Assembly (NCBI GenBank): GCA_012729225.1
Contig: JAAYDO010000209.1
Coordinates: 47,755-111,754 of the forward strand
Direction: 5' to 3'
Source: Bacteroidales bacterium
GTDB lineage: Bacteria; Bacteroidota; Bacteroidia; Bacteroidales; Bacteroidaceae
DNA length: 64,000 bases
Shown here: positions 1 to 64,000 of the stretch, one piece after another
Layout: every line of letters starts with the position of its first letter
Position numbering within the stretch: position 1 is the stretch's first letter
Program-made: the position numbers and the translations under genes
Notes under the pieces: generated by a model
Told to the model about the DNA's origin: nothing
Seen by the model: the letters and a program-made list of their open reading frames with translations, nothing else
Databases searched by the model: none

Positions 1-1112
1 TGATGGTAGCCAAGGGTGGAGGCTCAGCCAACAAGACCTACTTCTACCCCATGACCAAGGCCACCATCCAGAACGAGAGTACCCTTCTCCCCTTCCTCGT
101 GGAAGAGATGAAACACCTCGGCACAGCCGCATGCCCTCCCTACCACATCGCATTCGTAATTGGCGGCACATCGGCAGAGAAGAACCTCCTCACTGTAAAG
201 CTCGCCTCCATTAAATATTACGACTCCCTCCCCACCAGCGGCGATGAGACAGGCCGCGCCTTCCGCGACACCGACCTCGAGGAGAAACTCCTCAAGGAAG
301 CCTACAAAATAGGTCTCGGCGCACAGTTTGGCGGCAAGTACCTCGCCCACGACATCCGCGTAATCCGTCTGCCACGACATGGCGCCAGCTGCCCCATCGG
401 CATGGGTGTGAGTTGCTCTGCCGACCGCAACATCAAGGCAAAAATCAACAAAGACGGCATCTGGCTCGAAGTGATGGATAGCAACCCATCAGAACTCATC
501 CCAGAAGAATACCGCCGTCCAGGCGAAGGCGGAAAGGGCATCGAGATAGACCTCAACCAGGGCATCGACGCAGTTCGAGCAGAACTCTCCAAATACCCCG
601 TGTCCACCCGTGTCAATCTCAAGGGCACCATCATCGTGGCACGCGACATCGCCCACGCCAAACTCAAGACCCGCCTCGACGCAGGCGAGCAACTGCCCCA
701 ATACTTCAAGAACTTTCCCGTCCTCTACGCAGGTCCAGCCAAAACCCCAGAAGGTTACCCCTGCGGCTCCATGGGTCCCACCACAGCCAACCGCATGGAC
801 CCTTATGTGGACGAGTTCCAGTCACACGGCGCATCCCTCGTGATGATTGCTAAGGGTAACCGCACCCAGCAAGTCACCGACGCCTGCAAGAAGCACGGCG
901 GCTTCTACCTCGGCACCATCGGCGGCGTAGCTGCCGTGCTCTCACAGTCCAGCATCAAGAGCATCGAGTGCGTGGAATACCCCGAACTCGGCATGGAAGC
1001 CATCTGGAAGATTGACGTGGAAGATTTCCCCGCCTTCATCCTCGTGGACGACAAGGGCAACGACTTCTTCAAGCAACTCAAGCCCTGCACAGGCTGCACC
1101 ATCCTGAAGTAA
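1..1112 (+). CDS. class I fumarate hydratase, 3' part (5' end outside window)
   Basis: Interconverts fumarate and malate in the cytoplasm using a 4Fe-4S cluster (class I, iron-dependent type). The 369 visible residues match the C-terminal two thirds of the family, whose full length is about 540-550 residues. Recognisable segments include [39 protein letters not shown] and, in the C-terminal beta domain, [20 protein letters not shown]. The frame is open to the window edge, so the ATG at position 3 is probably internal. Three genes follow on the same strand. A tartrate dehydratase-like assignment is possible but less likely given the single long fused chain. Confidence 0.93.
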
Positions 1113-1140
1113 CAACGCAAAAAATGCCGTCCCACACACC

Positions 1141-1437
1141 ATGCGCTGGTTTGAACCCAACCTACAGAAGATCCTCACAGAAGCAGGCATACAAGGACTC
1201 AGAATCAACGACATTGTCCGCAACATCTGCAACCTTGAGCCAGCACTCTTTGGCGACCTCCACCCCTACGACGAGGCATGGAAGGAAATTTACCAGTTCC
1301 TCGGCAGGGAAAGCAAGAAAGAGCACTCGTGCTACCAGCGCGTCATCGACAAGCAGACCCAAGCCCCCCGCCGAGGCTACTTCCGCCTCGACCCCCACAG
1401 GTTGCCTGACGAATCGCAAATGAAAATAGAATTTTAA
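1141..1437 (+). CDS. small hypothetical protein, 98 aa
   Basis: Not recognised. It encodes 98 residues beginning [12 protein letters not shown], with a helical hydrophobic pattern and a basic C-terminal half ([14 protein letters not shown]). It lies 28 bp after the fumarase stop and 26 bp before frr on the same strand, so it is probably cotranscribed. An overlapping ORF at 1124-1423 in another frame is rich in Ser, Thr and Pro, as shadow frames in this C-rich stretch are; the frame called here has normal composition. There is no signal peptide or membrane segment. Confidence 0.6.
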
Positions 1438-1463
1438 CCACACTAATAAAAAACCACAACAAC

Positions 1464-2024
1464 ATGGAAGACGTAAAGAAATATCTGGAAGACGCTGAAG
1501 AGAAAATGGAATATGCAGCCATGCACCTCGAAGAAGCCCTCAGCCGCATCCGCGCAGGTCGTGCTAACGTACACATCCTCGACGACATCCGCGTAGACTC
1601 CTACGGTAGCATGGTGCCACTCAGCAACGTGGCCTCGCTCAACACCCCTGACGCACGCTCCATCACCATCAAGCCCTGGGAAAAATCCATGCTGCACGTT
1701 ATCGAAAAAGCCATCATCGACTCCTCAGTAGGCATCATGCCTGAAAACAACGGCGAACTCATCCGCCTCGGCATTCCAGTCCTCACCGAAGAGCGCCGCC
1801 GAGACCTAACCAAGCAGTGCGCTAAAGAAGCGGAGACAGCCAAAGTCAGCGTGCGTAACGCCCGCCGCGACACTATCGACAAAGTAAAGAAGTCCACCAA
1901 GACCGGCACACCAGAAGACGTGGCAAAAGACATGGAGGAAAACACCCAGAAACTCCACGACAAATTCATCAAGAAGATAGAAGCCATGCTGGAGGAGAAG
2001 AACAAGGAAATCATGACCGTCTGA
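1464..2024 (+). CDS. frr: ribosome recycling factor
   Basis: Works with EF-G to split post-termination ribosomes. The 186-residue length is typical. The central signature [20 protein letters not shown] and the segment [20 protein letters not shown] are diagnostic, and the C-terminal long-helix domain is rich in Lys and Glu ([40 protein letters not shown]). The ATG at 1464 gives the normal N-terminus. rsgA, another ribosome-associated factor, lies 47 bp downstream on the same strand, a sensible translation-linked pairing. Confidence 0.97.
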
Positions 2025-2071
2025 CTCCCTCACACATATCTACCCATACACAAGAAAGGAGAAACAGAACG

Positions 2072-3025
2072 ATGCATGGAATCGTCATCCGCAACACAGG
2101 CTACAGCTACACCGTAAAGACAGATGCAGGAGAAGTCTTTGACTGCAAAGTCAAAGGCAACTTCCGCATCCGTGGCATCCGCACTACCAACCCCGTAGCT
2201 ATAGGCGACAAAGTCACCTTTACCCCCCAAGAAGTGGACTCCAGCATTGAGCAGTCACACCAGGGACTCATCACCGCCCTCGACGAGCGCACCAACTACA
2301 TCATCCGCAAGTCCACCAACCTCTCCAAACAGTCGCACATCATCGCCGCCAACATCGACATGTGCTTCCTCATCGTCACCATCCAACAGCCCGAGACCCC
2401 CCTCCAGTTCATCGACCGCTTCCTCGCCAGCGCCGAAGCCTACAATGTGCCTGTCACCCTCCTCTTCAACAAGACCGACCTAATCACTCACGAATGGCAG
2501 GACTATCTCGAAAGCGTCACCCACCTCTACGAGACCATTGGCTACCCCTGCCACCACCTCTCCGCCAAGACAGGCGAAGGTGTGGAAGAACTCCGCAACC
2601 TCCTCGCAGGGCGAGTCACCCTCCTCTCAGGCAACAGCGGAGTGGGCAAGTCCACCCTCATCAACACCCTCTACCCTCACCTCCACCTCGCTACCAGCAC
2701 CATCAGCGACGCCTACAACACAGGCAAGCACACCACCACCTTCTCCGAAATGTTCGAAGTGGAAGGTGGCGGCTACATCATCGACACCCCAGGCATCAAA
2801 GGCTTCGGCACATTCAACATGAAGAAAGAAGAAGTGAGCCACTACTTCCGCGAAATATTTCTCCACTCCACCTCCTGCCGATTCAACAACTGCACCCACA
2901 CCCACGAGCCAAAATGCGCCGTCCGTCAAGCAGTCGAGCGTCACGACATAGCTGAAAGCCGCTACAACTCTTACCTCTCCATGCTCAACGACGAAAACGA
3001 AAACAAATACCGGGAAGCCTTCTGA
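2072..3025 (+). CDS. rsgA: ribosome small subunit-dependent GTPase A
   Basis: A circularly permuted GTPase that assists late maturation of the 30S subunit. Domain order is an N-terminal OB-fold (about 1-80), the permuted G domain with NKTD (G4) preceding GNSGVGKST (G1) and DTPGIKGF (G3), then a C-terminal zinc finger (CRFNNCTHTHEPKC). The order G4-G1-G3 is what separates RsgA from ordinary GTPases. Its 317 residues are normal for the family. Third positions are strongly biased to C, as in the neighbouring genes. Confidence 0.96.
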   Translation: MHGIVIRNTGYSYTVKTDAGEVFDCKVKGNFRIRGIRTTNPVAIGDKVTFTPQEVDSSIEQSHQGLITALDERTNYIIRKSTNLSKQSHIIAANIDMCFLIVTIQQPETPLQFIDRFLASAEAYNVPVTLLFNKTDLITHEWQDYLESVTHLYETIGYPCHHLSAKTGEGVEELRNLLAGRVTLLSGNSGVGKSTLINTLYPHLHLATSTISDAYNTGKHTTTFSEMFEVEGGGYIIDTPGIKGFGTFNMKKEEVSHYFREIFLHSTSCRFNNCTHTHEPKCAVRQAVERHDIAESRYNSYLSMLNDENENKYREAF

Positions 3026-3050
3026 CTTTTCCCTCATTCAACCACTCCCC

Positions 3051-3899
3051 ATGCGCCATTTCAAGCAACAACACCTCATCCTCCTCATCCTCCTCATCCT
3101 CCTCACCCTTCTCGCCCCTTCCGACATGCAGGCCCAAACCTACGAGTCCTATATCGAGCAAGGACTCCATGCCGCCAGCCAGCAGCAATACAACGAAGCC
3201 ATCTCACACTTCCGACAGGCCCTGCGCCTCTCCCCCGACAACATCCGAAATGCCCTCACCTACGCCAACATCGCCCGTATCCAAGACACCATGGGCGAAC
3301 CCCTCAAAGCCGTGGATACCTACGACATCGCCCTCGGCATCGCCCCCGAAAACATCCCTATTCTCCAGTCGCAAGCCGACCTCCTCCTCCGTCTGGGCAA
3401 CTATCCCAAAGCTCTCCGCCTCTACACTCGCATTCTCGACATTCTCCCTACCTCCACCACCGCCCTGCTCGCCCGCGCTCACATCCACCAGCAGCAGCGC
3501 AACTACCTTCAGGCCCAGAAAGACTACGAGACCCTACTCACCCTCCAGCCTGACCACTACGCCGCCCTGCTCGGCACCGCCATCCTATTCCAAAACGCAG
3601 GCAAACCCCAAGAAGCCATCGTCCGCCTCACCCGCCTCATCGAGCAACACCCCCACCAGGCAGAACTCTACTCTATTCGCGCAGAGATAGAAGCAGAAGT
3701 CAACCAGCCCGAACTCGCACTGCTCGACCTCGATCAGGCCCTCCAACTCTCCCCCGACAACACCAACCTCATCCTCACCCGAGCCTACCTCCACCTCCAC
3801 CTGCGCCACAAGTCACAAGCCCGCCGCGACTTCCTCCGTGCCATCCAACTCGGAGTGCCCAGAGGAGGACTCAAAGAGGAACTCAAAAAGTGCAAATGA
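3051..3899 (+). CDS. secreted or periplasmic tetratricopeptide-repeat protein
   Basis: The 282 residues begin with a very hydrophobic signal peptide (QHLILLILLILLTLLAP, cleavage probably near MQAQ), followed by about seven tandem 34-residue TPR units from residue 30 to the end (for example YNEAISHFRQALRLSPDNI and PELALLDLDQALQLSPDNT). TPR arrays act as protein-protein scaffolds; the specific partner cannot be inferred. It begins 25 bp after rsgA. No enzymatic domain follows the repeats. A 4-base-scale CTCATC repetition in the DNA encodes the Leu/Ile-rich signal. Confidence 0.82.
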   Translation: MRHFKQQHLILLILLILLTLLAPSDMQAQTYESYIEQGLHAASQQQYNEAISHFRQALRLSPDNIRNALTYANIARIQDTMGEPLKAVDTYDIALGIAPENIPILQSQADLLLRLGNYPKALRLYTRILDILPTSTTALLARAHIHQQQRNYLQAQKDYETLLTLQPDHYAALLGTAILFQNAGKPQEAIVRLTRLIEQHPHQAELYSIRAEIEAEVNQPELALLDLDQALQLSPDNTNLILTRAYLHLHLRHKSQARRDFLRAIQLGVPRGGLKEELKKCK

Positions 3900-4103
3900 A
3901 CGTACAAAAGAGTGAAAAGAGTAGAAGAAGTATTATCGTCCGCTTCCTTTAAAAATGAATATCAAAAAAGGTCGCTGGGTCTCCAAGAAAAATCCATTTC
4001 ACTACCATTCGGTTAGGTTGGCTACAAGTTTTTCTTTTCATTGACAAAAGAAACTTAGATTTTTCGTTTTTCACTTTTCACTTTCAAATGTAACGCAACA
4101 AAA

Positions 4104-4138
4104 AAGGCTTCTCGGTTCAGGATGAATCGAGAAGCCTT
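4104..4138 (-). terminator. rho-independent terminator of the esterase-GH5 gene
   Basis: A perfect 11-bp inverted repeat (AAGGCTTCTCG / CGAGAAGCCTT) with a 13-nt loop. On the minus strand it is followed by a run of six T's. It sits 28 bp beyond the stop codon of the minus-strand gene at 4166. On the plus strand it also ends the convergent run from the fumarase to the TPR gene, though with only a weak T tract. Confidence 0.85.
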
Positions 4139-4165
4139 CTTCTATGTTGAGCGTTGGGGCTGAGG

Positions 4166-6949
4166 TTATCTCATGATGGTCTTGACGGTTGTGCCATCAC
4201 TTCTGCGGATAATGTGTAGTCCGCGTGTGTCGGGGCTGATGCGCTGACCTGCCGCATTAAAATGCTCTGCTGCCACAGGGGAGATAGTGATATTCTCCAC
4301 GCCTGTAGAAAGGTCTTCTTCGTCGAGTGCCGAACGCTCTTTGGCGTTGAATTTCACATCGGAGAAGAAGAAGAAGTATTTGCTGTCGGTGCCGCGCTTG
4401 TCGCTGTAGAGCGGAGCGTCAAGGTTGTTAGAGTCGGATCCAACGAGCAGGCCGTTGGCCTTGCACTTGAGTTGGAAGTTGCCGTACTGGTTGCCTTCAA
4501 TCGTATATTTGGCATTGTCGGTCGTGGGGTCAAGACGGAAGAAGGTGTTCCAGGGTCCTTCGAGCGTCATAAACTTCTCGGTGCCGTTATCTTCCCTATA
4601 GACGATGTTGAAGTAGCCACCTCCGCAGTCTCTAATTGTAACGGGTCGGCAGAACCACGGGTTGGTGATGGCTGCAGTCTCGTTGGGACCTTTGCCCACA
4701 ATGAGCTTGCTTGCCGCATGGACGAGGTAGCATTCCTTGTCGGGTGCAAGACCTGTGCCACCTGATGATGAGCCACCTGAGTTGAAGCCGTAAGGCATTG
4801 GGACTTTGTCGCCGCAGGCATATTCGTAGTACCACTGGAAGCATGAGCCACTGCATGCCTGGTAGGCGTCGGCATAGCCCGCTCTGCGCATCTTGTCGAG
4901 GAATGCAGGCTGGACGGTACCGTTGGCAAGGTATTTCTCTATGTCCACATAGAGGTCTGAGCCTTGGAGAGTCCAACTTACGTTGCCGAGCTGGTCAGCC
5001 ACGTACTTGAACTGGTCGCCAAAGCGACTCTTCTCGGAGGTGCTACCTGTGCCCCAAGTGCCCATGTTGCTGGTCACCCAGTTGCCATGCTCGTCGTAGT
5101 GCCCTGAGTTGCCGTCTTTCGGACTCCAATCGACCTCAGTGATGATGACGGGGCAGTAATCGACCACGGGCACTTGCGCCTTGAACTGTGCGAGCACCTG
5201 CTGTGGAGTGCGTGTGGCGTTGGCGTCGTTGCTGGCGGTGCTGTACCATCCAGGGTAGAAGTGGACGGCGTAGCCTATGTTGTAGGAGCCGTCGGGGAGA
5301 TTGTCAGTGGGGTGACTCCACATGTAGCTGGTGTAGTTTGCCTGCCATCCCGTGCCTGGCAACCAGAGAATACCCTTGTAGCCGTTGGTGCGGATCTTAT
5401 TGATGATAGGCTGGAAGAAATCGCGGAGGACTGAGGATGTGGAATTGTCGAACCAGGCAAAGTTGGTCGTACCACGAGGATAGACTGCCACTGGCTCGTT
5501 GCCCAGTTCAAGGGATATTTGCCCTGGGTACTTCTTGGCGATGGGGTGGTTTGACACAATGTCCCATACCTTGTAGAGGTAGTCGTTGTAATAGTCGCCC
5601 ACAACAACTGTGGCAGGGAACACGCCTGGAGGACGAATCACTACATAGAGCCCGTGAGCAATGGCATCTTCGGCGATGGGCATGTAGAGGGCATCGAGGT
5701 ATTTCCTGAGTTTTGTCTCCGAGAAGTGGTAGATGCTTGCCTCGCCGCCCACTTCGTTGCCGTGGGGGTCATATACTTTGCCATTCCATTCCGAGAAACC
5801 GTTTGCCCTGATATTGTTGTCATTCAGCCAGCATGGGTCGAGGTGAAGACGGAACACGTTGGCGTATGTGCCCTTTGCGGGATTAGCGATGGCCTCGAAG
5901 ATCTTGGTGAAGTAGGCGCGGCACTTGTAGATGTTGGCATCGTCGTTGTAGTCTGCCCAAGGGATACCGCCACTCCAGCGACCGCTGTTGAACCACGCGC
6001 TGGGAGTGTCCATCACACCATGAAGGGTAACGGCACGTCCGTTGGGATCGACAAGGTTCTTTCCGTCCACCTTGAGGTCGGGGGTTGTGCCAAAGTAAGA
6101 CTTCACACCCGCAGGGAGGTTGGAGTGTGCCTGCTGCGCACCTGCTGGCTGGGCAGAGGACTGGCCGTTGAGCGTGAAACGCTTGCAGAAATCCCATATT
6201 TCCTTTCGGTTGCGCACGGTTGGCCAGTGACCACCCTCCTGGTAGTAAAAGAGCGCCACGGTCTTTCCTGTGTTTTCGTCGGTCCACACCTCTTTTGTGC
6301 CTGTGGCACTCTGGTTGGAGTAGTTCTCTATCTTCTGGTACTTCGTATAGCCGTTGCTCATGGCAAGGCCAGTCACGTAGTTGATGAAGTTGTACTGAGC
6401 GATAGGGAACACACCATCGGAGAGGGAGTGGCAGTGAATCAGGTTGATTTGTCCCTTCAGGTTTTTCCACTGCTGCTCTGTGGACATGTAGCCACTGGTA
6501 GGAGCAAAAGCGGCAATCTTGTCCTCCAGCAGGGCGAGCGAATGGTAGAGAAGCATTGAGCCCATAGAGAAACCAGACCAATAGACCCTATTGGTGTCAA
6601 TCTGATAGAGCTGGCTCATCTTGTCAATGGAGCTTCTCACGAAGTTAGCATCTCCCGTTCCGCCTATATCCCATGCGGCGCCATTTGACCGGAGATAGGC
6701 AACGATGAATCTTTCAGAATCCACGATGTCTCTGAACAAGTCACCCTCCGACTGATACTCGGGATTCTGGTTCATGCCATGTGTGACCACCATGAGTGGT
6801 AGGTTTGCCGACATGTTGTCGGGCTTGTAAACAAGCACACTGCGGTTTTGACCGTTCACATTCACTGTGATGTTTTCTGACTTGTAAGCACTAATGGGAA
6901 TGCTTACCAACATTACTGCAAGAGACAGTAATAACTTTAAATACTTCAT
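4166..6949 (-). CDS. secreted bifunctional enzyme: esterase domain fused to GH5 glycoside hydrolase
   Basis: The 927 residues begin with a signal peptide (about 1-21). Residues 25-262 form an alpha/beta-hydrolase of the PHB-depolymerase/feruloyl-esterase type: GFSMGS gives nucleophile Ser128, with Asp178 (HSLSDG) and His241 (EGGHWP) as likely triad partners. After a linker near 262-285, residues 285-700 are a GH5-like TIM barrel with Glu485 (LELGNEP) as acid/base and Glu605 (VIITEVDW) as nucleophile. A beta-rich module (about 735-870) and a type IX-like tail (YFNAAGQR-like, GLHIIRRSDGTTVK) end the protein. Likely role: removing ester groups from and cutting a plant beta-glycan such as mannan or xylan. 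The exact substrate is not readable. Confidence 0.87.
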   Translation of the reverse strand: MKYLKLLLSLAVMLVSIPISAYKSENITVNVNGQNRSVLVYKPDNMSANLPLMVVTHGMNQNPEYQSEGDLFRDIVDSERFIVAYLRSNGAAWDIGGTGDANFVRSSIDKMSQLYQIDTNRVYWSGFSMGSMLLYHSLALLEDKIAAFAPTSGYMSTEQQWKNLKGQINLIHCHSLSDGVFPIAQYNFINYVTGLAMSNGYTKYQKIENYSNQSATGTKEVWTDENTGKTVALFYYQEGGHWPTVRNRKEIWDFCKRFTLNGQSSAQPAGAQQAHSNLPAGVKSYFGTTPDLKVDGKNLVDPNGRAVTLHGVMDTPSAWFNSGRWSGGIPWADYNDDANIYKCRAYFTKIFEAIANPAKGTYANVFRLHLDPCWLNDNNIRANGFSEWNGKVYDPHGNEVGGEASIYHFSETKLRKYLDALYMPIAEDAIAHGLYVVIRPPGVFPATVVVGDYYNDYLYKVWDIVSNHPIAKKYPGQISLELGNEPVAVYPRGTTNFAWFDNSTSSVLRDFFQPIINKIRTNGYKGILWLPGTGWQANYTSYMWSHPTDNLPDGSYNIGYAVHFYPGWYSTASNDANATRTPQQVLAQFKAQVPVVDYCPVIITEVDWSPKDGNSGHYDEHGNWVTSNMGTWGTGSTSEKSRFGDQFKYVADQLGNVSWTLQGSDLYVDIEKYLANGTVQPAFLDKMRRAGYADAYQACSGSCFQWYYEYACGDKVPMPYGFNSGGSSSGGTGLAPDKECYLVHAASKLIVGKGPNETAAITNPWFCRPVTIRDCGGGYFNIVYREDNGTEKFMTLEGPWNTFFRLDPTTDNAKYTIEGNQYGNFQLKCKANGLLVGSDSNNLDAPLYSDKRGTDSKYFFFFSDVKFNAKERSALDEEDLSTGVENITISPVAAEHFNAAGQRISPDTRGLHIIRRSDGTTVKTIMR

Positions 6950-6986
6950 TTTTTAATAAAGTGTTAGATTAGGTAAATAAAAAAAC

Positions 6987-7091
6987 TTGCAACACTATTA
7001 ATCAGTAAGTGTCATTCTCCTCCTTGTCCACCAAAGAAGTGGTCAGGGGGAGGCGGTCTTGCCAAGATTTCCACCCAACATAGTGTTGCAA
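6987..7091 (-). promoter_or_regulatory. stem-closed leader upstream of the esterase-GH5 gene
   Basis: A perfect 12-bp inverted repeat (TTGCAACACTAT at 6987-6998 and its complement at 7080-7091) encloses 81 bp. On the minus strand the closing stem is followed by seven T's, about 40 bp before the ATG. The interior holds further short complementary stretches (CCACC/GGTGG, CCTCC/GGAGG). It could be an attenuator, another regulatory RNA or a miniature inverted-repeat element. A related structure precedes the gene at 51800-52414. Confidence 0.55.
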
Positions 7092-7121
7092 AAGAAATTG
7101 GGCGAATCTGAAAAGACGCGC

Positions 7122-7129
7122 CAAAGATA
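7122..7129 (-). promoter_or_regulatory. promoter -7 box for the esterase-GH5 gene
   Basis: TATCTTTG on the minus strand matches the Bacteroidetes TAnnTTTG element. It would start transcription just upstream of the stem-closed leader, giving a 5' UTR of roughly 165 nt. No clear TTTG -33 element is seen. Confidence 0.5.
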
Positions 7130-7316
7130 ATAATAAAAAATGATAAAACGAATTTAGGGGGACTATTTTTTTATAATTATAGTATTTCTCCTTGCTTTTA
7201 CCACTAAAAATACTTTATTTTCTTGTTTTTTGTCCTAATAAATTAAATTATTAGAGAAAAATGATGATCAAAAACTTTCCAAGAGAATTATTTTGAATTA
7301 TTTTATTTATATTTAC

Positions 7317-7530
7317 CTAAAAATTATCGCATATATCCCTATCAAGGAAAAAGATTGTCAAAATAGCATAAGGTTGCCTGGTATCCTCTATATCAAATCT
7401 ATCAAGTGCTTTCGACTTGTTATCGAAGAGACAATATGTAGCAAGAGCCGCCACCATGTTCATGATAAAGTTGCTGACCGACCTATGCCTTGAATGCACT
7501 ATCTGTAAGAATGCAAGTTTGGCGAATCCG
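7317..7530 (-). pseudogene. C-terminal remnant of an IS982-family transposase
   Basis: The minus-strand translation reads LQIVHSRHRSVSNFIMNMVA then ALATYCLFDNKSKA, which matches the C-terminal end of Bacteroidetes IS982 transposases (HSRHRS..NFI.N...ALA.Y.F). Nothing upstream restores the DDE catalytic portion, so this is debris of an old insertion. A sister remnant carrying HSRLRSVSDFIMNMEVAL lies at 63690-63803, next to a fresh IS982 5' end. Confidence 0.72.
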
Positions 7531-7576
7531 GGTTGATTGCAGGACTTGAAAAAAACAGGTATCTTCTGTAATCAGC

Positions 7577-7664
7577 AACCATATGGTAGACGAGCAGAAA
7601 CCATATGGTAAACGAGCAGAAACTATATGGTATTTACTCACAAACCATATAGTCCGAAAAAACG
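7577..7664. repeat. divergent 22-bp array, three units plus terminal unit
   Basis: Three successive 22-bp units (AACCATATGGTAGACGAGCAGA, a one-base variant, then a more diverged copy) are followed by a fourth unit starting AACCATATAGTCCG and the tail GATGCGCTTTTC. Each early unit contains the palindrome ACCATATGGT. Period and unit number match the four arrays at 22333, 33578, 45649 and 57041, although the unit sequence differs. Confidence 0.8.
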
Positions 7665-7770
7665 ATGCGCTTTTCAGGGAAAAGGAAGAATTCGTCATGA
7701 GCACAATAAGTATGTCACAACTATGGCAGGTTTTCCTGCAATAAAAAAATGAAAAATAATCGATTTTTCA

Positions 7771-7801
7771 TTTGCCATTTCGATTTTTTGATGTACCTTT
7801 G
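7771..7801 (+). promoter_or_regulatory. promoter of tRNA-Asn
   Basis: TTTG at 7771-7774, a 19-bp spacer, then TACCTTTG at 7794-7801: a textbook Bacteroidetes sigma promoter 20 bp before the tRNA. Confidence 0.8.
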
Positions 7802-7820
7802 CAGTGTCTTAGAAAAAGAG

Positions 7821-7894
7821 GCTTCAGTAGCTCAGTTGGTTAGAGCACATGACTGTTAATCATGGGGTCGTTGGTTCAAGCCCATCCTGAAGCG
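7821..7894 (+). tRNA. tRNA-Asn (anticodon GUU)
   Basis: The cloverleaf can be drawn by hand. The acceptor stem is GCTTCAG/CTGAAGC, the D arm GCTC-AGTTGGTTA-GAGC, and the anticodon arm CATGA-CTGTTAA-TCATG with anticodon GTT. The T arm GTTGG-TTCAAGC-CCATC has one T-T mismatch. CCA is not encoded. A terminator follows directly. Confidence 0.93.
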
Positions 7895-7895
7895 C

Positions 7896-7930
7896 AAAAG
7901 GGAATCACTATAACATGATTCCCTTTTTTC
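7896..7930 (+). terminator. rho-independent terminator after tRNA-Asn
   Basis: AAAAGGGAATCA pairs with TGATTCCCTTTT around an 8-nt loop and the stem runs into a T tract, one base after the tRNA. Confidence 0.88.
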
Positions 7931-8132
7931 ATGGCGAGGGGGATACAGCACTCCTTCTTCACATTTTGTAAAAATTTGAGTTTTGCGAATCGTTGTTTTT
8001 GTGATTTTTTTATAAATTTCCCCTCCCACCACCTCTATTTCTGCGCACTTACAAGGGGACTCTACCCCACTTATTATTGCCGTCCCTATCATATCTCTCA
8101 GGGGCAATAGGTTCTTTTTACCCATCACCGTT

Positions 8133-9620
8133 TCAACTCTTAGTCCAGAAGTCGCGAGTGAAGAGGATGATGATGGGGAAAATTTCGAGACGACCAATGA
8201 GCATGAGGAAGGAGCAGACCCATTTGGCAAGGGGAGTGAGTATGGCCCAGGAGTGGACTGGACCGTAGTAGCCCATGCCTGGTCCCACATTGCTGAGGCT
8301 GGACATGGCAATGCCAAAGGCTTCGTAGTAATCGAAATCGGGATGGACATCGTTGGGATTTACACCTGTCAGCGCCAACACGAAGGCTCCGAAAAAGAGG
8401 GAACAGACAAAAAGAGCCACGAAACCCAGAAGGGTCTTGACCACTCCAAGCGAAATGATGCTATCGTTCATGCGCACGGGAATGACGGCACGAGGATGAA
8501 GAATGTGAGTGAACTCATTGAGGAGCACACGAAGAATGATGCTGATACGCATGCACTTGAATCCTCCGCTAGTGCTGCCCGAACATGCTCCTACAAACAT
8601 CACGAAGAGGAGGGCAGGCATAAGCTGCACAGGCCAAACGGTGTAATCGACCGTGGCAAGCCCTGTTGTGGTCTCAAGAGAGATGACGGTGAACAGACTG
8701 TGACGAATGGCTTCCTCCAGATCGTAAGCAGAGGAAGAATGGGTCACGAGTGTGATGGTGCAGATGAGTGAAATACCCAAAGAGATGACGAGGTAGGTGC
8801 GGAGCTCGGCATTATGGAAGAACTTTTTGAACTTTCCTTTGAGAATAGTATAATATATTAATGTGTAGTTGACACCCGACATGAACATGAAGAGAATGAG
8901 CACGTACTCGATGGCAGGAGATTTGAAATAGTCGTCGAGCAAGGCAGAGTGAGTGCCGTAGCCGCCTGTGGCTGTGGTGACGAAGGAGTAATTGACCGCA
9001 TCGAAGAAACTCATTCCACAAATCCAGAGAGAGAGGATGCAGAGAACGGTGAGCATGAGGTAGATTCCTCCTATCCATTTGGCTGCCACAGAAATGCGGG
9101 GATGGACCTTGTCGTGGAGCGGTCCTGTGGATTCGGCAGCAAAGAGTTTGACCTCGCCCACTCCGAAGGCGGGAAGGATGGCGATGGTGAAGAAAACGAT
9201 ACCAATACCGCCTATCCACTGAGTGAGGCTGCGCCAGAAGAGCAAGCCACGGGGCATAGAGTCGAGGTCGTCAATGATGGTGGCCCCCGTGCTGGTGAAT
9301 CCCGACATTGTTTCGAAGAATGCGCTCGCCACATCAGGCACTTGGGGGCTGGACAAGAAGGGCAACAGCCCAATGAGAGTGAAGAGCACCCACACGACGG
9401 AAACCACGATATAACCATCTTTTCGACCCATCTTCTTACCTGCGTTGCGACCAAGGAGGATGCCTGTGATGCCTAATGCAAGAGCTATGGCTATGGGAGG
9501 GACAAAAGCCTCCACGCCTTCACCGTAGATCCATGAGACAATCTGACATGCCGTCATGAGGCCTGCCTCGATGAGGACGAGGAAGCCAAGGATACGAAAT
9601 ATAAGTTTCCAATTGACCAT
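8133..9620 (-). CDS. trkH: TrkH-family potassium uptake protein
   Basis: The membrane subunit of the Trk K+ uptake system, 495 residues. It contains the repeated M1-P-M2 pore units; the first selectivity-loop segment is visible as FETMSGFTSTGATII, and later loops include FVTTATGGYGTH and SLETTTGLATVDY. About ten hydrophobic membrane spans are evident. It lies 135 bp downstream of trkA on the same strand, so channel and regulator are probably coexpressed. The first 200 bp after its stop, up to the tRNA terminator, hold no gene. Confidence 0.94.
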   Translation of the reverse strand: MVNWKLIFRILGFLVLIEAGLMTACQIVSWIYGEGVEAFVPPIAIALALGITGILLGRNAGKKMGRKDGYIVVSVVWVLFTLIGLLPFLSSPQVPDVASAFFETMSGFTSTGATIIDDLDSMPRGLLFWRSLTQWIGGIGIVFFTIAILPAFGVGEVKLFAAESTGPLHDKVHPRISVAAKWIGGIYLMLTVLCILSLWICGMSFFDAVNYSFVTTATGGYGTHSALLDDYFKSPAIEYVLILFMFMSGVNYTLIYYTILKGKFKKFFHNAELRTYLVISLGISLICTITLVTHSSSAYDLEEAIRHSLFTVISLETTTGLATVDYTVWPVQLMPALLFVMFVGACSGSTSGGFKCMRISIILRVLLNEFTHILHPRAVIPVRMNDSIISLGVVKTLLGFVALFVCSLFFGAFVLALTGVNPNDVHPDFDYYEAFGIAMSSLSNVGPGMGYYGPVHSWAILTPLAKWVCSFLMLIGRLEIFPIIILFTRDFWTKS

Positions 9621-9755
9621 TTTCTATCTTGAACTCGGGCTTTCCAAACAAAATCAAGGGGCGGTATGAAGCCACGGTGTAGGGTTGTTTGGATGGGGTT
9701 ATTTTACTTGAGTGTTTTTTTGTGTGGGGTTGTACTTGTTTCTATCGGATTGGTT

Positions 9756-11138
9756 TTATTGAAACAATCTGTCGAGTTTGCGGAGCATGTTGCTGGTGCA
9801 GAACACAACAATGCGGTCGCCCTCACGAAGTTGGGTCATGCCTTTCACGAGCATGGATTTGCCATCGCGCGACATGCCACCGATATTGACCCCTTCTGGG
9901 AATTTGATGTCCTTAATGAGTTTTCGGGTTACTTTTGCACCAGCCTTAACCACAATTTCTGCCACATCGGCATTGGCAATGGTAAGCATCTTCACATTAT
10001 CTACATCGCCCTCGAGGAGCATGCGGTAGATGTGGCTGGCAGCAATCATTTTCTTGTTGATGACAGTGCCAATGTCGAGGTCGTCTGCCATGTCGAAATA
10101 GTCAAGGTTCTCCACCTGGGCGATGGTCTTCTTGATGCCTCGACGTCGGGCCGCCACACAAGCCAAGATGTTCTGCTGGTCGTTGTTGGTCAGGGCGATG
10201 AGCGCCTCCATGCTGCCATACCCTTCATCGTTGAGCAAATCGACATCATAGCCCTCTCCTTCAAGAAGCATTGTTTTAGGTGCCACCAAGGACTGGAGCT
10301 GTTCGAGGCGTTGCAGGTCTGACTCTATAATCTTGACACTATCATGAATCTGTGCCAACTTCCAGCTTGCTCGAACTGAGAGTTTGCCACCACCTATCAT
10401 CACACTATTCTTCACAGAGGGGTATTCATCCTTTCCTGTGAGGTGGCGGATCTCCTCTATATTCTCTTTGGTTGTCATGAAAAACACCAAATCGTGAGGC
10501 AAAATCTTCTCATCACCACGAGGACTGATGGTGTCCCCATCACGCTTGATGGCTACCACATGGAAGTTGTGCCCATGCTCAAGACCTATCTCCTTGAGGG
10601 TGTGACCCACCAGAAGGTTGTTTTGATTGCATATTCCACGTTCGTAGATAGGATGAGTGTCATGCATTTTCACACTGAGCAGAAGAAGTTCGCCATTGTT
10701 GAACTCCCACATCTGGCGCACCCAACTGTATCGTGCACTGGCTGCAATGTCATCAGCCGCCAGGAGTTCGGGATAGATGAGCGACTCAATGCCCATTTTC
10801 TTGAAAAGTTCGGCATTCTCTGGCTTCATGTATTCGTAGTTGTCCACTCTCGCCACAGTCTTGCGAGCACCCAACTGTTTTGCCAACATGGCACAAGCAA
10901 TATTCTCACTCTCGTTGGGAGTAACTGCGATGAAGAGGTCGCACTTGCCTACCTCTGCATCCTTCAGTCCCTTGATTGAAGTGGGTTGGCGGAGCAGTGT
11001 CATGATGTCCAGTTCACTGGTCACCCTGATCAGGTTCTTCTCCTGCCCATCAATCAAGATAACATCCTGATTGTCGTTGGAGAGCAAACGAGCCAAATAT
11101 GTGCCTACTGCGCCAGCACCGGCAATGACTATTTTCAT
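9756..11138 (-). CDS. trkA: Trk system potassium transporter regulatory subunit TrkA
   Basis: Cytoplasmic NAD(H)-binding gating ring partner of TrkH. The 460 residues hold two RCK halves, each with RCK_N and RCK_C domains. The first Rossmann motif is intact ([16 protein letters not shown]). The second half begins [17 protein letters not shown], where the usual glycine-rich loop is altered. Its start overlaps the stop of dxs by 4 bp (ATGA type), indicating translational coupling with dxs. Confidence 0.94.
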
Positions 11139-13051
11139 GACAAAACCTTTGCTATGCTTTCAGCATCCATCCCGCAGAGTTTGCGGAGTTCTGCCACCGT
11201 GCCATGAGGAACAAAACGGTCGCAGGGGATGCCTATGCGTTTAACATCTACTTCATATCCATTGTCGGAAAAGAACTCGAGCACAGCACTGCCCAGACCT
11301 CCAGAGATGACTCCGTCTTCCACCGTGACCACTCTCTTGAAGTTGCGCCCCACCTCATGAAGGAGGTCGGTGTCGAGCGGCTTGAGGAAGCGCATGTCAT
11401 AGTGAGCTATGCTGAGTGGCGACCCGGGATGCTCATTGAGCGAAGCCAGTTCAGCTATGGCGATGGCCTTCTGTGCCTCCACGCCGATAGGGCCCAATGT
11501 GAGCACGGCTGTATCTTTACCTTCCTTGAGTTTGCGCCCTTTCCCGACCGGTATCTCTTCCAATGGGCACTGCCACTCAATTGTGTTTCCACGACCACGA
11601 GGGTAGCGGATGACAAACACGCCCTTGCCTGGCAGTTGGGCTGTGTACATCAATCTGCGCAACTCTGGCTCATTCATAGGAGAAGAGATGGTCACATCAG
11701 GGATAGGGCGGAGAAAAGCAAGGTCGAAAGCGCCATGATGAGTTGGACCGTCTTCGCCCACAAGACCTGCACGATCCAGACAGAGCACCATGTTGAGACG
11801 CATGGTGGCTGCATCGTGGATGATATTGTCGTAGGCACGCTGCATGAATGATGAATAGATATTGCAGAAGGGAATCATGCCATCTTTGGCCATGCCACCC
11901 GAGAAGGTGACCGCATGCCCCTCGGCTATGCCCACATCAAACACACGGTTGGGCATGGCATTCATCATGATATTCATAGAGCAACCTGTAGGCATGGCTG
12001 GAGTGACTCCTACAATCTTGGGGTTCTGCTGCGCCAACTCAAGAAGTGTCTTTCCAAACACATCTTGGAACTTAGGTGGATGGGGCTTTTCATCATGGCT
12101 GACGATACGTTCACCCGTGTCGGGATCAAACTTGCCTGGAGCATGCCAAATGGTGGCATCTTCCTCTGCAGGCGCATAACCATACCCCTTGGTGGTATGG
12201 ATATGCAACAGTTTAGGCCCTTTCATTTCTTTGACCACCTGAAGGATACGCACCAATTCAACCACATCATTTCCTCCTGCAGGACCAAAATAGCGAATAT
12301 CCATGCCCTCGAAGATATTCTTCTGGCGAGTGAGAACCGACTTCACGCTGTTGTTGAAGCGAATGATGCCCTTACGGCGCTTCTCGTTGAGCACACCCCA
12401 GTCAAAGAGTTTCTTTGAGAGTTTATATCGGATGTTGTTATAGGTCGTGTTCGTAGTGAGGTTGAGCAGATATTGCCTCATGCCTCCCACACTGCAATCA
12501 ATGGACATATTGTTGTCGTTCAAGACAATCAGCATATCGTTGGGTGTGCTTGCGGTATTGTTGATACCCTCAAAGGCCAATCCCCCGCTCATCGCTCCAT
12601 CACCAATCACTGCCACCACCTTCCTATTCTCCTTCTTCAGTTTTGCCGTCACAGCCATGCCGAGAGCAGCAGAAATGGAGTTGCTGGCATGCCCGCAACA
12701 GAAGGTGTCGTATTCGCTCTCGAAAGGATGGGGAAAAGGTTTCAACCCATTCAACTTGCGGTTGGTGCAGAATTGGTCACGCCTACCAGTGAGAATCTTA
12801 TGTCCATATGCCTGATGACCCACATCCCACACAATGCGGTCGTAAGGTGTATTAAAAACGTAGTGCAAGGCAACAGTGAGCTCCACTACCCCAAGGCTTG
12901 ACGCCAAGTGACCAGGATTATTTGCCAGTTCCTCAATAATATCGCGTCTGAGTTCATCACACACTTGTGGCAATTCCTCCACCTTCAATTTGCGTAGGTC
13001 AGCAGGATCATCTATTTTCGTTAAATATTTATATTCGCTACTGTCTCCCAT
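11135..13051 (-). CDS. dxs: 1-deoxy-D-xylulose-5-phosphate synthase
   Basis: Condenses pyruvate and glyceraldehyde 3-phosphate to DXP, the first step of the MEP isoprenoid pathway. The 638 residues carry the thiamin-diphosphate motif [20 protein letters not shown], the catalytic-region histidine segment [16 protein letters not shown] and the pyrimidine-domain segment [15 protein letters not shown]. It is first in a run with trkA (4-bp overlap) and trkH. A full promoter (TTTG, 20 bp, TACCTTTG) lies just upstream at 13073-13104. Confidence 0.97.
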
Positions 13052-13072
13052 ATTTTAATTATAAAAACATTG

Positions 13073-13104
13073 CAAAGGTACGATTATGCAAGTGAAAAAA
13101 CAAA
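13073..13104 (-). promoter_or_regulatory. promoter of dxs-trkA
   Basis: On the minus strand TTTG (13101-13104), a 20-bp spacer and TACCTTTG (13073-13080) precede the dxs ATG by about 21 bp. It predicts a leader of under 20 nt. Confidence 0.75.
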
Positions 13105-13182
13105 TTTATTTGAGTTTTTCCGAACGTGAGCACCCTTGGGGAAAGTTCAGCGGTATGATTAAGCGAGCGAGAAGTCCTATTC

Positions 13183-13197
13183 AACGTGAGTTCGACG
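13183..13197. repeat. 15-bp match to the sequence flanking the IS982 at the window end
   Basis: AACGTGAGTTCGACG occurs here and again at 63802-63816, just before the IS982 transposase gene. It may be an IS end left by excision or deletion. The match is short, so the assignment is tentative. Confidence 0.35.
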
Positions 13198-13224
13198 AAT
13201 CCAGAAGAAGAACAGGTGATTTCG

Positions 13225-13380
13225 ATTGACATGGCAAAGGCAAGGAGTATTTTTGTCCTCATCATCAAAAAGAAAGATAACTTGGCGGTCGCTTTCTTCC
13301 ACCAGAATGTCTCAATTGTCTCAGTCTCGCCCCTTCTGATACGCATGTTTCTCAAATACCCAATTCAGATTTTCACTTTT
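13225..13380. repeat. interspersed repeat A, copy 1
   Basis: About 155 bp closely related to 51578-51732. The shared core runs from ATTGACATkGCAAAGGCAAG through a stretch containing AACTTGGCGGTC to TCTCAATTGTCTCA. No reading frame is conserved between the copies, so it is probably a non-coding element. Repeat B follows within 3 bp here. Confidence 0.75.
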
Positions 13381-13382
13381 TC

Positions 13383-13436
13383 GCCTCTTGTGCCACAGTG
13401 CGCATCTGGGGATTTTGATTGAGACAAGTGAGACAA
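13383..13436. repeat. interspersed repeat B, copy 1
   Basis: About 54 bp closely related to 52741-52793 (CCTCTTGTGC then ACAG and CATCTGGG, ending GATTGAGACAAGTGAGACA). Here A and B are adjacent; in the second locus about 1 kb separates them. Confidence 0.75.
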
Positions 13437-13454
13437 TACGCCACTTTCGATACA

Positions 13455-13524
13455 CCCTCCCCATGCTTCCACAAGCCTTCGAGATGCCTTCGAGATGCCT
13501 TCGAGATGATTTCGAGATAATTAA
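13455..13524. repeat. 11-bp array with conserved left flank, copy 1
   Basis: Four 11-bp units (CCTTCGAGATG three times, then ATTTCGAGATA) are preceded by CCCTCCCCATGCTTCCACAAG. The flank and array match 38405-38469 with a few substitutions (CCTTCGAGACG there). A reverse-complement relative with four units lies inside prmC. From 13437 to 13820 there is no credible gene; the listed ORFs there are short and low in coding character. Confidence 0.8.
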
Positions 13525-13820
13525 TGTGAGCTGGGCAGATTCAATCTGTCACTTCCACATCCTTCACATCCTTATGAGCATGACAACACAAACGAGCATG
13601 CGAGAAATGACGAAAAGACCTTTGCCTTCCCACGTTTTTCCACAAAAGGAAGACCAACCATACATATACAAACGACACACTTAAGATTTTCAGGGACTAA
13701 AAACTCATTGCGTCAGCCAATCATCATCTTTTATTTCTGCAAGAAAAGGACAATTCTACTACTGTTTTATCCTATACGTTTTTATTTTTATTCAATAACG
13801 GATATTTTAGTTAATTTCTG

Positions 13821-13851
13821 TTGGTGGATACAACAAAACAACATATCTTTG
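13821..13851 (+). promoter_or_regulatory. promoter of the outer-membrane protein gene
   Basis: TTG at 13821, a 20-bp spacer and TATCTTTG at 13844-13851. The predicted leader is about 85 nt. Confidence 0.72.
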
Positions 13852-13940
13852 CAACATCACTCAACAAGAGGGGATTCCGAAAACCTCTGAGCGACATTAT
13901 TAAAAGAGTAGGAAAAAACTAATTGTAAAATGAGAAAATT

Positions 13941-14492
13941 ATGAAAAAATTGATTCTTGCTGCTCTCGTAGCGATTGTTTCTGTTTCAGCTAACGCTCAG
14001 TACTGGGTTGGTGGTGAAGTAGGCTTCAGCGCTGGTAAGACCACAGTCAATGGTAACAAGATTAACAGCGATGCCACATTTAAGTTCCTTCCACAGGTTG
14101 GTTATCAGCTCAACGACAAGTTCGATGTTGCTTTGACTATCGGTATGGCACACTACAATGATGATGGCATATCAGACACTAACATGAACTCATTTATCTT
14201 GAACCCATACCTCCGTTACAAGTTCGCAAGCGCTGGTAACTTCACTTTCTTTGTGGACGGCGGTTTCACATACCAGTACACTCACACCAGTGGCGTGAAA
14301 GACAACCTCAACCAGTGGGAAATCGGCATCAAGCCAGGCTTCTCTTACGCTCTCAACGACAAGGTTAGCCTTGTTGCTCACGTAGGTGACCTCTCTTACC
14401 AGTTTGGCAAGCAGGGTGACGTTAAGACCAACCGTTTCAACATGGGTGTAGATGGTACTAATCTCTCTATCGGTGCTTACGTAAACTTCTAA
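13941..14492 (+). CDS. outer-membrane beta-barrel protein (porin-like family)
   Basis: The 183 residues begin with a clear signal peptide (MKKLILAALVAIVSVSANAQ). The remainder is alternating amphipathic beta strands typical of small 8-strand barrels: YWVGGEVGFSAGKTTV, KFLPQVGYQLNDKFDVALTI, FNMGVDGTNLSIGAYVNF. It ends in Phe, as barrel proteins often do. It is monocistronic, with its own promoter and a strong terminator, and its T-rich codon use differs from its neighbours, consistent with high expression. Function beyond an envelope structural or porin-like role is unknown. Confidence 0.85.
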   Translation: MKKLILAALVAIVSVSANAQYWVGGEVGFSAGKTTVNGNKINSDATFKFLPQVGYQLNDKFDVALTIGMAHYNDDGISDTNMNSFILNPYLRYKFASAGNFTFFVDGGFTYQYTHTSGVKDNLNQWEIGIKPGFSYALNDKVSLVAHVGDLSYQFGKQGDVKTNRFNMGVDGTNLSIGAYVNF

Positions 14493-14520
14493 TAGAAGAC
14501 ATAAAAAAAATAAACACATG

Positions 14521-14551
14521 AAAGGGGTGGCAATCTGTTTGCCACCCCTTT
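14521..14551 (+). terminator. rho-independent terminator of the beta-barrel gene
   Basis: A 13-bp perfect stem (AAAGGGGTGGCAA/TTGCCACCCCTTT) with a 5-nt loop, followed by CCTTTTT, 28 bp after the stop codon. It may also insulate the convergent gene at 14599. Confidence 0.92.
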
Positions 14552-14598
14552 CCTTTTTGTCTTTTTACAACGAAAGAAGCGTATTGTTCCCTACATCT

Positions 14599-16392
14599 TT
14601 AATAGTATATTTCCAATTTGCCCACATGAGGAGCAAGTTTTTCAAGATTGGGCAACTGCATGTAGTCGCCATAGATGTGGCGAAGATGTGCATCCGCATT
14701 GCCTGGGACAGGAAACCCATGTCCCTCAAACGAATGGGTGGAAAGAGGGAAAATCTCATCCCTGAAACGTGGATTATGATAAGGAATGCCCATTCCACTG
14801 GTGATTACACCACAAGGGATGAACCTGCAAACGAATCGCAGGAAAGGGAAGACCAACTTACGGTTGAAGTTGAAGATGCAACGCACCTGAGGCATGCTTT
14901 TCGCATCGTCAGTGCTGGTTCGCCACACCTTATACATGTGACCCACGGTCTTCTCTGTCAGCCGATGCAATGCTATAGGATGTCGCTCCATTGGGAAAAT
15001 GTCTATGTAAACTCCCTTCTCTTTCCAAAGACGATCATAACCCGTGTTCTCCTCCATACGAGAACGGCGATCACGAATCTTTGCATAGAAAAAGAAATAA
15101 TCCGGGTCGGTCTCATGATTCTGCAATGCCAGCCAATCAGGCAATTCTCTCGGCAACACCTTCATCAGGTGAAGATAATCTTCACGCATCATCTCTATAT
15201 CAAGGTCATCATCCCAAGGAATAAAGCCATCATGGCGCAAAGCACCAATAAGCGTTCCACTACTGAGCCAATAAGGTATCTGGTGCTTCTGGCAGATGCG
15301 ATCCACCTCCAGAAGAATATCCAACATGCGAAGTTGCATCCGACGAAGCGGAGAACCATCAGGATTGAAACGCTTGCGGAGCGACTGGTGCAGGAGACAA
15401 CGGTTGCCCCACTCCATCACCTTTTTCATCACAGGAGTATCCACTCCCTGCTTCTGCGCTAATCGACACACAAGTTCCAATCCATAAGGGAAATCCTCTG
15501 TGAAATATCTGCTGCCAAAATCTGGAACAAAGCCGCCTTCCACCTCTTTCATAGGAGATGCGATGCCTTGAAATGCTTTGATAGATTGCAACTTCTGCGT
15601 GAGTGAGGCCACGTCATGACTTTCATAATAATCAAGAATGGCGGGGATGCTGCCAGAAGTGACCGGAAGAGTGGAAAGAAGATTCTGAAACTCCTTGTCC
15701 ATAGCAATAAGATTCTCAGAAGCCTCATCTGTCCATTGCTCATAGAAAAGGCTCTGTTCAGGATAGATCTGTCCAGGCTTCCAATCTTTCCACAAACTAT
15801 ACAAACGGGCAGGATGCAAGAGCGGATTGCTATTGGTGAGGCTCGCTTCATAGTAACTGCCAAGCAGATGAACAGGTGCATGAAAAAGCATCTCTATTGT
15901 TTGCCGAAGCGTTTCCTTGTCTTCAATCTGTTCCACAGCAATATTTAGCGAAGATTTATAGCCCAAAAGAGAAGCCGAACGACCGTATTCTGTCACTCGG
16001 GATATAAAAGGAACACGCTGAAAGCCAAAGAGAGGAGTTTCACTCGAAAGCACCTCGAAAGCTTCTTGAAAGAAACCCGTACTGCACACAATGCTTCCTA
16101 CTGCCACATGAGGCTTCAGGAACGGCTTGACATGCTCCAATTCCTCTCTAATGGAAAATCCAGGAAGACACAAGAGAACGATGTCTGCATCTGCCACAAC
16201 ATCTTCAGGCTGAGCAGAGATGCGAGCAATGTTGCCTTGAAGTACCTCCCCCTCAGGAGTGGCAATGCCAAGCTGCTGACTCCAACGCTCAGGCTGACGA
16301 GTGAGAAGACTCACCTCACAATCACCTTTAGCAGCCAGAAAGCCCGTGACCACATGACCTAAGTTCCCTCCTCCACAAATACAGACTTTCAT
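14599..16392 (-). CDS. fusion: NAD(P)-dependent opine-dehydrogenase-like domain + LicD phosphotransferase domain
   Basis: The 597 residues join two enzymes. Residues 1 to about 345 form a Rossmann-type dehydrogenase (KVCICGGGNLGHVVTGFLA) with the arrangement of octopine/nopaline-type or ketopantoate-type reductases, including YYEASLTNSNPLLHPARLYS. Residues about 355-597 are a LicD domain with the hallmark YWLSSGTLIGALRHDGFIPW and DDDLDIEM. LicD proteins transfer phosphocholine-like groups from CDP-linked donors to glycans. The ATG overlaps the stop of the upstream fusion gene by 4 bp, implying coupled translation. Inference: the dehydrogenase half helps make the alcohol or amino-alcohol that the LicD half attaches. 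The substrate is unknown. Confidence 0.83.
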   Translation of the reverse strand: MKVCICGGGNLGHVVTGFLAAKGDCEVSLLTRQPERWSQQLGIATPEGEVLQGNIARISAQPEDVVADADIVLLCLPGFSIREELEHVKPFLKPHVAVGSIVCSTGFFQEAFEVLSSETPLFGFQRVPFISRVTEYGRSASLLGYKSSLNIAVEQIEDKETLRQTIEMLFHAPVHLLGSYYEASLTNSNPLLHPARLYSLWKDWKPGQIYPEQSLFYEQWTDEASENLIAMDKEFQNLLSTLPVTSGSIPAILDYYESHDVASLTQKLQSIKAFQGIASPMKEVEGGFVPDFGSRYFTEDFPYGLELVCRLAQKQGVDTPVMKKVMEWGNRCLLHQSLRKRFNPDGSPLRRMQLRMLDILLEVDRICQKHQIPYWLSSGTLIGALRHDGFIPWDDDLDIEMMREDYLHLMKVLPRELPDWLALQNHETDPDYFFFYAKIRDRRSRMEENTGYDRLWKEKGVYIDIFPMERHPIALHRLTEKTVGHMYKVWRTSTDDAKSMPQVRCIFNFNRKLVFPFLRFVCRFIPCGVITSGMGIPYHNPRFRDEIFPLSTHSFEGHGFPVPGNADAHLRHIYGDYMQLPNLEKLAPHVGKLEIYY

Positions 16393-18206
16393 CGGTCAAG
16401 TTCCTTTAAAGCTACAATCAACTGGTCATTATCTTTCTGGTCACGCACAGAGACACGCACATAATTCTTTCCCTCCAAGAATGTCTTAGAGTTACAATCC
16501 TTGATGATGATATTGTACTGAGCCAAAAGGATCTTGGTGAGTTCAGCAGAAGTGTATTTTTCTGTCAGTTCCAAACAGAAATAGTTGGCTTGGGTAGGAA
16601 TGACATGCAAGAAGGAAATCTGCTTGAGCAAATTCTCAAATCGCCTACGCTCGGCAATAAACTGATGGCAAGCCTTCTTGTAGTCCTTCTCATATTTACC
16701 AAATATCTGCATATAAAACTCGGCAAAGGAATTGATGTTCCAGATGGAAATATCCTTACGGATGAACTTGATCATATCCACATCTGCCGTAGCCAAAACA
16801 CCCAAGCGCAGTCCTGGTACACCATAGGATTTTGAGATACTCTTCATCACAATGAGATGTGGATTGGCTTCCAAAGTCTCATTGACAAGAAGCGTGTTGT
16901 GCTCAAAGCCGTCGCTAAAGTCCACAAACGACTCATCTACAATCAAGTTGATATTCATCTGGGCAGTCCATTCCAACAATCTCTTCAACCCCTCCATCGG
17001 AATGAAATTGCCTGATGGATTATCTGGATTGATGAGCAGGAGATTCTTGATGTCACGATCCGCAAAGAAGTCCATCAAATCCCTCTCATCATATTTCAAG
17101 TCTTCACGAACAGGGAAGAACGACACCACATTTTCTTTCTTCAAGCGATGAGGATACTCTTCAAATGTAGGATAAACCACACCAATCTTTCCCTCCATTC
17201 GCTCCATAAGGCTCTTGATAAGTTCAGCCGCACCATTCCCCACCACTACATAGTCCTGCCTCAATCCGAAATACTTGCCAGCCAAAAGCGAATTGACATA
17301 CATGCCAGAAGGATATTCAGTGAGCAAATCATCGAAACTCGAACGAAGTTCGTCCTTCATGCGTCGAGTAGGGAAATAAGGATTGACCAAGTAGCAATAA
17401 TCCAGCATCTTAGGGAATCGCCAGTGCCCGCCATAACGATAGTTGAAGCGACGAATCATCTCATCGTCCTCAGCAAAGATCGTCTCTGCAATGTCAAGAT
17501 CCTGCACATCATCAATCTCATACCATTTCTCGTCACCTATAGGCAAAGCCTTGAGGTCGGCAGAATCGAGAATTGTGAGAACACGTAACACCTGTTCGTA
17601 GTATTCGTTATTCCCCAAAGCATGGCAGTAGGCATCAAGGAAAGGCACATATTTATTCATACAGAACTCACGAGAGAACTTGTAGATATTGACCGTCTTA
17701 TAGTATTTGTCCACATCCTCATAGCGAAAAGCCTGTTTAGGCACAAAATTGATGATGTTGTTCTCCCTATCCAGACATACCATCGTGCCATCCATCCATG
17801 TCTCATACTTAGCCACAAGAGCCAAATTGGGAGAAGGATTCTCCACAAGCATAGGGAAGAGATTATCGCTAAAGATAAGGTCGCTCTCTATCAAGAGCGT
17901 GTCATCCTCCAGCATCTTGTCCTTCACAAGAGAGAGGGAATAAATGTTGTTGGTCCTATCATAGATAGGATTATTGACATATTCAATCAGGAGTGAATCC
18001 TCATAACGATTGCCAATATGATCAATGAGCTTTTGACCTTCATACCCCACCACAATAACAACACGGCGCAGAGAGAGACGAGAAAGCTGGCCGAGAAGCC
18101 TGTCAATCAACTTCACACCATTCACCTCAACCATACACTTGGTGTTGTCCTTGGTCAGACACCCCAATCGGCGACCCATTCCAGCTGCTAAAATTATTGC
18201 TTGCAT
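16389..18206 (-). CDS. fusion: LicC-like nucleotidyltransferase + class I/II PLP enzyme (CobD/HisC-like)
   Basis: In the 605 residues, the first about 245 are a sugar-nucleotidyltransferase fold (QAIILAAGMGRRLGCLTKDN, TKCMVEVNG, LLIESDLIFSDN), closest in type to LicC/PntC-like cytidylyltransferases. Residues about 250-605 are a fold-type-I PLP enzyme with INPDNPSGNFIP and the Schiff-base lysine Lys459 in SISKSYGVPGLRLG; the following IWNINSFAEFY resembles L-threonine-phosphate decarboxylases and HisC. Family knowledge: PntC couples CMP activation to an aminoethylphosphonate transaminase in one chain. Here the PLP half looks decarboxylase/HisC-like instead. Likely product: a CDP-activated amino-alcohol phosphate or phosphonate for the downstream LicD domain. 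Promoter box at 18236. Confidence 0.83.
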   Translation of the reverse strand: MQAIILAAGMGRRLGCLTKDNTKCMVEVNGVKLIDRLLGQLSRLSLRRVVIVVGYEGQKLIDHIGNRYEDSLLIEYVNNPIYDRTNNIYSLSLVKDKMLEDDTLLIESDLIFSDNLFPMLVENPSPNLALVAKYETWMDGTMVCLDRENNIINFVPKQAFRYEDVDKYYKTVNIYKFSREFCMNKYVPFLDAYCHALGNNEYYEQVLRVLTILDSADLKALPIGDEKWYEIDDVQDLDIAETIFAEDDEMIRRFNYRYGGHWRFPKMLDYCYLVNPYFPTRRMKDELRSSFDDLLTEYPSGMYVNSLLAGKYFGLRQDYVVVGNGAAELIKSLMERMEGKIGVVYPTFEEYPHRLKKENVVSFFPVREDLKYDERDLMDFFADRDIKNLLLINPDNPSGNFIPMEGLKRLLEWTAQMNINLIVDESFVDFSDGFEHNTLLVNETLEANPHLIVMKSISKSYGVPGLRLGVLATADVDMIKFIRKDISIWNINSFAEFYMQIFGKYEKDYKKACHQFIAERRRFENLLKQISFLHVIPTQANYFCLELTEKYTSAELTKILLAQYNIIIKDCNSKTFLEGKNYVRVSVRDQKDNDQLIVALKELDR

Positions 18207-18235
18207 AAGAATACCACACTATATTTAAAGTGCCA

Positions 18236-18243
18236 CAAAGTTA
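18236..18243 (-). promoter_or_regulatory. promoter -7 box of the fusion-gene pair
   Basis: TAACTTTG on the minus strand, 30 bp before the ATG of the nucleotidyltransferase-PLP gene. It predicts a leader of about 25 nt. Confidence 0.6.
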
Positions 18244-18328
18244 GACATTTTAATTGAGAAATACGGTCTGAGCATTGAGAATATGCGAATAATGCCATAA
18301 TCGTCACGCCTAATTCCCAATAATTCAC

Positions 18329-18336
18329 TAACTTTG
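18329..18336 (+). promoter_or_regulatory. promoter -7 box of metG
   Basis: TAACTTTG. The ORF-track start at 18334 (TTG) falls inside this box, which argues for the ATG at 18364 as the true start. Confidence 0.65.
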
Positions 18337-18363
18337 CAGTCAAACAGCAACAATAAAAAGAAC

Positions 18364-20430
18364 ATGGAACAGAAAAACTTTAAGAGAACCACTGTGACAG
18401 CAGCACTGCCTTACGCCAACGGACCAGTCCACATTGGTCACTTGGCAGGTGTGTATGTGCCAGCCGACATCTACGCCAGATATTTGAGACTGAAAGGAAG
18501 AGAAGTGATGTTTGTGTGTGGAAGCGACGAACATGGCGTGCCTGTGACCATCCGAGCAAAGAAGGAAGGATGTACGGTACAGGATGTGGTGGACCGCTAT
18601 CACAGCATCATCAAGAAGTCTTTTGCCGACTTTGGCATTAGTTTCGACATCTTCTCTCGCACGACCAGCAAGACCCATCATCAGTTTGCATCTGATTTCT
18701 TCAAGAAACTCTATGAAGAGGAAAAGTTTGTGGAGATTACCTCTGAGCAGTTCTACGATGAGGAGACCAAGCAGTTCCTTACCGACCGCAACATCAAGGG
18801 TGAATGTCCTCGCTGTCACTCAGAGGGGGCTTATGGCGATCAGTGTGAGAAGTGTGGTGCGACCCTTTCTCCTGAAGAACTCATCAATCCAGTAAATGCT
18901 ATCAACGGAAATCCGCTCGTGAAGAAGAACACCACACACTGGTATCTGCCTCTTGACAAATATCAGCCATGGCTGGAAAAGTGGATTCTGGAGGAACATA
19001 CAGAATGGAGAAGCAACGTGTATGGACAGTGCAAGAGTTGGCTGGATGGTGGCTTGAAGCCTCGTGCTGTGACACGTGATTTGGACTGGGGCATTCCTGT
19101 ACCGGTGGAAGGTGCCGAAGGCAAGGTACTCTATGTGTGGTTCGACGCTCCCATTGGCTATATATCAAACACGAAGGAACTCTGTGAGAACGAACCTGAG
19201 AAATGGGGCACTTGGCAGAAATGGTGGCAAGATGAAGACACACGCCTCATCCACTTTATTGGAAAGGACAACATCGTTTTCCACTGCATCGTGTTCCCTT
19301 CCATGCTGAAAGCACATGGTGACTACATCCTTCCCGACAATGTGCCATCCAATGAGTTTCTCAACTTGGAAGGCAACAAGATTTCCACTTCAAAGAACTA
19401 TGCCGTTTGGCTCAATGAATACTTGGAGGAACTTCCAAACCGCCAAGACGAACTTCGCTATGTGCTGACAGCCAATGCTCCCGAAACCAAGGACAACGAC
19501 TTCACATGGGCAGACTTCCAGGCTCGTTGCAACAATGAACTCGTGGCTGTATATGGTAACTTCGTGAACCGTGCCCTACAACTCACTCAGAAATATTATG
19601 ATGGCGTAGTGCCTGCATGTGGCGAACTGACAGAAGGCGACAAAGCAACACTGGCAGAGTTTGCCACTGTGAAGGGCAGGGTTGAATCGCTCATTGAGGG
19701 TTTCAAATTCCGTGAGGCTCAGAAAGAAGCCATGAACTTGGCTCGTATTGGCAATAAATACATTGCCGACGAAGAGCCTTGGAAGGTCGTCAAGACCGAC
19801 CCCGAGCGTGTGAAGACCATCATCAACATCTCATTGCAACTGACTGCCAACCTGGCAATTGCCTTTGAGCCTTTCCTTCCATTCTCTTCTGCCAAACTCC
19901 GTGAAATGATTGGCATGGACGAATTGAACTGGGAAGAACTTGGCAACACGAACCTACTCCCTACGGGCAAGCAGTTGAACAGCCCAAACCTCCTCTTCTC
20001 TAAGATAGAGGATGACACCATCAAGTTCCAGATGGACAAGCTTGAAGCCACAATGAAGGCTAATGCAGAATCTAACGCAGAGGTGGCTCCCGTGAAAGAG
20101 ACCGTTTCATTTGACGACTTCACCAAACTGGACATCCGTGTGGCTACCGTGCTGAATTGCGAGCGCGTGCCTAAGATGAAGAAACTCCTCAAGTTCCACC
20201 TGGACGATGGCACACCAAAGGGACGAATCATCGTGAGTGGTATTGCCCAGTGGTATGAACCAGAGCAACTGGTGGGCAAGCAAGTTCTCTTCATTGCCAA
20301 CTTAGCACCTCGTGAGTTCAAGAACGGACTCGTGAGCGAAGGCATGATTCTCTCCGCTGAAAACTGGGATGGCAACATCAGTGTAACCACCGTTGAGAAA
20401 CCAGTCAAGGGAGGAAGTCAAGTGGGATAG
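18364..20430 (+). CDS. metG: methionyl-tRNA synthetase with C-terminal tRNA-binding domain
   Basis: Charges tRNA-Met. It is 688 residues long from the ATG at 18364. Visible are the HIGH motif ([10 protein letters not shown]), a zinc-knuckle insert ([18 protein letters not shown]), a KMSKS variant (GNKISTSKN) and a C-terminal EMAP/Trbp111-type tRNA-binding domain from about residue 585 ([20 protein letters not shown]). The long form with the C-terminal domain is usual in Bacteroidetes. The kinase-like gene starts 8 bp after the stop. Confidence 0.96.
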
Positions 20431-20437
20431 AAACTCT

Positions 20438-21220
20438 ATGTCATTAAGATTCAAGATTAACGAAAAATATGTGGCAATGTCGGAGGTGAGCGACTTCATT
20501 GCTCACCTCTCGGCATTGTTTGATTCTCAGGGCAAGGAAATCTTCACCAACAAACGCAACGTGCTAAAGGAATTTGTGGTGAAAAAAGGCGACTCTGTGC
20601 TGGAGCGTGTAGTGGTCAAGCGATACAAAGCACGCAATATCTTCCAGACATTGGCATACAGCACCGTTTTCTCTTCAAAAGCCAAACGTGCATTTGAGAA
20701 CGGCATGATGCTCCTGCAATGCGGTCTCTCCACCCCCGAACCAATTGCCTATGCGGAAGAGAGAGAGGGAGGAGTACTGAAATACGGCTATTACCTGACC
20801 ACTTTTACCGATGCAGTATCTGTGAGGACTGAGTTGGAAGAGAAGTTCAATCATGAGATGGCAAAATCCTTTGCACAGTTCATAGCCAAACTACACGACC
20901 ACGGACTGGTGCATCACGACCTCAACTTTGGCAACGTGCTCTATCAGCCCAAAGCCGACGGAAGTTATGAAATCTCCGTGATTGACATTAACCGAATGAC
21001 CCACAAGACCTCAAAGCAACTCACGCTAACAGATGCGAAGGATGACTTTGTGAGGTGGACAGACAGACTGGACCTAATTAAATATGTGAGCGAAGAGTAT
21101 GCAAAGGCAAGAGGACTGGATGTGGAGAAGACCATACAAGAGGTGATGAGACTGAAAGCCATACATAACCGCAACTGGCATCGCAGAAAAGGTTTTACCA
21201 ATAAATTTAAGAAAAGATGA
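20438..21220 (+). CDS. LPS-kinase-like protein (Kdo/WaaP-type kinase fold)
   Basis: About 260 residues from the ATG at 20438; the longer ORF start at 20393 would overlap metG. It shows the small eukaryotic-like kinase pattern: VVVKRYK for the ATP-binding lysine, HDHGLVHHDLNFGNVLYQP as the catalytic loop with Asp and Asn, and SVIDINRM in the metal-binding position. Kinases of this family phosphorylate Kdo or heptose in the LPS core on the cytoplasmic face of the inner membrane. Its stop overlaps the next glycosyltransferase start (ATGA), which supports a lipid A-core role. The exact acceptor is unknown. Confidence 0.8.
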   Translation: MSLRFKINEKYVAMSEVSDFIAHLSALFDSQGKEIFTNKRNVLKEFVVKKGDSVLERVVVKRYKARNIFQTLAYSTVFSSKAKRAFENGMMLLQCGLSTPEPIAYAEEREGGVLKYGYYLTTFTDAVSVRTELEEKFNHEMAKSFAQFIAKLHDHGLVHHDLNFGNVLYQPKADGSYEISVIDINRMTHKTSKQLTLTDAKDDFVRWTDRLDLIKYVSEEYAKARGLDVEKTIQEVMRLKAIHNRNWHRRKGFTNKFKKR

Positions 21221-22221
21221 ATTGTTATATCAGCATGGATTCGCCCAACACAGCCAAGAGGCACGTGGATAAGATGATGAAGGGCATGGGATTTAGAGAC
21301 CTCGCCGTAGTGGAAGGAAAAGGAAAGGCTGCCACCTTCTTTCGCAAACTGTTCAGCATGGTTCATCTATGGCTGAAACTAAAGCAAGGAGATGTGCTGG
21401 TCATTCAGTATCCATTCAAGAAGTTCTTTGTGACACAATGTAAGATTGCCCACATGAAGGGGGCTAAGACTGTGACACTCATTCATGACCTGGGCACTTT
21501 CCGACGTCGGAAATTGACTGCTGAACAAGAAATCAAACGCCTCTCCCACACAGATGTAATAATTGTACACAACGAGAGCATGAATCAGTGGCTTGTGGAA
21601 CATGGGTGCAAGCGTCCCCTCGTAAACCTTGACATATTTGACTATCTCTCAAAGGAAGAACCCTCTTCCGAACCGCACCACCTGAGCGAGAAGCCCACTA
21701 TTGTGTTTGCCGGAGGCATCAGCAGAAGAAAAACCTCATTCATCTATGAACTGGATTCTGCTTTGGATGGTTGCCACTTTGACCTCTATGGCTCGGGGCT
21801 GGAAAAGGATGCTGAAAAGGAATGGAAGAACATTGACTATCATGGTTCTATAGACTCCGACGAGTTTATCAGGACTGCATCAGCAGACTGGGGACTTGTG
21901 TGGGATGGCGACACCACCAATGGCTGTTCTGGCATTTGGGGTAGTTACCTCCGCATCAACAACCCCCACAAGGCATCATTCTACCTGAGAGCGGGACTGC
22001 CTGTGATTGTGTGGAAGGAATCAGCCATGTCACCTTTCATCACCAGCAATCATTTGGGCATTGCCGTCAATTCCCTCAGCGAACTGCCAGAGAAACTCAA
22101 AGCCATCTCGCAGGCTGAGTATGACGAATACAAACAAGCGGCTATGGCAATCAAGGAGAAACTCAATGAGGGTTATCATTTCAAGAAAGCCTTTGAGAAG
22201 GCTGTTGCCCTCATGAGATAA
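21217..22221 (+). CDS. GT-B glycosyltransferase, galactofuranosyltransferase-like
   Basis: The 334 residues form two Rossmann-like halves: N-terminal KQGDVLVIQYPFKKFFVTQC and LIHDLGTFRRRK, and C-terminal FAGGISRRKTSFIYELD, LYGSGLEK and NNPHKASFYLRAGLPVIVW. The last segment is the donor-binding region of beta-1,6-galactofuranosyltransferase-like and related GT-B enzymes. It is translationally coupled to the LPS-kinase-like gene, which suggests a core-oligosaccharide or capsule role. The sugar specificity is inferred by resemblance only. Confidence 0.72.
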   Translation: MNCYISMDSPNTAKRHVDKMMKGMGFRDLAVVEGKGKAATFFRKLFSMVHLWLKLKQGDVLVIQYPFKKFFVTQCKIAHMKGAKTVTLIHDLGTFRRRKLTAEQEIKRLSHTDVIIVHNESMNQWLVEHGCKRPLVNLDIFDYLSKEEPSSEPHHLSEKPTIVFAGGISRRKTSFIYELDSALDGCHFDLYGSGLEKDAEKEWKNIDYHGSIDSDEFIRTASADWGLVWDGDTTNGCSGIWGSYLRINNPHKASFYLRAGLPVIVWKESAMSPFITSNHLGIAVNSLSELPEKLKAISQAEYDEYKQAAMAIKEKLNEGYHFKKAFEKAVALMR

Positions 22222-22264
22222 GTCTTGAATACTTAGGGAGGTCAAGTTAAATCCTTATGGGAAA

Positions 22265-22431
22265 GGCAAAAAAGCAAGCATTTCCTCTTTCACAGAACAC
22301 ACTAAATGATTGAAGCGTTCTTCATGCTCCAACGAACAATGCTTCAAGTGCCAATGAATAATGGTTCAAGAGCCAACGAACAATGGTTCGATGACCCATG
22401 AACCATGCGTGCGTTTTCCCCTAACAAGCAT
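22265..22431. repeat. 22-bp array element, copy 1
   Basis: A leader ending TTCTTCATGCTCCAA is followed by three exact 22-bp units (22333, 22355, 22377; YGAAYAATGSTTCRAKWGCC type). The terminal unit TGAACCATGCGTGCGTTTTC (22399-22420) and a downstream AACAAGCATT close the element. It lies between convergent genes. Apart from this element the 22222-22610 spacer shows nothing recognisable. Confidence 0.88.
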
Positions 22432-22610
22432 TGATTCTTTAAATATAGATAAATCGTTGTATATAAAGACTTTATAACAACTTCCAGAAGCCAGGTCAAC
22501 ATCATTCATGTGATTGGATGAGTCGTGCAACGACAAAATCTGTCTGCATCGGCTCACCCTTTTTCACCACAAATAAAATTCGGGGCAATAGACCGTGAAT
22601 TATTATTCGT

Positions 22611-23639
22611 TCAGCCTATCACATACTTCACCTTCTTGTAGCCATCCCACTGGCAACGCAGTTGCTTCATCCATGCTTTCCAACGACGCTTCAGTTTTGT
22701 TGGTCCGCTAACCTGTCGAGTGGCGTAAATAAGAGGAAGAGCCTTGAGTTCAGCCTCACGTGATTGGATGTCTTTCAGTATCTGCTGAACATCTGCACTG
22801 ATTTGCTGCACCTCTGGACGAGTCTTCCACTCCTCCATCAGATACTTGCCATATTGTTCCAGAATGCCACAGCGATCCAGCATCCAACGCTGTTGGGCAA
22901 AAGCGAAATGAGAGATGAGGCAATCGGCATTCACCATGTTCATCTTGCCGAGTTGCGTTGGTTTCAGACAGGAAAAGAACTCCTCGTCATCCCCCTGCAC
23001 ATTGCCATCAAACGCCTTCAGGTCTTTGCCAAACCAAAGAATGGAGTTGATGGAGAAACGGTTCATTGCCCATGTGAAAGTGCCACAATAGAGCTCTGGG
23101 TATCGGCCTGTGGTGAGATATTTGTCGAGAAACCACTGGTGCAACTGAACGGCAAAGCTGCCACGCTTCCACATGATGCGATGATTGCACTGAGCATTCA
23201 TATACTTGTTGAGTTTCACCTTGTCCTTGACCTGAAGGATGTAGGTGCTCATGGCATTGTTGATGACCAAAGGAGACACGATGAAGCACTCCGGATGGTC
23301 TATGCGGAAGTCTATCATCTTTTGGAAATAGTCTGGCTCCAGCCACACCACATCATCATCCATCTTAATGTAGATGGTGTCTTCATCCATGCAGAACTTA
23401 TAGAAAGCATTGATGGTGGCAATACCATCCACTCGCCTGTCAGGTTGCCAAACAAGGTTAATCTTATCATACTTGGAGGCAAGTTGCTTGAAGAATTCTA
23501 TATCACAATTATCCACCGTATTCACCCACACATCATAACGGTCGATGAGGCTGGAGGAAAGAACTTGCGGAAAGAGATACTGCATGTAACGACGTCGCCC
23601 AGCGGCTGTGTTACATACGATTTTATATCCTCTATACAT
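22611..23639 (-). CDS. glycosyltransferase, GT-A fold, DDD motif
   Basis: 342 residues. YIKMDDDVVWL carries an acidic metal-binding motif in the place expected for a GT-A enzyme, preceded by a small hydrophobic N-terminus (YKIVCNTAAGRRRYMQYLF). NVQGDDEEFFS is a second acidic motif that could hold the catalytic base. No membrane span is present, so it is cytoplasmic. It is transcribed divergently from licD, the two sharing a 60-bp promoter region. Its donor and acceptor are not inferable. Confidence 0.72.
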   Translation of the reverse strand: MYRGYKIVCNTAAGRRRYMQYLFPQVLSSSLIDRYDVWVNTVDNCDIEFFKQLASKYDKINLVWQPDRRVDGIATINAFYKFCMDEDTIYIKMDDDVVWLEPDYFQKMIDFRIDHPECFIVSPLVINNAMSTYILQVKDKVKLNKYMNAQCNHRIMWKRGSFAVQLHQWFLDKYLTTGRYPELYCGTFTWAMNRFSINSILWFGKDLKAFDGNVQGDDEEFFSCLKPTQLGKMNMVNADCLISHFAFAQQRWMLDRCGILEQYGKYLMEEWKTRPEVQQISADVQQILKDIQSREAELKALPLIYATRQVSGPTKLKRRWKAWMKQLRCQWDGYKKVKYVIG

Positions 23640-23659
23640 GTTGTTGTCGTTTTTATTTG

Positions 23660-23667
23660 CAAAGGTA
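23660..23667 (-). promoter_or_regulatory. promoter -7 box of the GT-A gene
   Basis: TACCTTTG on the minus strand, 20 bp before the ATG at 23639. Together with the plus-strand box at 23691 it makes a perfect 9-bp inverted repeat (GCAAAGGTA/TACCTTTGC). Confidence 0.6.
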
Positions 23668-23690
23668 ATGATTTTAACTCATTTTTTCAC

Positions 23691-23698
23691 TACCTTTG
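23691..23698 (+). promoter_or_regulatory. promoter -7 box of the licD-led operon
   Basis: TACCTTTG. The ORF-track start at 23696 (TTG) lies inside this box, so the ATG at 23717 is preferred, with a leader of about 15 nt. Confidence 0.6.
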
Positions 23699-23716
23699 CA
23701 TAAAAATGAAAGACTC

Positions 23717-24640
23717 ATGAACCTAGAGACTGAAAACCAATGCGGGTACACCGTTCCAAAAGAGATGAAAAAGGTGTGGGCATTGCAACTGGAACTGGCG
23801 CGCGTGCTATTGGAGGTGTGTGACCGAAACGGGCTGAAGATCTGGATGGAATGTGGCACACTGCTGGGTGCTGTGCGCCATCAGGGATTTATTCCTTGGG
23901 ATGACGACATTGATTTCGTGATGCTGAGAAAAGATTATGACAAGTTGGTTCAGATTGCCGACAAGGAGTTTCAGCATCCCTATTTCTTCCAGACCACTTA
24001 TTCTGACAAGAAGAACTATTGTGGGCACGGCATCTTGAGACATACGGAATCAACGGCTCTGTGCAGTTACGAACTGGACAGGGAATACTGTAGAGGTATC
24101 GACATTGATGTGTTTGTGCTGGATGGCTTCTTGGAGAACCCAGTGAGTCGCTTTTTCCACCGAACAGCTACAATGATTGTGAAGAAATCCATCAGAGGTT
24201 ATTTGGCAAACTTCAATGAACCGATGAGTTTTGGAAAGAAGGTGGTTGCCGTGCTCTCTAAAGGTCTCTACCATTGGATAGACTACCGAAAGGGCTTTGC
24301 ACTCTATGAGAAACTCTTCAGAATGGTGGATGCGGACAGAACCACGCGTGTGTCTGTGCTTTCCTACAAATACAGCACACATCATTTCATCCGTCCAAGA
24401 AATGCTTATAACAAGCAGGACTGGATACCTTTTGAAGACATGCTCTTCCCTGCTCCAACAGACACCCATGCGGCTCTGGTTTGTTATTTTGGCGAAGATT
24501 ATATGACCCCAAAGCATCTGCCAACAGCTCATGGCCAGCGTTATTTAGACACCGAACGTCCATATCAGGAGGTGGTTCAGGAACTGAAGGAGCATCCAGA
24601 ACGTTTTGAGGAAAGAGTGAAATTGCTCTACACAGAATAA
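23717..24640 (+). CDS. LicD family phosphotransferase
   Basis: Transfers a phosphocholine-like or other phospho-group to a cell-surface glycan. 307 residues from the ATG at 23717. The family core is plain: LKIWMECGTLLGAVRHQGFI, PWDDDIDFVMLRKDYDKL and, later, GIDIDVFVLDGF. The closing FGEDYMTPKHLPTAHGQR is typical of LicD C-termini. It leads a plus-strand run extending to 33273. It is a second LicD in the window, with no fused dehydrogenase, unlike the one at 14599. Confidence 0.88.
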   Translation: MNLETENQCGYTVPKEMKKVWALQLELARVLLEVCDRNGLKIWMECGTLLGAVRHQGFIPWDDDIDFVMLRKDYDKLVQIADKEFQHPYFFQTTYSDKKNYCGHGILRHTESTALCSYELDREYCRGIDIDVFVLDGFLENPVSRFFHRTATMIVKKSIRGYLANFNEPMSFGKKVVAVLSKGLYHWIDYRKGFALYEKLFRMVDADRTTRVSVLSYKYSTHHFIRPRNAYNKQDWIPFEDMLFPAPTDTHAALVCYFGEDYMTPKHLPTAHGQRYLDTERPYQEVVQELKEHPERFEERVKLLYTE

Positions 24641-24652
24641 ACTCCATTGCCC

Positions 24653-26017
24653 ATGAAGCGTCGAATCACCATCTCAACACTCATCATATTGCTGATTGCA
24701 CTCATCATCTGGTGCATCAGCCGATGGGATGTGTGGTTTGACAACCCCGAAGAAGCCCCCTATGAGGTGTCTGCCGTGCCTACCAGAGTGTTGCTGACCT
24801 TTGGGGACGAGGATGGAATGACGAGCAGAAACATCAGCTGGATGTGTGGCTCTGTCGTGAAGCCTTCTTATGTAGAAATCAAACTTTTGACAGATTCGGT
24901 GCAAGCCACCCAAAGAATAGAAGCCACAGGAGAGGTCTTCGTCTCTCGAAGTGGACAAGCAGCCTACTATGTGGCTAAACTGAGACATTTGGAAGAAGGA
25001 GGAACATATCAATACAGGGTCTGCACAGAAGGAAGAACCTCAGACTGGCATGCGTTTCGTCTTGCCAAGGCTGATGAGCAGGAGACCCAATTCCTCTTTA
25101 TGGGAGACATTCAAGATTCTATTGGAGGGATTGCCAATGAACTGTTGAAGAGAGCCATCTTCAGGAATCCTCGCACGGAATTCCTCGTCAGCGGAGGAGA
25201 CCTGACAGAAAGACCTACTGATGCCTATTGGGCAGAGACCTTCGAGACATTGGACTCTGTGGGACAAGCTATGCCTATATTGACCATTACAGGCAATCAT
25301 GATTACCTGAAGGGAATCGTTGGAAAACTGGAACGTCGCTTCTCGCTCATTCACTCCTACTTCCTTGACTCTATGGAGGGGGAGAATCAGGTGTTTACGG
25401 TAAACTACAAGAATGTGCAACTCTTCTGCTTGGACAGCAACAGGGAGTTCTTTTATCTGAGCACCCAAAGAGAATGGTTGGAGAAGAGACTGAAAGCCAG
25501 CACCGCCAAATGGAAAATTGTGGTGCTTCACCACCCTCTATACTCGATTCGTGGCAACATGAACAATCTGATCCAGAGGTGGATGTTTGACGACCTCATC
25601 AGGGAATACGGGGTGGATCTCGTACTGCAAGGACATGAGCATGCTTACGCCCGCATGACCTGGCATGATGAGGATGGAACAGCCACCACACCTATCTATA
25701 CAGTGAGCCATTGCTCGCCCAAAAACTACCGAATTGAGTTTGATGAGCGATTTGACAAGTTTGGCTCAGGCAGTCGTTATTATCAGACAGTCAAGACACA
25801 TGGCGACACGCTCTTCCTGACCACAACTGATGCCATTCATGAAGAGAAGTATGACTCACTACTGATTATCAAGCATGGTCATCTATCAAGCCTCAGGGAT
25901 GCAGGTAGAGACATTCCTGAGAAAATAAGGTTCACACCTCATCTCAACAACAAGAAAGACAAAGCCTTTGCGGAACGAATCAAGGAATACAAACAACGAA
26001 AGCATATTGACAACTAA
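24653..26017 (+). CDS. membrane-anchored metallophosphoesterase
   Basis: About 454 residues from the ATG at 24653 (the track's 24647 start is a TTG). One N-terminal membrane span (ITISTLIILLIALIIWCIS) is followed by a fibronectin-like domain of the purple-acid-phosphatase sort, then the calcineurin-like core: FLFMGDIQD, VSGGDLTERP, TGNHDYLKG, LHHPLYSIRG and LQGHEHAYAR. The active site would face the periplasm. Its position between LicD and an LTA-synthase-like protein suggests it acts on a phosphodiester or phospho-group in the same surface glycan; that is inference. Confidence 0.84.
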   Translation: MKRRITISTLIILLIALIIWCISRWDVWFDNPEEAPYEVSAVPTRVLLTFGDEDGMTSRNISWMCGSVVKPSYVEIKLLTDSVQATQRIEATGEVFVSRSGQAAYYVAKLRHLEEGGTYQYRVCTEGRTSDWHAFRLAKADEQETQFLFMGDIQDSIGGIANELLKRAIFRNPRTEFLVSGGDLTERPTDAYWAETFETLDSVGQAMPILTITGNHDYLKGIVGKLERRFSLIHSYFLDSMEGENQVFTVNYKNVQLFCLDSNREFFYLSTQREWLEKRLKASTAKWKIVVLHHPLYSIRGNMNNLIQRWMFDDLIREYGVDLVLQGHEHAYARMTWHDEDGTATTPIYTVSHCSPKNYRIEFDERFDKFGSGSRYYQTVKTHGDTLFLTTTDAIHEEKYDSLLIIKHGHLSSLRDAGRDIPEKIRFTPHLNNKKDKAFAERIKEYKQRKHIDN

Positions 26018-26032
26018 TCATTACCAAAACAG

Positions 26033-28033
26033 ATGAAACAGATGAAACACTTGCAACTACAGAAGTCATTTATTTCCAATCCCATTGCGTTGATATGGAA
26101 TCTCGCATGGGTATATATCCTCTATGGATTGTGCAGATTAGCCTATCTCTTTGAAAACTGGAGCGTCATCGCTGAAGGTTTTGATACGCTCAACTTCTGG
26201 GAGGCATTCAAGGGATGCTGGATGTTTGACACCTCAGCCATCCTCTACACCAATGCACTTTATGCCATCTTGATGCTTATCCCGCTGCATTGGAAGGAGA
26301 GCTACTGGTGGCAGAACATGGCAAAGTGGCTCTACGTACTGGTCAATTCCTTCTGCATCATTGCTAATTTGGCCGATGCTGTTTATTTCCAATACACTGG
26401 CAGACGTACCAACTGGTCGGTGTTTCAAGAGTTCAGCAATGAAGGAAACATTGGAGATGTGATAAGTACAGAACTCATGAATCACTGGTATTTGGTGCTG
26501 GTGGGTGTTGTATTGATTGTCTTGACGATTCTTGTCTATGCCAAGCCAAGAGGAGAATTCCGCCTGCGCATGTTGAAAGATTTCTTCATTTATTATATCA
26601 TCCATATCATCTGCTTTGGTCTCTACATTCCCATCACCATTGCAGGCATGAGGGGCGGAGCGACCACCGCTGTTCGCCCTATCACCTTGAGCAATGCAAA
26701 CCAATATGTGAATCGTTCGGCAGAAGTCGCCTTGATTCTCAACACACCTTTCTCCATGATTCGTTCTATCAACAAGGATGTGTTTGTAGATCCCAAATAC
26801 TATTCACGTCAAGAACTCGACAAGATTTATCAACCTATCCAGATGCCTGCAGACAGTGTGATGATGAATAAGAAAAATGTGGTGGTACTCATCATGGAAA
26901 GCTATGGAAGAGAGTATATGGGAGGATATAATGAGCAATTGGATGGTGGCAAATACAAGGGCTACACGCCTTTCACCGACTCTCTCATCAAACGCTCACT
27001 CACGTTTGACTACACTTTTGCCAACGGACGAAAGAGCATTGACGGCATGCCGTCCATTCTCTCCAGTATTCCTCGTTTCATCGAGCCTTTCTTCCTCACT
27101 CCTGCAGCCCTTAACAAAGTAAGCGGCTTGGCTGGAGAATTGGGCAAGGTAGGCTATGAATCTGCTTTCTTTCATGGTGCAGAAAATGGTTCTATGGGAT
27201 TTGAGGCTTTTGCCAAAGCCACTGGATATAAGAAATATATAGGAAGAACTGAATATAAAAAGGACAAGCGATTTAATGGAGACAAGGACTTTGACGGCAT
27301 GTGGGCCATCTGGGACGAGGAGTTTCTACAGTTCTACGCTTTGCAGATGAGTGAGATGAAAGAGCCTTTCATCACTTCTGTCTTCACTGCCAGTTCACAC
27401 CATCCCTACGTTGTGCCAGAGCGTTACAGAGACATCTATAATGATGAGCCAGGAGACAAGAACACCATACACAAGTGTATCCGATATGTTGATAACGCTC
27501 TTCGACTCTTCTTCGAGACTGCTCAAAAACAGCCTTGGTACAACAACACCATCTTTATCTTGACAGCAGACCATACCAACACGTCTTCCCGAGCAGAATA
27601 CCAAACAGATCTGGGCGTGTTTGGCGTTCCAATCATTATCTTTGACCCTTCAGGCGATATTCAACCAGGTCGTCGTCATTGCATTGCCCAGCAGATTGAC
27701 ATGATGCCTACCATGCTCAATTACTTAGGCTATCCTAACCCTTATGTGGCATTTGGCTGTGACCTGTTCAACACACCTGACAGTCTCACGTGGGCGGTAA
27801 ACAACACTGAGGGCATCTATCAATATGTGAAGGGTGACTATGTGTTACAGTTTACAGACAACGGTCATGCCAAAGCTGTCTATAACTATAAGAAGGACTG
27901 GTTCTTAAAGAAGAATCTTCTTGGAAAGACTGGTAAGACAGAAAAGCAAATGGAGAGAGAACTCAAAGCAATCATTCAGAGTTATATGGAGCGAATGGTA
28001 GAAGACAGACTGACTTTCGACAAAAAGAAGTAA
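26033..28033 (+). CDS. LTA-synthase-like membrane sulfatase-fold phosphotransferase
   Basis: 666 residues: about five N-terminal membrane spans (to roughly residue 210), then an alkaline-phosphatase/sulfatase-fold domain outside the membrane. Motifs are VVVLIMESYGREYMGG (metal site), FANGRKSIDGMPSILSSIP (Ser where LtaS has its catalytic Thr) and ILTADHTNTSSRAEYQTDLG (metal His/Asp). Relatives move phosphoglycerol or phosphoethanolamine from phospholipids onto glycans. In Bacteroidetes such proteins are widespread and mostly uncharacterised. It follows the phosphoesterase by 15 bp. Confidence 0.85.
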   Translation: MKQMKHLQLQKSFISNPIALIWNLAWVYILYGLCRLAYLFENWSVIAEGFDTLNFWEAFKGCWMFDTSAILYTNALYAILMLIPLHWKESYWWQNMAKWLYVLVNSFCIIANLADAVYFQYTGRRTNWSVFQEFSNEGNIGDVISTELMNHWYLVLVGVVLIVLTILVYAKPRGEFRLRMLKDFFIYYIIHIICFGLYIPITIAGMRGGATTAVRPITLSNANQYVNRSAEVALILNTPFSMIRSINKDVFVDPKYYSRQELDKIYQPIQMPADSVMMNKKNVVVLIMESYGREYMGGYNEQLDGGKYKGYTPFTDSLIKRSLTFDYTFANGRKSIDGMPSILSSIPRFIEPFFLTPAALNKVSGLAGELGKVGYESAFFHGAENGSMGFEAFAKATGYKKYIGRTEYKKDKRFNGDKDFDGMWAIWDEEFLQFYALQMSEMKEPFITSVFTASSHHPYVVPERYRDIYNDEPGDKNTIHKCIRYVDNALRLFFETAQKQPWYNNTIFILTADHTNTSSRAEYQTDLGVFGVPIIIFDPSGDIQPGRRHCIAQQIDMMPTMLNYLGYPNPYVAFGCDLFNTPDSLTWAVNNTEGIYQYVKGDYVLQFTDNGHAKAVYNYKKDWFLKKNLLGKTGKTEKQMERELKAIIQSYMERMVEDRLTFDKKK

Positions 28034-28036
28034 AGG

Positions 28037-29056
28037 ATGAAACAACGCAATCACGCTTTTGATCTCTTGTGTGGACTTTGTATTCTGCGCATGATCATGC
28101 TTCATGTGGTGAGTTCATGTGGTTATCGCAATGAGTTTTGGTTTGCTAAACTCATGGCGTGGACCTTCTTCTTCATGTCTTTTTTCTTCTTCAAGGCAGG
28201 TTACTTCAATAAAGGAACATCTGGAGAAACCATTCCTTATCTCATCGACAGGGTGAAGCGGCTATTGATACCCTATATCTCTTGGGGAGTGATTGGTAGC
28301 ATCATCTACTTTGCCTACCTGTTCCTTTTCCCCGAGAATTTTCAACGCTACTATAAGATGTTGCGCTGGAGTCACCTATGGGAAGACAGCCATGTGTGGG
28401 GAAACCCTCCTGTATGGTTTCTCTTCTCCTTCTTCATGTCATATATACTGGTGCATTTCATACAAAAGGTGAAACACCTAAGATGGATTGCCGTTTCATT
28501 CCCCTTCATCAGCTATTTCCTGTGGAAATATCACAATCCCTTGTGGATGAGCATAGACAATGTGTTTATGGGTGTTTTCTTTTTCTTGCTGGGAAGAGGG
28601 TGGAGATGGCTGCAAGGTCGCGTGGAGAAGAAATGGCTCATTGTGCTCAGCATACTGCTCATTGCTGAATTTGTGGTAGGCAACAGACTCTGGCATGGAG
28701 AATATGATATGAGCCTCAACAAGTTTGTACAGAACCCGTGGGGAGCAGGCATCAACACCATTTGCGCTCTGGTAGGTATCTCTGGACTTCTTCTGGCTCT
28801 GCCCCTCCGAAGAATACCTGTGGTGGGGTATATTGGGGAACACTCCATGATTTATTTCACTGCACACTATCCACTCCTCTATATCTTCACCTTTACCCAT
28901 CTCGTGTTTCGCAACACAGTGGCTTATCATTGGGAAGATGTGATTCTGATGATGTTATTTATCCTCATCACCTGCACATGGATAACGCCATATCTTGAAA
29001 AAGTGCCTTGGCTATCTGGGCGATATAAGAAAAAAATCGTAACTTCGCAATCATGA
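28037..29056 (+). CDS. acyltransferase-3 family membrane protein, first tandem copy
   Basis: 339 residues with about ten hydrophobic spans. The N-terminal HAFDLLCGLCILRMIMLHV and FMSFFFFKAGYF followed by a basic loop (DRVKRLLIPYISWG) mark the acyltransferase-3 family, which O-acetylates or otherwise acylates surface sugars. It is 3 bp after the LTA-synthase-like gene and overlaps the next gene by 4 bp. The next gene is a clear paralogue (same start, FFFFKAGYFNK, GNxPxWFLFSF, VPWLSGRxKK end), so this is a tandem duplication. Confidence 0.85.
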   Translation: MKQRNHAFDLLCGLCILRMIMLHVVSSCGYRNEFWFAKLMAWTFFFMSFFFFKAGYFNKGTSGETIPYLIDRVKRLLIPYISWGVIGSIIYFAYLFLFPENFQRYYKMLRWSHLWEDSHVWGNPPVWFLFSFFMSYILVHFIQKVKHLRWIAVSFPFISYFLWKYHNPLWMSIDNVFMGVFFFLLGRGWRWLQGRVEKKWLIVLSILLIAEFVVGNRLWHGEYDMSLNKFVQNPWGAGINTICALVGISGLLLALPLRRIPVVGYIGEHSMIYFTAHYPLLYIFTFTHLVFRNTVAYHWEDVILMMLFILITCTWITPYLEKVPWLSGRYKKKIVTSQS

Positions 29057-30096
29057 GAGAACGCAATCACACCTTTGACTTCCTGTGTGGCATCTGCATC
29101 ATCCGTATGATCATGCTCCACATCATCACTTTCTGTGGTCACAAGAATGACGACTGGTGGAGTGAAGTAATGGCATGGTCTTTCTTCTTCATGTGCTTTT
29201 TCTTCTTCAAGGCAGGCTACTTCAACAAGACGGTGGCAGGAAACACCAAGGCTTTTATTGCCGACAAAGCAAAAAGACTGCTCATCCCTTATGTAATATG
29301 GGGACTCATAGGCTTTGCCGTCTATGCGTTCTTCCTTCCTTTTGAAATCAAACGGTATCATCACCCTATTGAACCAATGTATTGGAGTCATCTGTGGAGC
29401 ACCAGTGCTGTATGGGGCAATGAGCCCATGTGGTTTCTATTTTCCTTCTTCTCCTGCTATGTGGTTGTACACCTCATCAAGAAGATACATATTGTCAAAC
29501 CGATCTCGGTATTCCAGACCTTGATAGTTCTTGCTTGCCCTTTCCTCAGTTATTGGATGTGGACACTGGACAATCCTCTGCCCATGAGTCTCAGCAACGT
29601 ATTTATGGGTGTGTTCTTCTTCAATCTCGGACGTGTGTGGAGATGGATTATAGATAGGGTGGGAAGACAGGTTGCCCTCAGCATCTCAATCTTCCTGATT
29701 GCATTGTTCATTGTGCTCAACATCATTTGGCATGGCGAGTACATCATGCACGCCAATAAATTTGTTGGCAACGAGTGGGCAGCCTTCACCAATACGGTCA
29801 TTATCCTCTTGGGACTTTCCGGCTTTCTCATCAAACTGCCACTCAAGCGAGTGCCTGTCATCAACTATATAGGTCAGCACTCCATGGTCTTCTTTGTGGC
29901 ACACTACCCCATCCTGCAATTCTACCGCTTCACTCATATCGTCTTTGGTCGTAGCATCTACGGTCGCATTGACGACATCATCATCCTAACGTTCTTTGTC
30001 TTCCCTCTCTGCGTATGGCTTGTTCCGTATGTGGAGAAAGTGCCTTGGCTCTCTGGCAGGTGGAAGAAAGAGAAAACAAAGAGCGAACAGCAATAG
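29053..30096 (+). CDS. acyltransferase-3 family membrane protein, second tandem copy
   Basis: 347 residues, paralogous along its whole length to the preceding gene: RNHTFDFLCGICIIRMIMLH, FFFFKAGYFNKTVAG, KRLLIPYVIWGLIG and VEKVPWLSGRWKKEK. It has about ten membrane spans. Keeping both copies suggests that they acylate different positions or acceptors. The start overlaps the stop of copy one (ATGA). Confidence 0.85.
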   Translation: MRERNHTFDFLCGICIIRMIMLHIITFCGHKNDDWWSEVMAWSFFFMCFFFFKAGYFNKTVAGNTKAFIADKAKRLLIPYVIWGLIGFAVYAFFLPFEIKRYHHPIEPMYWSHLWSTSAVWGNEPMWFLFSFFSCYVVVHLIKKIHIVKPISVFQTLIVLACPFLSYWMWTLDNPLPMSLSNVFMGVFFFNLGRVWRWIIDRVGRQVALSISIFLIALFIVLNIIWHGEYIMHANKFVGNEWAAFTNTVIILLGLSGFLIKLPLKRVPVINYIGQHSMVFFVAHYPILQFYRFTHIVFGRSIYGRIDDIIILTFFVFPLCVWLVPYVEKVPWLSGRWKKEKTKSEQQ

Positions 30097-30183
30097 AGGA
30101 CTGAAGAGAGCCACAAGGAATCCAGTTTATCGTCACATGAAAACTTAGACTATCCACTAAACAAGAACAACTTTATCAAGCAT

Positions 30184-31104
30184 ATGCACTTCGCCTACCT
30201 CATATCAGCCCACACTGATGCTCCTCAACTCAAGAGACTCATCGAGGCTTTGCACCCCGATGCAGAGTTTTTTGTGCACATAGATCTCAAGAGCCGATTG
30301 GAAGACTTCACAAGCCTGATTCATCAAGACAATGTGCATTTTGTGGAAAAGAGAACAGATGTGGTATGGGGAAGCATCCGTCAGGTTGAATATCAGATGA
30401 CACTCATTCAGTCCGCTCTCACTTTTCCTGTAAAGTTCGACCGCATCTTTTTCCTTTCCGGGTTAGACTATCCGCTATGGAACTGCAATCAGATCACTTC
30501 CTGGATGCAGAAGCATCCAAATGAAGAGTTTATCTCTGGCTATCAGATGGACACAGAGCTATTGCCCAAAGATCAAGTGGAACTCTATGAAGTTGCACGC
30601 CCTTTCGTTCACCTCTGCTTCCTTTCTCAAAAATGGAACCAGCGACTAAGCATTCTTGCAAGAAAGACCAAAAGGCTTTTAGGCTTACGCAAGAAACGCC
30701 ATTTCACAGTGAATGGCGAGACTTGGCATCTCTACAAAGGTGCAGACTGGTGGTGCGTGTCAAGAAATCTGCTTCTCTCTATATATAATGTATATACCAC
30801 TCAACCCGAGGTGCATGAATACTTCAAAGATTCCTTCGCACCCTCTGAGACCTTGCCTCAAACCATCGCCTTCAACTCTAAAGAATGGAGTTCTCACTGC
30901 ATTCTCCACAAAGGGAAGTACCCCGGACTTACCACTCTCACTCCACTCCATCGCATCATCTACGACCCTATCATCAAGGTGATGGACGAATCGGACTACG
31001 ACATGCTCATGGAGAGTGGCAAGATGTTTGCCCGCAAGTTCCTCAGTGGGAAGAGCGAGGCTTTAATAAAAAAAATAATAGAGAACCATCATGGAAACAA
31101 CTAA
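30184..31104 (+). CDS. GT14-type beta-1,6-GlcNAc-transferase-like glycosyltransferase
   Basis: 306 residues matching the Core-2/I-branching (GT14) fold: HFAYLISAHTDAPQLKRLIE, FFVHIDLKS, VVWGSIRQVEYQMTLIQSAL and IFFLSGLDYPLWNCNQI. GADWWCVSRNLLLSI and ETLPQTIAFNS are the usual acceptor-side motifs. GT14 enzymes need no metal DXD. Bacterial members add sugars to surface glycans; the donor is uncertain. The end overlaps the next gene by 14 bp. Confidence 0.84.
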   Translation: MHFAYLISAHTDAPQLKRLIEALHPDAEFFVHIDLKSRLEDFTSLIHQDNVHFVEKRTDVVWGSIRQVEYQMTLIQSALTFPVKFDRIFFLSGLDYPLWNCNQITSWMQKHPNEEFISGYQMDTELLPKDQVELYEVARPFVHLCFLSQKWNQRLSILARKTKRLLGLRKKRHFTVNGETWHLYKGADWWCVSRNLLLSIYNVYTTQPEVHEYFKDSFAPSETLPQTIAFNSKEWSSHCILHKGKYPGLTTLTPLHRIIYDPIIKVMDESDYDMLMESGKMFARKFLSGKSEALIKKIIENHHGNN

Positions 31105-32209
31105 TACCAAAAGATTGGAATGGTTAGATGCCATGCGAGGATTCACAATGATACTCGTAGTGGCATATCATGTAGCACAGTCTGGCTTTGCCGAGTCAGA
31201 GAAAATCTCGGCCTCCTTGCCTTTCTTAGTCCTGTTCCGCATGCCCCTGTTCTTCTTTGTCAGTGGTTTCTTGGCATATAAACCCACATGGATCTGGACT
31301 CCTCAAAGCTTTGCATCCCTCACTTGGAAGAAGATCAAGGTGCAGATACTCCCCACTCTTGTCTTCCTCTGCATCTTCATTGTCTTGAGGGTGAAAGATC
31401 CATTTGCCGAAGGTTTCATGAATGCCATGCGCACACCCACCAAGGATGGCTATTGGTTCACATGGGTACTCCTGCAGATGTTCCTCATCTACTACGTGGT
31501 GGCCGCATTCTTTCAGTCTTTGGGAAAGAAAGCCGAGCACATCGCCATCTGTGCCTTGTGGGTCATCAGCCTTGCAGCCTATGTGACACTCTATCTGCCC
31601 AAGACCCTCGGCAACTGGTGGAAGACCGACTGGATGATGTATAGTTCTTTCTATGAAACACTGAAGTTCATGCACTTCTTCCTCATGGGAAATCTTGTCC
31701 ACCGTCATTGGAATGCCGTGCAACGCCTCTTTGATGCCAAAGGATTTTTTGTCATCACGGTCACTCTCGCTTTCCTGTGCTGTGCCGACATCTTCAAGTG
31801 GCATTTCATCAAATCTGAATGGACCAATCTGCCAAAGACAATGGCAATGTACACACTCATGTTCGTGGTCATCATGTCTTTCCGTCATTACCAGTCTTAC
31901 TTCACCCGTCAGAACAGACTGGGCAAAGGACTGCAATACATTGGCACACGCACCCTTGATGTCTATCTCCTCCACTTCATCCTTCTGCCCTATCTGCCTG
32001 AAGTGGGAAAGTGGCTCAATGACCACCACCCCAACTTCGTTCTTGACATAGTGCTCTCAGTCGGCACGGGGCTTATCATCATCGCCTTCTGCCTGCTCAT
32101 CTCCAATGTTCTGCGCATCAGCCCTTTTCTTAAGGAATACCTTTTTGGAAGGAAAGAGAAGAAATCTCAAGAAACAGGAGAAAGCCAATCTCAGCAGTGC
32201 CACCTCTAA
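31091..32209 (+). CDS. acyltransferase-3 family membrane protein (third in cluster)
   Basis: 372 residues with about ten membrane spans. The motif RLEWLDAMRGFTMILVVAYH with the conserved Arg-His arrangement and PLFFFVSGFLAYKP identify a classical acyltransferase-3 (OafA/WecH-like) protein that acylates glycans at the membrane. It is more typical of the family than the tandem pair upstream. It starts inside the 3' end of the GT14 gene, so it is coupled to it. Confidence 0.88.
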   Translation: METTNTKRLEWLDAMRGFTMILVVAYHVAQSGFAESEKISASLPFLVLFRMPLFFFVSGFLAYKPTWIWTPQSFASLTWKKIKVQILPTLVFLCIFIVLRVKDPFAEGFMNAMRTPTKDGYWFTWVLLQMFLIYYVVAAFFQSLGKKAEHIAICALWVISLAAYVTLYLPKTLGNWWKTDWMMYSSFYETLKFMHFFLMGNLVHRHWNAVQRLFDAKGFFVITVTLAFLCCADIFKWHFIKSEWTNLPKTMAMYTLMFVVIMSFRHYQSYFTRQNRLGKGLQYIGTRTLDVYLLHFILLPYLPEVGKWLNDHHPNFVLDIVLSVGTGLIIIAFCLLISNVLRISPFLKEYLFGRKEKKSQETGESQSQQCHL

Positions 32210-32256
32210 TGAACCAAGGAAACACAGACTATTCACATTTCACTCATTCACACATC

Positions 32257-33273
32257 ATGCAACCAGCCAACATCGACGTAGCAGTACTCATCCTGTTTTT
32301 CAACCGACCTGATTTCTTGCAGAAGGTCTTTGACGAAGTGCGCAAAGCACGTCCCCACAAACTGTTCCTCTACCAAGACGGTCCAAGAGGAGAGCACGAC
32401 ATGGAGAAAATCTTGCAATGCAGAGAAGTCGTGTCAAACATAGATTGGGAATGCGAAGTGCATCAACTCTATCAAGAAAAGAATTACGGATGTGACCCCT
32501 CTGAATACTTGTCGCAGAAATGGGCTTTTTCCATTGTGGACAAATGCATTGTGCTTGAAGACGACGATGTGCCCTCACAGTCCTTCTTCCCCTTCTGCAA
32601 GGAGATGCTTGACCGCTATGAAGATGACGACCGCATTGGCATGATTGCAGGATTCAACAGTGATGAAATCACCCCTGACGTGCCTGACGACTACTTCTTC
32701 ACCACAGTGTTCAGCATCTGGGGATGGGCCAGTTGGCGTCGCGTGATAGATAGTTGGGACGGTAAATACACTTTCCTCGACGATGACTACACCATGAGCC
32801 AGATTCGCAACCTGTGGAAAGTGAGGGGCTATCGCCCAAGCCTCATCGACATGTGTTATCATCATCGTGACTCGGGCAAGGAATACTACGAGACCATCTT
32901 CTGCATGAGCCTCGCCCTCAACCATCAACTGGCCATCATGCCTACTCGCAACCTTGTGAACAACCTTGGTGTGACAGCCGACAGCACTCACTTCAGCACC
33001 AACCTCAACACCATTCCAAAGCGACTGCGCAAGATGTTTACCATGAAGCGATTCGACCTCGAGTTTCCACTTCGGCATCCTGCCCATGTCATTGAGAATG
33101 TAGCATTTAAGGAACACGTCTATCGCACCAACGCATGGGGACATCCCTGGATCAAGATAGGACGCTCCATCGAAGAACTCTTCAACAACCTACGCTACGG
33201 CAACTTCTCTCAGATATGGAAAGCCATCCGCAACCGCATCAACATCTGGACAGGAAAGAACAAATACAAATAA
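32257..33273 (+). CDS. glycosyltransferase, GT-A fold
   Basis: About 338 residues from the ATG at 32257; the track's start at 32197 is a GTG inside the previous gene. It begins with a GT-A N-terminus (DVAVLILFFNRPDFLQKVF), continues with LFLYQDGPRGEHD and has the metal-binding CIVLEDDDVPSQSFF. IWGWASWRRVIDSWDGKY is typical of this group. It closes the plus-strand glycan run. Sugar specificity is unknown. Confidence 0.78.
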   Translation: MQPANIDVAVLILFFNRPDFLQKVFDEVRKARPHKLFLYQDGPRGEHDMEKILQCREVVSNIDWECEVHQLYQEKNYGCDPSEYLSQKWAFSIVDKCIVLEDDDVPSQSFFPFCKEMLDRYEDDDRIGMIAGFNSDEITPDVPDDYFFTTVFSIWGWASWRRVIDSWDGKYTFLDDDYTMSQIRNLWKVRGYRPSLIDMCYHHRDSGKEYYETIFCMSLALNHQLAIMPTRNLVNNLGVTADSTHFSTNLNTIPKRLRKMFTMKRFDLEFPLRHPAHVIENVAFKEHVYRTNAWGHPWIKIGRSIEELFNNLRYGNFSQIWKAIRNRINIWTGKNKYK

Positions 33274-33513
33274 AGCAACTGTAGAATAAAAGGCGAAGCC
33301 CACCTGTGAATAAGCCAATACGGCACTGGACAGAGCATGATGCCTCTCGCCAAGTGTCTGATTTCTCACTCATGGACATATACACATGGTGAGAAATACA
33401 CAATATTCATATTTCACAGAATTCACAAAATGGGCATTGCTGGCACGAGATGCCCACACATCTGCATCTGTCTCAGCTTTCATTTCGCCCCACATCCCTT
33501 CATGCCACCCAAG

Positions 33514-33544
33514 AAAAAAGGTGGTGGAATTATCTGAGACTCGT
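33514..33544. repeat. inverted copy of the right flank of the 11-bp array
   Basis: Thirty-one bases here (from AAAAAAGGTGGTGG to GAGACTCGT) are the exact reverse complement of 38461-38491 including ACGAG just before it. It directly precedes a 22-bp array. Nothing else is seen between 33274 and 33513. Confidence 0.85.
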
Positions 33545-33559
33545 ATCGAATTGAGTAAA

Positions 33560-33675
33560 GTATTCTGCTTGCTCCAATGAACAATGGTGCGATGGCAAAC
33601 GAACAATGCTTCAAGTACCAATGAACAATGGTGCGATGACCAATGAACCATGCGTGCATATTTTCACCGATAAAT
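33560..33675. repeat. 22-bp array element, copy 2
   Basis: GCTCCAA is followed by 22-bp units at 33578, 33600 and 33622. The terminal unit TGAACCATGCGTGCATATTT starts at 33644. It lies between convergent genes. The leader is shorter or more diverged than in the other copies. Confidence 0.87.
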
Positions 33676-33812
33676 ATGCACTATGACGAGCAAGAGCAGG
33701 CATAGTGAATAGGGGTAGAGAGGATGTGGGACTGAGGGTGCATAAGAGAAAACCTTCAATCGTAAGGGACGAACTCACATTGTATAAATGAAAGTTCTCT
33801 CAACGGTTATCT

Positions 33813-33855
33813 TTTCACATCCCGAGGGGATAAAACTTTTCCTCGGGATGTGAAA
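33813..33855. terminator. 15-bp hairpin between convergent genes, possible terminator
   Basis: TTTCACATCCCGAGG and its exact complement CCTCGGGATGTGAAA enclose a 13-nt loop. It lies 80 bp beyond the stop of the minus-strand GH43 gene. No long T tract follows on either strand, so termination is probable rather than certain. Confidence 0.6.
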
Positions 33856-33934
33856 TTTAGCACTCACAAGTTTTTTTCGTGAGCGATGAAACCGTAGTGA
33901 TTCAATCTAAAATATCAAAGGCTTAAAATGCTTT

Positions 33935-35482
33935 TTACTTCACCAGAATCTTTCTTCCATTCTTGATGTACACACCACGTGTGGGATTCTCCACAGGAGT
34001 GCCCTGTAGAGTGTAGAAGAAAGAAGAGTCGCTTCGAGGAGAAGCCTCCACATGTTCCACCGCTGAAGGAACAGCATTAAACTGCCACCAGTCCCAATTG
34101 AAAAGAGTATTGCTGTCCACACCTGAAAAACTGAAGTACACATCATGCACACCTGAAGGGGTCTGGGTCAAGTCGAAGGTGCGCTCCTCCCAAATATCAT
34201 CACCACCTGTCTTCTCTATCTTGAACTTACCCAAGATGCGACCTCTAGCATTGTCTTGACGCACAATCAAAGAGCCATTCCCTCCGGTTGATGCCACTCT
34301 CACAGTAAAAGACCTTGCACCTTCTGTGCCAAAATCCACATTAGCCACGCGCATAGAGTCATTGGCATGTATATCAGTTACATATACGCCCTTGCTCTCA
34401 TCACCTACCACGCTAATGCCGTAGGCTGCATTCAGTGTCTCAGCCTGCTGACGAACATAAGGATCCATCGCGCGTAGAGCCTTCACTCCCTTACGAGTGG
34501 CCGTAACGGGCTTGATTGTGCCATCAGCATTGAAGTACATTTCCTCCACTGCCATGCTGCGATTGAAGCCACCGCCACCTTTCGCCCATCCTGTATGATA
34601 GAAGAAATAGTCCTTGCCTTGATAATGCACCATGCCGCTATGGTTGGTGAAAGAACCCGTATTATTATCCTGAGACATCACCTTTCCCTTGTATTCCCAA
34701 GGACCAGTAGGGCTCTTGCTCATGCTGTAGGAGATATGTTCGGGCACACCACCCGCTGAATACATGAGGTAGTAGTTGTCTCCTCTTTTGAAGAGCCAAG
34801 GTCCTTCCTCATAACAGTCCACTCCATCTATCACTTCTTTGTCGCCCTCCTTCACCTTCACTCCACCGAAGGCCTCCTTGGTGAGCGGCACTTCCACCAC
34901 ACCATTCTTGCCTATCCTTGTGTCCACACCCATCATCACACTGGTCAATCTGGCATAGCGCAACTTGTTGTTACCCCAATAGAGATAAGCCTTTCCATCA
35001 TCATCAATGAAGACAGTAGGGTCAATATCACCACCCTCACCTGTGTCGAAGAGCGGCTTCTTGATAGGATCTTTGAATGGTCCAGACGGTTTCTTGCTGT
35101 AGCCCACGCCAATATAGTGACGCCAATCTCCTGGCTTGGAGAGACACATGTACCAATAGTAGTACTGTCCTTTCTTTATGCACTGGCTTGCCCAACAAGT
35201 GCCATCCTTTCCCCACGAGAAAGCCTCGCGAGGCATGGCAATGCCGTGGTCTGTCCAGTTTACCATATCTACTGTAGAATACACCCTCCAGCGATTCATG
35301 TAGTAGAAGTCATGTACACCTGGCACATTCATGTCCTCATCACAATACACATACAGGCTGTCCTCTCCCTCAAATGCCACGGGGGCAGGGTCGGCAGTGT
35401 AACAATGCGACACAATTGGGTTCTGAGCCCTCATTCCTCCTGCCATCAAGCAGAGTGAAAGGTAAAAAAATATCTTCTTCAT
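33935..35482 (-). CDS. secreted GH43 glycosidase with CBM6 and type IX-like tail
   Basis: 515 residues. Signal peptide (MKKIFFYLSLCLMAGGMRAQ), a five-blade GH43 catalytic domain (about 25-330), a CBM6-like domain (about 345-470) and a short C-terminal tail (TRGVYIKNGRKILVK). GH43 acids are visible as TADPAP (base), DIDPTVFIDDD (pKa modulator) and DCYEEGPWLF (general acid). GH43 enzymes trim arabinose or xylose from plant hemicellulose. It lies 31 bp downstream of the GH95 gene, so both act in one operon on a fucosylated, arabinosylated or xylosylated glycan. Confidence 0.88.
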   Translation of the reverse strand: MKKIFFYLSLCLMAGGMRAQNPIVSHCYTADPAPVAFEGEDSLYVYCDEDMNVPGVHDFYYMNRWRVYSTVDMVNWTDHGIAMPREAFSWGKDGTCWASQCIKKGQYYYWYMCLSKPGDWRHYIGVGYSKKPSGPFKDPIKKPLFDTGEGGDIDPTVFIDDDGKAYLYWGNNKLRYARLTSVMMGVDTRIGKNGVVEVPLTKEAFGGVKVKEGDKEVIDGVDCYEEGPWLFKRGDNYYLMYSAGGVPEHISYSMSKSPTGPWEYKGKVMSQDNNTGSFTNHSGMVHYQGKDYFFYHTGWAKGGGGFNRSMAVEEMYFNADGTIKPVTATRKGVKALRAMDPYVRQQAETLNAAYGISVVGDESKGVYVTDIHANDSMRVANVDFGTEGARSFTVRVASTGGNGSLIVRQDNARGRILGKFKIEKTGGDDIWEERTFDLTQTPSGVHDVYFSFSGVDSNTLFNWDWWQFNAVPSAVEHVEASPRSDSSFFYTLQGTPVENPTRGVYIKNGRKILVK

Positions 35483-35513
35483 TCAGTCTAAATGTTCTTT
35501 TGATTATCAAATA

Positions 35514-38144
35514 TTATTTGTTCAACACCTTGCGATTCACCATGCGCCCATCTTTCTTCACACTCTCAATATACACACCTCTTTCTTTACCCTGCACAGC
35601 CTTGCCACTCATGTCATAAACAGCACCTGTGACGGCAGTAGCCTCAGTGGCAGATACTTGGTGAATGCCTACACCCACCTGACTCACCCTGTAGTCACCA
35701 CCAGCCACTGTCTCAAGGTCATATTCATACACTTTCTTCACAGTCAGTTGAGGAGTTGATGCGAGAGAGGCTGAAATTAGAGGTTTCTTCACATCGGCAG
35801 GCGCATAGAGAGGATTAGGACAAGCACCTGTAGCCTCCTTCAGACCTTCTCCCTCCAGTGGCACGTAAGAGCGCAAGCGCAACACACCACCAATATATGA
35901 GTGGATAGTGGCATTCTGCAATGCACCCTCTGCCCAGTCCATGCTCACCTCAAAGTTGCCCCTTGCCTTCAAGCCACTCACTGCCCCGCTCTTCCATTTG
36001 GTTGGGAGAGAAGGAAGAAGATGCACCGCCCCATCATGGCTCTGCAAGAGCATCTCGGCAATACCGGCAGTCGCACCAAAGTTTCCGTCAATCTGGAATG
36101 GAGGGTGAGCATCAAAGAGATTAGGGAAAGTCCTTCCGTTAGGATATTTCTGTGTGTCAGCATCCGATTCAGACGGAAGCAGACGCAACATATTGCTCAA
36201 AATCTTCAAGGCATGATCACCATCCAACATACGAGCCCAGAAGCATATCTTCCATCCCAAACTCCAGCCTGTAGCCTCATCTCCCCTCTCTCTCAACGTC
36301 TCTTTAGCAGCAGCAAAGAGTTCATTGTGAGAATAAGGACTGATTTGGTTGGAAGGAAACAAGCCATAGAGATGGGAAATGTGGCGATGCTGATTGTTGG
36401 GGTCATCAGCATCCTGCAACCATTCCTGCAACTGTCCATAGCGTCCTATCTGCATAGGTGGCAACTTCTGGATAGCCTCTTGCAGTTCAATATACGAACC
36501 ATCCTCACCCATTATTTCAGCTACATTCAAGGCATTGGAGAGCACATCAAAAGCAATCTGATTATCCATTGTACAACCTGCCGTTATTGGTGTGGATTTG
36601 CCCACAGGTCCTTGCTCAGGACTCACCGAAGGCACTGTCACCAGCCACTTGTAAGTCGGGTGTTCCTTCATATAATCAAGATAAAAGTCTGCCGCACCTC
36701 TCAATACAGGATACCACTGTTTCAAGAACTCCTTGTCGCCAGTGTAGAGATAATGCTGCCAAATATGAGTGGAAAGCCATCCACCACCATTAGGGTACAT
36801 ACCCCAGAAAGCACCATCCACAGGACCAGCAATACGCCAAAGGTCTGTATTGTGGTGAGCCATCCACCCATCACAACCATACATTTGTCGGGCGGTTTTC
36901 GCTCCTGTCACGCTCAAATCCTTAATCATAGAGAAGAGTGGCTCAGCTGTTTCTGTCAGGTTGCAGACCTCCGATGGCCAGTAGTTCATCTCAGCATTGA
37001 TGTTGATGGTATATTTAGAGTCCCAAGGCGCATCACGCTTGTCGTTCCACACCCCCTGCAAGTTGGCAGGCTGTCCACCTGGCTGAGACGAAGAGATGAG
37101 CAAGTATCTACCATAATTAAAGAGGAGAGATACCATGCCATAGTCCTGACTACCAGCAAAGGCATCCAGTCGGCGGTCGGTGGGCAACTGACTGTTTGAA
37201 GTGGAAGGCAACTCTAATTTCACACGATTATATTGTTGCTGATAAGCCTCCACATGTCGCTTCAGCAAGGTGTCGTAGTCATAGTTTGCTGCATTCTCCA
37301 GACACTGCTGGTTTTTTGCCATAGCATCACCACTCACATCCTCATAATTTACGAAATTGGTGGCAGCAGAAATCGTGACGGTCACCTCATTTGTGGCCTG
37401 AGTCACCACCATGCCATTAGTAGCACTCGCCACTACCTTGGCATCACATTCCACCTTATACACACACTGAGCCTTCAACTGTCCCTTCACGCCCTCGTGG
37501 TCCACACCCTGAATGGTGGCAATCATACCATCCAACCCCTTCTGGTAGGTTGTTGTGAACGTGCAAGAATGCTGAACGGTGAATCGGGCTGGCTTTTCCG
37601 AAGTCAGTTTCATCACAATCACACCATCAGGAATGGAGGCAAACGTGGTGCGGGTCACCCGATAGTCACCATCCGTTCCTTTCACCGTAAAAGTAACCTT
37701 CGAGGTCGCAGTCTCCAAGTCCAGTTCACGGTGATAATCCTTCACATTATCAGCCGACAGCCCCATCTGCGTAATCTTCAAACTGCCCAGCGTGAGATAC
37801 TTCATGCCATGTGGTCCTTTCACAAACTGATTGTTGATAATTCCCTCAGCCTGTGACTCCTTACCGTCAAAAATCAACTGACGCACCTGATCCAGATAGC
37901 CAAGCGAAGTATTGCTGTTGTTGTCGTGAGGACCACCCGACCAAAACGTCTCCTCATTCAACTGCAGTTCCTCCGTCGTTGTACCACCATACACCATAGC
38001 ACCCATGCGAGAGTTGCCCAAAGGCAAAGCCTCCAACCAGATGCTGGCAGGTTTGTCATACCAAAGTTTCTCGGTGTTGTCATCGTCAGCCGCCCACATC
38101 ATCAGCGGCATCAAAGTCAAGATTGTCAGTAATAATTTCTTCAT
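35514..38144 (-). CDS. secreted GH95 alpha-L-fucosidase (or alpha-L-galactosidase)
   Basis: 876 residues with a signal peptide ([20 protein letters not shown]). GH95 landmarks in order: [72 protein letters not shown] and [15 protein letters not shown]. The (alpha/alpha)6 catalytic barrel lies in the second half. The end ([24 protein letters not shown]) is a type IX-like tail. GH95 removes alpha-1,2-fucose; some members prefer alpha-L-galactose. It is the first gene of a two-gene operon with GH43; promoter box at 38182. Confidence 0.93.
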
Positions 38145-38181
38145 AATGGAAAAGTTTTGTATTCATTTCGTTAGTGTGCCA

Positions 38182-38189
38182 CAAAGGTA
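38182..38189 (-). promoter_or_regulatory. promoter -7 box of the GH95-GH43 operon
   Basis: TACCTTTG on the minus strand, 38 bp before the GH95 ATG. No SusCD pair or dedicated regulator lies nearby. Confidence 0.6.
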
Positions 38190-38404
38190 CGTAAAAACTC
38201 CCACAAATCCTTTCACTCATGAAACATCTTCTTTAGAAAACGAAACACCACACGTCCCAATCCTCCTTCTCATGCCAAAATCCGTGGCTCTTCTTTCATT
38301 TTTTCACAAGCACAGACTCCTTCCAACCACCAAGAGATGCTCGCACACCCTTCTCCAATTGAAGTGAAACTAAAACAAAGAATAATCCTTCACGGACAAA
38401 TCTT

Positions 38405-38491
38405 CCCTCCCCATACTTCTACGAGCCTTCGAGACGCCTTCGAGACGCCTTCGAGACGAGTCTCAGATAATTCCACCACCTTTTTTCTCTT
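38405..38491. repeat. 11-bp array with conserved flanks, copy 2
   Basis: CCCTCCCCATACTTCTACGAG is followed by CCTTCGAGACG three times and a fourth diverged unit. The right flank contains AGATAATTCCACCACC and a T run. The left flank and array match 13455-13519; the right flank recurs inverted at 33514-33544. The rest of the 38145-38538 spacer shows only the promoter. Confidence 0.82.
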
Positions 38492-38538
38492 CATCCCGTC
38501 AGTGATGGAGTGTCATTTGCATGGAGATCCTGTCTCTT

Positions 38539-40323
38539 TCACTTCACTTTCTCTATAAAGTTCCTCAACTGATCTGCATCCACATCGCCCATCTGATACT
38601 CTCTCTCAGCATCGTCCTTGACCATCTTGAGCCAGAGGGCATGAGCCTCTTCTGCCTCACGCATCCAGTGGTCTCGGTCAATGAAGAGGTTGCCGCCACA
38701 GTTTTGCATGACAAAGTTGGCATACGCCTGTTCATAGTGCTGATAGTCTTGATGAATCTGCTGGAGAATGTCGTTGAGTTCTGCAACCGAATGAATAGCA
38801 CCATTCTTAATATCACGCGCCACACTGTCAATCTCGCTCTTAGGTGCCAACATGCCCATCATGTCCACCCAGCGACCTCCGTTCGCCTCATCAGTCTCCG
38901 TTGTGTTGCTCTGGAAACAGCGGTAGAGGAAGAGCTTGACCACAAGGTCATAGTATTGAATGCCCTTGAGGAGAGAGGTGCGGCGAATCTTGCAACCATG
39001 ATAGGTATATACCTCTGTGGATTCTGGCTGCTGGCGTTGCAGATCCTCAAGAAGTGCCTTTCCTTCCAAAACAGACTGAAGGATATAAGGGTTGGGAAAA
39101 GCGAAGTTGATGATGTCGTTGCGTGAAGAAAGCGGACGCACATCACGCTTAGGCCATTTGCTCACATCACGCCACGTTCCCACCGTTCGGATATTAATGC
39201 CGGGCACAATCCAGGTGTCACGTCCCTCTGCAATCACATAACTGAAGGGGAGTTTATGCACCTTGGGGTGGTTCTGCACCTTGCCCATCACCAAGGAGAA
39301 GCATCCCACATGGGCAGGCCAGAGGATATGGCTTCCACTGGCTGTCTTGCTTCCTCTGTCGAGGATGCCCCAATGAATTGGTCCCATCTTGTAGGCGTGG
39401 TTGCTCTGGTTAGTGCCTGAGCCTGCATTATAGAAAGAGAAAGCGCCACCTATGAGAAGGGTGCTCTTGTGATGGCTTGTGGCAAATGGTCCGCACAGGG
39501 CAGCACAAGCCTCGCCATTGTCCATATAACTATTGGCAAAGAACACGCTTGCCTCAGAGGAGAACCCTTTGCCTATATGCACCGACTCGCCAACAAAACT
39601 ACAATAGACCTTAGCACCGTCTGTCACGCTGGCACCTGCCGCAACGACACTGTCCGAGATGATGACATCTGAACCTATCAACGTGGCGGCATCGTCGGAG
39701 GAAAGAATCGTTGAGTTGTTGAGTTTGCAACTTCCCTGCACCTCACAGCCTTCGCCAATGTGCACTCCTGTCATTTCCTTCACCCCAACAATGCGAGAGC
39801 CAGAGCCGATGTGAGGATTGGTCAGCGTTCCACATTTCTCTGAAGAGACAGACACACGACCCAGTTGTCGAGCACTCTCGAAGTTCACCATCAGCCAAGC
39901 AAGCTGAGCGGTCAGCCCCTCAAAGAGAACGATGTTGCCCTCACCTCCCTCGTTGAGCACAGATATTTCCGTGCCACAGCCGAAGGTGCAGTTTTCCTGA
40001 TTGGTAATCACACCAATGTCTGAAATGTAGCAACGGTCGCCAATCTTGGTGTTGGATATATACCCGCGCACATTCTCTATGAGACAGTCATCGCCTATCG
40101 TCACCTCGCGAAGGGTGGCATTTCTCACTCCACAGCGGCGGCGGAATCCTTCCTCCACCTCAATCGTGCCACTCACGCTGCCCATCTCCACATGACCGTA
40201 TAGTTGCACATCCTGCATCTGCGAAGGCATGAAGCCCTCATCCACCACGATGTCAGACCAGTCTTCAGCCCAACATCCACGCTCCTCCAGCTGAGCGATT
40301 TCGTTCACTGTCAATTCTCTCAT
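38539..40323 (-). CDS. DUF4954 family protein with left-handed beta-helix
   Basis: 594 residues. The first about 290 have the hexapeptide periodicity of a left-handed beta-helix (ATLREVTIGDDCLIENVRGY, TKIGDRCYISDIGVI, GTEISVLNEGG, TGVHIGEGCEVQGSCKLNNS). Then come conserved blocks including SHHKSTLLIGGAFSFYNAG and NQSNHAYKMGPIHWG, which characterise DUF4954. Such helices often occur in acyl- or nucleotidyltransferases, but no activity is assigned to the family. There is no signal peptide. The start overlaps the hflX stop by 4 bp, so both are coexpressed. Confidence 0.87.
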   Translation of the reverse strand: MRELTVNEIAQLEERGCWAEDWSDIVVDEGFMPSQMQDVQLYGHVEMGSVSGTIEVEEGFRRRCGVRNATLREVTIGDDCLIENVRGYISNTKIGDRCYISDIGVITNQENCTFGCGTEISVLNEGGEGNIVLFEGLTAQLAWLMVNFESARQLGRVSVSSEKCGTLTNPHIGSGSRIVGVKEMTGVHIGEGCEVQGSCKLNNSTILSSDDAATLIGSDVIISDSVVAAGASVTDGAKVYCSFVGESVHIGKGFSSEASVFFANSYMDNGEACAALCGPFATSHHKSTLLIGGAFSFYNAGSGTNQSNHAYKMGPIHWGILDRGSKTASGSHILWPAHVGCFSLVMGKVQNHPKVHKLPFSYVIAEGRDTWIVPGINIRTVGTWRDVSKWPKRDVRPLSSRNDIINFAFPNPYILQSVLEGKALLEDLQRQQPESTEVYTYHGCKIRRTSLLKGIQYYDLVVKLFLYRCFQSNTTETDEANGGRWVDMMGMLAPKSEIDSVARDIKNGAIHSVAELNDILQQIHQDYQHYEQAYANFVMQNCGGNLFIDRDHWMREAEEAHALWLKMVKDDAEREYQMGDVDADQLRNFIEKVK

Positions 40324-41585
40324 TGTATTTCTCCGTTTGTGTCGTATTGATCGTACAAGAAGTCGTTGTAAGGATATTTCTGCACATGGAGCGCCCGCAC
40401 TCGCTTGTAAAGAATCTCCTTCATCTCATCAATATGCTGACGCTCACGGGCAGAGATGAAGAAGCAGTCGGTGGGCTGAATCTGCGAGGAGAGCAGAGGG
40501 GCTTTTGCCATCCAAGTGCGCATGAGTTCGTCAAGCGGAATGTTCTCCTTGGTAGGAGGGGTGAGATCGTCCGCCTCTTTCTCCACCCATGTGTAGGCAT
40601 CAATCTTGTTGAATACAATCATTTGAGGCTTATCTGCACAACCAAGGTCTCCCAATGTCTTTTCCACCACTTGAATCTGTTCCTCAAAATCAGGATGACT
40701 AATATCTACCACATGAATGAGCAGGTCAGCCTCCCTCACCTCGTCAAGAGTGCTCTTGAAAGACTCCACGAGGTCGGTGGGCAACTTGCGGATGAATCCC
40801 ACAGTGTCGGAAAGCAGGAAGGGAAGATTGCCAATGATGACCTTGCGCACAGTGGTGTCAAGTGTGGCAAAGAGTTTATTTTCTGCAAAGATCTCGCTCT
40901 TGGAGAGAAGGTTCATCATGGTAGATTTGCCCACATTGGTATAACCCACCAGAGCCACACGAATAAGACGACCACGGTTCTTGCGCTGAGTGGTCTTCTG
41001 CTGGTCTATCTCTACAAGCCTCTGCTTGAGTAAGGATATGCGATGACGAATAATACGTTGGTCCATCTCAAGCTGTGTCTCGCCTGGTCCACGTAGTCCT
41101 ACGCTGCCTCCTCGCTGACGTTCCAAGTGTGTCCAAAGCCGAGTGAGTCGGGGCAACATGTAGCGATACTGAGCCAATTCCACCTGAGTCTTGGCAGCAG
41201 CAGTCTGTGCGCGCATGGCAAAGATGTCAAGGATGAGACTGGTACGGTCAAGAATCTTGATCTGTAATGCTTGCTCAATATTGCGAATCTGCTTAGCAGA
41301 GAGTTCATCATCAAAAATAACCATTCCCACAGGATTCTCCTCCTCTTCCTTTTGCTTGATGAATTGGGCTATCTCCTCCAGTTTGCCTGACCCTATATAG
41401 GTCACGCTACTTGGACCAAGCACACGCTGGGTGAATCGCTCAATCACCCGAGCACCAGCCGTCTCTGCCAAGAATTCGAGTTCATTGAGATATTCTGTTG
41501 TTTTCCGTTCATTCTGCTGAGGGGTGATCAGACCCACAATCACAGCCGTCTCGACCTTCGTTTCAGTTATTACAAATTCTTTCAT
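40320..41585 (-). CDS. hflX: ribosome-associated GTPase HflX
   Basis: Splits stalled ribosomes under stress. 421 residues: an N-terminal HflX domain (ITPQQNERKTTEYLNELEFL, VLGPSSVTYIGSGKLEEI), a coiled linker with GLRGPGETQLEMDQRIIRHR, then the G domain with GYTNVGKSTMMN (G1), DTVGFIRKLP (G3) and NKID (G4). It heads a two-gene unit with DUF4954 and has a -7 box at 41610. Confidence 0.96.
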   Translation of the reverse strand: MKEFVITETKVETAVIVGLITPQQNERKTTEYLNELEFLAETAGARVIERFTQRVLGPSSVTYIGSGKLEEIAQFIKQKEEEENPVGMVIFDDELSAKQIRNIEQALQIKILDRTSLILDIFAMRAQTAAAKTQVELAQYRYMLPRLTRLWTHLERQRGGSVGLRGPGETQLEMDQRIIRHRISLLKQRLVEIDQQKTTQRKNRGRLIRVALVGYTNVGKSTMMNLLSKSEIFAENKLFATLDTTVRKVIIGNLPFLLSDTVGFIRKLPTDLVESFKSTLDEVREADLLIHVVDISHPDFEEQIQVVEKTLGDLGCADKPQMIVFNKIDAYTWVEKEADDLTPPTKENIPLDELMRTWMAKAPLLSSQIQPTDCFFISARERQHIDEMKEILYKRVRALHVQKYPYNDFLYDQYDTNGEIQ

Positions 41586-41609
41586 CTATATACTTATATA
41601 TTTATGGGA

Positions 41610-41617
41610 CAAAGTTA
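41610..41617 (-). promoter_or_regulatory. promoter -7 box of hflX
   Basis: TAACTTTG on the minus strand with a TTG 19 bp further upstream. It is divergent from the box at 41713. Confidence 0.62.
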
Positions 41618-41712
41618 CACATTTTTTCCCAAATCTCAACGTCCATCTATCTTTTCCCACACAAAAGAGTATTTAATTTTACTTTAGTGACACCACATTC
41701 CTCATTATTTCG

Positions 41713-41720
41713 TAACTTTG
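41713..41720 (+). promoter_or_regulatory. promoter -7 box of the GT4 gene
   Basis: TAACTTTG, 16 bp before the ATG at 41737. The predicted leader is only about 13 nt. Confidence 0.6.
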
Positions 41721-41736
41721 CAGTCAGTTTAGGAAC

Positions 41737-42978
41737 ATGAGAGTACTCATCATCAACACATCTGAGCGCATCGGTGGTGCTGCCATTGCCGCCAACCGAC
41801 TGATGGAAGCCTTGAAGAAGAATGGAGTCAAGGTGAAGATGCTGGTGCGCGACAAGCAGACCGACCATCTGACTGTTTTCCCTATTGGGCACGACTACCT
41901 ACAAACGATTAAGTTTGTTTGGGAAAGGTTGTGCATCTTCATGGCCAACAAATTCAGCAGAAGGAATCTCTTTCAGGTGGACCTTGCCAACACAGGCACT
42001 GATGTGACATGCCTTTCTGAGTTTCAGCATGCTGATGTCATTCATCTGCATTGGGTGAATCAAGGTTTCCTCTCCCTCAACAATATTCGGAAGATTATAC
42101 AGAGCGGGAAGAAAGTGGTCATCACTATGCATGACCAATGGTACTTCACTGGCGTATGCCACTACTCGGGAAATTGCAAGAAATATGAGAGAATGTGTGA
42201 CCACTGTGAGTTGATGAACAGTACATGGATGGGCGACCAAGCAAAAAAGGTTTTTCTGAAGAAAAAGAGCGTCTATGCAAATGCGAGACTTACCTTTGTG
42301 GGGTGTAGTGAATGGATCACCCAATTGGCAAGCACCTCCATGCTCACGCAAGGGCATCGGGTGGTGAGCATTCCCAACACTATCAACACAGCACTTTTCC
42401 AGCCCACGAACAAGAAGGAAGCACGCCAGACTCTCGGGCTACATGAAGACAAGTATCTGTTGCTCTTCAGCTGTCAGCGCATCACTGATGAGAGGAAGGG
42501 CTTCAGCCTGCTTGTGGAGGCACTACAGTTCATCAAGGAGCAATATGAAGATTTCGCCAAAGGCATTGAACTGGTGATTGTGGGAGGAGCAGCAGAAAGC
42601 ATTCGCAACAAAGTGCCATTTGACCTCATCGCCCTCAATTATGTGAGCGACCCTAAGGAAATGGTGCAAATCTACAATGCAGTGGACATCTACGTGACCC
42701 CCTCACTACAAGACAATCTGCCCAACACCGTCATGGAGACACTGGCTTGTGGCACTCCCTGCGTGGGATTTAATGTGGGAGGCATTCCAGAGATGATAGA
42801 CCATCAGAAGAATGGCTTTGTGGCACGATACAAGGATGCACAAGACTTTGCCAAAGGTATCCTCTGGACTCTCACTACCAACTACGACCAACTGTGCCAC
42901 CATGCACGAGAAAAAGTGCTAAGCACATACGGTGAGAATGTTGTGGCACGCAAGTATATAGAGGTTTACGAGGGATAA
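41737..42978 (+). CDS. GT4-family glycosyltransferase
   Basis: 413 residues with GT-B architecture. The N-terminal acceptor half has RIGGAAIAANRLMEALKKNG and VIHLHWVNQGFLSLNNI. The donor half has LLFSCQRITDERKGFSLLVE and VYVTPSLQDNLPNTVMETLA-type residues (YVTPSLQDNLPNTVMETLAC), the E-x7-E region typical of retaining GT4 enzymes. A Cys-rich patch (CHYSGNCKKYERMCDHCEL) is often seen in capsule-locus members. It is cytoplasmic. It precedes a GT2 gene by 52 bp. Confidence 0.88.
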   Translation: MRVLIINTSERIGGAAIAANRLMEALKKNGVKVKMLVRDKQTDHLTVFPIGHDYLQTIKFVWERLCIFMANKFSRRNLFQVDLANTGTDVTCLSEFQHADVIHLHWVNQGFLSLNNIRKIIQSGKKVVITMHDQWYFTGVCHYSGNCKKYERMCDHCELMNSTWMGDQAKKVFLKKKSVYANARLTFVGCSEWITQLASTSMLTQGHRVVSIPNTINTALFQPTNKKEARQTLGLHEDKYLLLFSCQRITDERKGFSLLVEALQFIKEQYEDFAKGIELVIVGGAAESIRNKVPFDLIALNYVSDPKEMVQIYNAVDIYVTPSLQDNLPNTVMETLACGTPCVGFNVGGIPEMIDHQKNGFVARYKDAQDFAKGILWTLTTNYDQLCHHAREKVLSTYGENVVARKYIEVYEG

Positions 42979-43030
42979 GGTCTTTGGAAAAAAGAGAAAT
43001 GGGAGGATTCCTCAAGAATATTATAAAGCA

Positions 43031-43774
43031 ATGAAGTTCAGCATCATCACTGTCACCTACAACGCAGAAGCCACCATTGAGCGCACCCTAAAGAGTGTGG
43101 CCCAGCAGACATATGCCGAGGTAGAGCACCTCATCATGGATGGAGCATCGACAGACCGCACCCTGGAGATAGCGAGTCGCTATCCACATGCCACCGTGTG
43201 GAGCAGTCCCGACAACGGACTATATGACGCAATGAACCACGGCATCAGCAAGGCTACGGGCGACTTCATCTGTTTTCTCAATGCAGGAGACACACTCCAC
43301 GAAGAAGACACGTTGAAGCATCTTGCAGAGGCGTGGGAGAATGCGAACAAGGCAGGAGACGTGGCAGTCCTCTATGGAGACACCCATATTGTGGATGCTG
43401 AAGGGAAGTTCCTGCGCAAGAGGAGGCTCACTCCTCCAGAGCATCTCGACTGGCGTTCCTTTCAAGAAGGCATGCTGGTATGCCACCAATCCTTCTACAT
43501 CAACCGTCACCTCGCCCTGACCTACGACTTACAATATCGCTTCTCAGCAGACTTCGACTGGTGCATTCGTTGCATGAAAGAAGGAGAGAAGCGAGGTTTC
43601 GTGAATGTATATGTGAGAGAGCCTCTCACCGACTACCTCTCTGAGGGGATGACCACAGCCAACCACAAGGCCTCCCTCCAAGAGAGATTCCGAATCATGG
43701 CTCAACACTACGGATACGCACAGACCGTTCTGCAACACATCTGGTTCATGGTCAGATCCATCATCAAGAAATAA
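43031..43774 (+). CDS. GT2-family glycosyltransferase
   Basis: 247 residues. FSIITVTYNAEATIERTLKS opens the GT-A fold. LIMDGASTDRTLEI marks the nucleotide site, SPDNGLYDAMNHGISKATGD is the typical middle block and FLNAGDTLHEED holds the metal-binding position (NAGD in place of DxD, as in many WcaA/WfaP-type transferases). Probably adds one sugar in a surface polysaccharide together with the GT4 enzyme upstream. Confidence 0.88.
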   Translation: MKFSIITVTYNAEATIERTLKSVAQQTYAEVEHLIMDGASTDRTLEIASRYPHATVWSSPDNGLYDAMNHGISKATGDFICFLNAGDTLHEEDTLKHLAEAWENANKAGDVAVLYGDTHIVDAEGKFLRKRRLTPPEHLDWRSFQEGMLVCHQSFYINRHLALTYDLQYRFSADFDWCIRCMKEGEKRGFVNVYVREPLTDYLSEGMTTANHKASLQERFRIMAQHYGYAQTVLQHIWFMVRSIIKK

Positions 43775-43827
43775 TCAACTACACAGGATATACTTTTAAG
43801 GATTAGTGAAAAGAAAAGACTGAAAAC

Positions 43828-45507
43828 ATGAAGAAATTTCGTCCTTCAAAACCCGAGCTGTTATATACGCTCAAGAATTACAACAAGAAGAAATTCACAG
43901 CCGACCTCATGGCAGGCATTATTGTGGGCATCGTGGCTCTTCCATTGGCTATTGCCTTCGGTATCGCATCAGGTGTGTCGCCCGAGAAAGGCATTCTCAC
44001 GGCCATCATAGCAGGTTTTGCCATCAGTGTGTTTGGTGGTAGCCGTGTGCAGATAGGAGGACCTACTGGCGCCTTCATCATCATTATCTATGGCATCATT
44101 CAGGAATATGGACTCACAGGTCTTGCCATAGCCACGGCATTGGCAGGCTTGTTCCTCATCTTGCTGGGTGTGCTGAAGTTGGGAACTATCATCCGCTACA
44201 TCCCCTACCCCATCATTGTGGGATTCACCAGCGGTATTGCCCTCACCATCTTCTCCACTCAAGTGAAAGACCTTCTTGGTCTGCACATCGAGGGTGCTGT
44301 GCCTGCTGATTTCATCGAGAAATGGGCTTGCTACATTCAGAATTTCAGCACCATCGACCTTGCCACAGCGATGGTGGGCATCCTCTCCGTAGTCATCATT
44401 GCCCTCACTCCACTCATCAGCAAAAAGATACCAGGGTCACTGGTCGCAATTATTGTCATGACAGTGGCAGGGATCATCATGTCCACCCACTTTGGCATTC
44501 ATGTAGATACGATTGGCGACCGCTTCGAGATCAACCCTTCCATGCCTGAGGCAACAGTGCCCGAACTGAGTTGGGACAACATCAAGGGGCTTTTCGCACC
44601 TGCACTGACAATAGCCGTGTTGGGTGCTATCGAGAGCTTGCTCTCTGCCACAGTAGCAGACGGTATCATCGGACATAGACATGACTCCAACCAAGAACTG
44701 ATTGGTCAGGGTATCGCCAATGTGCTTAGCCCCATCTTCGGTGGCATTCCTGCCACAGGTGCTATTGCCCGCACAATGACCAATATCAACAATGGTGGAA
44801 AAACCCCTATTGCAGGAGTCATCCACGCCGCAGTTTTGCTTCTCATCTACTTCTTCCTCATGCCGTATGCCAAATACATCCCTATGGCTTGTTTGGCTGG
44901 CGTGCTCGTAGTGGTGAGCTACAACATGAGTGGGTGGAGAACTATACGAGAGATGATTCACAATCCCAAGAGTGACTTGACCGTGCTGATTCTCACGTTC
45001 GTCCTCACAGTCATCTTCGACTTGACAATCGCCATTGAGGTGGGCCTGCTGCTCGCTTGCCTACTGTGCATGCGCCGCATGGCTGAGACCACTCAGGTGA
45101 AAGTGCTCACAGACGAGGACGACATTGACCCCACAGCAGAGACCGACATTGCCAAGAATCCAAACATTGAGCACCTCACCATCCCAGAGGACGTGGAGGT
45201 GTATGAGATCAATGGTCCCTACTTCTTTGGTGTGGCAAGCAAGTTTGAAGAAGTCATTGCCAACATGAAAGCCCGTCCAAAGGTTCGCATCATCCGCATG
45301 CGCAAAGTTCCTTTTGTGGACTCTACAGGCATTCACAACCTAACCACACTCATCAAGATGTCCAAGAAGGAGAACATCAAGGTCATCCTTTCTGGTATGA
45401 ACGAATATGTGCACGAGGTTTTGGAAAAGAATGGCTTCTATGAACTCATTGGAGAAGAGAACATCTGCCCCAATATCAATGTGGCACTTGAAAAGGCAAA
45501 GCAATAA
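43828..45507 (+). CDS. SulP-family inorganic anion transporter with STAS domain
   Basis: 559 residues: 10-14 membrane spans (about 20-430) and a cytoplasmic STAS domain (about 450-555). FTADLMAGIIVGIVALPLAI and GGSRVQIGGPTGAFIIIIYG are signature SulP segments, and PFVDSTGIHNLTTL is the STAS phosphorylation-type loop. SulP proteins carry sulfate, bicarbonate or dicarboxylates. No sulfur-assimilation or carbonic anhydrase gene is adjacent, so the substrate is open. Confidence 0.93.
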   Translation: MKKFRPSKPELLYTLKNYNKKKFTADLMAGIIVGIVALPLAIAFGIASGVSPEKGILTAIIAGFAISVFGGSRVQIGGPTGAFIIIIYGIIQEYGLTGLAIATALAGLFLILLGVLKLGTIIRYIPYPIIVGFTSGIALTIFSTQVKDLLGLHIEGAVPADFIEKWACYIQNFSTIDLATAMVGILSVVIIALTPLISKKIPGSLVAIIVMTVAGIIMSTHFGIHVDTIGDRFEINPSMPEATVPELSWDNIKGLFAPALTIAVLGAIESLLSATVADGIIGHRHDSNQELIGQGIANVLSPIFGGIPATGAIARTMTNINNGGKTPIAGVIHAAVLLLIYFFLMPYAKYIPMACLAGVLVVVSYNMSGWRTIREMIHNPKSDLTVLILTFVLTVIFDLTIAIEVGLLLACLLCMRRMAETTQVKVLTDEDDIDPTAETDIAKNPNIEHLTIPEDVEVYEINGPYFFGVASKFEEVIANMKARPKVRIIRMRKVPFVDSTGIHNLTTLIKMSKKENIKVILSGMNEYVHEVLEKNGFYELIGEENICPNINVALEKAKQ

Positions 45508-45564
45508 ATAGCGCAAGAACTAAAAAAGGGTCTCCCTGTTTCGGCATTAGGGAAGAGCAAGGAA

Positions 45565-45750
45565 AAGCAGATGTGCGAGAAGGGAAAACAGCAGGGATTC
45601 CTCCTCCATATGGCACACCACACCACCGAAGCGTTCTTCATGCTCCAACGAACAATGGTGCGATGGCAAATGAACAATGCTTCAAGAGCCAATGAACAAT
45701 GCTTCGTTGGTCATCGAACCATGCGTGCGTTTTCGTTCCAACAAGCATCT
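45565..45750. repeat. 22-bp array element, copy 3
   Basis: A leader of about 80 bp resembling that of copy 4 (AAAGCAGATGT onward, ending TTCATGCTCCAA) precedes units at 45649, 45671 and 45693. The terminal unit CGAACCATGCGTGCGTTTTC is at 45715 and AACAAGCAT follows. It sits between two genes on the same strand, unlike the other copies. The rest of 45508-45909 shows nothing recognisable. Confidence 0.88.
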
Positions 45751-45909
45751 CTTTTCAAACCAAGCATAAGTATTTGAATATAAACAAGATACATACGATT
45801 CTAAAGACACAGGAAAAGCCTCTCATCTTCTTGGAGAAGTCGTCTGGCAAGAAAACCTGCCAGAATCACACCGCCCTTCTTCCACAGCAAGCAAAAACCC
45901 CTTCGTAGC

Positions 45910-47163
45910 ATGAAAGCAGAAAAAGAAATCCAGTCCGAAGAGAACAAGAAAGTTTTCCCCACAGAGGAAGCCACGGTTTCTCTCGAAGAAAAGAAGAAGA
46001 CCTCTTTAGCCATTATTGGCGGAGGTGCGGCTGGTTTTTTCTTGGCTGTCAATGCAAAGGAAATGATGCCAGAACTCGATGTCACCATCTTCGAGCAACA
46101 GCGCAAAGTGCTGGCAAAGGTGGAGATTTCGGGTGGAGGCCGTTGCAACTGCACCAACACTTTTGCAGAAATCAGCGACCTGAAGCAGGCATATCCACGT
46201 GGAGCAAGTCTGCTCAAACGCCTCTTTCAGCAATTTGGACCGAGCGATGCCTTTCAGTGGTTTGAGAATCACGGAGTGCCACTGACCATCCAAGAGGATC
46301 AGTGTGTGTTCCCAAAAGCACAAGACAGTCATGCAATCATTGATTGCCTGACGCACGAATGCAAACGACATCATGTTCGTCTGCGCTTAGGCATCAAGAT
46401 TGAACAGCCTGAGGATCTACTCAAAGAATTTGACTATGTGGCAGTGACCATTGGGGGCACACCCCACAGAGAAGGGTGCGTGCCCAGCCTTTTCACCTTC
46501 TCCATCAAGGACAAGGCACTCACCTCGCTCATGGGAACTGTGGTGGAAGAAGCAATCGTGAGCATCCCATCCACCAAATTCAAGGCTGAAGGACCATTGC
46601 TCATCACGCATTGGGGCATGAGCGGACCAGCCATCCTCAAACTCTCCAGCTATGCCGCTCGTCATCTGGCAGAACAGGGCTACCAGTCGCCCTTGCTGGT
46701 GAATTGGACTGGCAACAACAATGCCGAGGATGCATATCAACACATTATATATAATATAGAGAGGAATCCGCAGAAGAAAATTGAGAACATCAAACTGTTC
46801 AATTTGCAGGATCGCCTATGGAACTATCTGCTCAGCAAAACACAGTTGCAAGGGAAAAGATGTCAAGAACTGGGCAAGAAGGGCATCAACCGACTGGTTG
46901 ATTTACTCACAAATGACACTTATTTCATTGCAGGAAGAAGTGTCTATAAGGATGAATTTGTGACTTGCGGAGGTGTTGCATTAGACCAAATCAACGCCCA
47001 CACACTGGAGTCTAAGTCCATTCCAGGGCTATTCTATGCAGGCGAAGTGCTTGATATTGACGGCATCACGGGAGGATTCAACTTTCAGGCAGCATGGACC
47101 ACAGCCTATGCCGTGGCTAAAGCCATCAGCGAGAAAAACGCTTCTTTTCCGCACGAAAAATAG
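45910..47163 (+). CDS. HI0933/BaiN-type FAD-dependent oxidoreductase
   Basis: 417 residues. After a charged 30-residue N-terminal extension comes the dinucleotide motif LAIIGGGAAGFFLAVNAKEM and the family signature KVEISGGGRCNCTNTF. The C-terminal block ends YAGEVLDIDGITGGFNFQAA and AWTTAYAVAKA. Members are flavoproteins of mostly unknown function (the BaiN group is linked to bile-acid reduction). The N-terminal extension is longer than usual and no alternative ATG is available. Followed by the promoter of the large secreted protein. Confidence 0.87.
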   Translation: MKAEKEIQSEENKKVFPTEEATVSLEEKKKTSLAIIGGGAAGFFLAVNAKEMMPELDVTIFEQQRKVLAKVEISGGGRCNCTNTFAEISDLKQAYPRGASLLKRLFQQFGPSDAFQWFENHGVPLTIQEDQCVFPKAQDSHAIIDCLTHECKRHHVRLRLGIKIEQPEDLLKEFDYVAVTIGGTPHREGCVPSLFTFSIKDKALTSLMGTVVEEAIVSIPSTKFKAEGPLLITHWGMSGPAILKLSSYAARHLAEQGYQSPLLVNWTGNNNAEDAYQHIIYNIERNPQKKIENIKLFNLQDRLWNYLLSKTQLQGKRCQELGKKGINRLVDLLTNDTYFIAGRSVYKDEFVTCGGVALDQINAHTLESKSIPGLFYAGEVLDIDGITGGFNFQAAWTTAYAVAKAISEKNASFPHEK

Positions 47164-47246
47164 ATTTCCACTTACTTTCACCCTCTCTTTTTTGTCTTTT
47201 TCCCTCTTTTTTATCCCCACGAAGCATTTTTTTTGAGAAATTCTTG

Positions 47247-47274
47247 TTGTTATCTCAAAACTTTCTTACCTTTG
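47247..47274 (+). promoter_or_regulatory. promoter of the 1361-residue secreted protein
   Basis: TTG at 47247, a gap of 17 bp to TACCTTTG at 47267-47274; the overlapping TTG at 47244 gives 20 bp. The predicted 5' UTR is about 155 nt and A/T-rich. Confidence 0.62.
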
Positions 47275-47434
47275 TCACCTAAAGCAAAGCATCCGTTTAC
47301 TCAAAAAAGAGAAATGTAAAGCTAACTTTTCAACGATTAATGGAGAACTTTAACCTGTTTATACTTTAATGTAATAGGGCAGAGTCTATAAATGTTTAAC
47401 TAATCTTTATTTATTTATTAATTACTAACTCAGT

Positions 47435-50400
47435 ATGAAGAAATCAGTACTTCTTATTGTAGGTTTGTTGGTCACAGCCGTTAGCGCAGTGGCACAGCCT
47501 AAGAAGCCTACAGTGTCCTACTCAGATTGGGCATCTGTAGAAGAAACAGCTGATATCTACTTCTACAACGTAGAAGCAGGTATGTTCCTCGTTGCTGGTA
47601 ATTACTGGGGCACACGTGCCTGCATTATCGGTGGGGGAAATCAATCTAACATCATTACCTATGAGAAGTTCCTCTTGGGTAATGGTACAGTGACTGGCAA
47701 CAAGTGGTTTATCTCTATTTCAGAGAAAACTGCCAATGGTCAGACTTGCTACACATTCCAGAACAAGAGTGGCAGCAACAACCTTTCTGCCGACGCTTCA
47801 GATGGTATCTGGGTGGATGGTGGCAATGGTCGCCCTGTGACTAACTGGTATATCGCAAAAGACAATGGCGACAAGACTTTCTCGCTTGGCTACTATATTG
47901 CGACTGCTCAGAAAGATGCCGAAGGCAATGACTTGAAGGATGACGAAGGCAACATCATCTATGACTACGCTCCTATGGGCTATTTCGGTGCTCAGAAGTT
48001 TGAGGAAGGCGACATCATGACTTATTTTGATAAGGAGAGCACAAAGTATGCTACTTGGGCAATCGTATCTCAGGCAGAGTATGACCGCGTGCAACCTCTC
48101 TTGGCTCTTTACTATGCTGGCCAGGGCTTGCAGAAACTCATCAATGACGCCGAGACACTCAACCTCGACATGGATCTCTCTGCAGAGAAGGCTCTCTTGG
48201 TACAGGACGGCGTGACACTTGAAGAGTTGAATGCTGCCATCAAGAAGATCAACCCATCTATCGCTTTTGCGAAGGTGATTGCAGAGGCAAAGGAGTTCGA
48301 CGCTTCTCGCAGTTGGGCTAAATTTGAGGCAATCTGCTCAGATGAATCTTCCACAGATGCTATCTTCACAGAAAACACTGCTCTTATCAATTCTCTCATT
48401 GCCTTGAAGAAGGCTATCAACGAAGGCAAGGAGCTTGATGCCGCTCATGCATATACCAATGCAGAGGGTGTCTATGCAAGCGATGCATCTACCAAGGAAG
48501 AAATTGACGGCGAGAAAGCACGTGTCAATGCTTATATTTCTTTGAAGAAAAAACTGAACGAGGCAACCGAGCAATATCCATCACTCGACTTCTCCGAACC
48601 TACTGCCACATACAACAACGCAGAGGCTACCTCTGAGGACTTGGCAAACGCAGAGACAAAGATTCAAGATATCATCAACAACTATAAGATGAATCAGGCT
48701 TCCCTTGACAATCCTGCTGACATATCCAATAAGCTGACCAACATTGACGGTAAGACTATTGACAACTGGGAGCGTACATTCACAGGTACAGGTACAGTTG
48801 GCACATTCCACCTCAACACTTGGTCCACTGAAGGAAATGCAGGCAATGACGGTACCAACATGACCAACCCATTCATTGAGGATTGGGTGGCTAAGGGCAG
48901 CACGCTTTCTGATCAGAAGTTCTATCGCAAGACCATCACTGTAGAGCCAGGTGCTTACAAGATTACTGGTAATGTTCGTCTCTACAACGAAAGTGGTGCA
49001 ACATACATGAAGGGTGCTTACCTCTATGCCAACAGCAACAGAAAGAGTTTCTTTGCCAATGATGCAGAGGATCAGACAAATGCAGTTGATGGTGCACAAT
49101 ACGGCACATACAACACCATGCTGTTCTACTGGAAGGACGGTTTTGACACCTATACTATCGTGCCAGAAAGTGGAGAATTGACTTTCGGTATTCAGCTTGA
49201 GGGCGTAAACTTCAACTGGGCGGCAGCTAAGGACTTCCATGTATATTACTTAGGAGATTCCTACGAGTCACTTGACTATGTTCGTAAGAACACTGAATTG
49301 ACACTTCCTTCTTTTGATGAGAACACTTTGGCAAAGAAGGATCTTCTCAATGCATACATCCAAGCAGAAACCGACTACAAGTCTGCCACAACAGCAGATG
49401 CTATCACATCAGCATACGCAACTATGCTTGCTAACGGTGATGCACTTCAGGCTAATATCGCAGCCTACAAGGCTTATGCCAACAAGATAGAGTCATACAA
49501 GAATAAGGTAGAAGAAGAGGATCTCAATGGTGAGAATGCTGACAAGCTGATTGACTACCTTGATGAACAAGGTGTGGATTTCGGTCCTGAAAGCGATGAA
49601 GCTGCAGACTACGGCTTTGCTAATGGCTATTCTGCCTACATCCTTGCAAATGCAGAACTCGACACTGAGGCTATCCAGAATGAAACAGAGTTCTTGACTT
49701 CTCTCTATGAGGCAGCAGTTAGAACTTCTCTCAAAGATGGCTCTGACTTGACAGGACTCATCAAGAACCCAGGCTTCGAAGAAGGAACATCAACTGCTAC
49801 TGTAGGTTGGAAACTTGATACTTCTAAGGGTGGCACTGACAAGCTGACTAACTGGCATGGTGGTAAAAACAACCACGGTGCTGAGGCATACCAGCAGAAC
49901 TTCGACGTTTATCAGGAGATAGACAATGTGGAGGATGGTCTCTATGAACTCTCTGTTCAGGCATTCTACCGCACAGGTTCAAACAACGATGCTTGGGCTG
50001 CATTCCAGAGCGATCCAGCAATGGAAGGTGCCGCTAAGGTTTATCCAGAGGTTTACATCAACGAATTCTCTTCTAAGGTTCGTAATGTGATGGAAATCCA
50101 ATATGCAAACGGCGAGTTGGATGAGAGCAACACTGGCACATACAATCCTGAAGGAACAGAAGTTTACACTCTCAACAGCATGGATGCTGCATCTAACGCA
50201 TTCAGCATTGCTAATCCAGAGCGCAACTTCACCATGTCTGCTTACGGTCTCGTGCAGGGTGGCAAGATCCGCATTGGCATTCGCAAACTCGAAGGACCAA
50301 CAGGAGGTTCAGTATGGACACTTTGGGACAACTTCAAACTTACCTACCGTGCAAAGAATCCTGAAGTATTGACAAACGTTCTTGAACAGAAGTCTGCTGA

Positions 50401-51520
50401 ACTCGGCAAGATTATCGACAATGAACAGGACAACTTGACCACTCCTGCTCTCTCTGAGGCAAACTATCGCTACAATGAGTCTATCAAGAGCGACCTCAGC
50501 AACGATGCTAAGTGGGATATGCTCATTGAGACAAATAGAGCAATCAACGCAGCAAGGCAGAACCTCCTCAATGTTGAAGAGAACAAGACTCTGACTGAGG
50601 CGTACAATACTGCTACAGACGAACTTGCTAAGTATGACCCATCTGAGCAGAGCCCAGTCTGGAATGAAATCACTTCAATGGATGCTGAATTGGCAGCATT
50701 CGATGCTCTGACCACAGAAGAACTTGATGATTTGAACACAAGAGTAAAGGAACTCACTACCAGAATCAACAAGGCTGCTCTGGAAACTGCCACTGACGAT
50801 GAACCACGCGATGTGACAGCAACATTCATCAAGAATCCTGACATGGAACAGGCTAATGGTGACAACATCATGCCAGGTTGGGAAGACTTCTGGAAGGAAA
50901 GAGGCAATGGTCCTGTTAAGGGTAGCGATGGTATCACAGGCCGTTCACTCGAAGCATGGTCAGGCACTGTGGGCAAGGATCTCAAGTTCTCTGCATTCCA
51001 GAAACTGACAGGTCTTCCAGCAGGTAAGTACGAGCTCTCTGCTGATGCCGCTAATGCATCTAACGGCGTGAAGGCTGACGAAGACGCTTGGAACAGCGAG
51101 GACGAATCACTTCACGCAACAGGTCGCGCATACCTCGTAGCATACGCTGACGGTAAGGCATACTCTACTCCTGTTGTACCTAACATTGGTAGTGCAACTG
51201 AAGCCAACAGATATACAGTTATCTTCACTGTAGGTGAGGACGGCGAGGCTCAGATTGGCTTCCAGTCTAAGGGCGATCTCCCATTCCGTTGGTTCATGTG
51301 CGACAACTTCAAGCTCATGTACTTCGGCAATAGCAGTGCTCAGTCTGACAATGCAGACGAAGGTGATCTCGTAGCAATTGAAGGCACAGAAGTTGCTCCT
51401 GCCAATAAGGCTATCACAGGCATCTTCACTGCTACAGGTGCTCAGATTCCTTCACTCCAGAAGGGTATCAACATCGTGAAGTACTCTGACGGTTCTGTAA
51501 GAAAGGTATTTGTTAAGTAA
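47435..51520 (+). CDS. very large secreted multi-domain surface protein with type IX-like tail
   Basis: 1361 residues with a signal peptide (MKKSVLLIVGLLVTAVSAVAQ). The layout is a ricin-like beta domain (about 25-205), helical FIVAR-like segments rich in Ala/Glu/Asn (about 215-420, 620-770, 975-1115), and three beta-sandwich carbohydrate-binding-like modules starting near IDNWERTFTGTGTVG, GLIKNPGFEEGTSTATVGW and FIKNPDMEQANGDNIMPGWE. The C-terminus reads GIFTATGAQIPSLQKGINIV and KYSDGSVRKVFVK. No catalytic domain is evident. It has its own promoter and a strong terminator, and smooth T/A-ending codons consistent with high expression. Probably an adhesin or glycan-binding surface protein. Confidence 0.82.
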   Translation: MKKSVLLIVGLLVTAVSAVAQPKKPTVSYSDWASVEETADIYFYNVEAGMFLVAGNYWGTRACIIGGGNQSNIITYEKFLLGNGTVTGNKWFISISEKTANGQTCYTFQNKSGSNNLSADASDGIWVDGGNGRPVTNWYIAKDNGDKTFSLGYYIATAQKDAEGNDLKDDEGNIIYDYAPMGYFGAQKFEEGDIMTYFDKESTKYATWAIVSQAEYDRVQPLLALYYAGQGLQKLINDAETLNLDMDLSAEKALLVQDGVTLEELNAAIKKINPSIAFAKVIAEAKEFDASRSWAKFEAICSDESSTDAIFTENTALINSLIALKKAINEGKELDAAHAYTNAEGVYASDASTKEEIDGEKARVNAYISLKKKLNEATEQYPSLDFSEPTATYNNAEATSEDLANAETKIQDIINNYKMNQASLDNPADISNKLTNIDGKTIDNWERTFTGTGTVGTFHLNTWSTEGNAGNDGTNMTNPFIEDWVAKGSTLSDQKFYRKTITVEPGAYKITGNVRLYNESGATYMKGAYLYANSNRKSFFANDAEDQTNAVDGAQYGTYNTMLFYWKDGFDTYTIVPESGELTFGIQLEGVNFNWAAAKDFHVYYLGDSYESLDYVRKNTELTLPSFDENTLAKKDLLNAYIQAETDYKSATTADAITSAYATMLANGDALQANIAAYKAYANKIESYKNKVEEEDLNGENADKLIDYLDEQGVDFGPESDEAADYGFANGYSAYILANAELDTEAIQNETEFLTSLYEAAVRTSLKDGSDLTGLIKNPGFEEGTSTATVGWKLDTSKGGTDKLTNWHGGKNNHGAEAYQQNFDVYQEIDNVEDGLYELSVQAFYRTGSNNDAWAAFQSDPAMEGAAKVYPEVYINEFSSKVRNVMEIQYANGELDESNTGTYNPEGTEVYTLNSMDAASNAFSIANPERNFTMSAYGLVQGGKIRIGIRKLEGPTGGSVWTLWDNFKLTYRAKNPEVLTNVLEQKSAELGKIIDNEQDNLTTPALSEANYRYNESIKSDLSNDAKWDMLIETNRAINAARQNLLNVEENKTLTEAYNTATDELAKYDPSEQSPVWNEITSMDAELAAFDALTTEELDDLNTRVKELTTRINKAALETATDDEPRDVTATFIKNPDMEQANGDNIMPGWEDFWKERGNGPVKGSDGITGRSLEAWSGTVGKDLKFSAFQKLTGLPAGKYELSADAANASNGVKADEDAWNSEDESLHATGRAYLVAYADGKAYSTPVVPNIGSATEANRYTVIFTVGEDGEAQIGFQSKGDLPFRWFMCDNFKLMYFGNSSAQSDNADEGDLVAIEGTEVAPANKAITGIFTATGAQIPSLQKGINIVKYSDGSVRKVFVK

Positions 51521-51541
51521 TCAAATTCCAATTACATAATG

Positions 51542-51576
51542 GAGAGGCGCATCATTCGTGATGCGCCTCTCTTTTC
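51542..51576 (+). terminator. strong rho-independent terminator with UUCG loop
   Basis: A 13-bp perfect stem (GAGAGGCGCATCA/TGATGCGCCTCTC) is closed by the stable tetraloop TTCG and followed by a T run, 21 bp after the stop of the large secreted protein. Confidence 0.95.
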
Positions 51577-51577
51577 T

Positions 51578-51732
51578 ATTGACATTGCAAAGGCAAGGAG
51601 TATTTTTGTTCTCAGCATCAAAAGAAAGAAAACTTGGCGGTCACTTTCTTTTCTTGACACAGGATTTCTCAATTGTCTCAATCACAATTCCCCTGATGCG
51701 CATGCCCTTTAATGTTCTATTCTGATTTTAAA
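51578..51732. repeat. interspersed repeat A, copy 2
   Basis: Aligns with 13225-13380 over about 155 bp with scattered substitutions and a one-base gap. It starts immediately after the terminator stem. In the first locus repeat B follows at once; here the match breaks near 51733 and resumes as repeat B at 52741. Confidence 0.75.
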
Positions 51733-51799
51733 GAAGCCAGAGGCAGACATATAATCAATCCGAGAACAAGAAGATAATACCTGAATTGTGATTATAGAA

Positions 51800-52414
51800 T
51801 TAATAAATCACACTCTTTTCCCATGATTTCATGAAGGATGTTTGCTCAGAAGTGTGAAACCAATGTTCTCCATCCATCATGATGGTCACCTCACAAGAGT
51901 ACTTTTCCATAAAATCCTTGCCACAGGAATCGCTGACTACAAGATCTTTCTCTGGACGAAGAATAAAAGTAGGAATATCCCAGTGAGAAATAGGATGTTC
52001 TACCACCCACTGAAAATAGTCTTCTTCGCGAGTTGGCATGCCCTCAATGAACGCCTTCATATCCAATAGAGGAGACACAAATAGTGCCTGTTCTACTTTC
52101 CTTCCTTGAAAGGCAAGAAGTGAGAACCATGAACCTATGCTGTTGGCACGGATAGAAACCTGCTCCCAATGCTCGTAGAGATAATCTCTGACCATGTTCA
52201 ATAGCGGAAGCACCTCCCATGGCTTTCTTCCTACAGGCAAATCAATTCCCAAAACTTGATACCCTTTGGGCACAGCCACTTGGGCAAATGCCAAAGCCTC
52301 TCCCTTATGTCCGTTTAAACCATGAACAAATAAGAACACCTTCCTGCTCTTTTCTCCAAATAAGAGGGCAGGAGTGCTACCAATATTCAATCTTGTTCTC
52401 TTCATATTCATCAA
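51800..52414 (-). CDS. small alpha/beta hydrolase
   Basis: 204 residues. VFLFVHGLNGHKGEALAFAQ is the oxyanion-hole region, IRANSIGSWFSLLAF carries the nucleophile Ser in a G-x-S-x-G-like elbow (N-S-I-G-S), LRPEKDLVVSD a candidate acid and MMDGEHWFHTSEQ a candidate His. There is no signal peptide. It resembles YqiA/dienelactone-hydrolase-like small serine hydrolases; the substrate is unknown. It lies in a segment of about 1 kb that separates repeat A from repeat B, so it may have arrived with that segment. Confidence 0.75.
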   Translation of the reverse strand: MMNMKRTRLNIGSTPALLFGEKSRKVFLFVHGLNGHKGEALAFAQVAVPKGYQVLGIDLPVGRKPWEVLPLLNMVRDYLYEHWEQVSIRANSIGSWFSLLAFQGRKVEQALFVSPLLDMKAFIEGMPTREEDYFQWVVEHPISHWDIPTFILRPEKDLVVSDSCGKDFMEKYSCEVTIMMDGEHWFHTSEQTSFMKSWEKSVIY

Positions 52415-52435
52415 ATTTATTTATTCCTTTATTCC

Positions 52436-52530
52436 GCAACACTTTAATTTAGATTCTTTTATAAGTTACTGGGCAACAAAAGTTACTCAGGGTTTTGCCA
52501 TGTCGAAAAATTCACGCACCTTAGTGTTGC
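52436..52530 (-). promoter_or_regulatory. stem-closed leader upstream of the alpha/beta hydrolase gene
   Basis: GCAACACT (52436-52443) and AGTGTTGC (52523-52530) close a 95-nt segment 22 bp before the gene. On the minus strand its 5' half (GCAACACTAAGGTGCGTGAA, later GGCAAAACC) aligns with the leader of the esterase-GH5 gene, which has the same closing stem and similar length. Could be a regulatory RNA or a miniature inverted-repeat element. Confidence 0.5.
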
Positions 52531-52740
52531 AACAAAAAGCAAACAATTCATCGATTGGCATAGCAAAAATACAAATAAAACCCGAGAAACAGACTCCTTT
52601 TGGAGGGTTTTTATCAATTATGGAGAAATCTGAGCGTTCAATGAATCCTGTTATAGACAAATGTCTTAGTCTGAGAGGTTCTTCTTCTGGTTATCAATAC
52701 AGTGAAATCAGACGTTCATTGATGACCTTTTACTTAAAGA

Positions 52741-52793
52741 CCTCTTGTGCTACAGCGCACATCTGGGAAATTGTGATTGAGACAAGTGAGACA
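52741..52793. repeat. interspersed repeat B, copy 2
   Basis: Matches 13383-13436 with few substitutions (CCTCTTGTGC, CATCTGGG, GATTGAGACAAGTGAGACA). It ends 117 bp before prmC. The TGTGC/GCACA pair within it can form a small hairpin. Confidence 0.75.
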
Positions 52794-52877
52794 TGTTGAA
52801 GAGCATAGGATTATCTCTTTTGCAGAGGAAACGCTCTCCATATACAAAAGGGGACAGTGTTCTTTTGTCCCAAAAAG

Positions 52878-52908
52878 TTGCAGAGGTACGTGCAAAGTCG
52901 TATCTTTG
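52878..52908 (+). promoter_or_regulatory. promoter of prmC, predicting a leaderless mRNA
   Basis: TTG at 52878, a 20-bp spacer and TATCTTTG at 52901-52908, ending one base before the ATG at 52910. Transcription should begin at or within the start codons (ATGATG). Confidence 0.7.
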
Positions 52909-52909
52909 C

Positions 52910-53818
52910 ATGATGAAGAATGTATATCGAGACATCAAACAGATATTGGCAGAAGGAGGCATTGCCAGTGGAGAAGCCCAAGCCATCGCTATGCTCTTGA
53001 TGGAGAAAGTGGCTGGGATGACTACTGCCGAGGTGCTCATGAATGACCCTAAAGGGGAGGAACACCGAGCCACGCTCCTCTCCTGCGCCACTCGAATAGC
53101 GAAGGGTGAGCCTGTGCAGTATGTAGTGGGCGAGGCTGATTTCTGTGGACTCACCTTCAAGGTAACGCCAGGAGTGCTCATCCCAAGACCTGAAACGGAA
53201 GAGTTGGTGAACTGGGTGAGAGAAGAGGCAAAGGAGATGGAAGGGTCGAAAGAAGGGAAACTGGCTTTGCTGGACATTGGAACAGGAAGCGGATGTATTG
53301 CCATCTCATTGGCTCATCTGCTGAAGGATACTGAGGTGGAGGCTTGGGACATCAGTGAAGAAGCACTCCTGATGGCTCGGGAAAATGCGAAGAGGAATCA
53401 TGTGGGGGTGGTATTTAAGAAGAGAAACGCTCTCGAAGGCATCTCGAAGGCGTCTCGAAGGCATCTCGAAGGAGAGAGTGGCTGTATTTTTGAGGAATCA
53501 CAAAGGATGTTTGACATCATTGTGAGCAATCCTCCCTACATTTGCGAAAGCGAAAAGAAGAATATGGAAAGGAATGTGTTGGAGCATGAACCTGGACTGG
53601 CTCTGTTTGTGCCCGACAATGACCCTCTGCTCTTCTACCGCAAGATAGCGGAGATGGGGCGCACCTCTCTAAGAGAGGGAGGAAGGCTATTCTTTGAAAT
53701 CAACCGACAATATGGTATGGAGACTTTAGAGATGCTTGGAGAGATGGGATACCAAGAGGTGGAACTGCGGAAAGACCAGTTTGGCAACGACCGCATGGTG
53801 AGGGCAATAAAAGCATGA
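52910..53818 (+). CDS. prmC: peptide chain release factor N5-glutamine methyltransferase, with repeat-derived insert
   Basis: Methylates the GGQ glutamine of release factors. About 302 residues from the ATG at 52910 (or 52913); the longer ORF start at 52793 precedes the promoter. The N-terminal helical domain is MMKNVYRDIKQILAEG onward. The SAM motif is LLDIGTGSGCIAISLA and the substrate motif IVSNPPYICESEKK. Between RNAL and the NPPY strand the chain has an extra segment of roughly 20 residues (EGISKASRRHLEGESG), encoded by four 11-bp repeat units at 53431-53474. Frame is kept. The rest is of normal length. Confidence 0.92.
   Translation: MMKNVYRDIKQILAEGGIASGEAQAIAMLLMEKVAGMTTAEVLMNDPKGEEHRATLLSCATRIAKGEPVQYVVGEADFCGLTFKVTPGVLIPRPETEELVNWVREEAKEMEGSKEGKLALLDIGTGSGCIAISLAHLLKDTEVEAWDISEEALLMARENAKRNHVGVVFKKRNALEGISKASRRHLEGESGCIFEESQRMFDIIVSNPPYICESEKKNMERNVLEHEPGLALFVPDNDPLLFYRKIAEMGRTSLREGGRLFFEINRQYGMETLEMLGEMGYQEVELRKDQFGNDRMVRAIKA
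53431..53474. repeat. 11-bp array inside prmC
   Basis: TCTCGAAGGCA, TCTCGAAGGCG, TCTCGAAGGCA and TCTCGAAGGAG in tandem. The reverse complement (CCTTCGAGATG/CCTTCGAGACG) equals the units of the non-coding arrays at 13476 and 38426. The non-coding flanks are not present here. Confidence 0.88.
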
Positions 53819-53848
53819 GGTTTTCGTTATTATGAGAAAGATTGAAGC

Positions 53849-55939
53849 ATGAAAACAATGAACATCACACATATGATTAAGAGAACAGGAGGGAGCATGA
53901 GCCAGCGGTGGATTTTGGCTCTTCTGCTTCTCATGTTGGGAATGAGCGCAGTCAAGGCTTCCGACGGATGGAGAATCTATGCCTCCTACCACAATCCTAC
54001 CAGAGCCTTGAAGACCGATGCACGTATCTTTGTGTTGGCAAATGGCAATCTCTACAGCTATGACACAGAAGACCAACTGGTGCAGTTCTATGACAAGACC
54101 AATGTGTTGAGCGATTTCGGCATTAAGGACATAGGCTATTCCTCCACCACCAAGCAGGTTGTGGCACTCTATGAGAATGGCAACATAGACCTGATAGGAC
54201 TGGAGGGAAGTCGCTGGAACTTGCCCGACCTGAAGCAGAAGAACATGGATGACAAGACTGTGAATGAGTTGAAGGTGGTGGGTGGAAATGCTCTTATCAG
54301 CCTCAACTCTGGATTGGTTTTGATAGACCTCAAGGAAGGCTACTTCGTGGATTTCTACCCTTTCAGCAGTCAGGTGACGAATGCTACCATGTCGGGCAAC
54401 AAATTCTATGTCAAGACAAAGGATGGAGTGATGGAAGGGGACAAGAGCACCAACCTACTGGATGCTAACAACTGGAAGAAGGTGGACAGCAGTGCCGTCA
54501 CCTTTGGGCAAACAACCGCAGAGAAGGAAGAGGAGGAAAAACTGCTGGAGCAAGTGAAGAACTTCAACATCCAGTCGCCTATCAGAAACTACTCCTACAA
54601 GTTGAACATGCAGGGCAATCGTCTGCTGGTGGCTGGTGGCAACTTCTACTACCCCAACGTGCTCTACCCTGGCACTGCCATGAAATATGAAAATGACAAG
54701 TGGACAGCCTTTGACGAGGAAGAGCCCATCGCCCTTGTGGGTAAGAACACATACAACAATGTGACCGACATTGTGCAAGACCCTGATGACTCGGAGCACC
54801 ATTGGCTGGGCACAATGAGGTCGGGCATCTATGAATTCAGAAACTACAAACTTGTGAACCACTATAGTTACCACAATTCGCCTCTGACAAGCATTCTCCC
54901 CGACAACGCTAATCTTCAGAACTTTGTGCGTGTGACCGCCCTCAACTACGATGCTGAGGGCAACCTCTGGATGTGCAACAACGAGTGTGACACAATTGTG
55001 CGTGTGCTGAAGAAAGACGGCAAATGGACTTCCTTCTATTATCCAGAAGTGGTGAAGCGCACCACTTGGGACCACACCATGTTTGACCGAAGAGGCTGGA
55101 CATGGATGGTGAGCCGACGCACCAACAGCTATGGAAGTTCGGGGCTTCTGGTCATCAACACCAATGGCACGATTGACAAGCGTTCGGACGACAAACATGC
55201 CTACATGTCTTACTTCACCAACCAGAATGGCGACCGCTACTCACCCGACCTCTTCTACTGTGTGGCAGAAGATCTGGATGGCACCATCTGGATAGGTTGC
55301 ACACCAGGTATCTTTATCACCAAGAGTCCTGACGTGGTGTTCAAGAGCGAGCCAACACTCACCCAGCCTATTGTACCCAGGAATGACGGTTCAGGCTTGG
55401 GCGACTACCTGCTCAACAATATCTCCGTGAAGAGCATCACTATAGATGGAGGCAATCGCAAGTGGATAGGCACACTCAACAATGGTGTGTATCTCCTGAG
55501 TGCAGATGGCATGGAGACATTGGAACACTTCACCGCAGAAAACAGCCCTCTCATCAGCAATGAAATCAACGACATAGCCATCAATGGAGAGACTGGCGAG
55601 GTGTTTATTGCCACGACTCGAGGGCTTTGTTCCTTTAGGGGCAATGCCACAGACCCTGCCACCTCCATGAAGTCTGACAAATTGAAGGTCTTCCCCAACC
55701 CTGTGAGACCAGAATACCAAGGAGATGTACACATCACAGGTCTGATGTACAACTCGGACGTGAAGATTGTGAGTGCGGCAGGCAAACTGGTGATGGAAGG
55801 CAAGAGTGTGGGAGGTGAGTTCTCCTGGAACTGCCACATGGAGAATGGACGCAGGGTGGCCTCTGGCATCTATTATGCGCTCTGCACAGACGAGGATGGC
55901 AAGAACGGGGCTGTAGCGAAGATTCTCATTATCAAATGA
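53849..55939 (+). CDS. porZ: PorZ-like type IX secretion system protein
   Basis: 696 residues with an N-terminal signal segment (WILALLLLMLGMSAVKAS, possibly translated from the inner ATG at 53897). It then has two beta-propeller domains (about 45-320 and 320-600) that include NGNLYSYDTEDQLVQFYD, GNIDLIGLEGSRWNLPDLKQ and later two-component-regulator-propeller repeats (NRKWIGTLNNGVYLLSADG, GEVFIATTRGLCSF). It ends in a type IX sorting-type domain (LKVFPNPVRPEYQGDVHITG). This is the layout of PorZ, a surface component of the P. gingivalis attachment complex. It is somewhat shorter than the P. gingivalis protein. It follows prmC by 30 bp. Confidence 0.82.
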   Translation: MKTMNITHMIKRTGGSMSQRWILALLLLMLGMSAVKASDGWRIYASYHNPTRALKTDARIFVLANGNLYSYDTEDQLVQFYDKTNVLSDFGIKDIGYSSTTKQVVALYENGNIDLIGLEGSRWNLPDLKQKNMDDKTVNELKVVGGNALISLNSGLVLIDLKEGYFVDFYPFSSQVTNATMSGNKFYVKTKDGVMEGDKSTNLLDANNWKKVDSSAVTFGQTTAEKEEEEKLLEQVKNFNIQSPIRNYSYKLNMQGNRLLVAGGNFYYPNVLYPGTAMKYENDKWTAFDEEEPIALVGKNTYNNVTDIVQDPDDSEHHWLGTMRSGIYEFRNYKLVNHYSYHNSPLTSILPDNANLQNFVRVTALNYDAEGNLWMCNNECDTIVRVLKKDGKWTSFYYPEVVKRTTWDHTMFDRRGWTWMVSRRTNSYGSSGLLVINTNGTIDKRSDDKHAYMSYFTNQNGDRYSPDLFYCVAEDLDGTIWIGCTPGIFITKSPDVVFKSEPTLTQPIVPRNDGSGLGDYLLNNISVKSITIDGGNRKWIGTLNNGVYLLSADGMETLEHFTAENSPLISNEINDIAINGETGEVFIATTRGLCSFRGNATDPATSMKSDKLKVFPNPVRPEYQGDVHITGLMYNSDVKIVSAAGKLVMEGKSVGGEFSWNCHMENGRRVASGIYYALCTDEDGKNGAVAKILIIK

Positions 55940-55955
55940 CACCTCTCCAATCTAT

Positions 55956-56930
55956 ATGACGCTCTCGGTCATCATCCCTGTTTATCGTGTGGAAGACACA
56001 CTCGACCGCTGTATCTCCAGCATTGTGAACCAGTCGTATGCCGATTGGGAAATCATATTGGTGGATGACGGCTCACCCGACTCGTGTCCGCAGAAGTGTG
56101 ACGACTGGGCAAGGAAAGACGCAAGAATCCATGTGATACATCAGAAGAATGGAGGACTGAGCGACGCACGCAACGCAGGCATTGAGGTGGCTCAAGGAGA
56201 GTTTATCACCTTTGTTGATTCAGACGACTATCTGGAAGAGGACACTTTGTCAAGTGTCATGAACGTCATTTTAGATTCATCACATCAAGACGCCCCTCTC
56301 GACAACAAGAACCAAGACACAGAGCTCCCCCGCCACGACAATAATTACAATAACTGCATAGATATTCTTGAATACCCCATCTATCGTTTTTTCGGAAGCA
56401 AGAAGCAGTCTCTTCTGACCTTTGAACCAGAATTCTATGACGACATGCAGGACTATTGGCTCAAAGGTCGTGCCTATGAACATGCCTATGCCTGCAACAA
56501 GATCTTTCGCAGAAACCTGTTTGACCAAGTGCGTTTCCCGAAGGGGAAACACTTTGAGGACATGCACATTCTACCCCTTCTGCTGGAGCATGCCCGTCGA
56601 GTTGTCACCATTCCACAAGGACTCTACTATTATTGCTGGAATGCAGATAGCATTACCGCCACTGCCGACGGGACATCTTTGAACGATCTTCTGCAGGCTA
56701 ACCTGCAAGCGGAATGGATGGACGACCGCTCTTATCTGCATGTGCTAAACATCCAGATAGACGTGTATGAGCAAAAGGGTGAGGTGACTTTGGGCAAGAA
56801 AAAGATTGACACTTCTGCCAACTTGAGCCATGCGGAGAAAGTGAAGGGAATGCTCGTCAATCTCTTAGGAGTGGAAGGTGTGTGCAGATTGTTCCGTTTC
56901 CTGCACCACATCAAGAGCCCCAAACCTTAA
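55956..56930 (+). CDS. GT2-family glycosyltransferase
   Basis: 324 residues. LSVIIPVYRVEDTLDRCISS and IILVDDGSPDSCPQKCDDWA form the nucleotide-binding part, NGGLSDARNAGIEVAQGEFI and TFVDSDDYLEEDTL the DxD metal site. GRAYEHAYACNKIFRRNLFD is the usual acceptor-side block. It has an extra hydrophilic stretch near 110-130 (HQDAPLDNKNQDTELPRHDN). Cytoplasmic, probably in surface-glycan synthesis. Seventeen bp after porZ, but functional linkage to it is not implied. Confidence 0.88.
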   Translation: MTLSVIIPVYRVEDTLDRCISSIVNQSYADWEIILVDDGSPDSCPQKCDDWARKDARIHVIHQKNGGLSDARNAGIEVAQGEFITFVDSDDYLEEDTLSSVMNVILDSSHQDAPLDNKNQDTELPRHDNNYNNCIDILEYPIYRFFGSKKQSLLTFEPEFYDDMQDYWLKGRAYEHAYACNKIFRRNLFDQVRFPKGKHFEDMHILPLLLEHARRVVTIPQGLYYYCWNADSITATADGTSLNDLLQANLQAEWMDDRSYLHVLNIQIDVYEQKGEVTLGKKKIDTSANLSHAEKVKGMLVNLLGVEGVCRLFRFLHHIKSPKP

Positions 56931-56954
56931 GCATCCATACGTGAATTTCGGGAT

Positions 56955-57140
56955 AAAAAGCAGATGTTTGTGAGGGAAAGACAGTAGGTTTCCCCCTCAA
57001 ATTGACACATCACATGATTGAAACTTTTTTCATGCTCCAATGAACAATGGTTCAATGGCAAATGAACAATGGTTCAAGTGCCATCGAACAATGGTGCGAT
57101 GACTCATGAACCATGCGTGCGTTCTTACGCTTATAAGCAT
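56955..57140. repeat. 22-bp array element, copy 4
   Basis: A leader of about 85 bp (AAAGCAGATGT, then CACATGATTGAAAC, TTCATGCTCCAA) is shared with copy 3. It is followed by units at 57041, 57063 and 57085, the terminal unit TGAACCATGCGTGCGTTCTT at 57107 and ATAAGCATT. It lies between convergent genes. Confidence 0.88.
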
Positions 57141-57192
57141 TAAGTCACAAGACATACATAAGCCACTGGTTGTAAAAAAGATATGCATATAT

Positions 57193-57221
57193 TTCAAAGC
57201 CTCCATGATAGAGGCTTTGAA
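57193..57221. terminator. 11-bp hairpin between convergent glycosyltransferase genes
   Basis: TTCAAAGCCTC and GAGGCTTTGAA enclose a 7-nt loop, 20 bp beyond the stop of the minus-strand gene. No strong T tract, so it is a probable terminator only. Confidence 0.55.
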
Positions 57222-57240
57222 GCATCATCCCTTCTCTCTT

Positions 57241-58188
57241 CTATAGAACCATTCTGGTGTAGTAGCGGAAGAGAGTGTATTTCCATTCACTGTGATCTCG
57301 CAAGGGGAAATAGCCGATAGTCCTCATCCTACCTACAATTTCCTTTCTGAAAACCTTTTTGTGTTTCTGACGCAAAAGAATGCGAAGGGTATCTACTGCC
57401 AGATAATCGAGTTTATATTGCATGCAACCTCTCAGTTCATCGTCCGACTGGGCAAGAGCCTCCAAGCCTTCGAGGACAGTGACCATATCACGGAGTTTCT
57501 TCTTCTGCTTCTCTACATCTGTGGTGGTGGTGATGCTCTCCTTGCGGAGCACACGCTCATACCAATTAAGATTAAGTGCCATAAAGGAATCAGCCACAGC
57601 AAAGGCGCGCACGGAGAAATCCTCATCCTCATGATAGATACCATCCATAAAGGTCAGGTGCTTCTCTTGCAGAAAGGCTCTCCTGAAGAAATAAGCCCAC
57701 ACACATGGCATGAGATTGCGTCCTCTCATAAACTCACGGGCTGGCGAGAATACCTGATAATAGGGAGAGAAATAACGACGGAAAGGCAAGCACTCACCTT
57801 TCTCATTGACCTCAAACAGATTGAAAGAGAGGATGTCCACCTCTTTCTCCAACATGTCATTTAATGGAAGAGGAGCACCCGTCAAGTGGTCGTCTGCATC
57901 TATAAAACAGATGTATTTCCCTTCTGCATGCTGTAACCCCACTGTTCGTGCTCTGCTCAGTCCTAAGTTCTCTTGAGAAACCACGTTCAGGTCACGGTGT
58001 GTCTGCTGATAGGAAGCCAAAAGGGAAGACGTGTGGTCGGTAGAGCCATCATCCACCACTATCACCTCAAAGTAATAGCCTACGGCAGACTGTTGGTAAA
58101 CACTGTCGAGACACTCCTCCAGATAAGGTGCTGCATTATAGGCCGGAATGATAAATGAGATGAGAGGTTCCATGATGAGTCGCTTCAT
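57241..58188 (-). CDS. GT2-family glycosyltransferase
   Basis: About 316 residues from the ATG at 58188 (the ORF-track start at 58287 lies upstream of the promoter; MEPLISF at 58173 is an alternative). ISFIIPAYNAAPYLEECLDS and VIVVDDGSTDHTSSLLASYQ are the nucleotide-binding half, NLGLSRARTVGLQHAEGKYI and CFIDADDHLTGAP the DxD site. NLMPCVWAYFFRRAFLQEKH and YHEDEDFSVRAFA are the acceptor-side features. Likely a surface-glycan sugar transferase. Monocistronic. Confidence 0.86.
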   Translation of the reverse strand: MKRLIMEPLISFIIPAYNAAPYLEECLDSVYQQSAVGYYFEVIVVDDGSTDHTSSLLASYQQTHRDLNVVSQENLGLSRARTVGLQHAEGKYICFIDADDHLTGAPLPLNDMLEKEVDILSFNLFEVNEKGECLPFRRYFSPYYQVFSPAREFMRGRNLMPCVWAYFFRRAFLQEKHLTFMDGIYHEDEDFSVRAFAVADSFMALNLNWYERVLRKESITTTTDVEKQKKKLRDMVTVLEGLEALAQSDDELRGCMQYKLDYLAVDTLRILLRQKHKKVFRKEIVGRMRTIGYFPLRDHSEWKYTLFRYYTRMVL

Positions 58189-58201
58189 TCTGATCGTGAT
58201 A

Positions 58202-58209
58202 CAAAGGTA
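58202..58209 (-). promoter_or_regulatory. promoter -7 box of the minus-strand GT2 gene
   Basis: TACCTTTG on the minus strand, 13 bp before the ATG at 58188. It predicts a very short leader. Confidence 0.58.
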
Positions 58210-58305
58210 GTGTAAAAAAAGAAGAATGAGAAAAGAAGCAAGAGGATTTGTGAGCGGAAAGCAGGAAAAAAGCCTCTTAAAAGTCATTAATTCCCATTTC
58301 TTTCC

Positions 58306-58313
58306 TATCTTTG
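58306..58313 (+). promoter_or_regulatory. promoter -7 box of the GT2-FkbH-ACP-MBOAT-SGNH operon
   Basis: TATCTTTG. The ORF-track start at 58311 (TTG) lies within it, so the ATG at 58347 is the likely start. No further promoter is seen until the end of the operon at 63624. Confidence 0.65.
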
Positions 58314-58346
58314 CATCACGAGAGGGATAATCTTCAACAAAAACAG

Positions 58347-59201
58347 ATGCTGTCTATTCTAATTCCTACATACGACTACACTTGCTACAAACTTGTTCTC
58401 GACCTGCATGAACAGGCCGAACGGCTGGGCATTCCCTATGAAATCATTGTAGCAGAAGACGGTAGTCGGGCTCAGGTGAATGTCATTGCCAATCACAAAA
58501 TAACAGAACTGTCCAACTGCAAGCATCTGGTAAGGAAAGGGAATGTGGGCAGGTCTGCTATCCGCAATGTGCTGATAGAAGAATCCCAAGGCGACTGGCT
58601 GCTCTTCATGGATGCTGACGGCAAGGTGGTGAGAGAAGATTTTCTACATAAATATTGGGAAGCCAGCAAGGAACACGAGGTGGTGTGTGGAGGCATCAAG
58701 ACTCCCGACTCCTGTCCCAATCCACAGAAGAGGCTGAGATGGATGTATGAAAAAGACTATGAGGAAAAGCATGGATATGTGAGCGAGCAGTTTCGTTCCT
58801 TCTGTTTCCTCATCAAGAGAGAAGTGGCAGAGCGTATCAGATTTGACGAACGCTATCGTCACTACGGTTTTGAGGACGTGCAGTTTGGCATAGATCTGCA
58901 GGATGCAGGCATACAAGTGGTTGGCATAGACAACCCACTGGAAAATCAAGACCTTGAAGACAATGCCGTTTTTCTCAAGAAGACAGAAGAGGCTATCCGC
59001 ACAGCTTATGAGTTTCGTCAGGACATAGGGCAACACATCACCCTCTCTCGGCTCTATCAGAAATACCAAATGTGGGGATGGGTTATGCGACTTTTCTTCC
59101 AACTCTTTCATGCGCCCATGCAACAGCAACTGACCTCCGACAAGCCATCACTCTTCTGGTTCTCCGTTTATAAACTCTGTTATTACGCCCATCTGTCATG
59201 A
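58347..59201 (+). CDS. GT2-family glycosyltransferase, first gene of the FkbH operon
   Basis: 284 residues from the ATG at 58347. LSILIPTYDYTCYKLVLDLH and IIVAEDGSRAQVNVIANHKI open the GT-A fold; GNVGRSAIRNVLIEESQGDW and LLFMDADGKVVREDF carry the DxD. RFDERYRHYGFEDVQFGIDL is the usual galactosyl/glucosyl-transferase-like acceptor block. It overlaps the FkbH gene by 4 bp, so it should work on the same glycan that the downstream modification genes decorate. Confidence 0.87.
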   Translation: MLSILIPTYDYTCYKLVLDLHEQAERLGIPYEIIVAEDGSRAQVNVIANHKITELSNCKHLVRKGNVGRSAIRNVLIEESQGDWLLFMDADGKVVREDFLHKYWEASKEHEVVCGGIKTPDSCPNPQKRLRWMYEKDYEEKHGYVSEQFRSFCFLIKREVAERIRFDERYRHYGFEDVQFGIDLQDAGIQVVGIDNPLENQDLEDNAVFLKKTEEAIRTAYEFRQDIGQHITLSRLYQKYQMWGWVMRLFFQLFHAPMQQQLTSDKPSLFWFSVYKLCYYAHLS

Positions 59202-60931
59202 ACACATATCAGCAACTGAAACGCAATCTGAAACAAGACCTCGGTTCGTTCCCTGTCTTGAAGGTGGCTCTATTGGGCGACAGTGCCACACAGATGCTGG
59301 CTACCGCCATTCGTGGAGAAGGAGTAGTGCGTGGCTACAACATCCACCTTTGGGAAGCGGAGTATAGTCAGGTGGAGAGGCAGATGATGGACGCATCGAG
59401 CGACTTGCATCAGCAGGACTTCAACTATATCATTGTGTTTCAGTCCACTCACAAACTGATGGAGCAACATGCCCTGATGCAGGAAGAAGAGGAGAAGAGA
59501 ACTCTGGCAGAGGAGAGACTGGAGTTTGTGAGAAGCATCTGTGACCATTGCCCCACACATATCATCTACTTCAATTATCCAGAAATAGAAGATGCCGTAT
59601 TCGGTTCGTATGCCAACAAGGTCGAAACCTCCTTCTCCTATCAAGTGAGAAAACTCAACCTTGGGCTGATGCAGTTGGCACAGGAGAAGAAAGGTCTGTT
59701 CATCTGCGATCTCTGTGGCATTCAGAACAAGATAGGTAGAGACAGGCTCTTCGACCCTGCCGTATATGTGAGCACAGAGATGCTCTTGAGCATTGATGCC
59801 CTGCCACTAGTGGCTGGGCGCACCCTCGACATCGTTTGCGCCACAGAGGGCAAGGTGAAGAAATGCCTTATTCTTGATTTGGACAACACACTTTGGGGCG
59901 GAGTGGTAGGCGATGATGGATGGGAAAACATCCAGATAGGACATGGATTAGGCATAGGGAAAGCCTTCACAGAGTTTCAGGAATGGATCAGGAAACTCAA
60001 GCAGAGAGGTATCATTGTGGCTGTTTGCTCCAAGAATGACGAGGAAAAGGCAAGAGCACCCTTCGAAAAGAATCCTGAAATGGTGCTGAAACTGGAAGAC
60101 ATCGCCGTGTTTGTCGCCAACTGGAACAACAAGGCAGATAATATCCGACACATTCAGGAAGTCCTTCATATAGGATTTGACTCTATGGTCTTTCTCGACG
60201 ACAATCCCTTTGAAAGGAATCTGGTGAGAGAGAACATTCCTGACATCACTGTGCCTGAACTACCTGAAGACCCTGGACTCTATCTGGAATACCTCTATTC
60301 GCTCAACCTGTTTGAGACTGCCTCCTATAGTTCAGCAGACCAAGAACGCACCAGACAATATCAAGTGCAGTCGCAAAGGGTATCTGCATCAAAGAGTTTC
60401 ACCAATGAGGAGGATTTCCTGAAAAGTCTCAACATGGAGAGCGAGGTAAGCATCTTTACCACATTCAACACACCACGAGTGGCACAACTTTCTCAAAGAA
60501 GCAATCAGTTCAATCTACGGACAATCAGATACACAGAGGATCAGATTATGCAGATGGGGGCAAGTCATCGGTATGCACCCTTCTGCTTTACGCTTGAAGA
60601 CAAGTTTGGTGACAATGGACTGATTGGTGTGATTATCTTGACAAAGGAAAATGAGGAAACGCTTTTTGTGGATACATGGTTCATGTCGTGCAGGGTGCTG
60701 AAACGAGGAATGGAGAATATGATGCTTAATACCATCGTGGGCTATGCAAAGCAGAATGGATTCAAACACATCATAGGTGAATATCTGCCCACAACCAAGA
60801 ATGGAATGGTGGCAGAACACTATGACCATTTGGGGTTTACACCTCTGAAAGAAACCAAGACAAAGCAATACAAACTTGAGGTGGACGCATATCAGCCGCG
60901 CAAGTGTTATATCAAAACAAAAGAGAAATGA
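59198..60931 (+). CDS. FkbH-like HAD-IIIC enzyme
   Basis: 577 residues in the long FkbH form: an N-terminal SGNH-like domain (about 20-195, VALLGDSATQML), a HAD domain with CLILDLDNTLWGGVVGDDGW (Asp227 and Asp229), CSKNDEEKA and MVFLDDNPFERN, and a C-terminal GNAT-like half (about 400-570). Characterised FkbH-type proteins load a glyceryl unit from 1,3-bisphosphoglycerate onto a carrier protein. Stop and start overlap with the ACP gene (ATGA), so the ACP is the likely partner. No methoxymalonate or polyketide genes are nearby, which argues for a glycan-modifying role. Confidence 0.88.
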   Translation: MNTYQQLKRNLKQDLGSFPVLKVALLGDSATQMLATAIRGEGVVRGYNIHLWEAEYSQVERQMMDASSDLHQQDFNYIIVFQSTHKLMEQHALMQEEEEKRTLAEERLEFVRSICDHCPTHIIYFNYPEIEDAVFGSYANKVETSFSYQVRKLNLGLMQLAQEKKGLFICDLCGIQNKIGRDRLFDPAVYVSTEMLLSIDALPLVAGRTLDIVCATEGKVKKCLILDLDNTLWGGVVGDDGWENIQIGHGLGIGKAFTEFQEWIRKLKQRGIIVAVCSKNDEEKARAPFEKNPEMVLKLEDIAVFVANWNNKADNIRHIQEVLHIGFDSMVFLDDNPFERNLVRENIPDITVPELPEDPGLYLEYLYSLNLFETASYSSADQERTRQYQVQSQRVSASKSFTNEEDFLKSLNMESEVSIFTTFNTPRVAQLSQRSNQFNLRTIRYTEDQIMQMGASHRYAPFCFTLEDKFGDNGLIGVIILTKENEETLFVDTWFMSCRVLKRGMENMMLNTIVGYAKQNGFKHIIGEYLPTTKNGMVAEHYDHLGFTPLKETKTKQYKLEVDAYQPRKCYIKTKEK

Positions 60932-61164
60932 ACAGAACTGAAGTTTTAGAACAGGTACAGGACATCTTTCGCAACATTCTGGATGATGAAGATATTGTGC
61001 TGACAGACGAGAGCACTGCTGAAGATGTTGAGGAATGGGACTCGCTCACTCACATTCAGCTTATCAAGGCTATAGAGAAGGCTTATTCCATCAGATTCAC
61101 AAGCCGAGAAATTCTCTCATGGAACAATGTGGGAGAAATGCTGGACTGCATCTTGAAGAAATAA
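60928..61164 (+). CDS. acyl carrier protein
   Basis: 78 residues from the ATG at 60928 (the track's 60904 start is a TTG within the previous gene). It has the four-helix carrier layout and the phosphopantetheine site Ser39 in EEWDSLTHIQLIKAIE. Acidic overall. The overlap with the FkbH gene and direct contact with the MBOAT gene indicate a dedicated, DltC-like carrier rather than the fatty-acid ACP. Confidence 0.92.
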   Translation: MNRTEVLEQVQDIFRNILDDEDIVLTDESTAEDVEEWDSLTHIQLIKAIEKAYSIRFTSREILSWNNVGEMLDCILKK

Positions 61165-62640
61165 ATGGAAATCAACTCCACACATTTTCTTCTTTTCTTC
61201 ATTGTGGTGTTCCTGATTTATTATTTACCACTGAAGAACCATGCGAAGGGGCAAAACCTATGGTTGCTCCTCTGCAGTTATTATGCCTTTGGCGTGGTGG
61301 AATGGAGAATGCTTCCCTTGCTGATTGGCGTCACAGGTTTTTACTTCTTTCTGGGCATTGCCATTGCCAGAAACAATGGAAAAGATGAACGAAAGGCTTC
61401 TCTCCTCACCACCTTTGGCACACTCACAGGAGTAGGTGTGCTTGTTTATTTCAAGTATCTTAATTTTCTTATAGATGCTTTTACGGAGATGTTTCTATCT
61501 TTGGGATTGCAGGTAGGCAGCCACACGCTGGGCATCATCATGCCTGTAGGCATCAGTTTCTTCACCTTTAAGTTGATTAGCTATATCATTGAGGTACACA
61601 GAGGACACATGCCACCGTGTCAGGATATGGTAGCTTTTGCCACCTATGTGGCCTTTTTCCCAACACTGCTCTCAGGACCTATTGATAGACCGAAGCCCTT
61701 TCTTCAACAACTAAGCCATAACCGAACATTTACATACCCGTCTGAGCACAATCAAGTGGTGGACGGTATTCGCCAGACCCTATGGGGTCTCTTCAAGAAA
61801 GTGGTCATTGCGGACTCTTTAGTAACTTTTGTGGATTTGGGGTGGAACAAGACTGGCGAAAGCACGCAATGGGCATTGGCACTGGTTGCTCTCACCTATC
61901 CAATCCAACTCTATATGGATTTCTCAGGATATTCAGACATGGCTATTGGTGTAAGCAAGATGCTGGGCATCCAAGTGGCTAAGAACTTCAATTATCCATT
62001 CTTTGCCCAAAACATGGCAGACTATTGGCGCAGATGGCATATCTCACTTACCTCTTGGCTGACAGACTATGTGTTTATGCCACTGAATATCATGTTTCGT
62101 GATTGGGGGAACATGGGCATGATTCTTGCCTGCATCATCAATATGGTAGTTGTAGGTGTTTGGCATGGTGCCAACTGGACTTTTGTTCTCTTTGGGCTCT
62201 ACCACGGACTACTATTCATCCCTCTTATTCTGAATGGGTCTTTCACCTCAAAGAAAAAGGTAAAGACTGAAGGATATCTACCTTCAATTAGACATGTAGG
62301 CAAGATGCTGATGACCTATCTTCTTGTGGCAATAGGACTGGTCATCTTCAGAGCGGACAATATCATAAGCCTGGGGCATTTTGTGAGTACACTCCTCATG
62401 GGAAATCCCTATATGGAATATGAATCTCTGGAGGTGAGTCAATTCCCTAAGACAACTTTCTTTTTGGCAGTCCTTCTGTTGATTGCAGAATGGATAGCCA
62501 TGCATAAAAAGAAGGAATTTGCCCTACAACTTTCTGAGGAGTGGAAGGCATGGGGACGCTATAGTGTGTATATGCTGTTGGTGTTGCTTTATCTCCTGAA
62601 AGTGGGAGGCTCGCATGAATTTATCTATGCACAATTCTAA
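61165..62640 (+). CDS. MBOAT-family O-acyltransferase
   Basis: 491 residues with about 11-12 membrane spans. The family landmarks are GISFFTFKLISYIIEVHRG, TLLSGPIDRPKPF, YPIQLYMDFSGYSDMAIGVS, NFNYPFFAQNMADYWRRWHI and MVVVGVWHGANWTFVLFGLY; His334 in WHG is the conserved catalytic histidine. AlgI and DltB belong here; they pass acyl groups across the membrane to extracellular polymers. The ATG follows the ACP stop directly (0 bp), so transfer from that carrier is likely. Confidence 0.93.
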   Translation: MEINSTHFLLFFIVVFLIYYLPLKNHAKGQNLWLLLCSYYAFGVVEWRMLPLLIGVTGFYFFLGIAIARNNGKDERKASLLTTFGTLTGVGVLVYFKYLNFLIDAFTEMFLSLGLQVGSHTLGIIMPVGISFFTFKLISYIIEVHRGHMPPCQDMVAFATYVAFFPTLLSGPIDRPKPFLQQLSHNRTFTYPSEHNQVVDGIRQTLWGLFKKVVIADSLVTFVDLGWNKTGESTQWALALVALTYPIQLYMDFSGYSDMAIGVSKMLGIQVAKNFNYPFFAQNMADYWRRWHISLTSWLTDYVFMPLNIMFRDWGNMGMILACIINMVVVGVWHGANWTFVLFGLYHGLLFIPLILNGSFTSKKKVKTEGYLPSIRHVGKMLMTYLLVAIGLVIFRADNIISLGHFVSTLLMGNPYMEYESLEVSQFPKTTFFLAVLLLIAEWIAMHKKKEFALQLSEEWKAWGRYSVYMLLVLLYLLKVGGSHEFIYAQF

Positions 62641-62643
62641 AAC

Positions 62644-63624
62644 ATGAAGAAGTTTTTATTGAAAATATTCATTTTCTCCCTTCCTTGGCTCATCCTTCTT
62701 GCGCTTGCCGAAGTGTATGTGGAGAGCCTTCCAAACATTGCACGCTATAAGCACTCGTGGATGCTCCAGCATGGTGATGAGGTGACCACGCTCATTCTCG
62801 GGCATAGCCACACGCTATATGGTGTTCGCCCAGACGTGCTGGGCAAGGGAACTTTTTCTTTGGCTCAACAATCGCAGAGCCTACGGTATGACGCCTATCT
62901 GCTGAAGCATTACCCCCTCAAGAATCTGAGAAAGATTATCCTGCCCTTTTCCTACAGTTCGCTTTGGGAAGACTTTGAGCATCAGCCAGGCGAGAAGTAT
63001 CAGGCTATGCGATACCGTATTTATATGGACTGTGACATTCATCCACGCATCAGTTGGTATGGTTTTGAAATCATGTCAATGCCAGCCGTGAGAGAAAAAC
63101 TGAAGAGTCTTTACACTCCTGCACAGAATGGTTGGGATAGCCTCGGCTGGGGCAATGATTACACTTTACAGACGAGAGAGAAGCCTTGGGATAATGGAAA
63201 AATCAGAGCAGAAAAGAATACCTATAAAGACACTTCCATCATTCCTTTAAACGAGGGATTCCTGCGAGAAATCTTTGAAGAATGCAGAAAGAGGGACATC
63301 AAAGTAATACTGCTGAATACTCCCGTCTCTCCCAACTTCAGGAAATGGGAAGACAGGCGGCAAGTGAACATCAACCAACAGATTCTGTCAGAACTCTTGA
63401 AAACATACCCTGAAGTGGACTATTTAGATTGGGAGGATGATCCTCGATTCTGCGATGAGGACTTCTATGATGGAGATCACCTCAACTCAGAAGGTGCTAA
63501 GAAACTGACAAGATTCATCAAAAGTGAGATGAGCAAGAGACAGGAAAGCAAAAAGGAGAAGAGAGGCAGGCAGAAGTGGAAGTGGGAGGAGATGAATACA
63601 TTTAACGTCCTCTGTCTGGAGTAA
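62644..63624 (+). CDS. membrane-anchored SGNH-like protein (AlgJ/DltD-like role)
   Basis: 326 residues: one N-terminal membrane anchor (KIFIFSLPWLILLALAEVYV), then an extracytoplasmic SGNH-fold domain. LILGHSHTLYGVRPD supplies nucleophile Ser55; DGDHLNSEGAKKL supplies Asp276 and His279 as the D-x-x-H pair; LLNTPVSPNF is the block III region. The C-terminus is highly charged. It starts 3 bp after the MBOAT gene. MBOAT plus SGNH pairs are the normal two-step export and transfer unit for polymer acylation. Confidence 0.82.
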   Translation: MKKFLLKIFIFSLPWLILLALAEVYVESLPNIARYKHSWMLQHGDEVTTLILGHSHTLYGVRPDVLGKGTFSLAQQSQSLRYDAYLLKHYPLKNLRKIILPFSYSSLWEDFEHQPGEKYQAMRYRIYMDCDIHPRISWYGFEIMSMPAVREKLKSLYTPAQNGWDSLGWGNDYTLQTREKPWDNGKIRAEKNTYKDTSIIPLNEGFLREIFEECRKRDIKVILLNTPVSPNFRKWEDRRQVNINQQILSELLKTYPEVDYLDWEDDPRFCDEDFYDGDHLNSEGAKKLTRFIKSEMSKRQESKKEKRGRQKWKWEEMNTFNVLCLE

Positions 63625-63689
63625 GAAAGCTCTCTGAATGTTGGTCATCCGAGATGTTTTTATTCCATAGGTGATTTACAGTTACTTGT

Positions 63690-63803
63690 AAAGTCAAACA
63701 AAAGAACATGCTCAAGAGCACGATACACCCTGCGCATTCAAGGCTTAGGTCTGTCAGTGACTTTATTATGAACATGGAGGTCGCTTTGACTACATATCAT
63801 TAA
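63690..63803 (+). pseudogene. C-terminal remnant of an IS982-family transposase
   Basis: The plus-strand frame ending at the TAA of 63803 reads AHSRLRSVSDFIMNMEVALT then TYH, the tail of an IS982 transposase. The upstream catalytic part is missing. It is immediately followed by an IS end-like motif and another IS982 5' end, so two copies were probably inserted next to each other. Its 5' limit is approximate. Confidence 0.7.
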
Positions 63804-63816
63804 CGTGAGTTCGACG
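63802..63816. repeat. candidate IS982 end motif
   Basis: AACGTGAGTTCGACG, also at 13183-13197. It lies about 90 bp before the transposase ATG, where the left end of an IS would be expected. Confidence 0.4.
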
Positions 63817-63906
63817 TAAGAAAAGTGCCCGAAAAGTTGTAGGAGTGAAATATTTTTTGTACCTTTATAGGTAAAAATCAAACAGATACAAATAATACTC
63901 ACTCCT

Positions 63907-64000
63907 ATGACGACTGCAAATTTAATAGAAATTTTCTGTATTCTCGACGAATTCTGCAAATATTTCACTCCAGAATTGAAAAAACATCTGGTTGATGTCC
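63907..64000 (+). CDS. IS982-family transposase, 5' part (cut by window end)
   Basis: The first 31 residues (MTTANLIEIFCILDEFCKYF onward, then TPELKKHLVDV) match the N-terminus of Bacteroidetes IS982 transposases (EIFC..DEFCK....ELKK). The gene runs out of the window. TACCTTTATAG about 45 bp upstream may be part of its promoter. The frame is open, so this copy may be intact. Confidence 0.8.
   Translation, partial: MTTANLIEIFCILDEFCKYFTPELKKHLVDV

Follow-up and report, generated by a model that had tools for sequence, protein, structure and literature searches.

How does a tandem repeat of the kind found between genes come to lie inside the coding sequence of a conserved enzyme? The question is raised by the prmC gene of a gut bacterium, located in a stretch of 64,000 nucleotides that was analysed as a whole (the window):

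52910..53818, + strand: prmC, coding sequence of release factor glutamine N5-methyltransferase, 302 aa (Pfam, alignment)

Alignment with relatives places the start at 52910 or 52913, the longest open reading frame starting at 52793. The product presents the PF17827 (PrmC_N) and PF05175 (MTS) domains above the Pfam cut-off, motif I (DIGTGSG) and SNPPY are both conserved in the alignment with relatives, and its best PDB matches are E. coli PrmC (2b3t) and T. maritima HemK. By domains and motifs, the protein is a member of the PrmC/HemK family of release-factor methyltransferases, for which the GGQ glutamine of release factors is the methylation target. A pseudogene was ruled out, given the intact reading frame and the conserved motifs, and an Asp-to-Asn substitution at residue 173 is also found in one congener (L017) in the alignment.

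The repeat occupies the following positions within the gene:

53431..53472, + strand: 11-bp tandem array in prmC, 3.8 copies of TCTCGAAGGCA (TRF: period 11, 93% matches)
53423..53440, + strand: left edge of the array, prmC codons AGA AAC GCT CTC GAA GGC (R-N-A-L-E-G), from the sequence and the relatives' codons

The array has 42 bp, or 14 codons, and encodes LEGISKASRRHLEG (residues 175-188). It lies in the loop between the SAM-binding half and NPPY and the reading frame stays open across it, both as the initial annotation had described. A unit of 11 bp does not divide into whole codons, and the peptide period, reached after three units, has 11 residues (ISKASRRHLEG). The roughly 20 added residues proposed at first are too many, as 11 to 14 residues are repeat-encoded and motif I and NPPY are separated by 77 residues, the median spacing being 62 among congeners whose loop lacks a repeat. 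The net gain was probably 33 bp, that is, three units and 11 residues, because the left-edge codons GCT CTC GAA GG are already unit-like, and because the typical array size of three units happens to be frame-neutral. The stretch GCTCTCGAAGG at this edge agrees with the repeat unit and may have served as the microhomology for copying the array into the gene. The PrmC alignment that had been suggested for defining the insertion located the loop and the spacing excess; the exact insert, like the date of the gain, had to be inferred, as the nearest PrmC is only 63% identical.

The central claim, that a repeat of intergenic type sits inside prmC, was confirmed, since runs of at least three units of TCTCGAAGGC are found at three sites in the window, namely 13475 (-), 38425 (-) and 53431 (+), the first two being as follows:

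13475..13518, - strand: non-coding array, 4 copies of the 11-bp unit, tail at 13456-13474, no clear leader
38376..38491, - strand: complete intergenic element, leader at ~38458-38491, three units at 38425-38457, tail at ~38376-38424

With up to one mismatch, TCTCGAAGGC has 16 matches in the window versus 3.6 expected (0/100 shuffles), and a dimer of the unit, with up to two mismatches, has 162 matches genome-wide versus 0 for the reversed pattern. The genome holds at least 53 arrays, mostly non-coding; the data for this species come from one MAG (213 contigs, 89% complete), and the array numbers are lower bounds. Both a leader and a tail are present in 27 of the 53 classified arrays (mode 3 units), neither flank in 12, and one flank in the others. 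The intergenic element thus has the form leader-(11 bp)n-tail, of about 110 bp, with leader AAGAAAAAGGTGgTGGAATTATCTAAGACTC and tail TCGCAGAAGCATGGGGAG..., its ends not being sharply defined and showing a weak GAAAAAG ... CTTTTTC terminal pairing. Among complete elements with clear neighbours, 19 of 20 are downstream of an ORF on the same strand (p=4e-5), which suggests a preference for the 3' ends of genes and hints at a role or an insertion preference there. Compared with shuffles, the consensus element shows no excess of folding on either strand (z -0.18, -0.19), and Rfam gave no match; an RNA structure or riboswitch was ruled out on these grounds. Insertion of the whole element in prmC was also ruled out, as the leader and tail are absent and the bare array alone is present; an apparent leader match in the gene falls on GGAATCATG, at an offset that does not fit, and is due to chance. 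The array was not found in 44 congeners using a 66-bp query, and when relatives encoding the same loop from non-repetitive DNA were sought, neither the 11-bp unit nor its PrmC peptide was found in any congener.

The unit is open in both reading directions, and both are used in coding copies. Besides prmC, two conserved genes of the genome carry the array:

L061 (G000:C20:18159-18764): DUF2027-like gene, array encoding the linker peptide HLEGISKASRR
L050/L208 (G000:C112:11052-12140): M20 peptidase gene, array encoding the C-terminal tail and stop codon

The linker protein, which we take to belong to the DUF2027 family, has no match in Pfam and is recognised by its conservation across the genus; its peptide HLEGISKASRR is absent from 29 homologues. 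In the M20 peptidase, the array is read in the opposite direction and gives the last residues and the stop (...LPLYLSILRDAFEMPSR), in place of which homologues usually end in ...SLYVKLLSSL or similar, and repeats are present in 2 of 29 M20 homologues. Other ORFs over arrays look spurious: three that were scanned (L046, L048, L068) have no Pfam match, and the remaining ones (e.g. L053, L049, L042) were dismissed by eye.

The aligned PrmCs present two variable loops, one before motif I and the other between the post-motif-III residues and NPPY. TRF repeats were detected in 24 of 43 congeneric PrmCs, mostly in these two loops, whereas in other genera they were detected in 1 of 18, where the repeat is marginal and in a different place (p=1.7e-4 in a Fisher test that pools related species). 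With these cases and the two further genes of this genome, the initial description of such an event as rare proves too narrow, and should read recurrent in this genus. The loop repeat units differ between species (7 bp, as TCAACTG or GGACAAC, 8, 9, 11 and 23 bp), and the inserted peptides, such as QLSTVNC, GQRTTDN, PEIPDF and ISKASRRHLEG, have no common features. Within one and the same loop, this housekeeping enzyme has acquired intergenic repeats that differ from one related species to the next. The genomes with a GTCAACT-type PrmC contain 29 to 386 further matches to this repeat and rank above the rest (p=1.2e-5), and the two with a GGACAAC-type PrmC (G002 and G042) contain 51 and 26 further matches (p=0.002), both p-values ignoring shared ancestry, which inflates the significance. 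The reversed-pattern control is valid for GGACAAC and uninformative for GTCAACT, whose reversed repeat is a rotation of itself. Judging from these counts, the repeat type in PrmC tends to match the type abundant in the genome of the same species. GTCAACT itself is absent from the genome of the window, 7-bp units being present in many congeners. A tree of the PrmC core, built without the loops, requires at least 12 changes of repeat type, and groups the species of the window, with modest support (81), with species holding GGACAAC or TCAAC heptamers in the same loop. Long ORFs, several of which are PrmC, contain 15 TCAAC-type heptamer arrays, and every one is read in the direction free of stops, the outcome to be expected from random insertion with removal of the copies that introduce a stop.

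In the AlphaFold2 model of the window PrmC (mean pLDDT 88), the sole segment below 50 comprises residues 180-193, and in that of congener L012, both of whose loops contain heptamers, the two heptamer loops coincide with the two segments below 50 (114-118 and 185-199). As the low-pLDDT segments match the repeat loops, the inserts appear to be located outside the folded core, and the enzyme of the window should still be functional.

We consider it very probable that the array in prmC was copied from the lineage-specific minisatellite of this genome, placed in a tolerant disordered loop and kept when frame-neutral and stop-free, as one case of a genus-wide process. The observations behind this reading are the identity of the array with the genomic family, its restriction to one species, the preserved frame, the loop position and the recurrence across the genus. 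The minisatellite resides mainly as the core of the leader-(11 bp)n-tail element 3' of genes, and about three of its units (33 bp), without flanks, would have been copied into the variable prmC loop, probably at the unit-like GCTCTCGAAGG, possibly by template switching or recombination at microhomology followed by slippage. Its retention would then be explained by a length (3 x 11 bp) that leaves the frame intact, by a unit free of stop codons and by a loop situated away from the folded core, and across the genus the abundant tandem repeat of each species would enter the same tolerant protein loops. That the insert is functionally neutral we infer from the disorder prediction and from the lack of a shared peptide between species. 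It is difficult to reconcile this with an adaptive loop, in which the 11-residue Arg/Lys-rich insert would give PrmC a new function, for example a contact with RNA, the ribosome or a release factor: the insert ISKASRRHLEG is indeed basic, and PrmC is affected more often (24/43) than the M20 peptidase (2/29), but the absence of common features among the inserted peptides, the predicted disorder of the loop and the many congeners without any insert make this improbable.

A more serious competitor, although still an unlikely one, is an expansion in situ, in which the unit-like GCTCTCGAAGG slipped on its own and the match to the intergenic repeats is convergent or due to a shared slippage bias. 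The left edge of the array does coincide with ordinary prmC codons, and repeats of such unit size are described as slippage-prone in PMC4679880 (citing Mrazek et al. 2007). Against this stand the 162 dimer sites in the genome that match the unit with up to two mismatches, the presence of the same peptide, HLEGISKASRR, in a second, unrelated protein encoded by this genome, and the tendency of other species to have their own abundant repeat in PrmC; intergenic copying and in-situ expansion followed by homogenisation nevertheless give the same pattern. A collapse of repeats or a misjoin in the draft genome can be considered highly improbable, even though repeats are known to cause misassembly and this assembly comprises 213 contigs at 89% completeness, as the array has just 42 bp, is flanked on both sides by unique prmC sequence within one contig of 111,754 bp and keeps the frame, and the same kind of finding was made in independent genomes.

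The minisatellite copy proposed here has several partial precedents. The Rickettsia RPEs, according to PMC10969869 (citing Ogata et al. 2000, 2002), are many-copy repeat DNA inserted in frame in conserved protein genes, in an apparently folding-compatible way. The in-frame insertions in prmC and in the DUF2027-like and M20 genes are similar, whereas the RPEs of that account are palindromic, of about 150 bp and with a conserved peptide, and here the repeat is a non-palindromic minisatellite of 11 bp (7-9 bp elsewhere), the unit in a given loop varies with the species, and in place of a strong hairpin potential the element folds like its shuffles. BrickBuilt, a minisatellite/MITE of Porphyromonas gingivalis (also of the Bacteroidales), has spacer-free tandem units of 23 nt between a leader and a tail, with some copies lacking one or both flanks; it is species-limited, its units expand and contract, and it is always intergenic and has terminal inverted repeats (PMC4596501). 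The leader-units-tail architecture is shared, with both flanks in 27 of 53 arrays, but the unit here is of 11 bp, three arrays lie in conserved genes, and the terminal inverted repeats correspond at best to the weak GAAAAAG/CTTTTTC pairing. The heptamer STRR (TAACTGA) of cyanobacteria, Beggiatoaceae and some Bacteroidetes is likewise high-copy, lineage-restricted and mostly intergenic, its coding occurrence being limited by stop codons (PMC4679880); the repeat studied here has instead an 11-bp unit, and the heptamers of the congeners are common inside conserved proteins. In the archaeal Borgs, tandem DNA repeats (aaTRs) create disordered protein segments at recurring places in homologues, as observed here, but in Borg ORFs the unit lengths are multiples of three and almost every repeat is unique (PMC9879509), in contrast to the 7- and 11-bp units described above, which are not multiples of three and recur in many intergenic arrays. 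The nearest precedents are thus the RPEs for repeat DNA in proteins, BrickBuilt for the element, the STRRs for the congener repeats and the Borgs for the disorder, none of which fits fully. No account of repeats in PrmC was found in the open-licence literature searched.

A unit of 7 or 11 bp passes through all three frames and in this way reveals that it arose in non-coding DNA, and the PrmC loops offer a natural, replicated experiment on non-coding DNA turning into protein. This makes it possible to test by what route repeats spread, where in a protein they are tolerated, and whether the resulting segments gain function. More tentatively, the genus may have an active process that copies the current minisatellite of each genome into genes, with the PrmC loops as a recurrent sink in which the repeat of one species replaces that of another. 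In such a case, earlier invasions by repeats would be preserved in these loops, and bacteria would regularly obtain new disordered protein sequence by capturing repeats.

Some further repeats were observed in the genus and in the window. PrmC has a third repeat site, in the N-terminal domain, with a 22-bp repeat (GATTGCCGACGGCAAAGACATG type) encoding ALIADGKDLLCRRQ or similar, which was seen in one clade (L011, L012, L014, L018, L021, L022 and L023). Within the sampled congener DNA, heptamers or 23-mers are found in a DUF4954 protein, a SpoU rRNA methylase, a glutamate racemase, GSCFA proteins and an RNase H1 linker (L107:4789-5658, L107:17141-17207, L107:8836-8950, L099:7224-7256, L102:7462-7526 and L109:12167-12224), and also in a Kdo-kinase-like protein. 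The window itself contains a second minisatellite, with a 22-bp period and the core CCAATGAACAATGG, at 22321-22407, 33574-33657, 45645-45703 and 57029-57120, all outside long ORFs, the core having 13 matches in the window versus 0.9 expected. A further 22-bp array, with 2.7 copies of CAGAAACCATATGGTAAACGAG, is present at 7573-7632 and is non-coding by the ORF screen.

Follow-up and report, generated by a model that had tools for sequence, protein, structure and literature searches.

The closest described relatives of the operon considered here act in several pathways. The DltABCDX system for D-alanylation of teichoic acid combines a DltA-type adenylating loader, a small carrier (DltC), the MBOAT acyltransferase DltB with its carrier-docking segment, an SGNH-fold protein and a tyrosine shuttle in the motif FxYxxF. 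Residues Met302, Val305, Ile306 and Met309 of DltB contact DltC (PMC11035591), and FxYxxF has been shown to act as an acyl-tyrosine shuttle in PatA and DltX (PMC12148441). O-acetylation systems of the PatAB, AlgI-AlgJ/X and WssHI type, in which an MBOAT with a fused C-terminal FxYxxF is paired with an SGNH partner, are held to use acetyl-CoA without a carrier protein (PMC12148441). Of the MBOATs with solved structures, DltB is treated as the only one that depends on a carrier, and the other MBOAT-SGNH pathways as users of acyl-CoA (PMC12148441, PMC10213974). Finally, polyketide, tetronate and aeruginosin pathways have cassettes in which a three-region FkbH lies next to a free-standing ACP; in aeruginosins the glycerate unit may be O-methylated (PMC10143770).

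The operon found in the window, the whole 64,000-nucleotide stretch of Bacteroidales DNA that was analysed, resembles each of these in part. It probably encodes a Dlt-like trans-envelope acylation pathway whose carrier is loaded by an FkbH protein instead of an adenylating enzyme; the identification of its acyl group as D-glyceryl and of its acceptor as a surface glycan is inference, without biochemical evidence. A literature search for FkbH together with MBOAT yielded only papers on cyanobacterial aeruginosins, in which they act as separate steps, and neither the present gene set nor a carrier-dependent MBOAT family in Bacteroidota was found described.

Organization of the operon and its components other than the MBOAT

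Five genes lie head to tail between positions 58347 and 63624. Their order and their overlaps or gaps of -4, -4, 0 and 3 bp, as given in the preliminary description, were reproduced by ORF analysis. The features are:

58306..58313, + strand: TATCTTTG, like a Bacteroidetes -7 promoter box, 5' of the GT2 gene (weak, from sequence only)
58347..59201, + strand: GT2 glycosyltransferase, operon gene 1 (PF00535, 1.5e-16; genus synteny)
59198..60931, + strand: FkbH, long form, overlapping GT2 by 4 bp (PF21211 and TIGR01686 above cut-off)
59876..59902, + strand: codons of the FkbH HAD motif DLDNTLWGG, with D227 and D229 (conservation)
60928..61164, + strand: ACP of 78 aa, overlapping FkbH by 4 bp (PF00550, 4.7e-7; alignment)
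61165..62640, + strand: DltB-like MBOAT acyltransferase, directly after the ACP (PF03062, 6bug profile, DltB fold match)
62086..62100, + strand: codons of MBOAT residues 308-312 (N-I-M-F-R), which correspond to helix HC of DltB (V305, I306, M309), where DltC docks
62620..62637, + strand: codons of FIYAQF, the C-terminal acyl-shuttle motif (FxYxxF) of the MBOAT (conservation; function from the literature)
62644..63624, + strand: membrane-anchored SGNH-fold protein, 3 bp after the MBOAT (conservation and predicted fold)
62806..62808 and 63478..63480, + strand: codons of SGNH Ser55 and His279 (homologue alignment)

The claim that a single promoter serves all five genes fared less clearly: the TATCTTTG box of -7 type does lie upstream of GT2, but an exact-pattern search at the operon did not find the full -33/-7 pattern, so that one promoter is plausible and unproven. 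In genus relatives the GT2 gene lies downstream of porZ, directly or behind further GT2 genes, and it keeps this place also in those without the FkbH cassette.

The FkbH protein, with its N-terminal extension, HAD phosphatase domain and C-terminal acyltransferase domain, is readily recognized by domain profile search (FkbH_N, PF21211, 1.3e-80; TIGR01686, 299 bits vs. a curated cut-off of 146.65) and matches 3slr (BF1531) at 1.3e-179. D227, D229, S278, K312 and D334 are all present. The two HAD aspartates do not vary among 17 homologues, nor in FkbH proteins encoded in Streptomyces biosynthetic clusters, of which one is tetronate-like and another includes genes for an ACP and acyl-CoA dehydrogenase; Ser278, Lys312 and Cys498 are common to these Streptomyces proteins as well. 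We regard FkbH as the putative loader of D-glyceryl onto the ACP, an inference drawn from its place in the family, whose actinobacterial proteins are about 27-29% identical to it; no experimentally characterised FkbH was aligned, and loading itself has not been shown.

The ACP carries the expected phosphopantetheine serine, Ser39 within WDSL (codon 61042-61044; PF00550 match and alignment), and thus provides the dedicated carrier expected of a Dlt-type pathway, while an NCBIfam search did not assign it as DltC. The SGNH protein is, on its sequence, too divergent for the curated families (DUF1574 at 8e-6 and GDSL at 0.007, both under the cut-off), and a sequence-only search for solved relatives gave weak matches only. 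Its predicted fold nevertheless matches SGNH acylhydrolases, DltD and PatB, and G-x-Ser55 and His279, the latter in a D-x-x-H motif, are conserved across 22 homologues.

The MBOAT and its association with carrier and loader

The MBOAT (PF03062, 5.4e-20, with the WHG motif present) was compared with DltB, which is its best structural match (fold match 1.6e-13) and the source of a strong profile match (6bug, 3.1e-47); the score as a DltB equivalog, 208 bits with TIGR04091, lies below the cut-off of 375. When the two are aligned, the DltC-contacting residues Met302, Val305, Ile306 and Met309 correspond to M305, N308, I309 and F311 of the window protein, which therefore has the helix HC docking segment of the Dlt type. 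In a sister MBOAT clade, mostly carrier-free, the same four positions are occupied by I and G, a deletion, and a further G, in this order. The segment is present at 72 of 76 FkbH loci vs. one of 22 loci without FkbH (Fisher p = 2e-16, a value that ignores shared descent, phylogenetically independent pairs of insert and ACP linkage being too few), and the sole FkbH-less locus that has it encodes DltA-like adenylating enzymes and an ACP instead. Four FkbH loci (L085, L088, L121 and L126) lack an insert-type MBOAT, the linked MBOAT of L088 being cut off, so the coupling is not absolute. All 46 members of the clade that includes the window MBOAT are ACP-linked.

The C-terminal FxYxxF is found in 75 of 78 MBOATs, and F486, Y488 and F491 of the window protein are invariant in 28 homologues. 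Unlike the Dlt system, the operon has no separate DltX, for which the gaps of 0 and 3 bp leave no room; the motif forms the C-terminus of the MBOAT itself, as in the PatAB, AlgI-AlgJ/X and WssHI group. From the AlgI/PatA-type pairs the operon differs in encoding a carrier and a loader together with the MBOAT, and in the HC insert of the latter, which the PLGGNR type is without. No DltA-type adenylation domain is encoded in the operon, FkbH taking the place of DltA, and the host is of Gram-negative type, in which teichoic acid would not be expected.

Around the 70 FkbH loci that are flanked on both sides, an ACP lies alongside in 65, an MBOAT in 50 and an SGNH gene in 46. The linkage of FkbH to MBOAT is far above chance, which we estimate at about 1%, a genome having roughly two MBOAT genes. 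The co-occurrence that the preliminary description had proposed as a check is thus widespread, and its view of the operon as a non-adenylating analogue of Dlt, with an MBOAT-SGNH pair exporting from a carrier, is supported by this co-occurrence together with the DltB-like docking segment and the fused shuttle motif. A large Bacteroidota MBOAT clade appears to break the rule of acyl-CoA donors, with a sequence signature that predicts the type of donor.

Proposed pathway and competing explanations

In the pathway that we propose, FkbH would take a D-glyceryl unit from 1,3-bisphosphoglycerate and, with the phosphate removed, place it on the phosphopantetheine of the ACP, as inferred from the FkbH family. 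The loaded ACP would dock at the DltB-type helix of the MBOAT, which would transfer the acyl group to Tyr488 in its own FxYxxF tail, a step with strong indirect support. By inference from PatAB and Dlt, the acyl-tyrosine tail would then pass the group to Ser55 of the SGNH protein, the proposed final transferase, which may esterify a sugar in a surface glycan built with the help of the neighbouring GT2 enzymes; this last step is inference alone. In this way an intermediate of glycolysis could come to decorate the cell surface. The gene behind the glyceroyl group of Tannerella 'remains elusive' (PMC6120980) and the stage at which glyceroyl is added to Bacteroidota glycans is unknown (PMC12871550); the cassette may supply candidates for these unexplained groups, with the reservation that the Tannerella group is N-linked.

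The acceptor is unidentified. It might be peptidoglycan, the substrate of PatAB, which shares this chassis, or else a lipid or a secreted protein, in place of a glycan made by the neighbouring GT2 genes. The cassette's patchy presence beside GT2 genes (4 of 37 genomes in the genus) is, we infer, typical of variable surface glycans, and we think a non-glycan acceptor unlikely. As to the acyl group, the same machinery could export another small hydroxyacyl, such as lactyl, put on the ACP by FkbH or by a partner encoded elsewhere. In other genomes, variant loci do have extra genes beside the ACP, for a methyltransferase, a VOC epimerase-like protein or a pair of MaoC and FabG-like enzymes; this fits tailoring of a carrier-bound hydroxyacyl, and the final groups probably differ among genomes. 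None of these genes occurs in the window operon or in its three genus relatives; the unmodified FkbH product is then the simplest reading, and a different hydroxyacyl here seems decidedly unlikely.

The operon might also house two pathways, glyceryl-ACP serving N-acylation of a cytoplasmic nucleotide sugar (as may be the case for the N-glyceroyl group of Tannerella) and the MBOAT-SGNH pair acetylating from acetyl-CoA. N-glyceroyl sugars are known in Bacteroidota, some FkbH-ACP loci have no MBOAT, and three genus members have an MBOAT-SGNH pair without FkbH at the same site. Such a division is nonetheless improbable, given that the MBOAT of the window contains the segment for carrier docking, which is missing from the MBOATs without FkbH, among them that of the genus pair (L245) and the second MBOAT of the source genome, and that no cytoplasmic acyltransferase gene is present in the operon. 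Characterised FkbH enzymes come from polyketide, tetronate and lipid pathways, and proximity to MBOAT and SGNH genes would be incidental if the carrier served one of these. This can hardly be entertained, as the FkbH is the only one in the genome and its linkage to MBOAT recurs over phyla. The preliminary description would have been refuted by a nearby polyketide pathway outside the window that used the same carrier; no polyketide genes lie near the operon, either within the window or at the matching sites of genus relatives, and a role of the ACP in polyketide or tetronate synthesis was rejected for want of any ketosynthase or PKS gene nearby. Nor do the neighbouring genes examined in either include the FabH-like ketosynthase found beside FkbH and ACP in the tetronate glycerate operon. 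Unlike the described FkbH cassettes, then, this one has no ketosynthase, FabH-like or NRPS partner, and we propose that its acyl group is handed to a membrane pair for export.

Distribution and variants of the gene set

Relatives of the gene set occur throughout Bacteroidota and further, Alphaproteobacteria also carrying it, with FkbH identities of 35-37%. Whether the FkbH-ACP-MBOAT-SGNH operons make up one broad and modular family that acylates surfaces from a carrier seems to us evenly balanced. In such a family a glyceryl-ACP core would be exported as it is, which is what we propose for the window, or would first be O-methylated, epimerised at C2 (by VOC), or dehydrated and reduced to lactyl (by MaoC and SDR); DltA-like loaders and FkbH would be able to replace one another on a common MBOAT chassis. 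FkbH with a dehydratase and a reductase is said to give lactyl in bryostatin, which we could not confirm and treat as a lead only. The loader does appear exchangeable: in another Bacteroidales genome (G103, locus L210), two DltA-like enzymes stand in FkbH's place beside an ACP, an SGNH gene and an MBOAT of the same clade as that of the window, so that the carrier-MBOAT-SGNH chassis is shared.

The operon and its proposed function

The operon is best read as a carrier-dependent, Dlt-like system for the export of a small acyl group; what the analysis shows is its gene set, the recurrence of that set, the lack of nearby polyketide partners, and a shuttle motif and a carrier-docking signature in the MBOAT. 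FkbH would load the group, most likely D-glyceryl by inference, onto the carrier; the MBOAT's own tail would pass it to the SGNH transferase through inferred acyl-Tyr and acyl-Ser steps, and the transferase would place it on a surface glycan, the acceptor likewise being inferred. The five genes are as follows.

58347-59201, + strand: GT2, the first of five head-to-tail genes
59198-60931, + strand: FkbH, overlapping GT2 by 4 bp
60928-61164, + strand: ACP, overlapping FkbH by 4 bp
61165-62640, + strand: MBOAT, 0-bp gap after ACP
62644-63624, + strand: SGNH, 3-bp gap after MBOAT

These family names come from the preliminary description, and family searches bore them out. FkbH comprises three domains, namely PF21211 at the N-terminus, HAD and a C-terminal one, and it matches 3slr, a solved protein of Bacteroides fragilis (1.3e-179). 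1,3-bisphosphoglycerate is the source of the glycerate that characterised FkbH enzymes load (PMC7489565, PMC4979870). In an alignment, the window FkbH shares HAD residues D227, D229, S278, K312 and D334, plus Cys498, with the Streptomyces FkbH of two clusters, one tetronate-like and the other containing genes for ACP and acyl-CoA dehydrogenase. That the window enzyme loads glyceryl is a family inference from sequence and not proof. A nearby polyketide pathway, named beforehand as grounds for rejecting this function, did not appear: the surroundings of the operon, in the window and in genus relatives, showed neither a ketosynthase nor a PKS gene.

The sequence-level family match of the SGNH gene is weak; its AlphaFold model (pLDDT 82.6) resembles SGNH acylhydrolases, DltD and PatB, and Ser55 and His279 are conserved in homologues. 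The last 23 residues (window about 63553-63621) have low model confidence and no counterpart in three genus relatives, possibly reflecting a lost stop or local rearrangement.

Recurrence of the gene set

At order level, 28 of 393 genomes have FkbH of the window kind. Another 80 loci came from scanning named genomes; these are the best-scoring ones, so that percentages describe close relatives of the window FkbH. The expected co-occurrence was borne out by mechanical gene calls in the 70 FkbH loci flanked by 4 kb or more on each side: FkbH had an ACP as neighbour in 65 of them, an MBOAT in 50 and an SGNH in 46. Three layouts recur: FkbH-ACP-MBOAT-SGNH, as in the window; FkbH-(methyltransferase)-ACP-VOC-MBOAT-SGNH; and FkbH with ACP, MaoC and SDR, then MBOAT-SGNH. 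The insertions encode a SAM methyltransferase, a VOC protein resembling methylmalonyl epimerase, a protein like MaoC dehydratases and a FabG-like reductase. Because such enzymes commonly work on carrier-bound or CoA-bound acyl groups, their presence suggests, by inference, that in these loci the group is tailored before export.

The linkage extends to Alphaproteobacteria, on a Rhodobacteraceae plasmid and Sinorhizobium meliloti pSymB, with a VOC gene in both. In this plant symbiont the same gene set (locus L149, CP140883.1, 2876-8755) comprises VOC, an MBOAT ending in FLYQGF, a putative SGNH protein whose annotation reads TonB-dependent receptor, ACP and FkbH. Four other FkbH loci (L062, L063, L066, L039) have a divergent MBOAT, transcribed from the other strand though bearing the carrier-docking insert, with proteins some 500 aa in length alongside; ACP and methyltransferase are in view in three. 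In another four (L041, L043, L044, L045) a more distant FkbH (34-43% identity) adjoins ACP and other biosynthetic genes, without MBOAT; the loader probably serves another purpose there.

The MBOAT and the relation to Dlt

The Tyr of an FxYxxF motif bears the acyl group in PatA and DltX (PMC12148441); FIYAQF forms the C-terminus of the window MBOAT, and the motif is present in 75 of the 78 MBOATs from FkbH loci. In PatA-type pathways the donor is acyl-CoA and a carrier is absent. DltB relies on a carrier, DltC, and this binds Met302, Val305, Ile306 and Met309 of a cytoplasmic DltB helix (PMC11035591). Aligned with these positions are M305, N308, I309 and F311 of the window MBOAT, whose segment also holds R312, invariant in its clade. 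In a 29-member sister clade, mostly MBOATs without FkbH, two segment columns are deleted and flanked by Gly, which yields the short form, PLGGNR.

The insert type was found at 72 of 76 FkbH loci versus 1 of 22 without FkbH; where a locus has two MBOATs, one is of each type in eight cases of nine. Shared descent enters into these counts, and pairs were too few for an independent-pair test; the MBOATs used for comparison ranked among the best matches in 119 genomes or came from the genus site, and were not sampled at random. The single exception, L210, encodes two DltA-like enzymes, ACP, MBOAT and SGNH, and its MBOAT falls within the 46-member ACP-linked clade holding that of the window (SH-aLRT 98). 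In this Bacteroidales locus (G103:C96:69000-79000, 3285-9006), a host of Gram-negative type carries a Dlt-like system whose loaders are adenylating enzymes. The window operon is proposed to work as Dlt does, but three criteria exclude it from Dlt proper: DltA, DltX and the DltB cut-off.

Genomic site within the genus

Just upstream of the operon region lie two further GT2 genes and the following.

52793-53818: prmC
53849-55939: porZ, type IX secretion component (PF21544, 1.9e-40)

The porZ-GT2 neighbourhood is found in genus relatives with and without the cassette. FkbH exceeds the family cut-off in 4 of 37 genus genomes, all with GT2-FkbH-ACP-MBOAT-SGNH; the window's own genome has one FkbH. 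Others have unrelated genes directly at the site, and G010, G011 and apparently G016 have an MBOAT-SGNH pair there without ACP or FkbH. This pair's MBOAT, like the second MBOAT of the window's own genome, is of the short type. The spot thus holds the FkbH cassette, the other type of MBOAT-SGNH pair or neither, and given this variable occupancy the cassette is accessory. Window and contig (C34) end together, inside a + strand reading frame (about 63900-64000) whose start looks like an IS transposase.
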